In this document: piece by piece, positions 1 through 35,014 of the stretch
How the letters are laid out: every line of letters begins with the position of its first letter
Numbering within the stretch: the first letter of the stretch is position 1
From: Puniceicoccus vermicola
GTDB lineage: Bacteria > Verrucomicrobiota > Verrucomicrobiia > Opitutales > Puniceicoccaceae
Length of the DNA stretch: 35,014 nt
Direction: 5' to 3'
Assembly (NCBI RefSeq): GCF_014230055.1
Contig: NZ_JACHVA010000028.1
Span: 1 to 35,014 of the forward strand
Made by a program: the position numbers and the translations under genes
Notes under the pieces: model-generated
The model's input: the letters and a program-made list of their open reading frames with translations, nothing else
What the model was told of the DNA's origin: nothing
Database searches by the model: none

Positions 1-563
1 GAGAGCTCCTTTTCGCTGCGACCGGGCCTGACCTCGAAGACCCGATTGTTGCCGAGGTCGCAGAAGGTGGTGCAAAAGCGGTTCTTTTTGCCCAGGGTAT
101 GCTCGTCGATTCCGAGCATCCGGGGGCAATCCCGGTTGGAACGTTTGCGCACCTCCAGCTCGGTGTGCTGGTGATAAATCCGTTCGACCGTAGCCTGCCC
201 GATTCGCTCCCTCTTGGCCAAAGTGCTCGCGCAGATCCCGTCTTCGTGGCGCTGGTGGACTTCCTTGCGAAAGAGCTCCGAGCTCTGGCGATAAGGACGG
301 ATGCCCGGAAGCGTGGGAAGGAAACTCCGCTTGCACCTCCAGCACCAGAAACGGCGGGTGTGCACCAACAAAAAAGTTGAACGAACATAACCACTTCGAT
401 GACGCACCTTCCGAAGATAACGGCCCTTACTGCGCGGCCCCGGGGCCGCGCAGTAAGGGCATCTCTCAGGCTCCCTCTCCAGAACCGCCTCCAACTCGTC
501 CAAATCCGATTTGCATCGCTGCGAGATCACTTCGTAGCCTGCTATTCCTGTTAGGTTATTCAT
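1..563 (-). CDS. ISL3-family transposase, N-terminal part (runs off left edge)
   Basis: I translated the minus strand from an ATG at 563; about 187 residues are visible before the window edge. The protein starts with a zinc-finger module (CPYC at about residues 35-38, CWRC at 73-76). A helix-turn-helix-like stretch follows around 108-130, then the start of the DDE catalytic domain with GIDEHTLGKK, where Asp152 is the likely first catalytic acid. This domain order is that of ISL3 (zinc-binding plus DDE_Tnp_ISL3) transposases, which move DNA by cut and paste. An in-frame ATG at 572 would add three residues; no good ribosome binding site distinguishes the two starts. A perfect 38-bp palindrome (423-460) sits inside the zinc-finger coding region. 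Whether the gene is intact cannot be judged, because the remaining half or more lies outside the window. Confidence 0.85.
   Translation of the reverse strand, partial: MNNLTGIAGYEVISQRCKSDLDELEAVLEREPERCPYCAAPGPRSKGRYLRKVRHRSGYVRSTFLLVHTRRFWCWRCKRSFLPTLPGIRPYRQSSELFRKEVHQRHEDGICASTLAKRERIGQATVERIYHQHTELEVRKRSNRDCPRMLGIDEHTLGKKNRFCTTFCDLGNNRVFEVRPGRSEKEL
423..460. repeat. Perfect 38-bp palindrome inside transposase gene
   Basis: Positions 423-460 are their own reverse complement with no spacer. The centre is between 441 and 442, and the outermost pair is G423-C460. The element is GC-rich at the core (GCGGCCCCGGGGCCGC) with less GC-rich flanks. It lies wholly within the zinc-finger coding part of the ISL3 transposase, between CPYC and the following basic stretch, and keeps that frame open. 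In RNA it could form a stem of up to about 17 bp. Its function is unknown. Confidence 0.9.
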
Positions 564-564
564 T

Positions 565-597
565 GGGGACATGATGGTCTTTGCCCCTCATGTCCCC
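565..597. repeat. Inverted repeat at the 5' end of the ISL3 transposase; candidate IS-end region
   Basis: GGGGACATGA at 565-574 is exactly repeated in inverse orientation at 588-597, separated by 13 bp. A second, outer inverted pair is GGTCTT at 576-581 and AAGACC at 609-614. The repeats overlap the possible start codons of the transposase. ISL3 elements usually begin with a G-rich terminal inverted repeat, so this may be one end of the element or an operator for the transposase. The other IS end is outside the window, so the boundary and target duplication cannot be checked. Confidence 0.5.
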
Positions 598-693
598 AAA
601 CTTTGAGGAAGACCGTTTCTTACGCGCCGTAGCATCACCCAGTGAAGGTCCGGCTTGGGTCCAGTCAGCCCCTCCCTTTGCAGGAGTAGGAAT

Positions 694-1143
694 CTAACGC
701 GAAAGCAGGACCTTCCCCGCCTTGGAATTGCCCGCGATCAACCGATCGGATCCACAATGAGGGCAACGTCCGTTGGAGGAGCTCTTCCGCTTCCTCGTCA
801 TCAGAATTCCGGGGACCACCAAAATGTAGCCGAGGGCCTCCCCTACTGAAATCTTTGGTTGGTCCGGTTTCTCGAGGGGGAAGCTACATTTGCCACAAAC
901 CCATTTCGGCAATCCGAATGAGTCATTTTGCGGTTCGTCTACTCCCATTTTAATCCAGTTCGGATTGTCCGCTTCTTCGGCATGGGAAGAATGAATGATG
1001 AATGACTCTTTCGCACCATCGGCCCGACGAAACGCTTCGTCCAGTGAAACAACCGATTCCGAGACTTCACCATCGACTTCAACCCACCACTCATCCGGCG
1101 AATGGGTTCTGATCGCCCAGACGCGCAGTTCGTTCTTTTTCAT
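694..1143 (-). CDS. Small zinc-ribbon protein of unknown function
   Basis: This is a 149-residue soluble protein. The N-terminal half (1-60) reads as a small alpha/beta region (VWAIRTHSPDEWWVEVDGE). The second half carries a CGKC at about 82-85 and a CPHCGSD near 126-132, spaced like a four-cysteine zinc ribbon with a long insertion. The insertion contains a hydrophobic stretch (ALGYILVVPGILM). The start is supported by an unusually good Shine-Dalgarno sequence, AAGGAAG, three bases before the ATG on the minus strand. It stands alone between the IS fragment and the outer-membrane protein gene. I do not recognise a named family. Confidence 0.75.
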   Translation of the reverse strand: MKKNELRVWAIRTHSPDEWWVEVDGEVSESVVSLDEAFRRADGAKESFIIHSSHAEEADNPNWIKMGVDEPQNDSFGLPKWVCGKCSFPLEKPDQPKISVGEALGYILVVPGILMTRKRKSSSNGRCPHCGSDRLIAGNSKAGKVLLSR

Positions 1144-1346
1144 GGTCTTCCTTGGGGTTAGGGGTTTCCGACCGTCGCCATTCAGAAAATTGGGGTTTCC
1201 TGAAAACCAACAACGGCCTGCTTGATCTGCGCTTTGAGCTTACCTTCCTCTTAGCGAAGAGACCAGAAAAATCGGAGGGACTCGCATGGGTATAAGGCCA
1301 CCTGAACAAGAGTATTCAACACCGGCCAGCCTGGCCGCCTGGAGGA

Positions 1347-2360
1347 TCAGAACTCGTATTGCAGAATCAGGCTCCAGCCAGTCACGTCCGGGCCGAAGAT
1401 CAGCTTGCCGCCGAGCTGCAGAGACTGAATCGGCCAACCCAACCGGGAGATATCCGTTTTCACGGCTGCCCCATAGTCCGTAAAACTGCTGAATCCCAGA
1501 GCATTGCCAGCTGGCCCGAAGAAAGCCGAGCCTCCCACCGACAAGACGAGTTTCAGGGGAAAATCATTCAAACTGATGGGGGTGTCATGCACGGTCTCAT
1601 AGTTCAACGCGACCGTTACCGCTTCACTGGAGAAGGAAATCCGGTCCTCCGTCGCATAAAAAGACTCTACATGGTTGTAGGTGATTCCAGCGTGAAGGCC
1701 GGCATCATAGGTTCGATGCTCCCATTCGTAATCCAACCACACCGAAGCCCCCAAGACCCAAGCGTAAGCGGTCCAGTCGAAATCCCTCCCCGAAAACGTC
1801 GTATCGATAATGTTTTCTGAAATCGCTCCCCGGAAGCCCGCATTGCTTTCGAGCTGAAAGGCACCAAAATTAATCCCTGGGGTCACCTTCATCCGATCTG
1901 AGACCGCAAACTCGTTTCCCGCGGTCAGAATCAGGCCAATCGCATCCCACTGCGCGTCGGCATCCTCCCCTTCCCCCTCGAAATCCACATCGTACTTCAA
2001 GGTTTCGTAGGGAATGAAGGCCTGAATAAAGGGACGCCAAGAGTCACCCTCTTCCCAAAGTGGTTTCCGGAAACTGAATCGCCCGACCGTCAAGGTTCCT
2101 GTCGCCTGCCCCCCCGAATCGATATAGTAGGTGGCGGTCGAAATATCGGGATTTCCCGCAAAGTTGATCAAGGCCGCGTAACTGGCGCCGACATCACTCG
2201 GCCCCAACTTTGAGTTCACAAAACCCGAGACATCTTCGACGACCTCACTGAAGGGATTGGTGATCTGAAAAGCCGCCTCGGCGCGGCGCAGTCCCAGTCC
2301 CCCGACAATCCAAAACAAAGAGAGGAGACCGAATGCCAAGCGCGAGAGTGAACCGAACAT
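1347..2360 (-). CDS. Outer-membrane beta-barrel protein (predicted)
   Basis: A product of about 337 residues begins with a typical signal peptide (positive SLSR, hydrophobic LAFGLLSLFWIVGGLGL, then an AEA cleavage site near residue 29). The mature part is rich in alternating aromatic and polar residues, with many short predicted strands. It ends in LQYEF, a C-terminal aromatic signature of outer-membrane barrels recognised by BamA. The open frame continues upstream, but that extension is the out-of-frame shadow of the next gene. A TTG at 2372 is an alternative start with GAGAGGAG six bases before it, which gives better translation-signal spacing than the ATG at 2360. It lies 31 bp behind a small hypothetical gene and may share the metH transcript. 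Ligand or function is not identifiable. Confidence 0.75.
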   Translation of the reverse strand: MFGSLSRLAFGLLSLFWIVGGLGLRRAEAAFQITNPFSEVVEDVSGFVNSKLGPSDVGASYAALINFAGNPDISTATYYIDSGGQATGTLTVGRFSFRKPLWEEGDSWRPFIQAFIPYETLKYDVDFEGEGEDADAQWDAIGLILTAGNEFAVSDRMKVTPGINFGAFQLESNAGFRGAISENIIDTTFSGRDFDWTAYAWVLGASVWLDYEWEHRTYDAGLHAGITYNHVESFYATEDRISFSSEAVTVALNYETVHDTPISLNDFPLKLVLSVGGSAFFGPAGNALGFSSFTDYGAAVKTDISRLGWPIQSLQLGGKLIFGPDVTGWSLILQYEF

Positions 2361-2391
2361 CGATTGACCCAAACGCCACTCCTCTCGATTT

Positions 2392-2739
2392 TCAATCCTC
2401 GTCTGCGAATCCGTATTGCTCCAGAGCGGCTGCAACAATCTCGGGCAGCGGATCGACGAATTTTCCACGCTGTGCCCCTTCCGCCGCACAACTGACGTAG
2501 CCCAGCAAACGCTCGAGAACCGGGGCTGAGGGACCCGAGGAACCCTCAATCCGCTTATCGAGGAGGATGATCGAATCGACCCATTCTTGCCAGCCATAGT
2601 CCGAAGCATCGACGCACTCGACCCAATCCTGCCAGACCTCATCCGTGCCCAGTCTTCCGTCAAACCGGCGGGCAAACGATAGAATCTGCGATTCGGAGAC
2701 TCCCCGATCACGGAGGTTTCGTGAAATTCTTTCAATCAT
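2392..2739 (-). CDS. Small hypothetical protein downstream of metH
   Basis: This is a 115-residue acidic, helical protein with no signal peptide and no membrane segment. It starts MIERISRNLRDRG and ends EQYGFADED. It begins 33 bp after the metH stop and ends 31 bp before the outer-membrane protein start, so it may be co-transcribed with metH. A longer in-frame start exists upstream (2838), but it would overlap the end of metH by 67 bp and add low-complexity basic sequence, so the ATG at 2739 is preferred. I recognise no family. It could be a lineage-specific protein. Confidence 0.6.
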   Translation of the reverse strand: MIERISRNLRDRGVSESQILSFARRFDGRLGTDEVWQDWVECVDASDYGWQEWVDSIILLDKRIEGSSGPSAPVLERLLGYVSCAAEGAQRGKFVDPLPEIVAAALEQYGFADED

Positions 2740-2771
2740 GTGATTTAGGTCCCGTGAAAAATGCCGCGAAC

Positions 2772-5700
2772 TTACCCTGCAGCGGTTGCGATTGCCTCCG
2801 GCTCGAAAGCCAGATCCGACTGGAGCCACTTTTCGCACTCCTCAATGCTCATACCCTTTCGTGAAGCATAGTCCTCGATCTGATCTCGAGCGATTCGACC
2901 AACCCCGAAATATCGGGCCTCCGGGTGGGCAAAATAGAGGCCGGAGACCGAACTGGGGGGATTCATAGCGTAGCTGGTCGTCAGCGAAACTCCGATCTTC
3001 TTTTCCACTTCGAGCAGATCCCAAATCCCCTGCTTCTCCGTGTGGTCGGGAGCGGAAGGATACCCGGCAGCAGGACGGATGCTGCGGTAGCGTTCCTTAA
3101 TCATCCAATCGACATGAGGATTCACCGCACCGCGATCCGCCGACAACCGTTCCCCGAAGCGAAAGCCTTCCTCGCGCCCAAATCCCCAATTATCCCGCAC
3201 CTTTTTATGGCAGAACTCCGAAAGACCTTCGGCAAAACGATCAGCCAGCGCTTGAATCAAGATCGCCGTGTAGTCGTCTCCACTCTGTTTGAACGAAGCG
3301 GCGTAATCCTCGATCTCCTGGCCCGCCGTGCAGGCAAATGCCCCGACGTAGTCGATCTTGCCCGAAGTCTTCGGGGCAACGAAATCGGCCAGCGAGAGAT
3401 ACGGCTCATCGGCCGAGCTTTTTTCCTTCTGCTGACGCAGGAAACGAAAGGTATCCAGAACCGTCTTCCGCGAAGCGTCGCCATAGATCTCCACATCGTC
3501 TCCAATCGAATTCGCCGGCCACAATCCGAGGATTCCCCGGAGATGGACCCGCTTTCCGCTTACCAGATCATCGAGGATCCGGCGGGCATCGTCATAGAGC
3601 TTCGTGGCTTCCTCGCCACGCTGATGGTGAGTCAAGATCTTGGGAAAACTCCCGCGCATCTGCCAGGCATGGAAAAAGGGAGACCAGTCAAAATATTCAA
3701 TCACCTCTTCCGGCGAAATCGACTCGAGCAACTCCGTCCCCACCGTTTCGGGGACCAGCGGTTCATACGAATCCCAATCAGGCGAGAACGCCCGCTCCCG
3801 CGCTTCCACCAGAGGCACATATTTTGCCGAAGTCGCCGCCCCGGCCGCATGACGCTCGCGCGCCTTTTGGTGGGAGTCTTCCAGATCGATCAGGTACTGC
3901 TCCCTCGTCTTCTCGTTGGTCAAATGATTGCAGACCTCGGTGACGAGCGAGGCATCGCTCACATGAATCACAGGCCCGCTGTAGTGCGGTGCGATCTTAA
4001 TGGCGGTATGGGCTTTCGAGGTCGTCGCACCCCCGACCAAAATCGGCACGTTCATTCCCCGTTTCTCCATCTCCTTCGCGTTGGTGATCATCTCATCGAG
4101 CGAGGGCGTGATCAGACCGGACATCCCGATGAAGTCCGCGTTGTGCTCTCTCGCCGCATCGAGAATTTTGTCGAGCTCACACATCACTCCAAGGTCGACC
4201 ACCTTGTAGCCGTTGCACCCGAGGACCACTCCGACGATGTTTTTCCCGATGTCGTGCACATCGCCCCGAACGGTCGCGATGACAAAGGTTCCCGCCGAGC
4301 TGGAATCCTTTTTCTCCTCCTCCATGTAAGGGAGAAGATAGGCCACGGCCTTTTTCATGACCCGCGCACTCTTGACCACTTGAGGGAGAAACATCTTCCC
4401 CTCGCCGAAGAGCTTCCCAACGACCTTCATGCCGTCCATGAGCGGGCCCTCGATCACGTCGAGCGGACGGTCCAGCTTCTGCCGAGCCTCCTCGGTATCC
4501 TCCTCAATATGGCTCGCGATTCCGCGAACCAAGGCGTGCTCGATGCGTTTGCCCAAGTCTTGGGAACGCCAATCGCCTACCCCTTCAGCTTTTTTTTTTA
4601 CCGAATCTCCGGCAGGCACGGCTCCTTCGCCCCCTAGGAGGAATTTCTCGAGAATCTCCGGGTTCTTTTCACGGGAAGCTCGTTCGAAGAGCTCTTGCAA
4701 CACCTTCATCCCGCGAACCATGGCCGCACTCACCCGCTCTTCGGGACTCCCGCCAGCGCGGCCTTCCTTGATCGCCTCCGCATGCTCGATGAGCCGCTCG
4801 GTCGATTCAGGATTGCGGTTGAGGATGACATCGTCGACCAAGGTCTTCAGCGGCTCCTCGATCTTGTCGTAATCCATCAAGAGACCGGGATTCACGATCG
4901 CCATGTCGAGGCCAGCCTTTTGCGCGTGATGGAGGAATGATGCGTGCATCGCCTCCCGCACAGGATTGTTGCCACGGAAGGAGAACGAAACGTTCGAGAG
5001 ACCTCCACTGGTCAAGCAACCCGGGCAGCGCTTCTTCACTTCACGGACGGCCTCGATGAAGTTCACGGCATACGGGTTATGCTCCTCCATCCCGGTCGCG
5101 ACCGTGAGGATATTGAGGTCAAAAATGACGTCCTGAGGCTCGAATCCAACTTCCTCTGTGAGGATCCGGAATGAGCGCTCGGCGATTTCCACTTTGCCCT
5201 CCACCGAGACGGCCTGACCGTTCTCATCGAAAGCCATCACCACTGCGGCCGCACCGTAGCGAAGGATCTTCTGGGCCTGTTTGCGGAAAGCGTCTTCGCC
5301 CTCTTTCAGGCTAATCGAGTTCACGATTGGCTTGCCCTGCACACACTGCAGCCCCGCCTCGATCACCGACCACTTGGAACTGTCGATCATGAACGGCACC
5401 CGGGAGATATCCGGCTCGGAACCCAGCAGGTTGAGGAACTTGCGCATGCACTCCTCCCCTTCGAGCATGCCCTCGTCAAAGTTCACGTCCAATACGTGAG
5501 CGCCCTTCTCAATCTGAGAACTGGCAACCGTCAGCGCGCCCTCAAAATCTCCGGCTTTGATCAACTTCTTGAAGCGCGGAGAACCGGTCACATTTGCCCG
5601 TTCCCCCACCATCAGGAATCCTTCACCGGACCCGTCAAAATTCATCGGCTCCAATCCGCTCAATCGCAGACAACGCGTAATCTCTGGAACCACCCGTGGC

Positions 5701-6713
5701 GGAAACTCGGAAACTTCTTCCACCACCGCAGCGATGTGATCCGGAGTCGTTCCGCAGCATCCCCCGACGAGATTGACCAGCCCCTCGGTGGCAAAGCCCG
5801 CCAGCGCACTTCCCGTATGCTCCGGCGTTTCGTCATATCCGGTATCACTCAGAGGATTCGGCAAGCCCGCATTAGGATAAACGTGAACATAGGTATCCGC
5901 GACCCGCGAAAGTTCCTGCAGAAATGGCTTCATCAAATCCGCGCCGAGAGCACAGTTGAGACCCACGCAGAATGGCTTTGCATGCCGAACCGAATTCCAG
6001 AACGCCTCCACCGTCTGGCCGGACAAGGTCCGCCCGGACTGGTCCGTAATCGTCACCGACAGGATCACGGGGATCCGCTCGTTTCGCTCCTCGAAGAGAT
6101 CTTCAATCGCGTGGATCGAAGCTTTGAGATTCAGAGTATCGAAAGTCGTCTCCGGCAGGAGTAGATCCGCCCCCGCCTCGACGAGGCTCTTTGCCTGCTC
6201 ATAGTAAGCCGTCCGCAGTTGCTCGTAGGTGACGGCCCGGTATTCCGGACGGTTCACATCTGGAGAGAGCGAGGCCGTCCGGTTCGTCGGCCCCATCGCT
6301 CCCGCAACGAAAAGCTGACGCCCCTCGCGAGCCGAAATCTCATCAGCCACCTTGCGGGCCAACCGCACCGAGTCCCGGTTGATCCGATCCACCCAACTCT
6401 CGAGACCGTAATCCGCCTGGGCGATAGTCGTTCCACTGAAAGTGTTCGTCTCGACGATGTCCGAACCCGCTTCAAAAAATTTCCGGTGGATGTCTTCGAT
6501 GATCTCCGGACGCGTAATGCTGAGCAGATCGTTGTTCCCCTTCAAATCTCCCGGGACATCCTTCAGATCCTCATTGCGAAAGTCTTCCTCCGTCAGATTG
6601 TGACGCTGAATCATGGTGCCCATCGCTCCGTCCAAAAAGGCGATGCGCTTCTGAAAAATTTCCCGCAACTGCCCAAAGGACGCGGATTCGGGAATCTGTT
6701 TCTGCTTCGACAT
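2772..6713 (-). CDS. metH: Methionine synthase, cobalamin-dependent
   Basis: MetH transfers a methyl group from 5-methyltetrahydrofolate via cobalamin to homocysteine, giving methionine in the cytoplasm. All modules are visible. The homocysteine methyltransferase domain begins [13 protein letters not shown] and has zinc-ligand cysteines in GLNCALG and GGCCGTTP. The pterin-binding domain starts at [14 protein letters not shown]. The cobalamin cap and binding domain has [11 protein letters not shown] with the axial histidine near residue 820. The C-terminal AdoMet reactivation domain ends the protein. Length is about 1313 aa, against 1227 in E. coli. The excess includes a linker of roughly 50 residues between the folate and B12 modules that contains an A10 run (see 4590-4599). 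An ATG at 6731 would add six residues (MPTFCL); MSKQKQ at 6713 looks more natural. Neither has a Shine-Dalgarno sequence. Confidence 0.97.
4590..4599 (-). other. A10 homopolymer in metH (possible slippage site)
   Basis: On the coding strand metH has ten consecutive A encoding VKKKAEG, at about residue 705-711, inside the linker between the folate and cobalamin modules. One A lost leads to a stop (TAG) four codons after the run. One A gained leads to a stop (TGA) directly after the next codon. Both slippage directions therefore give a product of about 700 residues with only the homocysteine and folate domains. That slippage happens is inference. Confidence 0.5.
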
Positions 6714-6785
6714 GAGACAAAAAGTAGGCATTTCCCAAGAGGGATCAACTATTAATCCATCAACGAATCAGGATTTATTGATATG

Positions 6786-6822
6786 TTGCATGACGCCCTC
6801 TTTCGGAAAAGATGCCATGCAA
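6786..6822 (-). promoter_or_regulatory. Hairpin in the metH upstream region
   Basis: TTGCATG at 6786-6792 pairs perfectly with CATGCAA at 6816-6822. An inner stem of five pairs (TCTTT/AAAGA on the minus strand) encloses a TCCG loop. It lies 73-109 bp before the metH start. If the metH transcript begins further upstream, this is a structured leader. No T tract follows, so it is not a simple terminator. I looked for the conserved cores of SAM (S-box), SAH and cobalamin riboswitches and did not find them. Between this hairpin and the gene at 7005 lies a further GCGGAAT/ATTCCGC palindrome at 6917-6932. Confidence 0.4.
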
Positions 6823-7004
6823 CCACAGGTACGGTGAATATTCTCATGAGTCTTGCGGATTCTCTCACTGAAACCTCCTTCACGGCTAACCTCCCCAAAC
6901 GCCTCCCCCGGACCGCGGAATTCATTCCGCCCCGCATGCCTCACGGCTCCCCTCCCTTCTCCTTCTCGTTGCCTTCACGCAAAAATCGATTACCATTTTG
7001 AATC

Positions 7005-7634
7005 GTGATCACGAAACGACTCGTCTTCCTCACCCTAATCCTCGGGATCAGCGGGCTGACCGCAGCGCCGCGTAAGGTCGTTTCCATCACCAACACCGAA
7101 GGAGTTACGATTGAGGCCGAAATCATTTCGGTTGTCCGATCGAAGAATGACGTCTCCTGGCTCTGCTTTCGAAAACCTAAAGGCAAAGACTTCTACCTCT
7201 ATCCCTTTGCCTCCCTGACCCGTTCCTCCCTCGACCTCCTCTCCACGACCTTTCAGGGAAATGAACTCGTCGTCGTTGACGGATTGACGGGGCCCCAGCT
7301 CGACATGCTCGACGAATATCTCGCAGCGAGCCCCCGGGAACGACTCGTCCTCGAAGTGCAGGATGCCCGAAAGCGGGAACGCCTCCTCTCTCGAGAGTGG
7401 AAAAGACTGCAAAACCAAACTTGGCAAATCCAACAACAGCTCGCAGGAATTCAAGATCCCCAGCATAGAGTGCGCGTCGCCGCTCTCTTCCAGCAATCCC
7501 TGCGCGCCCGCGACCGCACCGGCAAACGCCTCGTCCTCCTCCAAGCCGAAATCCGCCGCATGGAAGAACGCATCGATCTGCTCAAGAGCATGGGAGTCCC
7601 CATCGAAGACGACCCATTCGCGGATTCAAACTGA
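7005..7634 (+). CDS. Secreted or periplasmic coiled-coil protein of unknown function
   Basis: A 209-residue protein starts at a GTG (7005). A clear signal peptide (basic ITKR, hydrophobic LVFLTLILGISG, AAP cleavage region) is followed by a domain of about 90 residues rich in short beta strands (KVVSITNTEGVTIEAEI). That opening resembles the SH3-like segments often found at the N terminus of Verrucomicrobial exported proteins. Residues about 110-195 are charged and helical (ARKRERLLSREWKRLQ, RRMEERIDLLKSMG), consistent with a coiled coil. It ends in acidic DDPFADSN. It is a single-gene unit before a large palindrome at 7680. The specific function is not recognisable. Confidence 0.7.
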   Translation: MITKRLVFLTLILGISGLTAAPRKVVSITNTEGVTIEAEIISVVRSKNDVSWLCFRKPKGKDFYLYPFASLTRSSLDLLSTTFQGNELVVVDGLTGPQLDMLDEYLAASPRERLVLEVQDARKRERLLSREWKRLQNQTWQIQQQLAGIQDPQHRVRVAALFQQSLRARDRTGKRLVLLQAEIRRMEERIDLLKSMGVPIEDDPFADSN

Positions 7635-7679
7635 GCAGCCCCCCCTTCCAACCAACTCGTTTCAGCTGAAGTCAATTTA

Positions 7680-7696
7680 AATTAACCTGGTTAATT
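7680..7696. promoter_or_regulatory. 17-bp palindrome upstream of D-lactate dehydrogenase (candidate operator)
   Basis: AATTAACC-T-GGTTAATT is a perfect inverted repeat centred on 7688. With a one-base offset it extends outward through TCAATT (7672-7677) and AATTGA (7697-7702). It sits about 105 bp before the ldhA start, and a TTGACA -35-like hexamer begins at 7699. No convincing -10 follows at 17 bp. The symmetry suggests a dimeric regulator binding site, but the regulator is unknown. Confidence 0.45.
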
Positions 7697-7801
7697 AATT
7701 GACACGAATATTCTCCTCAAGAGTTTGGTTTGCCTTGCCACCTGGACTCCCCTTTTGCTTTGGCTGTCTCACCACATTCCGGCTCACGGAATTTTCTCTT
7801 C

Positions 7802-8785
7802 ATGAAAGTTACAGTATTCTCCACCAAGCGCTACGACCGTCGCTCGCTCACCGAGGCCAACCACGACAAACACGAGTTCACTTTTATTCAGGATCGGCTT
7901 CGCCCCGAAACGGTTGCACTGGCGACCGAGGCGGATGCGGTTTGCCCTTTCGTCCATGACATCGTTGATGAGGAAGTCATCCGAACTCTCGCCGAGAACG
8001 ACTGCCGATTGATCGCGCTCCGCTGCGCCGGCTTCAACAACGTCGACTTGGAGGCTGCCCGCAAATACGGGGTGACGGTGACCCGCGTTCCGGCCTATTC
8101 CCCCTACGCGGTCGCCGAATTTGCCGTCGGGTTGATCCTCAGCCTCAACCGCAAGATTCACCGAGCCTACTCCCGGGTGCGGGAATACGACTTCTCCATC
8201 GACGGCCTCGAAGGCTTCGACCTTCACGGGAAGACCGTCGGAATCATTGGCACTGGCAAGATTGGCGTAGTTTTCGCAGGAATCATGAAGGGCTTTGGCT
8301 GCAAGCTTCTGGCCTACGACCCCTACCCCAACGAGGAAATGAAAGCTCTTGGGGCCGAGTATGTTTCTTTGGACGATCTCTTCGCCCAGTCAGACATCAT
8401 CAGCCTGCACTGCCCGCTGATGAAACAGACCCACCACATCATTGGAGCCGAAGCTCTCCCGAAGCTCAAGAAGGGTGTGATGATCATCAACACCAGTCGT
8501 GGTGGTCTCATCGATGCCGATGCCGCCATCGAAGGCGTCAAAGAGCGCATCATCGGCGCCTTGGGCCTCGATGTCTATGAAGAGGAGGAAGGCATATTTT
8601 TCGAGGACCACTCCGAGGGAATCATGGACGATGACCGACTGCTGCGACTCACCTCCTTTCCCAATGTCTTGATCACGAGCCACCAGGCCTTTTTCACCCG
8701 GGATGCCTTGGCCAACATCGCGGATGTGACCATCCGCAACCTCGACCAGTTTGAGGAAGACGGGAAGTGCGAATTTAGCCTCTGA
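7802..8785 (+). CDS. ldhA: D-lactate dehydrogenase (2-hydroxyacid dehydrogenase family)
   Basis: This NAD-dependent enzyme reduces pyruvate to D-lactate in fermentative metabolism. It has 327 residues, close to E. coli LdhA (329). The N-terminal substrate domain is followed by the Rossmann motif GIIGTGKIG (148-156). The catalytic residues are Arg233 in NTSRGGLID, a glutamate in DVYEEE (about 262) and His294 in TSHQAFFT. The segment FEDHSEGIMDDDRLLRL is typical of the fermentative LdhA subgroup rather than phosphoglycerate dehydrogenases. The open frame extends upstream to 7730, but the conserved MKVTVFSTKRYD start is at 7802. No Shine-Dalgarno sequence precedes it. It is a single gene with a striking palindrome upstream. 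Confidence 0.93.
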   Translation: MKVTVFSTKRYDRRSLTEANHDKHEFTFIQDRLRPETVALATEADAVCPFVHDIVDEEVIRTLAENDCRLIALRCAGFNNVDLEAARKYGVTVTRVPAYSPYAVAEFAVGLILSLNRKIHRAYSRVREYDFSIDGLEGFDLHGKTVGIIGTGKIGVVFAGIMKGFGCKLLAYDPYPNEEMKALGAEYVSLDDLFAQSDIISLHCPLMKQTHHIIGAEALPKLKKGVMIINTSRGGLIDADAAIEGVKERIIGALGLDVYEEEEGIFFEDHSEGIMDDDRLLRLTSFPNVLITSHQAFFTRDALANIADVTIRNLDQFEEDGKCEFSL

Positions 8786-8860
8786 GGAGTGCAAACTTCA
8801 GTTGGATATCGCTGATTTTTAGCGGCTTGCGAGGATTTCCGTAGAGAATAAGACCAAGCC

Positions 8861-9040
8861 GCCCCCCTCCAGCCCCGACACCGTCGGGGCCCCTACAGCC
8901 CTCCATGCCATTCGGCAAACTCGAGGTTGCTGACAAGCAAAGAAGGAGTCTGAAATGGGACCATAGCCAAAGTCCCCAGAACCAGAACTCCCCTCATACT
9001 TGTAGGAGGGGGGGACCGGCGTCAGCCGGTGGGGAGGTTC
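8861..9040. repeat. Two REP-like hairpins in inverted orientation, ldhA-dnaX intergenic region
   Basis: The 474 bp between ldhA and dnaX contain no supported gene but two similar stem-loops. CCCCGAC-ACC-GTCGGGG lies at 8873-8889, followed by CCCCTACA. ACCGGC-GTCA-GCCGGT lies at 9015-9030, preceded by TGTAGGAGGGGGG, the inverse of the first flank. A C-rich tract lies on the outer side of each. This head-to-head layout resembles a BIME made of two REP sequences, the usual substrates of RAYT transposases, and a RAYT-like gene lies at 30466-31416. The rest of the region (8890-9000 and 9041-9259) shows nothing further. Confidence 0.55.
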
Positions 9041-9259
9041 CCCGCGTTCGAAAATCCTGGGCGGCCTGGATTCAAACTGAATAGCCCGTGCAAACAGCCC
9101 CCTGCTCCCGATGAAAGCATTCAACCTTCGTACCGCAACCGCTCGAAAAATCCCGCCTCTCCGCCCGAGCCTTCGTAAAGAGGCCGTTTGAGGCAATCGA
9201 TCGGACGATTCAAAATCTTTTCCGTTGCCCTGCCCGAATGTCCTTTTCAGTTTGAGATT

Positions 9260-10396
9260 GTGGAAGGTGGATACCAAGTCATTGCCCGTCGCTGGAGGCC
9301 GAAGCGCTTCGAGGATCTCGTTGGGCAGGAACATATCGTCCGCACGCTCTCGAATGCGATTGAGCGGGAGCGGCTGGCGCACGCCTACCTATTTATCGGC
9401 CCCCGTGGCACCGGGAAAACGAGTACCGCCCGCCTTCTCGCCTGCGCCCTGAACGGTTCGGAGAAACCTACGGTCAACTTCGATGCCGATTCCGACTTGG
9501 TTCAGGCAATAATGGGGGGCAGTTGCATGGATGTCATCGAGATCGATGGTGCCTCCAACAACTCCGTCGAGCAGGTTCGCGACCTCCGCGAGGATTGCCA
9601 ATACCGCCCATCCCAGTGCCCCTTCAAGATCTACATCATCGACGAGGTGCACATGCTCTCGCAGGCGGCTTTCAACGCTCTCCTCAAGACTCTCGAAGAA
9701 CCTCCCCCTCACGTTAAATTCATTTTTGCGACGACTGAGAGCAATAAAGTGCTCCCGACCATCGTCTCCCGCTGCCAACGCCTCGAATTTCGCCCGATCG
9801 ACGATGCAGAAATCGTCCGTCGCCTCGGGGAGATCTCCAAAGCTGAGGAAATTAAGGTCGAGGACTCCGCCCTGCGGGCCATCGCCAAGCTGGCCAACGG
9901 TGGAATGCGCGATGCACAGTCCATTCTCGATCAATTGATTTCCTTCTGCGGCACCGAAATCAGCGAAGGGGATGTCCTCTCCGTCTTCGGGATGGCCGGC
10001 GAAGCGGACTTGGCCAAACTCGGACGCTCCCTCGCCGAGAGCGACTACGAAGGCCTGGTTTCCTGTGCCGACCGCTTCAGCCGCGAAGGGAAGGACCTTT
10101 CCCGGATCCTTACCGATCTTTCCGGACTCATCCGGGAAGCCCTGCTGGAAGCCATTCGTTCGGGGGGATCGAGCAACAAGCTGGGCCCGGTTCTCGAGAT
10201 CGAACCTCTTCTGCGCATCCTCGACGCCCTCAAGGCGGGGGAACGGGCCGTGCAAAAGGGCCTCTCTGAACGCGTCAATTTTGAGGTTACGCTCCTTCGC
10301 GCCGTCGACCACGCCCGCACTCGACCCATCGATACTGTGATTCGCCAAATCAGCGACCTCGTTGGAACTGAACCTGCGGGTCAAAAAAAAAATTGA
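9260..10396 (+). CDS. dnaX: DNA polymerase III gamma product (zero-frame reading of dnaX)
   Basis: DnaX is the ATPase of the clamp loader. Visible motifs are Walker [10 protein letters not shown] (Lys53), Walker [11 protein letters not shown], sensor 1 TTES, the arginine finger SRCQR, and the conserved opening [19 protein letters not shown]. The GTG at 9260 is preferred because the family starts just before YQV; the frame stays open to 9188. In this frame the protein ends QKKN-stop directly after a run of ten A, giving about 378 aa (domains I-III, gamma-like). The cysteine cluster of the usual zinc module is missing: between Cys62 and Cys89 there is no further cysteine. It lies upstream of rpe and probably shares its transcript. 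Confidence 0.93.
10383..10392 (+). other. A10 slippery run in dnaX
   Basis: Ten A follow GGTC. In the zero frame they read CAA AAA AAA AAT TGA and terminate. If one A is skipped or lost, translation continues as [12 protein letters not shown] for a further 140 codons or so to 10817. Reaching this frame requires a +1 change (or -2). The -1 frame stops at a TAA about ten codons later. Thermus thermophilus dnaX uses transcriptional slippage on an A9 run for the same purpose, so a transcript-slippage mechanism is the most natural reading. A genome base-calling error of one A is the alternative. Confidence 0.75.
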
Positions 10397-10817
10397 GCGA
10401 GTCCCCCCGGGCCGTGAACCCGTAAAAGAGGCCGCAACGGCCTCTCCTCCCCCCTCAGAGAAACCTCCAGAGCCCGAAAAATCGGACGACGAGGAGGTAG
10501 ATTCCGGAAATCTCGAGGATACCACGGACTACTCTCCCCACGCCATCTATGGTTCGGATGAAGAGGATTCCAACGAACCTCCCCCCGACTACGAACCTCC
10601 CAAGCCCAAGAAGGCTCGGAAGCCCAAGCAATGGGAAGATGGGGAACACATCGACCTCGAAGCGGCCGTGGCAGAGGCCTCCGACCTCCCGGTCTCCGTC
10701 AACGAATTGGAGGCTCTCATCGCCAAAACTCCGCCCGAACTCCGCAAATTCCTCGAAGATGAGTTCAGTGCCGAATTTCTTGGACCCATTGTCGTCGATC
10801 CGAAAAAATTAGACTAA
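10393..10817 (+). CDS. dnaX: dnaX tau-specific C-terminal segment (+1 frame)
   Basis: This stretch of about 140 codons has no convincing start of its own: the only in-frame initiator is a TTG at 10362 without a ribosome binding site, and it overlaps the gamma frame. It begins with a proline-, lysine- and acid-rich linker ([17 protein letters not shown]) and ends in a compact predicted domain ([20 protein letters not shown] to DPKKLD). This composition fits the tau-type extension that contacts polymerase alpha and helicase. Joined to the preceding frame through the A10 run, it would give a tau of about 518 aa. It ends 14 bp before rpe. Confidence 0.75.
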
Positions 10818-10831
10818 CCATTCATCCAGCC

Positions 10832-11509
10832 ATGACCGATCCATCCTCCACTTCTTCGCCATTCCCCCCGAAGCTCGCCCCGTCGATGCTCGCGGGGAAT
10901 CACGCCAATCTTCGTGACGGCTTGGAGAAGATCTTAAAGCTACCAATCGAATGGCTGCACCTGGACATCATGGATGGCCACTTCGTTCCCAACCTGAGTT
11001 TCGGCCCCAAAACCATCGACGACCTGCGACCCATTGCGCCGGACCTTTTCTTCGACACCCACCTGATGCTGGCCCGCCCCGATCTCATGATCGATGCCTT
11101 TGCCAAGTCCTCTGACCAAATTACGATCCACGTCGAACCCTTCTACCCCATTCGCGAGACCCTACACGCCATTCGCGACAAAGGCCTCAAAGCCGGGCTC
11201 GCCCTCAACCCGGGCACTCCTCTCGAACGAGCTCTCCCTTTTCTCGAGGAAATCGATCTCCTCCTCCTCATGACCGTCCAACCGGGATTCGGAGGACAGT
11301 CTTTCCGCACCGAGGTCTTGGAGAAAATCCAAGCCGCCGACCAGATTCGCCGGGAGAAAGATCTCCCCTTCCGCATCGAAGTCGATGGAGGCGTCGACGC
11401 CGAAACCGGCCCCCAATGCCGTCAAGCCGGGGCCGATACCTTTGTCTGCGGAACCGCCTTCTTCAAAGCGGACAATCTCGAGAAATTCCGCCAGGGAATC
11501 GAAGAGTAA
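10832..11509 (+). CDS. rpe: Ribulose-phosphate 3-epimerase
   Basis: This enzyme interconverts D-ribulose 5-phosphate and D-xylulose 5-phosphate in the pentose phosphate pathway. It is a TIM-barrel protein of 225 aa, the normal length. It shows the family motifs KLAPSMLAGNHANL, WLHLDIMDGHFVPNLSFGP with metal-binding His and Asp, the THLML histidine, LNPGTPLE, MTVQPGFGGQSF and EVDGGVD with the catalytic Asp, followed by GADTFVCGTAFF for phosphate binding. The start ATG lies 14 bp after the dnaX tau stop, so the two are probably co-transcribed. No Shine-Dalgarno sequence is seen. Confidence 0.96.
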   Translation: MTDPSSTSSPFPPKLAPSMLAGNHANLRDGLEKILKLPIEWLHLDIMDGHFVPNLSFGPKTIDDLRPIAPDLFFDTHLMLARPDLMIDAFAKSSDQITIHVEPFYPIRETLHAIRDKGLKAGLALNPGTPLERALPFLEEIDLLLLMTVQPGFGGQSFRTEVLEKIQAADQIRREKDLPFRIEVDGGVDAETGPQCRQAGADTFVCGTAFFKADNLEKFRQGIEE

Positions 11510-11698
11510 CATCGAGGCCCCCAAAAAGCCGCCCTTAGAATCAGTTACTCGATTCGCTAGGATCACCAGGAATGATCGAGCCGGTAGCCGTGAAGGCCAT
11601 GAACAAGACGTGGCCCGCCAGCCGCCTAGGTGGGCGCTAAAGCAACCCACCCACAGTGAAGGGATCAAAACCTCCGAACCCTCGCTCAAATTTTCTCA

Positions 11699-11721
11699 GA
11701 AATGTGCTGAACCCACATTTC
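11699..11721. repeat. Inverted repeat in the rpe-yjbQ convergent intergenic region
   Basis: GAAATGTG and CACATTTC form a perfect 8-bp stem around a 7-base loop. It lies between the convergent ends of rpe and yjbQ, where a bidirectional terminator would be expected, but neither side has a clear T tract. Nothing else is supported in 11510-11794. Confidence 0.35.
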
Positions 11722-11794
11722 CATAAGCCATGCGGTTGGAGAGGCCAGAGAGGAGGCTGTTCCGGGCCCGTGCCGGCAACGACAGTGTCCTTCT

Positions 11795-12208
11795 CTACTG
11801 GGAGATGGAAACCACCAACGACCGCCGATGTGGGCGGTCACGGTGTTCCCAGAGGAAGATTCCCTGCCAGGTTCCGAGAGCGAGCCGACCATTGATCACC
11901 GGAATGGATTCCGAGGAACGGGTCAGGACCATTTTAATGTGGCTCGGCATATCATCCGGCCCCTCGAGAGTATGCTCGTAGCCCGTGCCATCGGGGACCA
12001 TCTCATCCATATACCGCTCCAAATCCGCCTGCGCAGTCGGATCCGCATTCTCCATCAAGACCAAGCTGCAGCTGGTATGACGGCAAAAAACAAGCGCCAG
12101 CGCCTCTGAGGCACCCGCGCTTGAGACCGCTGATTGAACGCGGTCGGTGATTTCATACAATCCTCTCCCCCCTGTTTCGACCGAGAACGTGTTGTTCGTG
12201 ACCGACAC
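11795..12208 (-). CDS. yjbQ: YjbQ family protein (UPF0047)
   Basis: A 137-residue single-domain protein of the YjbQ family. It carries the signature CRHTSCSLVLMENADP (around 42-57), the metal-site-like MPSHIKMVLT and the terminal LGTWQGIFLWEHRDRPHRR. Some members have weak thiamine-phosphate synthase activity; the physiological role is unsettled. The start is a GTG at 12208. The gene ends convergently with rpe. It follows rpmB on the same strand with a 33-bp gap, so read-through from rpmB is possible. Confidence 0.9.
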   Translation of the reverse strand: MSVTNNTFSVETGGRGLYEITDRVQSAVSSAGASEALALVFCRHTSCSLVLMENADPTAQADLERYMDEMVPDGTGYEHTLEGPDDMPSHIKMVLTRSSESIPVINGRLALGTWQGIFLWEHRDRPHRRSLVVSISQ

Positions 12209-12241
12209 CGGGAACTAGGGAAAGGAAAACCGTTCGAGGTC

Positions 12242-12472
12242 TTAGGCCTTAACGACCTTGCCCGCTTTCAGGGCTTTAGCCGACACCCAAATCCGCTTCA
12301 CTTGCCCGTTGGGCATGCGAACGCGAACCCGTTGCAGGTTGGGTCGGAAGGTGCGTTTGGAATTCTTCACGACGTGCGTGCCGATCCCTCCGCTCTTCTT
12401 GGATTGACCCTTGCGAGTGATTTTACCTCCCCGAATGGGACGACGACCTGTGATTGCGCAAATTCTAGACAT
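12242..12472 (-). CDS. rpmB: 50S ribosomal protein L28
   Basis: A 76-residue basic protein beginning MSRICAITGRRPIRGG and containing SKRTFRPNLQRVRV, the standard L28 signature, which binds 23S rRNA in the large subunit. Length and sequence are normal for bacteria, and no zinc cysteine pair is present. Transcription is on the minus strand. The terminator of the tracrRNA (12537-12570) lies 65 bp upstream and would insulate rpmB from tracrRNA transcription. No Shine-Dalgarno sequence is seen before the ATG. Confidence 0.97.
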   Translation of the reverse strand: MSRICAITGRRPIRGGKITRKGQSKKSGGIGTHVVKNSKRTFRPNLQRVRVRMPNGQVKRIWVSAKALKAGKVVKA

Positions 12473-12536
12473 GATGAATCTTGGGAAAACGGAGAAGAAA
12501 AACGGGTTGATCCCTATCGGGCAACCCTAAAGCGAT

Positions 12537-12570
12537 AAAAAAAACACGCGCCTCAAAGGCGCGTGTTTAA
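12537..12570 (-). terminator. Intrinsic terminator of tracrRNA
   Basis: A 12-bp stem (AACACGCGCCT/AGGCGCGTGTT core) with a three-base loop is followed on the minus strand by a run of eight T (12544-12537), the first of which pair into the stem. It ends the tracrRNA and separates it from rpmB. On the plus strand the trailing sequence is TTTAAAAAA, so termination in that direction would be weaker. Confidence 0.85.
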
Positions 12571-12651
12571 AAAACGCTTTCTTGGGCTGGCGTGATACGC
12601 ATTACGCACAGGAAGCCATACGCCCGCGTTATTAACTTTGTCTTGAATCCT
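12537..12651 (-). ncRNA. tracrRNA of the type II-C CRISPR system
   Basis: On the minus strand the RNA would begin at about 12651 and read GGATTCAAGACAAAG (12650-12636). This pairs with the first 16 bases of the crRNA-sense repeat (GCTTTGCCTTGAATCC), with one internal mismatch and one terminal G-U pair. An AU-rich TTAATAA, a nexus-like hairpin region (GGGCGT paired with ACGCC-type sequence at about 12584-12626) and a 12-bp terminator stem with a U tract follow. Total length is about 115 nt, usual for II-C tracrRNAs. A promoter with TTGACA, 17 bp and TTTAGT is placed so that transcription starts at the anti-repeat. It lies divergently upstream of cas9. In the complex it would pair with crRNA, recruit RNase III and anchor the guide in Cas9. 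Confidence 0.88.
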
Positions 12652-12671
12652 GAAAAAACTAAAAGGCCAGC
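12634..12671 (-). repeat. Degenerate full-length CRISPR repeat copy (anti-repeat plus vestige)
   Basis: The strongly matching anti-repeat core (12634-12650) continues upstream as a weaker match to the remainder of the repeat: GGCC, TTTTAG and TTTTTT at 12671-12652 line up loosely with TGCCGG, ATTAAG and CTTT. The tracrRNA gene thus appears to have grown out of a whole repeat in inverse orientation to the array. The upstream half has since decayed and now contains the -10 element. Confidence 0.55.
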
Positions 12672-12686
12672 ATCTCAATGTGTCAA
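12658..12686 (-). promoter_or_regulatory. tracrRNA promoter
   Basis: On the minus strand a perfect -35 hexamer TTGACA (12686-12681) is followed by exactly 17 bp and a TTTAGT -10 (12663-12658, four of six consensus positions). The predicted start, seven bases on, is the A at 12651, immediately before the anti-repeat. Confidence 0.75.
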
Positions 12687-12780
12687 CGCTTCTGAAGGTT
12701 CAAACAAGACACAACCGGGCACTTTCCGATAAAGGTTCTCAAAAATTACAACGCGACCGGAAAGCTCTTTTCTTTTTGGT

Positions 12781-12809
12781 TTTCCACAGCGTCAAAAATG
12801 CGCTAATAT
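12781..12809 (+). promoter_or_regulatory. Candidate cas9 promoter, possibly giving a leaderless mRNA
   Basis: TTTCCA (12781-12786), a 17-bp spacer and TAATAT (12804-12809) precede cas9; each hexamer matches four of six consensus positions. The expected start, about seven bases further, falls at 12816-12817, which is the first base of the cas9 ATG. No Shine-Dalgarno sequence lies before the ATG. Confidence 0.5.
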
Positions 12810-12816
12810 CCGAGCC

Positions 12817-15800
12817 ATGCCAAAGCAAGTTTCATTCGCATTCGACATCGGCCATGCCAGCATTGGTTGGGCAGCTATCAAGAAGAACGGTGCGGTCCCG
12901 GAACTTCTTGGTTGCGGAGTCGTGACCTTCAGACCTGACGATTGTCAAAACCACCAGCGTGCGGCATTTCGTCGAGGACGCCGTCACATCGCAGCGACCC
13001 GAAACCGGATGAAGCGCTTAGAGAGTCTTTTGCTTCACCTAGAAGTATTGTCGAAAATTGATATCCAAAATGCCCGTGAGAACCCCCACCCTTGGCCATG
13101 GCTACTTGCTGCACAGATTCTAACTGGTCAGCGCCAAGCTCTAACTTGGGCAGAGCTATGGGCGGTGATTCGCTGGTATGCACACAACCGCGGTTATGAT
13201 GGAAACGCGCTCTGGTCGGGCGAAGAAAATGAGGACGATAAGGAGGACACACAGAAGGTGGAAAACGCCAATCGCTTGATGGGCCTTTATCAAACCTCAA
13301 CCATGGCAGAAACCGTTTGCGCCTTTCTTGGAGTCGATCCCGCAAACACAAAAAATCCTTCTCTCGAATCCTATTTCAAAGGCCAGGATGCCGCCTTTCC
13401 TCGATCAGTTGTGCGAGCAGAAGTCGTTCGAATTCTGGAAGTCCACTTCGAAAAACTGCCAAGGTGCGATAAGGCATTTGTCGAGGCGCTCTGTGGCGCA
13501 GAAAGAGATTCTTGGAAACGCATTCCCTGCCCATCCATCCGCCTACCCAAACGATTTCACGGAGGTTTGCTTTTCGGGCAAATGGTTCCCCGATTCGACA
13601 ACCGCATTATTCCTCTCTGCCGGATCAGTGGAGAAAAAACACCGGACAAGAACTGTCGGGATTTTTACCGCTTCCGGTGGGGAATGCTTCTCTGCAATCT
13701 AAGGGTTTCTGATGACGAAACAGAATCCCGTCGTCTAAACGCCGCGGAACGGCAACTGGTCCATCAGGCGATACAAATCAACGGATACCTTACGCCTACC
13801 GGTTTGAAAACTGCCATAGAAAAGGCAACCGGAGCCACTCCGATCAATGTGGATCAGATGTTCATGACTCCGGAAATGGAAAAAGCGCTGGTCCTCGATC
13901 CCGTTCGACGTGAGATCTCTTCGCAGAAAATCTCCCCGATTTGGGAGACCATTCCCGAACGCTTCCAAAAGAGATTCGCCGGACGGCTATTTAAGAATCG
14001 CAGAGCTAGTTTGGCTCAATGGAGGGAGGATCTCGCCGAGGGCGGCGTAGAGCTTTCAGCTTTCGACCAGAGCGTTGAGTACAGTTATGAAGCCTATGCG
14101 AAGCGTAAGAAAAAACAAAAACTCGACCTACCCGAATTTTGCAGCGAGAGAATCTCCGTAGCATCCGCTAGTGGAAGAGCCCCCTATTCGCGTACACTCA
14201 TGGCTGAAGCTTGGGAAGCTGTATTCGATGACAGTAAGCCGGATCCCAAAGACCGGGGTGGATGCCTGGAAGAATCCTTAGAAGTCGTGACCAGGCAAAT
14301 TCAGAGATCGATTGACGAGAAAACGAACAACCACCTAGTCCGCCATCGTCTTTTGATTTTTCAGGAATTGCTCAAGGATTTAATCAAAAATTATGCGGAC
14401 GATGACTCAGCGAACGTCGATATAGTAGCTCTGGAAGTCATTCGGGATCTGCAAGAATTTTCTGCCAAAACAGCCAAAGAGAAAGCCCAATTAATGGGTC
14501 TAAAACTCGCCGACCACCGCAGAGCCGTAAAGCTAATCGAGAAGGAGCTGGAAAAATATGGTGGGGAATACCGGATCAGCGCAGGCTTAATCAAAAAGGT
14601 TCGTATCGCGACGGACTTGAATTGGACCTGTCCTTTTACCGGAAAACACTACTGCTTCGACGACTTAGTAAGAGGCAATGTCGATAGAGAACACATTATT
14701 CCGCGCTCGTGGCGACCCAGCGATGCCCTCGATGCTCTGGTTCTCACTTGGCCCGAGGTAAATCGATTGAAGGGCCAGCGCACTGCTTGGGAATTTATGG
14801 AACAGCAAAACGGCGGACAAGTTCCAGGGACAGATCTACGACTTCAGCCCCTCGCAAACTACGAAAAATTCGTCGATTCGCTAAAACCGAGATTCGATCC
14901 TCGCAAAGGACAACGGGACTTCATCGACGACGATCTCCGAAAATATCGGCGTAAGATGCTCTTACGCGTCAAGCACTTCGATAAACGAAAAAAGCCGGAG
15001 GGCGAAGCAGGCGGATTTACGGGCCGAGACCTCACCCAAACAAGCCACCTAAACAAACTGGCAGTATTGCAGGCTCGGGATATCCTTGATCGACCCTACG
15101 ACGACACGGTGTGGAGTCTGGCTGGCAGCGTTACAGCCGCCGTCCGCAAGGCTTGGAAGCTTGAAGGCTGCCTTGCCCGGGCTTGCCCCGAAACGGAAGG
15201 TAAAACGAAAACGGATATTCGCGAAATAACCCATCTGCATCATGCACTGGACGCGGTTACTATCGGATTGGCAGCCTTCTACTTTCCGAAGAACGGTAAA
15301 CTCTGGGACTTGATGAGTCGACGCCAGATCTCGCGTAAAGAAGATCAAACCGAATTCGAATCCCTCAGCCGCTTGCCTATCCGCTTTACGAAGAACGGTA
15401 AATGGGAAGTTCCCGAGGTGCGTCCTAAGCTCAAGAACCAAATCTCCGAACGACTGTTGGAAAAACGCGTAATTCAGCATCAGCCGAAGACCATGCGCGG
15501 TCTGAAAGTACAGCAAAATACATGGAGGGTTCTTCACGAAGACCCACAGGATGAGAATAAGATGGTCATCACGATTGCTAATCGCGATGAGAACAAGAAA
15601 CGAAAGCGAAGCACCAAAACCGAGCGAAAAAGCAAGCTTCTCGGACTCAGGCCAAAGGGCGAACAAGGAAAGTTGGCTAAACTGAAGGGAAGTTTGATCA
15701 TCGAAGAAAATTACGGCGTGATTCTTGATCCAGAAATTCGAGTCCTTCCCCACCTCAATGTCTTCGAAGAAATCGCAAATGCCAGAAAGACCAATGGAGG

Positions 15801-16044
15801 CGTCAATCCACGAGTAATTCGCGGCGGTAGTCTCATTAAAGTAGAGAAAGGTCGGTATGAAGGTGTTTGGAAGGTCTTCTCGATCAAAGACGCCAAGGCT
15901 GGATTTCTCATCGACATGGCCTCTCCCGAAATAGTGAAAGCAGCCAATAAAGTTCGAGGATGCGTGATGAATGCGCGATTGAATAGCTTATTGAAGGGTA
16001 GACTAACAATTCTCGAACCTGACTATACGGGTCATTTCGAGTGA
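12817..16044 (+). CDS. cas9: Cas9 endonuclease, type II-C
   Basis: RNA-guided DNA endonuclease of 1075 aa, a compact II-C form. Visible parts in order: RuvC-I FAFDIGHASIGWA (Asp10); arginine-rich bridge helix at 49-75 (AAFRRGRRHIAATRNRMKR); alpha-helical recognition lobe; RuvC-II VDIVALEVIRD (Glu540); HNH domain with VDREHIIPRS (His626) and EVNRLKGQRT (Asn649); RuvC-III HLHHALDAVTIG (His808/His809, Asp812); then a basic PAM-interacting C-terminal region. All nuclease residues appear intact. The HNH Asp that usually precedes the catalytic His is Glu (REH). Overall it resembles Cas9 of Akkermansia and related Verrucomicrobia. cas1 follows after 4 bp. The A-rich wording of the gene differs from the GC-rich neighbours, hinting at horizontal acquisition. 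Confidence 0.97.
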   Translation: MPKQVSFAFDIGHASIGWAAIKKNGAVPELLGCGVVTFRPDDCQNHQRAAFRRGRRHIAATRNRMKRLESLLLHLEVLSKIDIQNARENPHPWPWLLAAQILTGQRQALTWAELWAVIRWYAHNRGYDGNALWSGEENEDDKEDTQKVENANRLMGLYQTSTMAETVCAFLGVDPANTKNPSLESYFKGQDAAFPRSVVRAEVVRILEVHFEKLPRCDKAFVEALCGAERDSWKRIPCPSIRLPKRFHGGLLFGQMVPRFDNRIIPLCRISGEKTPDKNCRDFYRFRWGMLLCNLRVSDDETESRRLNAAERQLVHQAIQINGYLTPTGLKTAIEKATGATPINVDQMFMTPEMEKALVLDPVRREISSQKISPIWETIPERFQKRFAGRLFKNRRASLAQWREDLAEGGVELSAFDQSVEYSYEAYAKRKKKQKLDLPEFCSERISVASASGRAPYSRTLMAEAWEAVFDDSKPDPKDRGGCLEESLEVVTRQIQRSIDEKTNNHLVRHRLLIFQELLKDLIKNYADDDSANVDIVALEVIRDLQEFSAKTAKEKAQLMGLKLADHRRAVKLIEKELEKYGGEYRISAGLIKKVRIATDLNWTCPFTGKHYCFDDLVRGNVDREHIIPRSWRPSDALDALVLTWPEVNRLKGQRTAWEFMEQQNGGQVPGTDLRLQPLANYEKFVDSLKPRFDPRKGQRDFIDDDLRKYRRKMLLRVKHFDKRKKPEGEAGGFTGRDLTQTSHLNKLAVLQARDILDRPYDDTVWSLAGSVTAAVRKAWKLEGCLARACPETEGKTKTDIREITHLHHALDAVTIGLAAFYFPKNGKLWDLMSRRQISRKEDQTEFESLSRLPIRFTKNGKWEVPEVRPKLKNQISERLLEKRVIQHQPKTMRGLKVQQNTWRVLHEDPQDENKMVITIANRDENKKRKRSTKTERKSKLLGLRPKGEQGKLAKLKGSLIIEENYGVILDPEIRVLPHLNVFEEIANARKTNGGVNPRVIRGGSLIKVEKGRYEGVWKVFSIKDAKAGFLIDMASPEIVKAANKVRGCVMNARLNSLLKGRLTILEPDYTGHFE

Positions 16045-16048
16045 CGAC

Positions 16049-16969
16049 ATGTCCTACCACATCGTCAACATCGACTCTCCCCGCTGCAGCATCAGTTGCA
16101 AACACGGTCAGTTGACCTGTACGAACAAAGACGGAAGTCGCCAGCAAGCTCCCATAGAAGATATCGCGGCAATCGTCATAACGAGCTTTTCCGCTCAACT
16201 TCACAGCCACCTATTACTCGAAGCTGCCAAGCACGGAGTTGCTCTTGTCATCTGTGAACGTTTCCAACCAATAAGCCTCCTTCTTCCAGCAAATCGCTCC
16301 ACCGACACCCTTCTGACAAAAGCCGCTCTCAGTCTCGACAAAAAAAAAGTCGATACTCTCTGGAGAAAAACCGTCGATGCGAAGTGTGCAAACCAGGCAT
16401 CGCTCGCAGCTGAAATGGCTCCAAACCATCCAAAGATAGAAACGCTACGAAAAAGAGCTGCAAGCAAAGCGCCCGGAAAAGAAAGCACCTGCGCTCGCTA
16501 CTATTGGGGCATTTATGCCGAATCTCTTCATTTGGAAAATTTCAAACGTGGACGGGAGGAAGGAGGGGCGAACGATCTACTCAACTTCGGCTACGCAGTG
16601 CTCCTTTCTCTTCTCCTTCAGAAACTCTTTGCCTACGGGCTCGACCCCACTCTCGGAATCTCCCATGAAATTCGCGAGCGCTCGACACCGCTGGCCTACG
16701 ATTTGATGGAACCTTTCCGCCCTTGCGTCGATTGGCGGGTGGCAAGATGGCTCCAAGAGGAGACGGGCATGGGTGACTACAGAGTCGATGGCAAGTTCCG
16801 ACGCTACGTGACAGATTTCACTATGGAACGTATCGGATACCTCGGCATCGAGATGGACTTTCGAAACTGTTTGGAATCAGTCGTTCGCAGTTTCCGGCAA
16901 GCGGTCATGACAGGACAAACGCGAACCTATAAACCATGGACTCCCCCCAATTCAAAATGGGCTGGTTAG
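16049..16969 (+). CDS. cas1: Cas1 integrase, type II
   Basis: Cas1 forms the spacer-integration complex with Cas2. It has 306 aa. The N-terminal beta domain is followed by the helical catalytic domain with the metal ligands Glu145 (KESTCARYYWG), His206 (GISHE) and Glu221 (LMEPFRP), positions close to those of other type II Cas1 proteins. The GRFRR-like segment DGKFRRYVTDF is also typical. It starts 4 bp after the cas9 stop and overlaps cas2 by 34 bp, so cas9-cas1-cas2 form one operon. No csn2 or cas4 is present, which fits subtype II-C. An A8 run (about 16341-16348) encodes DKKK. Confidence 0.96.
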   Translation: MSYHIVNIDSPRCSISCKHGQLTCTNKDGSRQQAPIEDIAAIVITSFSAQLHSHLLLEAAKHGVALVICERFQPISLLLPANRSTDTLLTKAALSLDKKKVDTLWRKTVDAKCANQASLAAEMAPNHPKIETLRKRAASKAPGKESTCARYYWGIYAESLHLENFKRGREEGGANDLLNFGYAVLLSLLLQKLFAYGLDPTLGISHEIRERSTPLAYDLMEPFRPCVDWRVARWLQEETGMGDYRVDGKFRRYVTDFTMERIGYLGIEMDFRNCLESVVRSFRQAVMTGQTRTYKPWTPPNSKWAG

Positions 16970-17271
16970 TTGTCGCTTTCGACCTGCCAGTCACTGAAAA
17001 GGAAGCCCGTAAAGCTTACACGGACTTTCGCAAATACCTGTTGCGGGACGGATTCCAAATGATACAGTTCTCAGTGTATGCGAGGCCAATGGTCACCCAC
17101 TCCCGAATGCAGACCCATATTCGACGCGTGGAAAAAGAAATTCCACCCAATGGAAGCGTTAGAGCTTGGTATGTCACCCAAGCTCAGTGGCAACGAAGTC
17201 TCGTCATCTACGGCAAACCAGCCGAAAAACAGCCCGCAGAAGGCCTTCCGGAACAGACAATTTTTTGGTAA
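16936..17271 (+). CDS. cas2: Cas2, type II
   Basis: Structural partner of Cas1 in spacer acquisition, 111 aa with a ferredoxin-like fold. It shows the opening GWLVVAFDLPVTEKEARKAY with the conserved Asp16 after the first strand, then LLRDGFQMIQFSVYARP and VRAWYVTQAQW. The ATG at 16936 lies within the end of cas1; a second ATG at 16957 just before GWL is possible. It ends 6 bp before a hairpin made from an inverted partial CRISPR repeat and 31 bp before the first array repeat. Confidence 0.95.
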   Translation: MDSPQFKMGWLVVAFDLPVTEKEARKAYTDFRKYLLRDGFQMIQFSVYARPMVTHSRMQTHIRRVEKEIPPNGSVRAWYVTQAQWQRSLVIYGKPAEKQPAEGLPEQTIFW

Positions 17272-17277
17272 CCCCTT

Positions 17278-17318
17278 CTTAATCAGCAGACTGGCGAAAG
17301 CCAGTCTGCCGGATTAAG
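17278..17318. repeat. Inverted partial CRISPR repeat forming a hairpin with the cas2-proximal repeat
   Basis: 17278-17295 is the reverse complement of 17300-17318 except for one missing base and one mismatch, separated by a GAAA loop. The right arm includes the first 16 bases of the first array repeat. The left arm is therefore a partial repeat copy in opposite orientation lying between cas2 and the array. No T tract follows on either strand, so it is not a standard terminator. On the crRNA strand it would cap the 3' end of the precursor with a long stem. Confidence 0.8.
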
Positions 17319-17929
17319 CTTTGGATTCAAGGCAAAGCTGGTGCTTACGATTTTAAGGCATTCATCCAAGTCTGCCGGATTAAGCTTTGGATTCAAGGCA
17401 AAGCCAATAATTGCCTATTATGGACCGTAAAGCAAGTCTGCCGGATTAAGCTTTGGATTCAAGGCAAAGCCGCGGCAACGGCTACCTCAGCGCCGCCGCA
17501 GTCTGCCGGATTAAGCTTTGGATTCAAGGCAAAGCGCTCCAGCTCCTCGCGCCGCGGATCATTTTAGTCTGCCGGATTAAGCTTTGGATTCAAGGCAAAG
17601 CCTGGATGTGGGGTTCCAGATGTGGCGGCCAGTCTGCCGGATTAAGCTTTGGATTCAAGGCAAAGCTGAGAGCATGGTCCGCACGTACGACGCCTTAGTC
17701 TGCCGGATTAAGCTTTGGATTCAAGGCAAAGCACGCTAACCTACCGCGCGAAGAGATTCTCAAGTCTGCCGGATTAAGCTTTGGATTCAAGGCAAAGCGG
17801 GTATTCGCCGTTGAAGGGAAAGGTGACGAGTCTGCCGGATTAAGCTTTGGATTCAAGGCAAAGCGTAAAAATTGACGGCAAGATCATCTCTGCAGTCTGC
17901 CGGATTAAGCTTTGGATTCAAGGCAAAGC
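17303..17929 (-). CRISPR. CRISPR array, 10 repeats and 9 spacers, type II-C
   Basis: Ten identical 36-bp repeats start at 17303, 17369, 17435, 17500, 17566, 17631, 17697, 17763, 17829 and 17894. Each reads AGTCTGCCGGATTAAG at its left end and ends in CAAGGCAAAGC on the plus strand. Spacers are 29 or 30 bp and all different. On the minus strand the repeat starts GCTTTGCCTTGAATCC, which pairs with the tracrRNA, so crRNAs are read from the minus strand toward cas2. GCTTTG and CAAAGC within the repeat can form a small hairpin. No repeat is degenerate at either end. The right end is 5 bp from the stop of a chromosomal gene, so there is no ordinary leader. I saw no spacer match elsewhere in this window. 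Confidence 0.98.
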
Positions 17930-17934
17930 CGCCT

Positions 17935-18594
17935 TCACCTGGCCGCCTCATCCATCATTGCCTCGCCATCCTCCAAGGATTCGGTCAACCATCGCAGGTG
18001 TTCGATCATCCGATCGACCCGAGCCAGTGTTCCAGCCCCGGAGAGAAGGCCCAGCTCCCGGTAGCTCATGCGCCCTTTGACCAATAGAATCGTTCCGGTG
18101 GTGGATCCGAGGTCCTTCAAAATCCGCTCGCACATGCTCGAAGTGATTTTCTCCGAGATCCAATCGGGCCGGTTGGTGGTGATGGTGATCCGCTTGTTAA
18201 ATTCTTTCGTCGGGCCATTGACCTTGATCAACTTCTTAAACTCGCTCCGCTCCAGACGATTCATCCCCTTCTTCGAGCGAATCAAGAGAATGCAATCTTC
18301 GCGCAGCGCCGTCTGCAGGTGAACCGCCGTTTCGGAATGACGGGAATCTTTCAGCCCAGCCGACATGGTCTGCACGCTCATCTCACGCTCGTCCCACTTC
18401 CCGTAGACACTCGGAGATGCCTTAAACAGGCCAAAGCCCTTGGCCTCGGGCTGCGTGACCTCGAGATCATAATTCTCTGCCAAAAATTCGAAGTTCTTCT
18501 GAATCGACCGCCAAGAGCCTCGATTCAGAAAAAAACCAATTAGGATGACGGCCAAAACCAAAAGAACCACCCAAACGACGATTTCCAATTCCAT
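17935..18594 (-). CDS. Membrane-anchored hypothetical protein
   Basis: This 219-residue protein has one N-terminal transmembrane helix (about residues 4-24, VVWVVLLVLAVILIGFFL) followed by NRGSWRS, so the remainder is probably cytoplasmic. The soluble part (35-219) is mixed alpha/beta with no motif I recognise. It ends with an acidic helical segment (RWLTESLEDGEAMMDEA). Its stop codon lies 5 bp from the outermost CRISPR repeat. Because it is on the crRNA strand, its transcript could run straight into the array and serve as a source of pre-crRNA. It is divergent from pyrF with 143 bp between the starts. Confidence 0.7.
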   Translation of the reverse strand: MELEIVVWVVLLVLAVILIGFFLNRGSWRSIQKNFEFLAENYDLEVTQPEAKGFGLFKASPSVYGKWDEREMSVQTMSAGLKDSRHSETAVHLQTALREDCILLIRSKKGMNRLERSEFKKLIKVNGPTKEFNKRITITTNRPDWISEKITSSMCERILKDLGSTTGTILLVKGRMSYRELGLLSGAGTLARVDRMIEHLRWLTESLEDGEAMMDEAAR

Positions 18595-18737
18595 GAAAAC
18601 TTACTAGCTCCCCTCGAAGAACGATACGAGGAGAATCGGCGCCCTGAAAAAAGTCGGCAGATTGTTCGAAATTGGACGGATTCAAGCTGACAATCCCCTT
18701 GCCAGTGATCCGGCCGAAATGGATTCTAAAAAACAGA

Positions 18738-19469
18738 ATGAGCAACGACCCAACAGCCGCTACCAAAAACCTGTGCGACATCATCGTCGCCCTCGATGTC
18801 CCTGCCAAAGAGGAGGCCACCCACATCCTCGATCGACTCGAGGACCGACCCAAGTGCGTCAAGATTGGCCTCCAACTCTTCACCCGCTACGGCCCAAGTC
18901 TGGTCGAAGCCATCGCTTCGCGCGGATGTAAGATCTTCCTCGACCTCAAGCTCCACGACATTCCCAACACCGTCGCCCACGCGATTGAGAGTCTCGCCCA
19001 TCTTCCAATTGAATTGTTGACCATCCACGGACTGGGAGGCCCGGCCATGATTCGCGCCGCCGCCGAAGCCCGCGACCGCACGGGTTCATCCATGAAGATT
19101 CTCGCAGTGACGATTCTTACTTCGATGGATGAGGAACAGATGAGCGCCGTCGGTCTCCAGGACTCCCCGAAAGAGGGAGCCAAACGTCTGGCCAAGATGG
19201 CTCTCGCAGCCGGCGCGGACGGTATCGTCTGCTCGGCCCTCGAGGTCGAGACGATGCGCGAAGAATTTGGCCCGGAGCCGATCCTCGTCGTCCCCGGCAT
19301 TCGACCTTCGGGTTTTGAGAAAGGTGACCAAAAGCGGGTCATGACCCCAGGTGAAGCCGCCAAAGCGGGCTCCACCCACTTGGTCATCGGCCGTCCCATC
19401 GTCAAAGCTGCCGATCCGGTCCTCGTTTACGACCAGATCACGGAAGAAATCGCCGCCACAACCAAATAG
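18738..19469 (+). CDS. pyrF: Orotidine 5'-phosphate decarboxylase
   Basis: PyrF converts OMP to UMP, the last step of de novo pyrimidine synthesis. It has 243 aa and a TIM barrel. Motifs are IIVALDVPAKEEA, VKIGLQLFTRYGP, the catalytic FLDLKLHDIPNTV with the Asp-Lys-Asp set, LLTIHGLGG, VTILTSMDEEQM, ADGIVCSA and PGIRP followed by GDQKRVMTPGEA and VIGRPIVKAADP. The open frame extends to a TTG at 18672, but the ATG at 18738 precedes the conserved domain directly. ispD begins 4 bp after its stop, giving a pyrF-ispD-ispF transcription unit. Confidence 0.96.
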   Translation: MSNDPTAATKNLCDIIVALDVPAKEEATHILDRLEDRPKCVKIGLQLFTRYGPSLVEAIASRGCKIFLDLKLHDIPNTVAHAIESLAHLPIELLTIHGLGGPAMIRAAAEARDRTGSSMKILAVTILTSMDEEQMSAVGLQDSPKEGAKRLAKMALAAGADGIVCSALEVETMREEFGPEPILVVPGIRPSGFEKGDQKRVMTPGEAAKAGSTHLVIGRPIVKAADPVLVYDQITEEIAATTK

Positions 19470-19473
19470 AAAT

Positions 19474-20253
19474 ATGATGCCGTCCCACAGTCGGCCCTTG
19501 GGAAGTGCCCGTCCCTCCGGAGTCCGCGCCATTCTTCTCGCTGCCGGAAAAGGCACTCGGATGAAAGGTGCGGTCGACGACAAGATTCTTGTGCCCATCG
19601 AGGGCAAAAGCAGTTTTCGCCGCAGTTTCGACACTTTTCTCTCCAGTGCGATTTTCGACGGCATCGTCGTCGTTTACCGCGATCTCGAGCAGAAGGAAAG
19701 ACTAGCTGCTGAGCTCGCTGACACTTCCGCTGACGGCGATCTCCCTCCGGTCAAGTGGGCCCAGGGCGGATCGCTCCGTCAGGACTCCGTCTTCGAAGGG
19801 CTCGCCACTGCCGGAATCGACACCGAGTACGCCTTCATCCACGACTGCGCTCGTCCCCTCGTCAAAGCCGAGGATATTGAGCGTCTGTTCGAGCGGGTCG
19901 TTCAGGATAAAGCCGCCTCGCTGGCACGTCCGGTCACCGACACGATCAAACGGGTAAACCGTCGCCGGACGAATTCCCGCAAATGCGTGCTTAAGGAGAT
20001 CGACCGCCGCGGATGCTGGTCAATGGAAACTCCGCAAGCCTTCGAGTATAACCTGATCTTCGACGCCTACCAGAAAGCACGGCAAGATACCGTGGTCTAT
20101 ACGGACGACACTTCCGTCGCTTCCGCAGCAGGGGTCAGAATCACTCTCGTCGAACCCTCATTTCCCAATCCCAAGATCACCCGTCCTGGGGATTTGGCTC
20201 TGGCCGCCTTCCTCGTTCGCAACCCGGATTTGATCCAAAAGGAGCCGGAATGA
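19474..20253 (+). CDS. ispD: 2-C-methyl-D-erythritol 4-phosphate cytidylyltransferase
   Basis: IspD transfers CMP from CTP to methylerythritol phosphate in the non-mevalonate isoprenoid pathway. It has 259 aa. Motifs are AILLAAGKGTRM (nucleotide binding with Lys and Arg), KWAQGGSLRQDSVFEGL, FIHDCARPLV, ARPVTDTIKRV and the C-terminal METPQAFEYNLI and YTDDTSVASAAG. About 18 residues precede the usual family start. A second ATG follows immediately at 19477. It overlaps ispF by four bases (ATGA), implying translational coupling. Confidence 0.95.
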   Translation: MMPSHSRPLGSARPSGVRAILLAAGKGTRMKGAVDDKILVPIEGKSSFRRSFDTFLSSAIFDGIVVVYRDLEQKERLAAELADTSADGDLPPVKWAQGGSLRQDSVFEGLATAGIDTEYAFIHDCARPLVKAEDIERLFERVVQDKAASLARPVTDTIKRVNRRRTNSRKCVLKEIDRRGCWSMETPQAFEYNLIFDAYQKARQDTVVYTDDTSVASAAGVRITLVEPSFPNPKITRPGDLALAAFLVRNPDLIQKEPE

Positions 20254-20738
20254 GTCTCCCCCCATTTCGCACAGGCCTCGCCTACGACGTCCACCGGTTC
20301 GCTCCAGAGCGCCCACTGGTTCTGGGCGGTGTCACCATTCCCGACGCTCCGGGCCTCGACGGGCATTCGGACGCTGACTGCCTGACCCACGCGGCCAGTG
20401 ACGCCATCCTCGGCGCCCTCGCCCTCCCGGATATCGGCTTCCACTTCCCCCCCGGCGATCCTTCCTGCCTCAATATCGACAGCCAGAAGATCCTCGCCTT
20501 TGCGGCGGAAAAGGCCGCGGAGCTCGGATACAAAATTGGCAATCTCGACGTCATGATCATCGCCGAGAAACCCAAGATCAGCCCCTGGACCGGAAAGATG
20601 CGCGAGCGCCTCGCCGCAACCCTCGGGATCGGAACCGACCAAGTCGGCATTAAGGCCACGACCAACGAGGGCCTCGGCTCAATCGGCCGCGGCGAGGGTA
20701 TTTCCGCCATGGCGACGGTGCTGCTGTATCGGGAGTAG
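20250..20738 (+). CDS. ispF: 2-C-methyl-D-erythritol 2,4-cyclodiphosphate synthase
   Basis: IspF forms the cyclic diphosphate with release of CMP, two steps after IspD. It has 162 aa and is normally a trimer. The zinc ligands are visible in GLAYDVHRF (Asp and His) and near GHSDADCLTHAASDAILGAL (His). IGFHFPPGD and KATTNEGLGSIGRGEGI, the cytidine- and diphosphate-binding stretches, are intact. Its ATG overlaps the ispD stop and is preceded by GGAG, one of the few good ribosome binding sites in the window. IspE is not in this window. Confidence 0.97.
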   Translation: MSLPPFRTGLAYDVHRFAPERPLVLGGVTIPDAPGLDGHSDADCLTHAASDAILGALALPDIGFHFPPGDPSCLNIDSQKILAFAAEKAAELGYKIGNLDVMIIAEKPKISPWTGKMRERLAATLGIGTDQVGIKATTNEGLGSIGRGEGISAMATVLLYRE

Positions 20739-20837
20739 AAGCGGGAGAGCAGACCGCGACGGATCCGAATTTCCTGAACAGATGCGTTGTCCCAAGACGC
20801 CCCATAGCCCACCACAAAACTACCAACTCAGACCTCG

Positions 20838-21209
20838 ATGAAAATCAACGAAATCGCCTTCACTTGCTATCCCGTAACCGACATGAAACGCTCCCGCGCC
20901 TTTTACGAAGGGGTTCTTGGGTTAACCGTTACCATGGACAGCGAAACGGAAGGTGCTCATTGGGTCGAGTTCGACATTGGCTCGGGAACGCTGGCGATCG
21001 GTAGGGCCCCCGGCATGGTTCCCAGTGAAAACGGCGGTTCGGTAGGCCTCGAGGTCGATGATTTCGATGCAGCGATCGCCGAACTCAAGGATGCTGGCGT
21101 AGAAATCCACTTCGGCCCCATCGAAACACCCGTATGCTTCATGGCATTTGTCAGAGATCCCGACGGGAATTCTGTGGGAATTCACAAGCGCAAGCCAGGT
21201 CACTCTTGA
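20838..21209 (+). CDS. VOC-superfamily (glyoxalase-like) protein
   Basis: A 123-residue single VOC domain with paired beta-alpha-beta-beta-beta modules: IAFTCYPVTDMKRSRAFYEGVLGL, WVEFDIGSGTLAIG, GLEVDDFDAAIAELKDAGV and AFVRDPDGNSVGIHKR. Members include glyoxalases, bleomycin-resistance-like binding proteins and dioxygenases. The usual final metal ligand (Glu after DPDGN) is replaced by Val in NSVGIHK, so metal-dependent catalysis is doubtful here. It is a stand-alone gene. The substrate is unknown. Confidence 0.88.
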   Translation: MKINEIAFTCYPVTDMKRSRAFYEGVLGLTVTMDSETEGAHWVEFDIGSGTLAIGRAPGMVPSENGGSVGLEVDDFDAAIAELKDAGVEIHFGPIETPVCFMAFVRDPDGNSVGIHKRKPGHS

Positions 21210-21312
21210 CCGAGCCTCGCAGGATCGAGAGCCGACGATCCCCTACCCTGCGGTTGATTCCTAAACGCTTCGCAAAGGTCTCGGGAGCGGTTCGACGTTT
21301 CTCACCTTACGA

Positions 21313-22272
21313 TCATTCGCTTGGCGCAGCAATCTGCGAGGGGTTCACCCCTTCCCGTAGCTCGATCGTTGCGAGCACCTTCGGCACATACATCCGGGTT
21401 TCCGAGGGCAACACGGCGGCGATGCCATTAAAGTCAGTCGCCGATTGCTCCCGCATTAATCGCCGCACCCGGCCCTCCCCCGCGTTGTAAGCGGCAAAGA
21501 CAAGCGGCCAGGATTCGAAACGCCCGTAGAGGTAACGCAAATACTTCGCTGCGGCCGAGGCACTTTTCGAGGCGTTGACTCGCTCATCGTCGGGCGTCAC
21601 CTCCAGCCCCATCCATTCCGCCGTCGCTGGCATGAACTGGAAAAGGCCCTTTGCACCGACAGGACTGATCGCTTCCGGATCGAAGGAGGACTCCACCTCG
21701 GCCAGCCAAATGAGCTCGGTCGGCACGCCTTTCTCGGCGAATTTGCCTTTGACCAAAGGCAGCAACCCCGGCGCGGGCTGAGGTGCCTGACGCTCCGCGA
21801 TCCGGTGCCTCCAAACTCTCAGGTCCATGACGTAGTCGTCCCGAAACTCCTCCACCTGCTCGGGGGTCGGTTGCGTCTCGGATTGTTCGACGACCTCGGC
21901 CGCTTCCTGTCGCGACCAATTGGCAACCACGGCATAATCGTATCGCTGGAGCAGCCAAGCCACATAATGACGACCATTCTCGGTCTGAGACAGGGCCAAC
22001 ATCATTTGCGGGATCATCGCCTCGAAGCTCGCCAAGTCGTCGAGTTGATTGGACTCCAGGGCGGTCTGCAATTGTGTCGCCAATCCCTGCAATTCATCCG
22101 GCGTGAAGGCGAGGTCGGGCAACTCTCCGTTTTGCCAAGCCTGCCCCATATCCAAAGCCAAATCGACGACTTGATCGACCTGCTCACGGGAAATCTCGGG
22201 GGTCTGGCCGAGAAGAGAAAGGGAAGACAGGGAAAAAAATGAAAGCCCGAGGGCGCGAATTCCAAAAATCAT
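21313..22272 (-). CDS. Membrane-bound or periplasmic lytic transglycosylase
   Basis: Cleaves peptidoglycan glycan strands to 1,6-anhydro products. Predicted 319 aa. It has an N-terminal signal peptide (GIRALGLSFFSLSSLSLLG), a helical linker domain of about 150 residues, then an SLT domain: VPTELIWLAEVESSFDP with catalytic Glu194, PVGAKGLFQFMPATAEWMGL, and AAYNAGEGRV near 270. The C terminus (PSETRMYVPKVLATI) is standard for Slt/MltD-like enzymes; no LysM repeats follow. The open frame extends upstream through unrelated sequence overlapping the divergent gene at 22379, so the ATG before the signal peptide is chosen. Confidence 0.9.
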   Translation of the reverse strand: MIFGIRALGLSFFSLSSLSLLGQTPEISREQVDQVVDLALDMGQAWQNGELPDLAFTPDELQGLATQLQTALESNQLDDLASFEAMIPQMMLALSQTENGRHYVAWLLQRYDYAVVANWSRQEAAEVVEQSETQPTPEQVEEFRDDYVMDLRVWRHRIAERQAPQPAPGLLPLVKGKFAEKGVPTELIWLAEVESSFDPEAISPVGAKGLFQFMPATAEWMGLEVTPDDERVNASKSASAAAKYLRYLYGRFESWPLVFAAYNAGEGRVRRLMREQSATDFNGIAAVLPSETRMYVPKVLATIELREGVNPSQIAAPSE

Positions 22273-22378
22273 GCCGTGAACAAGCACTTTGGCTCGAAAA
22301 TAGCAAGAGAGTCGAGCGAGGTGATGCATAAGATTCTTGTAATCAAGAGCAAACACCTCTCTCCTCAAATTTCTGTTC

Positions 22379-24493
22379 ATGAATCCAACCTCTGAAATCC
22401 AGGATCTCGCCCGCAAAGTCGAAGAACAACTATCCGCCCGCCGCGTGGTTCTGACCATGGGGGGCGAGCCGACTTACATCCCCCATCAACCGCGGGGCGC
22501 CGAGTGGAACTTGGAGGCGATGGGCCCCGAAAAGTTGAACTACGCCCACAAGATGGCCTCCAATCTCCTCGAAGATGAGTGCCCCGGCGCCGTAGCACTC
22601 CAAGTCTTCGGCAAGTGGTATCCGGGCGAACCTCTCCCCCGATGGAATGTCGTCCTCCTCGACAATCCCGGCGATGTCCTCTGGCCCAATCGCGATACCC
22701 TACTCCTCTCCAAGCGCGACGGACGCAACCACTCACGCGATGCGACCAGACTGGCCAAAAAAGTCGCCGAAAAGCTGGGACTTTCCGACTTTCTCATGCC
22801 GGCCCGCAATCCCTCTGCCCCCAAGCGTAACACTTGCGGATGGGTCCTCCCCCTCGATTTCGTCGAAGAGGAATGGACTTCCGAAAAATGGCCTTGGTCG
22901 AAGGAAAACCCCATCCCTCTCTTCGCCGGAGATTCGCAGATCGGCCTCCGCCTGCCCTTGGGAGACCTTCCCGAGGATGCCCTCCGACGCGCCTTGACCG
23001 TCGAATGCATCGACGGTGCGATCCACCTCTTCATCCCGCCCTTGGAATGGGCCGGCTTCCGCAAGCTGATTTCCTTCTTCTCCGAAACCGTAGAGGAGAA
23101 CAACCTCACTGACATCATCCTTTGTGGATACGGTCCCAGCGGAGCCCCCGAAACCGTCCGCACCTTCGGTCTCGCCGCTGATCCCGGCGTCTTGGAGATC
23201 AATCTCCCCGCCTGCACGGACTGGGTCTCCTACCGGCACAATCTTCTGGCCGCCGACACGGCCGCCCGCAAAGCGGGTCTCACAACCACCCGACTGCAAC
23301 TCAATGGCGGAGTCAACGGAACCGGGGGAGGATCCCACCTCGCCTTCGGGGGCACTTCCATCGAGACCAACCCCTTCCTCGAGCGCCCCAACCGCATCGC
23401 ATCCATTCTCCGCTACTGGCAACACCACCCCGTCCTGTCCTACGCATTTTCCGGGCAGTATGTCGGCCCCGGATGTCAGGCACCGCGATTCGATGAGGGC
23501 CCCACCCACAGTCTCTACGAGACCGAGGTCGCCTGCGAAGGAATGGAGTCGATTCGCGGATCTTTTGACCCCTTCTGGATCGATCAGTTCCTCCACAATC
23601 TGATGACCGATGCCTCGGGCAACACCCACCGGGCGGAATTGTGCTTCGATAAATTCTACAACCCGACGGCCCCCAACGGCTGCATCGGCATTATCGAATT
23701 CCGAGCCTTTGAAACGCTTCCCGACACGGACTTGATGGCGACCGTATCGCTCCTGATCCGCACCATCATCGCCCGCCTCGTCAAACGACCTTTCGGGAGA
23801 CGGCTTCGCCGCATGGGAAAACAACTCCACGACTATTTCTTCCTGCCATCCTGGCTCTGGGAGGATTTGCAGGAGGTCTGTGAAGATTTGACCAAAGCCG
23901 GGTTCCCCTTCGACCCGGAATGGCTGCGCCCAGTCTTCGAATTCCGGTTTCCCGAACGCGGAAAGATGGAAGTTTCCGGTGGAGACCTCATTCTTCGCCA
24001 AGCCTTGGAATCCTACCCTCTGATGGCCGAGGAATCACAAGGTCTCTCGACCGTCCGCAAGGTCGACAACTCTACGGATCGACTCGAAATCCTTCTGCCG
24101 GATCACAGCGTCCTCGAAAAAGGCTACCTCTTGGTCAATGGAATCGAGATGCCGTTTACGAAGCATAGCGCCGGGATGGTCTGCGGGCTCCGCTACAAAT
24201 GCGCAAGCGCTCACCCTGCCCTCCATCCAAACGTTCCGATCCAGTCGCCTCTTCTCTTCGAGTGGGTCGATCAGAAAACGGGCAAGGTTGCAACCGCCGC
24301 CCGCTACCACCACTGGCACCCAACCCAACCAGTTTACGACGGCTTCCCCACTTCGGAAGAAGAGGCCGAACAGCGCCGCAAAGATCGGTGGATCCCCGCC
24401 CCCGAGAGGGAAGGACTCATCGCTCGAGGACGTCCACCACGGACTTCGCCCGAGTTCAAGGTCACCGTCGATCTTCGTCGCCAGCAATTCTAA
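22379..24493 (+). CDS. Stand-alone DUF2126 protein
   Basis: A 704-residue protein matching the DUF2126 region usually found at the C-terminal end of much longer proteins that begin with a transglutaminase-like domain. Recognisable stretches are VVLTMGGEPTYIP, GAEWNLEAMGP, FGKWYPGEPLPRW, LEINLPACTDW, LNGGVNGTGGGSHLAFGG, RYWQHHPVLSYAFSG and IEFRAFETLPD. The GGE, NGG-GTGGG and HPVLSY motifs suggest a nucleotide-dependent ligase-like fold similar to glutamine synthetase or glutamate-cysteine ligase; this is an inference. No transglutaminase domain precedes it here, because the start lies directly before the DUF and a divergent gene occupies the upstream DNA. No partner genes (ATP-grasp, alpha-E) are adjacent. 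Confidence 0.85.
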   Translation: MNPTSEIQDLARKVEEQLSARRVVLTMGGEPTYIPHQPRGAEWNLEAMGPEKLNYAHKMASNLLEDECPGAVALQVFGKWYPGEPLPRWNVVLLDNPGDVLWPNRDTLLLSKRDGRNHSRDATRLAKKVAEKLGLSDFLMPARNPSAPKRNTCGWVLPLDFVEEEWTSEKWPWSKENPIPLFAGDSQIGLRLPLGDLPEDALRRALTVECIDGAIHLFIPPLEWAGFRKLISFFSETVEENNLTDIILCGYGPSGAPETVRTFGLAADPGVLEINLPACTDWVSYRHNLLAADTAARKAGLTTTRLQLNGGVNGTGGGSHLAFGGTSIETNPFLERPNRIASILRYWQHHPVLSYAFSGQYVGPGCQAPRFDEGPTHSLYETEVACEGMESIRGSFDPFWIDQFLHNLMTDASGNTHRAELCFDKFYNPTAPNGCIGIIEFRAFETLPDTDLMATVSLLIRTIIARLVKRPFGRRLRRMGKQLHDYFFLPSWLWEDLQEVCEDLTKAGFPFDPEWLRPVFEFRFPERGKMEVSGGDLILRQALESYPLMAEESQGLSTVRKVDNSTDRLEILLPDHSVLEKGYLLVNGIEMPFTKHSAGMVCGLRYKCASAHPALHPNVPIQSPLLFEWVDQKTGKVATAARYHHWHPTQPVYDGFPTSEEEAEQRRKDRWIPAPEREGLIARGRPPRTSPEFKVTVDLRRQQF

Positions 24494-24591
24494 GAGCCTT
24501 CCAAGCTTTCTCAAATCTCGGCGGGAAAGCCCACCCCCTGTCCGACAACGAATATTGCCAGGGTGACTGTTGAGCGACTAGGTTTCCTTCT

Positions 24592-25110
24592 GTGAAAACC
24601 TCTATCCTGCTCATCACCCTTAGCGGCGAAGACCGCCCCGGAATCGTTAGCGAAACTGCAGCAAAAGTGCACGCCCACCAAGGGAACTGGGAGCGCAGCC
24701 GCCTGATTCACCTTTCCGGACGATTCGTCGGACTTCTTCAGGTCAGCGTCCCTGAGGATCAGCGGGAATCTCTCCGCGCCGATCTCCTCTCCATCGAAGG
24801 TCTCGAATTGACCATCGCTGACGGCACGGGAAGCCGCAGCACCAACGCCACTTCCTTCCAAGTAAAGCTCGTCGGGGCCGACCACCCGGGAATCGTCAAC
24901 GAAGTCTTCGGAGCCCTCTCTTCTCTCGGGCTGAACGTGGAATCCATGTCCACCCGCACCGAAGCCGCCGCCGATTCCGGAACTCTCCTTTTCCGGGCCG
25001 AAGCTCGGCTATCCTCGCGCGAGCCGATGCAGGAGGCCACCGTCCAAGACCACTTGGAAGAACTCGGGCAAGATCTCCTCGTCGAAGTTTCGGCGAACGA
25101 AGCCGGTTGA
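24592..25110 (+). CDS. Double ACT-domain protein, GcvR-like
   Basis: A 172-residue protein built of two ACT domains. The first begins SILLITLSGEDRPGIVSETAAKV (about 4-26) and the second VKLVGADHPGIVNEVFGAL (about 91-109). Each has the DxPGIV loop that binds small ligands, commonly amino acids. The arrangement is that of GcvR-type regulators of glycine metabolism and related formyltetrahydrofolate-linked ACT proteins. No DNA-binding domain is present. It starts with GTG (24592) and is followed 12 bp later by a DUF3293 gene, probably in one operon. The ligand and target are unknown. Confidence 0.88.
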   Translation: MKTSILLITLSGEDRPGIVSETAAKVHAHQGNWERSRLIHLSGRFVGLLQVSVPEDQRESLRADLLSIEGLELTIADGTGSRSTNATSFQVKLVGADHPGIVNEVFGALSSLGLNVESMSTRTEAAADSGTLLFRAEARLSSREPMQEATVQDHLEELGQDLLVEVSANEAG

Positions 25111-25122
25111 TTTTTCTCTGCG

Positions 25123-25497
25123 GTGAATCCGGCCTACCGCAGTGCAGTTTTCCTGGTGGAGGGAACTCTACCCGCCACCCACTTCTCCATTGTCACCGCC
25201 TACAATCCGAACGGAGTCCTCACTGATTCTGCATCCAACGCCGTCGCCGATCAGCAACTCCTCCAGGCCATTCAACAGACCGGAGAGTCACCCGTCAGAA
25301 TTACCGGCATGTCCCCCGACCGTTCTCATCAAGAACTCGGATGGTCGATTGAGGACGAAGAAGAAGCCCTCCGACTCGCTCAAAAATTTTCCCAAGTCGC
25401 CCTCTATCGAGTGATCGAGGAAGACCTCTTCCTCATCGAACGAGAAACGGGAACCCGCGAAAAACTCGGAAAATGGCAGGACTTTGTTCGTCAATAG
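25123..25497 (+). CDS. DUF3293 protein
   Basis: A 124-residue soluble protein with the DUF3293 pattern: a strand ending in FSIVTAYNPNG, an Asn-containing helix (SNAVADQQLLQAI), then ITGMSPDRSHQELGWSI and a helix (EEEALRLAQKFSQVALYRV) ending in a strand. The family is uncharacterised. It starts with GTG 12 bp after the ACT-domain gene and ends 68 bp before tRNA-Arg. Confidence 0.8.
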   Translation: MNPAYRSAVFLVEGTLPATHFSIVTAYNPNGVLTDSASNAVADQQLLQAIQQTGESPVRITGMSPDRSHQELGWSIEDEEEALRLAQKFSQVALYRVIEEDLFLIERETGTREKLGKWQDFVRQ

Positions 25498-25565
25498 ACC
25501 AACCGCTTTCCTTCTTTTTCCTTTCGCTCCGTCCCTTCTTTCGATTAGAACCAACTCATTCCAAA

Positions 25566-25642
25566 GCGAGGGTAGCTCAGTTGGATAGAGCATCGGCCTT
25601 CTAAGCCGGCGGTCGTGGGTTCGAATCCCACCCCTCGTGCCA
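25566..25642 (+). tRNA. tRNA-Arg (anticodon UCU)
   Basis: A full cloverleaf is readable. The acceptor GCGAGGG pairs with CCCTCGT (first pair G-U). The D arm is GCTC/GAGC. The anticodon stem TCGGC/GCCGG carries loop CTTCTAA, which gives anticodon UCU for AGA. The variable loop has five bases. The T arm is GTGGG-TTCGAAT-CCCAC, then discriminator G and an encoded CCA. The last eight bases (TCGTGCCA) are also the junction sequence of the tandem repeats that follow. Confidence 0.97.
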
Positions 25643-26366
25643 ACGCCTTCGCGAAGCGAAAATCGATCCCCCCCTGTCACGCCGTAGCACGTACCCGGGT
25701 GCCTAAAATCACGCGCACATCACTGGTTCGGCCCGTCCAACCAAACGCATCCTTAGCACCTGCGAAGGCGGATCGTGCCAACGCCTTCGCGAAGCGAAAA
25801 TCGATCAAAAACCACCCCCCTGTCACGCCGCAGCACGCACCCGGGTCCCCAAAATCACGCGCACTTCACTCGTTCGGCACCTCCGACAAAACGCATCCTC
25901 AACACCGGCGAAGGCGGATCGTGCCAACGCCTTCGCGAAGCGAAAATCGATCCCCCCCTGTCACGCCGCAGCACGCACCCGGGTCCCCAAAATCACGCGC
26001 ACATCACTGGTTCAGCCCGTCCAACAAAACGCATCCTTAGCACCGGCGAAGGCGGATCGTGCCAACGCCTTCGCGAAGCGAAAATCGATCCCCCCCCTGT
26101 CACGCCGCAGCACGCACCCGGGTCCCCAAAATCACGCGCACATCACTGGTTCAGCACTTCCGACAAAACGCATCCTCAACACCGGCGTAGGCGGATCGTG
26201 CCAACGCCTTCGCGAAGCGCGAAATCGATCCAAAAACACCCCCCTGTCACGCCGCAGCACGCACCCGGGTTCCCAAAATCACGCGCACATCACTGGTTCA
26301 GCACCTCCGACAAAACGCATCCTCAACACCGGCGAAGGCGGATCGTGCCAACGCCTTCGCGAAGCG
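25637..26366. repeat. Five tandem repeats of 138-147 bp plus a partial sixth, starting at the tRNA-Arg 3' end
   Basis: Copies start with GTGCCAACGCCTTCGCGAAG at 25637, 25775, 25921, 26059 and 26198, with a partial copy at 26345-26366. Unit lengths are 138, 146, 138, 139 and 147 bp. The length differences come mainly from a short A-rich insertion after CGATC in copies 2 and 5. Each junction can form a hairpin (GCGAAGGCG, loop GATCGTGCCAA, CGCCTTCGC), and CTTCGCGAAG is itself palindromic. The first copy shares its first bases with the tRNA. Unit lengths are not multiples of three and the long frames across them are low-complexity, so I do not call a gene here. Confidence 0.93.
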
Positions 26367-26385
26367 TTCCTGCAAACAGCGGAGT

Positions 26386-27381
26386 CTATCCTTCCAGCTT
26401 GGCGGTAAAAAGGGCTTCGATCAAAGGGTCCAGACCTTCGCCCAACTCGGCGCAGATCGGGAAAACGGGACAATCGATTCCGTCCTTCAAGCGCTTCAGG
26501 TTTTCGTCGAAACCCGGGAGGTCCGTCTTATTGGCGGCAACAAACATCTGCTTCTTCACCAACTTCTCGTCGTAGAGTTCCATCTCCTTGAGCAAGACTT
26601 TGTAATCTTCGACCGGATCGCGCCCATCTGTCGCCGCTCCATCGATCACGATCAAGAGGACACGACAGCGCTCAACGTGGCGCAAGAATCGATGTCCGAG
26701 ACCCCGATTCTCTGCGGCTCCCTCAATCAGACCGGGAATATCCGCAATCGCGAGTTTCCGGTAGTCATGGTTCTCATTCTCCGAAGTCATCCCCACAAAG
26801 GGATCGACCGTGGTAAACGGATAAGGGGCGCTCTTCGGAGTCGCATTGGTCAATCGGGCGAGAAGCGTCGATTTCCCCGCATTGGGAAACCCGATCAGTC
26901 CGACGTCCGCGATCGTCTTCAACGAAAAGGTAAACTCGCCGAATTGTCCCGGCTTGCCTTCGGTAAACTCGCGAGGAGCTTGGTTGGTGGAAGACTTGAA
27001 GTGAAGATTTCCCAATCCACCTTGTCCTCCTTTCAGCAGACGGTAACGCTGATCGTGCTCGAGAAGCTCACAGACGACCCGACCATTCTCGTTCTTCACA
27101 GTCGTCCCAATCGGAACCATGAGCGTCTCATCGTCCCCGTTCTTTCCATCCTTTTGACTGCCTTTGCCACTCTCTCCGTTCTGCGCCTTCCAATGCGGCT
27201 GGAAACGGAATGCCCGCAAGTCGCTGACATTGCGATCTGCCTGCAAATAGAGATCCCCCCCTTTGCCGCCATCGCCTCCATTGGGCCCACCCTTGGGAAT
27301 ATATTTAGCCCGATGAAAACTGGCACAACCGTGCCCACCGTTTCCGGCACGAAGAATAACTCTGGTCTGATCGTAAAACAT
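26386..27381 (-). CDS. obgE: GTPase Obg
   Basis: Essential GTPase associated with the 50S subunit and stress control. About 331 aa. The glycine-rich Obg fold occupies residues 1-155 (VILRAGNGGHGCASFHRAKYI, GGDGGKGGDLYL, GGQGGLGN). It is followed by the G domain with G1 GFPNAGKST, G3 DIPGLIEGA, G4 NKTDLP and a C-terminal CAELGEGLDPL. The C-terminal OCT domain is absent or very short. The open frame extends 73 codons upstream, but the ATG at 27381 directly precedes the conserved Obg start. It ends 20 bp from the tandem-repeat block and is divergent from ppc with 243 bp between them. Confidence 0.96.
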   Translation of the reverse strand: MFYDQTRVILRAGNGGHGCASFHRAKYIPKGGPNGGDGGKGGDLYLQADRNVSDLRAFRFQPHWKAQNGESGKGSQKDGKNGDDETLMVPIGTTVKNENGRVVCELLEHDQRYRLLKGGQGGLGNLHFKSSTNQAPREFTEGKPGQFGEFTFSLKTIADVGLIGFPNAGKSTLLARLTNATPKSAPYPFTTVDPFVGMTSENENHDYRKLAIADIPGLIEGAAENRGLGHRFLRHVERCRVLLIVIDGAATDGRDPVEDYKVLLKEMELYDEKLVKKQMFVAANKTDLPGFDENLKRLKDGIDCPVFPICAELGEGLDPLIEALFTAKLEG

Positions 27382-27624
27382 AATTGGTGAGGAGAGTGTG
27401 CGGGTTTCTCCCTCAACTTCTACAACAAAGATCAGCCTTTCATGAACCCGGTCTATTTTCACTGACGCAGAATCACCCTCATCATTGGATTCTCGCGTTC
27501 TCCGGAGCTGGACCCAGCAAAGTCGCCACGAATCCCCATTCCGTTTGACGAATCGTTTCTCGACAAGTAATGAGATTTCATCGGCACTGAAAAGAAACAC
27601 TACTCACCACGATTAGATTTAAAA

Positions 27625-30444
27625 ATGGAAGAACCATTGAGCTACGAAGATAGAATCCGGATCGGATTCGATAAAATTGACAATGACCTCCAGTTCCTCA
27701 TGCGGTGCTTCCGGGAGGTTCTCATCGAACTCGGTGAAACCGAGATCGCCCAAAACCTTCCCTGGATCGGCGAAGGCGCTCCTGCTTCGGATAAGGATCT
27801 GGGGCCGGGAATGATTCAGGCCACCTCGATTTCCTTTCAACTTCTCAATATGGTCGAAGAAAATTCGGCCAACCAGATGCGCCGGCTCAACGAACGCTCC
27901 AATGGACCGCTTCACGAGTCCGGACTCTGGGGTTATTACTTCCGCAAGCTCCGCGAAGACGATTGGACGCCCGAACAGATCGCCCAGATTCTCCCCTGCC
28001 TCCGGATCGAACCGGTTTTGACCGCCCATCCCACCGAATCCAAGCGTGTCACTATTCTTGAGCAGCATCGCGAGCTCTACATCCAACTGGTTCATCTTGA
28101 GAACCGGATGTGGACCCCGAATGAACGGATCTCGATCGAAAACGAAATCAAAACCGTTCTCGAGCGCCTTTGGCGAACCGGCGAAACTCTCTTGGCCAAA
28201 CCCAGTGTTGCCGCCGAGCGATCCTCTCAACTCCACTACTTTGACAATGTATTCCCCGAGGTGCTTCCCCACGTCGACCGTCACCTCGAGGAAGCCTGGG
28301 AAGCGAACGGCTGGGACCTTTCCCTCATCGAGAATTCGACCCACCGCCCGCGCCTCCGTTTCGGAACGTGGGTGGGAGGCGATCGTGACGGACACCCTCT
28401 CGTCACCGCCAAAGTTACGCGGGAATCACTCCTCAATTTCCGCGAAAATGCCCTCCGCCTCCAAGAGCGCAAGCTCTCCCAGCTGCGGGCTCGCCTCAGC
28501 CTCTCCGACATTCTGCAATCTCCTACCGAGGAATTGCAGGGTAAAATCGATGCCATGGTTTCGCAAATCGGCGATGAGGCCCATGCCATTCTCAAGCGCA
28601 ATCCGCATGAGCCTTGGCGCCAGTTCATCAGCCTCTTGATCGCCCAGCTTCCACCGGTCGATTTTGATCCGTCGGATTCGCAATATCCTGCCAGCCGATA
28701 CTATCGATACTCCTTCAATCTCGTAGCCGATTTGCGAATTCTCCGCGATTCCCTCGTTGAGATCGGTGCAGACCGGGTCGCGCGGATGGATGTTGATCCC
28801 GTTCTGCGCAATATTGAAGTCTTCGGATTTCACTTGGCCTCACTCGACATTCGTCAAAACAGCGTTTTCCACGAAAAGGCCATCGACCAGATCCTGGAAC
28901 GTGCCGGGATGCAGAACTTTGGCTACAGCTCCTGGTCTGAAGAGGAGCGCCTTGAGTTTCTACAAACTGAGCTGGAATCGACCACCCCTCTTCTTCCCGC
29001 CGGAGAAACTCCAGGACAGGAAGCCGAGGCCGTCATCGCGGCGTTTCGCGAGGTGGCCCGCTACATTGACCGCCACGGAGATGAAGGAATCGGCTCCTAC
29101 ATTCTCAGTATGACCCGGTCGGCATCCGACCTCCTCGCCGTCTACTTCTTGGCCCGGGAAGCCAACCTCCTCCGGAAGCTCGACTTCGGAGTCATCTGCC
29201 TGGTCCCCGTAGTTCCTTTGCTGGAAACTTTGGAAGACCTGCAGAACGGACCGGGGATTCTCAAAACATTCCTGTCGCACCCCGTCGCTCAGAATTCACT
29301 GCACTGGATGCACCGCCGTGGAGGAATGCTCGCCAAGAAGGGTGTCGGACTGGATGCCGAGGTCGCTACCGATTTCAAGGCCCTCGACCTACCCGTCCAA
29401 CAGGTGATGATTGGCTACAGCGACAGCAATAAGGACAGTGGAATTCTTTCGAGCCAATGGGGTCTCCATCGCGCCCAGAAAGACATCGCTCAACTGGCTC
29501 AGGATCTCGGATACCGCATCCGATTCTTCCACGGACGCGGGGGCACCATCAGCCGCGGAGCCGGACCCACTCACCGTTTCCTCGAGGCGCTCCCTGCAAC
29601 TGCGTTGGAGTTCGACCTCCGCGTCACCGAACAAGGCGAAACCATCGCCCAGAAGTTCGCCAATCATTTGACCGCGAGCTACAACCTCGACCTCCTCGTA
29701 GCGGGCACCTGCTACCACTCTCTGCGAGTCAGCAAACAGCCCCCCACCGAACCCGCTCTCGAAGAAGCAGTCGAAAGCCTTTCGGAGGAAACCAGTAAGG
29801 TCTACCGCCAGTTACTGCGAGAACCGGGCTTCATGGATTTCTACACCGGGGCCACCCCTCTGGATGGACTCGAGAAAAGCAGCATCGGATCCCGTCCTTC
29901 CCGGCGGACGGGAGTTCGCTCCCTCGATGACCTCCGCGCCATTCCATGGGTCTTCAGCTGGTCCCAGTCCCGTTTCTTCCTTCCCGGCTGGTACGGTTTC
30001 GGAACGGGAATCATGTCTCTTGGAGAAGAACAGTTTGAGAAGATCCGCGAAGGCACTCGGTCTTGGCCCTTCCTCCGCTATGTTCTGACTAATATCGAGA
30101 CCTCGCTCTCCAGTGCTGATCCCGAAATCATGAAGGCCTATGCGGAAATGGTCCCAGACTCCGAACTGCGTCAGCGCTTTATGGACCGCATCCTGGAGGA
30201 ATTCCAACTCACTCATCAGTGCCTGGATCGCTTGTTTGGCAGCGAACAAAAAGAACGTCGCCCTCGTCTCGACAAAACAGTCCATCCGCGGAACGTCGCC
30301 CTGGAACCTCTCCACTACGAACAGATCCGTCTACTCCAGAAACTCAGAGAAGGAAACTATTCCGAAGACGACGAACCTAAGCTCACGAGCCGTCTCCTCC
30401 TCACAATTAATGCCATCTCCTCGGGGCTACGCACGACAGGCTAG
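27625..30444 (+). CDS. ppc: Phosphoenolpyruvate carboxylase
   Basis: Adds bicarbonate to PEP to give oxaloacetate, feeding the TCA cycle. 939 aa, normal for bacteria. Visible motifs are VLTAHPTESKR (catalytic His135), GTWVGGDRDGHP, YSDSNKDSGILSSQWGLHRAQ, the glycine loop FFHGRGGTISRGAGPTHRF and the C-terminal end SGLRTTG, equivalent to the usual RNTG that binds allosteric aspartate. All catalytic elements look intact. The RGAGP in the loop varies from the common RGGGP. The gene is alone on the plus strand and converges with the RAYT gene, with 21 bp between. Confidence 0.97.
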   Translation: MEEPLSYEDRIRIGFDKIDNDLQFLMRCFREVLIELGETEIAQNLPWIGEGAPASDKDLGPGMIQATSISFQLLNMVEENSANQMRRLNERSNGPLHESGLWGYYFRKLREDDWTPEQIAQILPCLRIEPVLTAHPTESKRVTILEQHRELYIQLVHLENRMWTPNERISIENEIKTVLERLWRTGETLLAKPSVAAERSSQLHYFDNVFPEVLPHVDRHLEEAWEANGWDLSLIENSTHRPRLRFGTWVGGDRDGHPLVTAKVTRESLLNFRENALRLQERKLSQLRARLSLSDILQSPTEELQGKIDAMVSQIGDEAHAILKRNPHEPWRQFISLLIAQLPPVDFDPSDSQYPASRYYRYSFNLVADLRILRDSLVEIGADRVARMDVDPVLRNIEVFGFHLASLDIRQNSVFHEKAIDQILERAGMQNFGYSSWSEEERLEFLQTELESTTPLLPAGETPGQEAEAVIAAFREVARYIDRHGDEGIGSYILSMTRSASDLLAVYFLAREANLLRKLDFGVICLVPVVPLLETLEDLQNGPGILKTFLSHPVAQNSLHWMHRRGGMLAKKGVGLDAEVATDFKALDLPVQQVMIGYSDSNKDSGILSSQWGLHRAQKDIAQLAQDLGYRIRFFHGRGGTISRGAGPTHRFLEALPATALEFDLRVTEQGETIAQKFANHLTASYNLDLLVAGTCYHSLRVSKQPPTEPALEEAVESLSEETSKVYRQLLREPGFMDFYTGATPLDGLEKSSIGSRPSRRTGVRSLDDLRAIPWVFSWSQSRFFLPGWYGFGTGIMSLGEEQFEKIREGTRSWPFLRYVLTNIETSLSSADPEIMKAYAEMVPDSELRQRFMDRILEEFQLTHQCLDRLFGSEQKERRPRLDKTVHPRNVALEPLHYEQIRLLQKLREGNYSEDDEPKLTSRLLLTINAISSGLRTTG

Positions 30445-30465
30445 ACCGAAAACCAGAGAACGGAT

Positions 30466-31416
30466 TTAGCTGAAGAGATCTTTCCGCAATCCTGTTCCCA
30501 CAGAGAGATCTCCCCAGTCAGCTCCCTCCATGGCATGAGCCCGGCGAGGTCGCCTTCGTTCAGTGGGATCAGCCTTTACATGGGCGTCCACAAAATCCGC
30601 AGATCCAATGACCATCCCATCCGTAAAATAGCGAATTCGGCACCGAAGAAGTACAGAGAGTGGAAGTTTCCCCTTCTCTGCCAACACTCGCAAAGCCTCC
30701 TCTCGATCGATGGATTCCTTTTCAGATTTCTCACCAGCTCCCGCTCCATACAAAGTCTGCCGATAACCCGCCAAATCCCGATCAACAATCAGTAAACCTG
30801 CCCGAGCCATCCGCCCACCGCCAATGGCCTCGCCATATCCGCAAAAACGATAGTCTTTCGGATCCTCCACGATCCCGGCTCGAACCGCATTCAAATCAAT
30901 ATAGGCGGCAACCGTTCGCAACGCCCATCGATCGCCCTCGACCAAAACACTCTTAAAGCGTTCCGACCAAAGAGGTCCAAACCGATCACGGCTGCGATTA
31001 AACCACAAAGAGAAGCGTTGTTTCAGCGTCTTCATCAACCAGGAGACATCGTGCATTCGCCGAACGAGATCCCTTCGAATCACTGCAGCATCCGAAGAAT
31101 CTTCGGCCAAAGTCTTCGCCAAAACCTCCGCTCTCATTGGTTGCCAAGGCGTAGGCTTTGGATAGAGCCGACGATACCGCCGAACCAACTCCGCATCCGA
31201 AACCTCCGTATCCCCTGAAGGCACGTCCACCAATAAATGGAAATGATTCTTCATTACCGCATAAGTCACCACCCGGATCCCCGAAAACTCCGCCACCTGC
31301 CAGATCATTTTCCGCAGAACCTCCCTCTCCCGGTCCCCAAACCAAGCCTCACCATTCACAGTGCGGCTCATCAAGTGGTAGTAAGCCGTCTGTTTCTCAA
31401 CCTTGTACCTCTTCAT
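30466..31416 (-). CDS. RAYT-like (Y1/IS200-type) transposase, catalytic Tyr not evident
   Basis: A 316-residue protein with the HUH endonuclease fold: YYHLMSRTVNGEAWF at the start, then TYAVMKNHFHLLVDVP with the metal-binding His58 and His60. The helix that should carry the nucleophilic tyrosine reads KQRFSLWFNRSRDRFGPLW and has Phe at both places where relatives have Tyr. The C-terminal extension (RIRYFTDGMVIGSADFV) is typical of the long RAYT group common in Verrucomicrobia and Planctomycetes. Such single-copy genes are thought to move or maintain REP hairpins. An AGGGGATC sequence precedes the ATG and a TATAAT lies about 50 bp upstream. No terminal repeats are seen. Confidence 0.88.
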   Translation of the reverse strand: MKRYKVEKQTAYYHLMSRTVNGEAWFGDREREVLRKMIWQVAEFSGIRVVTYAVMKNHFHLLVDVPSGDTEVSDAELVRRYRRLYPKPTPWQPMRAEVLAKTLAEDSSDAAVIRRDLVRRMHDVSWLMKTLKQRFSLWFNRSRDRFGPLWSERFKSVLVEGDRWALRTVAAYIDLNAVRAGIVEDPKDYRFCGYGEAIGGGRMARAGLLIVDRDLAGYRQTLYGAGAGEKSEKESIDREEALRVLAEKGKLPLSVLLRCRIRYFTDGMVIGSADFVDAHVKADPTERRRPRRAHAMEGADWGDLSVGTGLRKDLFS

Positions 31417-31490
31417 GATCCCCTATCCAATTCAGAATCTCCCGAATATCAATATTTTTTTTACCAGGTTTATTATATTGACATAAATGA

Positions 31491-31871
31491 TTAAGAACGA
31501 GGTAAAACTAGGAGTCCAAGGATGATGACGCCTCCGAAAACCATTCCAGCAGCGACGGGCCACGTCTTCCGCTTTGCGGCTATGCCTAACAGCCATTTTC
31601 GGGCGAGCCACAGGTGTAGCAGGATGAGAATGATGAAGATGTAGCCAGTCCAGAGGTGAACCTCCGTCCAATCGTGATGACTCAGCCCCAGGATCGAGAC
31701 TCTCCCTCTGCCTTGGCCGTGCCCATGGGGAAATCGAAATTTTAACAGGAGGCCAGTCCCCACCATGACGCAGGCCGCCCAATAGAGGACCAAGTTTAAA
31801 ATTCTCCGAAAAGTGGTTTCCGTTGATGCTTTCAACGAGGAGAGTATTTCCAAAAATATCAGGATTAGCAA
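31491..31871 (-). CDS. DUF4405-type membrane protein
   Basis: A 126-residue protein with three transmembrane helices: ILNLVLYWAACVMVGTGLLL, YIFIILILLHLWLA and VAAGMVFGGVIILGLLVL. Histidines at SHHDWTEVHLWTG and LLHLWL are placed as in DUF4405 and cytochrome b561-like proteins, where they can ligate haem. The start codon is uncertain: the longest frame begins at a TTG (31871), and TTG codons further in are equally possible. It is divergent from fumarase. Electron-transfer partners are not adjacent. Confidence 0.75.
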   Translation of the reverse strand: MLILIFLEILSSLKASTETTFRRILNLVLYWAACVMVGTGLLLKFRFPHGHGQGRGRVSILGLSHHDWTEVHLWTGYIFIILILLHLWLARKWLLGIAAKRKTWPVAAGMVFGGVIILGLLVLPRS

Positions 31872-31917
31872 CTCTTACTTATTGCGAACGCAGAAGCAGT
31901 TCTACTAAACTTCTTTA

Positions 31918-33567
31918 ATGGAAAAGAATTTCAGTTATCAAACGCCGATGCCCTTGGGGAAGGACGAGACCCAGTTTCGCCTGTTGACCGATCAGTACGT
32001 CTCGGTAGCGGACTTTGATGGAACGTCGGTTTTGAAAGTTGCCCCTGAAGGATTGCAGGAACTGGCCAAGGCCGCCTTTCATGACGTCGCCTTCTTTCTG
32101 CGTCCGGCCCACCTGAAACAGGTGGCGGCGATTCTGGGGGATCCGGAAGCCAGCAAGAATGACCGCGACGTTGCTTTGACCATGTTGAAGAACGCCGAAG
32201 TCGCTTCCAACAGTGTCCTCCCCTTCTGTCAGGATACCGGGACAGCCACCATCGTGGGAAAGAAAGGCCAGCAGATTTGGACGGGAGTGGACGATGCGGA
32301 ATGGCTTTCGAAGGGGGTTTTCGACACCTACACGGCCGAGAATCTTCGTTACTCGCAGACGATCCCTCTCGACATGTATCGGGAGAAGAACAGCGGATGC
32401 AATCTGCCCGCGCAAATTGATCTCTACGCGACCAAGGGGATGAGTTACGATTTCCTCTTTGTCGCCAAGGGTGGAGGATCGGCCAACAAGACCTATCTTT
32501 TTCAGGAAACCAAAGCATTGCTCAATCCGGTCTCTTTGGAAAAATTCCTGATCGAGAAGATGGCAACACTCGGCACAGCGGCCTGCCCTCCCTATCACAT
32601 CGCTTTTGTCATCGGAGGAACTAGCGCGGAGACCAATTTGAAGACGGTCAAACTCGCCAGCACGAAGTATCTGGATTCGCTGCCTACCGAAGGTAATGAA
32701 GGTGGCCAAGCGTTTCGCGATCTGGAGATGGAAAAGCGTCTTCTCCAAGCGAGCCAAAAACTCGGGTTTGGCGCTCAGTTTGGCGGCAAGTACTTTGCTC
32801 TCGACGTGCGGGTAGTCCGCCTTCCCCGGCACGGAGCCAGCTGCCCGGTGGGTATGGGGGTTTCCTGCTCGGCGGACCGGAACATGAAGGGCCGGATTGA
32901 CGAGAATGGGATCTGGTTGGAAAAACTGGAAACCCGGCCCGGCCAGTACATTCCGGATCATCTTCGCGAGCCTGACTATCAAGGAGTCGTCTCCGTCGAC
33001 CTCAATCGACCGATGAAGGAGATCCTCGCGCAGCTGACCGAATATCCAGTCAAGACACAGCTTTCCCTCTCGGGAACGATCGTAGTGGCCCGCGACATCG
33101 CTCACGCGAAGATCAAGGAGCGGCTCGACTCCGGCCAAGGCATGCCGGAATACCTGCAAAATCATCCGGTGTACTACGCCGGTCCGGCCAAGACTCCCGA
33201 CGGCATGCCCAGTGGCTCGTTCGGACCGACGACCGCCGGTCGCATGGACAGCTATGTCGGGCCCTTTCAGGAGGTAGGCGGATCCATGGTGATGATTGCC
33301 AAGGGGAATCGCAGCCAGCAAGTGACGGATTCCTGCAAGGCGAATGGCGGATTCTATCTCGGCTCGATTGGCGGCCCCGCCGCCCTACTCGCCCAAGACA
33401 ACATCCGCAAAGTCGAGGTTCTGGAATATCCCGAATTGGGCATGGAGGCCGTGTGGAAAATCGAGGTCGAAAACTTCCCTGCCTTCATCCTGGTCGATGA
33501 TAAGGGGAACGATTTCTTCTCCGAAATCCGCGATAAATGCGAGTCCTGCGTTGCGGCCGTTCGATAG
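31918..33567 (+). CDS. fumA: Fumarate hydratase, class I (iron-sulfur)
   Basis: Interconverts fumarate and L-malate in the TCA cycle. 549 aa, matching E. coli FumA/FumB (548). The three cysteines that hold the oxygen-sensitive 4Fe-4S cluster are at Cys104 (LPFCQDTGT), Cys223 (GTAACPPY) and Cys317 (GVSCSADRN), almost the same numbering as in E. coli. [12 protein letters not shown] and the C-terminal [13 protein letters not shown], the substrate-binding portions, are intact. It is a fused single-chain enzyme rather than the two-subunit alpha/beta form. No ribosome binding site is seen. slyD follows 52 bp downstream. Confidence 0.96.
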
Positions 33568-33619
33568 GTTTTTCGGTTCTCCCTTGCAATTCAGGCTCTC
33601 CTTCCCCGCGATAGGGGTC

Positions 33620-34102
33620 ATGGAAATTGAAAAAGATCGCGTCGTCACCATGCATTACACCCTCCGCGGGGACAACGGAAGTGTCCTCGATTCTTCGGAA
33701 GGGAAGGATCCACTCTCCTATTTGCACGGTCATGGAAACCTGATTCCAGGTCTCGAAACTCGTATCGAAGGCAAAACTGCCGGAGAGGAAATGGATGTCC
33801 AAGTTCCCTCCGGAGAAGCCTACGGAGCAGTCGACCCGGAGAAGAAATTCGATGTGCCACGCTCCCAGTTCCCACCGGATGCCGAGCTCGAACCCGGCAG
33901 CCAGTTCCGCGCTGAAGGAGAAGGAGGCCCCGTCGTCGTCCGAGTCGATTCCGTCGAAGGCGATACCGTGAAGATTGATGCCAACCACCCTCTCGCGGGT
34001 GTTGACCTAAATTTCAAGGTCAAGGTGGTCGAAGTTCGCGAAGCCACCGCCGAAGAAATCGAGCACGGACACTCGCACGGAGCCGGCGGTCACTCGCACT
34101 AA
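33620..34102 (+). CDS. slyD: FKBP-type peptidyl-prolyl isomerase, SlyD-like
   Basis: A 160-residue proline isomerase and chaperone. The FKBP half begins KDRVVTMHYTLRGDNGSVLDSS and contains the insert-in-flap domain (PSGEAYGAVDPEKKFDVPRS), ending in HPLAGVDLNFKVKVVEV. The tail EHGHSHGAGGHSH is histidine-rich, as in SlyD proteins that bind nickel and other metals. The open frame extends upstream in a shadow of fumarase; the ATG at 33620 is preceded by AGGGG and starts the conserved domain. A strong terminator follows. Confidence 0.94.
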   Translation: MEIEKDRVVTMHYTLRGDNGSVLDSSEGKDPLSYLHGHGNLIPGLETRIEGKTAGEEMDVQVPSGEAYGAVDPEKKFDVPRSQFPPDAELEPGSQFRAEGEGGPVVVRVDSVEGDTVKIDANHPLAGVDLNFKVKVVEVREATAEEIEHGHSHGAGGHSH

Positions 34103-34143
34103 GCGAACCGTCCTTCCGGGCCAGAACCCAGATTTTACACACT

Positions 34144-34177
34144 ACCGCATCGCTGCAAAGCGGTGCGGTATTTTTTT
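34144..34177 (+). terminator. Intrinsic terminator after slyD
   Basis: ACCGCATCGCT pairs with AGCGGTGCGGT (11 bp, one T-G pair) around a GCAA loop and is followed by ATTTTTTT (34170-34177). It lies 41 bp after the slyD stop and just before the end of the convergent ISL3 transposase gene. Confidence 0.9.
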
Positions 34178-34186
34178 GGTTCATCG

Positions 34187-35014
34187 TCATTTCCCGGGGA
34201 AAGCATGCTTAATCTTGAGGAAGAAGTATTCCGTATCCCTGAAGCCATAAGCGGTTCTTTTGATGACCTTGATCTTGTTGTTCATGCCCTCGAGCACGCT
34301 GGTGTTGAGTGGGTATTTGGCTGAGGCTATGATTCCACGGAGGTAGGGTCTGAGTTTATCAGCGAAGGCGAGCAGGGGTTTGATTTTGGACTCACGGCAC
34401 ATCCTCCACCATGTGCGCCAGCGTTTGAAGGCGCCCCAGATGCTTGAGCTTCGCCATAGTTCTTTGAGCTGTTCTTTCAGGACGTAGACTTGAGCCAAGG
34501 ATTGGTTGGCATTCATCAGCTCTTCGAGCCTGACAAGTTCTTCTTCATTGAGGTTGTCCTTGTTCTTTAGAAGTAACCATCGGCTACGTTTGACCGCTCT
34601 GCGAGCCGACTTGTTCTGCCTTAGTTCATTGGCCTGATCCACGCGGACTCGGTCGATGACTTCACGGCCGTATTTGGCAACGACATGAAAAAGGTCGTAG
34701 ACGACTTCCGCATTCGGGCAGTGCATCTTCACCTCCAGGTCAAAGGCGCTGTTCTGATCCATCGCGACCGCTTCGATTTGATCGCAGTGTTCGCCCAGTG
34801 ATTCAAAGAAGGGGCGTATGGATTCGCGACTGCGCCCTTCACCGATCCAAAGCACTTGCCGAGTGTCCGCATCGGCTACGACGGAGGCGTAGCGGTGCCC
34901 CTTGTGCAATGCGAACTCATCCATGACCAGAGTTCTGAGCGAACCGTAATCGACTTCAGGCAACTCCCGAACCAACCTAGCTTTGTCAATGCGTTTGACG
35001 GTGTGCCAAGGCAA
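34187..35014 (-). CDS. ISL3-family transposase, C-terminal part (runs off right edge)
   Basis: At least 275 residues of the DDE catalytic domain of an ISL3 transposase. The domain is marked by LVMDEFALHKGHRYASVV (first Asp), AVAMDQNSAFDLEV (second Asp), VYDLFHVVAKYG and the terminal LNTSVLEGMNNKIKVIKRTAYGFRDTEYFFLKI (Glu in the EGMNN motif). These are all hallmarks of the family, and the C terminus is intact. The N-terminal zinc finger lies beyond the window. It is clearly a different element from the fragment at the left edge: the first-Asp region differs (MDEFALHKG against IDEHTLGKK). The sequence just outside the stop, GGTTCATCGTCATTTCCC (34178-34195), may be the element's end but cannot be tested. 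Confidence 0.9.
   Translation of the reverse strand: MPWHTVKRIDKARLVRELPEVDYGSLRTLVMDEFALHKGHRYASVVADADTRQVLWIGEGRSRESIRPFFESLGEHCDQIEAVAMDQNSAFDLEVKMHCPNAEVVYDLFHVVAKYGREVIDRVRVDQANELRQNKSARRAVKRSRWLLLKNKDNLNEEELVRLEELMNANQSLAQVYVLKEQLKELWRSSSIWGAFKRWRTWWRMCRESKIKPLLAFADKLRPYLRGIIASAKYPLNTSVLEGMNNKIKVIKRTAYGFRDTEYFFLKIKHAFPGK

What the first reader, a model, noticed from the sequence alone, without database searches (positions are those of the whole stretch)
10383..10392. dnaX split by an A10 run: gamma in frame 0, tau in frame +1
The zero frame stops immediately after ten A. A single-base shift restores about 140 codons of acidic/proline-rich tau-like sequence that has no start of its own. 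Thermus thermophilus dnaX uses transcriptional slippage on an A9 run, while E. coli uses -1 ribosomal frameshifting. Here the -1 frame is closed within about ten codons, so the E. coli mechanism is excluded and slippage (-1 or +2 A in the mRNA) is the likely route. This would make the long form the slipped product. If the genome really has nine A, tau is the direct product and gamma the slipped one.
Basis: partly seen in the sequence, partly recalled or inferred. Interest (0 to 1): 0.72.

Follow-up and report, generated by a model that had tools for sequence, protein, structure and literature searches.

The report
DnaX tau made by A-run slippage
A run of ten A's splits the bacterial gene for a DNA-replication clamp loader into a short and a long product; relatives keep the run while the reading frame behind it changes, so the long product is most likely made when RNA polymerase slips on the A's, a known trick that a methionine-making gene nearby may share.

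Summary
Window 10383-10392 is A10 near the 3' end of dnaX. Frame 0 stops at once (CAA AAA AAA AAT TGA); a conserved tail of about 140 codons lies in the +1 frame.

It is no sequencing accident. Both congeners searched have A10, an immediate stop and the +1 tail. Of 125 usable dnaX genes from the same order, 115 have an uninterrupted A9-A13 at this junction. The frame of the tail varies: -1 in 76, 0 in 25 (one of them A8), +1 in 15. The two other frames close within 10 codons in 105 of 115, against 10-14% at control positions. Frame indifference, a floor at nine A's and no general stem-loop fit transcriptional slippage better than ribosomal frameshifting. No RNA or protein was seen.

The kind is known: Thermus dnaX, and two-ORF A10 dnaX genes reported in 2013 (all in the -1 direction). 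The +1 arrangement and the frame flipping within one order are the additions.

An unexpected lead: metH in the same window carries A10 between its folate and cobalamin modules. A9/A10 is kept in 32 of 34 long-linker metH genes read, mostly with early stops in both other frames. dnaX and metH were the only runs of nine or more A's found conserved in all three species of the genus.

The parts
9260..10396 (+). dnaX frame 0: gamma, 378 aa from GTG 9260 (start inferred)
   Evidence: TIGR02397; start conserved in four family genomes; length
10383..10392 (+). A10 slippage run
   Evidence: conserved as A9-A13 in 115 of 125 usable order members
10394..10396 (+). TGA ending gamma right behind the run
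   Evidence: immediate stop also in both congeners
10395..10817 (+). tau tail in the +1 frame, with its stop
   Evidence: C-terminal part conserved in the congeners with mostly third-position changes; no Pfam match
4590..4599 (-). A10 on the coding strand of metH (2772-6731): possible second slippage site, separate from dnaX
   Evidence: A10 and A9 at the same place in the congeners; A9/A10 in 32 of 34 long-linker metH read

Best explanation
dnaX makes two clamp-loader subunits from one gene through transcriptional slippage at A10. RNA polymerase adds or drops A's in the run, so the mRNA pool is mixed in length. A10 mRNA, read normally, gives gamma (378 aa). A11 mRNA gives a gamma-like protein of 388 aa. 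Only mRNAs with A9 or A12 join the +1 tail and give tau (518 or 519 aa). Here gamma is therefore the directly encoded product and tau the slipped one. Shown: the frames, the stops, their conservation, and the change of frame among relatives. Inferred: that polymerase slips here, that both proteins are made, their ratio, and that the tail does what tau tails do.
For: Run of nine or more A's at this junction in 115 of 125 usable order members, with the tail in all three frame relations and at least 13 changes of frame on a quick tree. The two non-tau frames close within 10 codons in 105 of 115, against 13.6% at positions in the tails and 10.3% in the cores. No general stem-loop behind the run: mean z -0.42, control -0.12. 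A floor at nine: 29 A9, 81 A10, 5 longer, one A8, while ribosome sliding gave little product at A9 or A10 and much at A11 in a reconstituted system (PMC4363877). The E. coli heptamer is in frame 0 in 49 of 76 -1 genes but in only 1 of 15 +1 and 1 of 24 frame-0 genes. Antonov 2013 uses opposite directions in genes of one function as the sign of slippage.
Against: No cDNA, RNA-seq or protein evidence. The window needs loss of one A or gain of two; reports quoted in PMC6260861 mostly find insertions commoner than deletions, although one in vitro A11 case had E. coli polymerase deleting more. The window and the +1 genes have somewhat more downstream structure than the rest (window z -2.05; 3 of 15 +1 genes below -2). 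In -1 genes with the E. coli heptamer a ribosomal share is possible. Of the 115 genes, 10 have the second other-frame stop beyond 10 codons and 7 beyond 15.
Confidence: 0.85

Rival explanations
1. The shift happens on the ribosome: +1 shifting, or sliding of lysyl-tRNA on the A-run of a uniform A10 mRNA, gives tau.
For: AAA in the P site can re-pair in +1 on this run. E. coli ribosomes slide on long A-runs (PMC4363877). L127 has A6, the heptamer A_AAA_AAC, tau in -1 and a strong hairpin 8 nt downstream, so ribosomal shifting probably occurs in this order too. In Antonov 2013 another gene's -1 cassettes with 7, 9 and 11 A's shifted with 10, 40 and 63% efficiency in E. coli; the passage seen does not separate transcript from ribosome.
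Against: Sliding was little at A9 and A10, the commonest lengths here. All three frame relations occur. No general stem-loop or Shine-Dalgarno-like site.
Confidence: 0.09
2. The genome really has A9 and the assembly miscounts; tau is then the direct product and gamma the slipped one.
For: Draft assembly (143 contigs); homopolymers are error-prone; many relatives have A9 with tau in frame 0.
Against: Both congeners independently give A10 with the same frames; very close relatives agree with each other in run and frame.
Confidence: 0.03
3. DNA-level phase variation: run length varies among cells and switches tau on and off.
For: Run length does change between species.
Against: A conserved run in a replication gene, with stops kept close in the two other frames in 105 of 115 genes, fits constant production of both forms better.
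Confidence: 0.04
4. The tail is a separate gene, translated by re-initiation.
For: The +1 ORF has a TTG at 10362 and an ATG at 10549.
Against: The tail is fused in frame in 25 relatives; 82 of 91 split genes have no ATG in the tail frame near the run, other start codons not tested.
Confidence: 0.02

Closest known systems
Thermus thermophilus dnaX, transcriptional slippage at A9 (Larsen 2000, not held; read as passages in PMC1088944, PMC5009743, PMC3711429)
   Same: Uninterrupted A-run late in dnaX, stops close by in the other frames, gamma and tau from one gene
   Different: Thermus has tau in frame 0 and gamma slipped; here gamma is in frame 0 and tau lies in +1
Two-ORF dnaX of Antonov 2013 (PMC3711429, passages)
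   Same: gamma in frame 0, recoding needed for tau, ten A's in nine of their 17 genes, slippage inferred
   Different: Theirs are all in the -1 direction; this one is +1. Their supplement and species list were not seen, so overlap with this order is possible
E. coli dnaX -1 programmed ribosomal frameshift (PMC5009743, PMC3711429, passages)
   Same: Same two products from the same gene
   Different: Uses A_AAA_AAG, a Shine-Dalgarno-like site and a stem-loop, and makes gamma by shifting; L127 resembles it more than the window does

Membership tests
DnaX (gamma/tau) | DnaX N-terminal ATPase and clamp-loader domains | tested here: met
   TIGR02397 396 bits, cut-off 250; PF13177, PF22608 and PF12169 above their gathering scores
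DnaX (gamma/tau) | tau tail that binds the polymerase and the helicase | tested here: inconclusive
   No Pfam family on the window tail or on four relatives' tails; a short C-terminal motif is shared; binding not testable
Slippage dnaX, Thermus type | Uninterrupted run of nine or more A's at the gamma/tau junction | tested here: met
   A10; 115 of 125 usable relatives
Slippage dnaX, Thermus type | Stops close behind the run in the frames that do not lead to tau | tested here: met
   Window: frame 0 at 1 codon, -1 at 10 codons; 105 of 115 relatives within 10
Slippage dnaX, Thermus type | tau encoded in frame 0 | tested here: not met
   tau is in +1 in the window; frame 0 in 25 relatives
Slippage dnaX, Thermus type | Mixed A lengths in mRNA and both proteins made | not testable with these tools
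   No RNA or protein data
Two-ORF dnaX of Antonov 2013 | gamma in frame 0 and tau only by recoding at a poly-A run | tested here: met
Two-ORF dnaX of Antonov 2013 | -1 direction | tested here: not met
   +1 in the window; 76 order members are -1
E. coli dnaX -1 frameshift | A_AAA_AAG in frame 0, with the -1 frame separating gamma and tau | tested here: not met
   Window reads A_AAA_AAT and its -1 frame closes after 10 codons
E. coli dnaX -1 frameshift | Upstream Shine-Dalgarno-like site and nearby downstream stem-loop | tested here: inconclusive
   No Shine-Dalgarno-like motif. Window downstream z -2.05, but its strongest hairpin starts about 34 nt on; congeners z -1.32 and -1.22

The most novel reading that the evidence does not exclude
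This order uses programmed transcriptional slippage in more than dnaX. metH, about 6 kb away in the window, has a lineage-specific insert between its folate and cobalamin modules that ends in A9/A10 and, mostly, early stops in both other frames. A share of transcripts would then give a MetH of 714-718 aa without cobalamin and reactivation domains, beside the full enzyme of 1319 aa: a Thermus-type slippage gene outside replication.
Probability: 0.65. Interest if true: 0.72.

Novelty: new variant of a known kind. Interest (0 to 1): 0.58.

Why it matters
One bacterial order keeps a homopolymer at one junction while the frame behind it flips between all three states. That is good comparative evidence for recoding at the level of RNA polymerase, and it offers natural pairs, differing little besides run length, in which the direct and the slipped product swap places. 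It also bears on annotation, because genes of this build look like a gamma-only gene plus an orphan ORF. If metH proves to be another case, programmed slippage in these bacteria reaches central metabolism and can be sought by looking for conserved A9/A10 with stops in both other frames.

Tried and rejected
E. coli-type -1 frameshifting in the window: rejected (wrong frame, wrong heptamer). Sequencing error as cause of the split: unlikely, both congeners agree. Separate downstream gene: rejected, relatives carry the tail fused. A conserved stem-loop: sought in 115 genes, not general. Chance: a run alone is not rare enough (38 in the genome); conservation makes the case. Pfam on the tail and on the metH linker piece: no informative match.

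Limits of the survey. One search found dnaX in 344 of 372 order genomes but printed only part of the places. I read 110 stretches (30 loci and 80 fetched), taken from the printed, better-matching ones, plus the family loci and the 80 loci: 194 loci, 176 distinct. In-group: 129, with L007-L037, L046 and L054 counted in by similarity, tree or record title; order membership of named records was not tested separately. Four were dropped (L012, L177, L195 at contig ends; L032 with a broken core frame), leaving 125: 31 from named contigs, 94 from genome searches. Families f7 and f25-f28 are not sampled through the genome searches. The run was sought from 15 nt before to 110 nt after the anchor. The tail's frame was taken as the longest open frame after the run. 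The tree is a quick one, with 52 of 172 inner branches open, so 13 changes is rough. The order's name (Opitutales) is inferred from titles of the nearest named records.

Literature (open-licence PMC only). For dnaX slippage with Verrucomicrobia or Opitutus, searches returned 1, 0 and 1 paper, each time only Antonov 2013; its text has no 'Opitutus' or 'Coraliomargarita'. For metH: searches matched 'meth' and are useless; one search listed 15 of 81 papers, none on metH slippage by title and start of abstract; one search found one paper with both terms (PMC10689751, start of abstract only). That metH slippage is unreported rests alone. Searches are listings. Papers were seen as passages (PMC3711429, PMC5009743, PMC1088944, PMC6260861) or as outline and one part of the Results (PMC4363877); none was read whole.

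Full report
The observation. The window has A10 at 10383-10392, inside the 3' end of dnaX. The gene matches TIGR02397 well above its cut-off and is the only strong match in the genome. Frame 0 ends CAA AAA AAA AAT TGA. The -1 frame closes 10 codons on, and the +1 frame stays open to 10817. From the conserved GTG at 9260, A10 mRNA would give 378 aa, A9 518, A11 388 and A12 519.

Not an artefact. The two other genus members held, 92% and 84% identical in the DnaX core, have exactly A10, an immediate stop and the tail in +1. In the last 45 codons of the tail, changes are commonest at third and rarest at second codon positions in all three species pairs (14/5/24, 16/5/24 and 17/9/31 at positions 1/2/3), with 25-33 of 45 residues identical. 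Over the whole tail, identity is 41-47%; most of it is an acidic, proline-rich linker. So the +1 frame is under protein-level constraint although the genome does not join it to the first frame.

The lineage. I compared 129 distinct in-group dnaX genes, 125 usable. Of these 115 have an uninterrupted A9 or longer at the junction: 29 A9, 81 A10, 2 A11, 2 A12, 1 A13. One has A8 (L145) and nine have no run of eight or more there (L022, L033, L035, L036, L046, L054, L127, L130, L143). The cores of the same genes hold no run of nine in 135,000 nt. Of 47 outgroup genes, 6 have a run of nine or more after the anchor, at offsets from 2 to 153 nt; L056 and L059 have two each. Among the 116 genes with a run of eight or more, the tail lies in -1 in 76, in frame 0 in 25 and in +1 in 15; for runs of nine or more a quick tree needs at least 13 changes. 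Close relatives show how: L122 and L124 (A9, tau in 0) and L159 (A10, tau in +1) share almost the same context. Wherever the tail lies, the other two frames close within 10 codons in 105 of 115 genes: 17 of 24 for frame 0, 14 of 15 for +1, 74 of 76 for -1. At control positions the figure is 13.6% in the tails and 10.3% in the cores. Lysine codons in the cores are AAA in 754 of 1927 cases, whereas each run holds two or three consecutive AAA codons.

How it works. A site whose run stays while its frame changes fits an event that ignores frame. Transcriptional slippage does: the mRNA pool holds several A lengths, one class in three joins the tail and the other two stop early. Antonov 2013 used the same reasoning. 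The length floor agrees: slippage on runs of nine or more A's is described in the passages seen, while ribosome sliding gave little product at A9 or A10 and robust product at A11. E. coli-type shifting would need its heptamer, present in frame 0 in 49 of 76 -1 genes but 1 of 15 +1 and 1 of 24 frame-0 genes, and a stem-loop, which is not general (mean z -0.42, control -0.12). Against a clean picture, the +1 genes have more structure (mean z -0.96, 3 of 15 below -2) and the window itself z -2.05. A ribosomal share in the -1 genes is possible. L127 is a telling exception: A6, the heptamer A_AAA_AAC, tau in -1 and a strong hairpin 8 nt downstream (z -2.75), as if ribosomal shifting had replaced slippage. 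The weak point in the window is direction: tau needs loss of one A or gain of two, and insertions are mostly reported as commoner. Tau may therefore be the minor product here; that is a prediction, not a result.

What is known. Thermus dnaX is the founding slippage case, with tau in frame 0 (original paper not held). Two-ORF dnaX genes were described in 2013: 17 genes from 12 genera, nine with ten A's, all in the -1 direction. The window is the same kind in another arrangement.

A second site. I compared runs of nine or more A's in the three genus members: 38 of 38 in the window's genome, 27 of 30 in G002 (three not fetched), 17 of 17 in G003. Only dnaX and metH had the run at the same place in all three. 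A third, shared by two species, lies beside an SRP RNA gene. In metH the run follows a stretch of about 59 residues (654-712) for which a solved methionine synthase of 1265 aa (9ssp, human by my recall) has five, between the folate and cobalamin modules. Of 372 order genomes searched with this linker, 37 matched; I read 34 of them. Of these 32 have A9 (28) or A10 (4), with full length in frame 0; L249 and L252 have none. Both other frames stop within 5 codons in 28 of 32 and within 12 in 30 of 32, against 4.4% and 17.3% at other positions. The 11 short-linker loci read have no run of nine. Slipped products would be 714-718 of 1319 aa. By my count, 19 of the 34 come from one family (f11), so they are not independent. 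The function of a short form is unknown; a dead end that tunes enzyme level, or a separate substrate-binding half, are guesses.

Verdict. The kind is known; the +1 arrangement, the frame flipping across the order and the metH lead are what is new.

Noticed in passing
window 4590-4599 (- strand), in metH 2772-6731: In-frame A10 between the folate and cobalamin modules, with stops in both other frames 1 and 4 codons on. A9/A10 at the same place in both congeners and in 32 of 34 long-linker metH read: possible second slippage gene.
   Followed up: partly
L127 (G166), dnaX junction: A6 instead of the long run, heptamer A_AAA_AAC, tau in -1 and a strong hairpin 8 nt downstream: looks like ribosomal frameshifting in place of slippage.
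   Followed up: partly
L022, L130, L143, dnaX junction: No long A-run, and frame 0 reads straight through into the tail, so only tau is directly encoded.
   Followed up: no
window 16340-16348, in ORF 16049-16969: A9 inside a cas1-like gene (PF01867). The gene was found in neither congener, so conservation could not be tested.
   Followed up: no
L056 and L059, 79 nt after the dnaX anchor: A10 with tau in frame 0 and stops within 11 codons in both other frames, in records titled Lentisphaerae and Kiritimatiellales: perhaps a separate Thermus-type site.
   Followed up: no
metH of order genomes such as L257, L258, L260: Open frames of about 900 aa instead of about 1250, so part of methionine synthase may be encoded elsewhere.
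   Followed up: no
L226 about 2525-2533 and L290 about 701-710: Run of nine or ten T's directly behind an SRP RNA gene, conserved between two species: ordinary terminator by my reading.
   Followed up: yes
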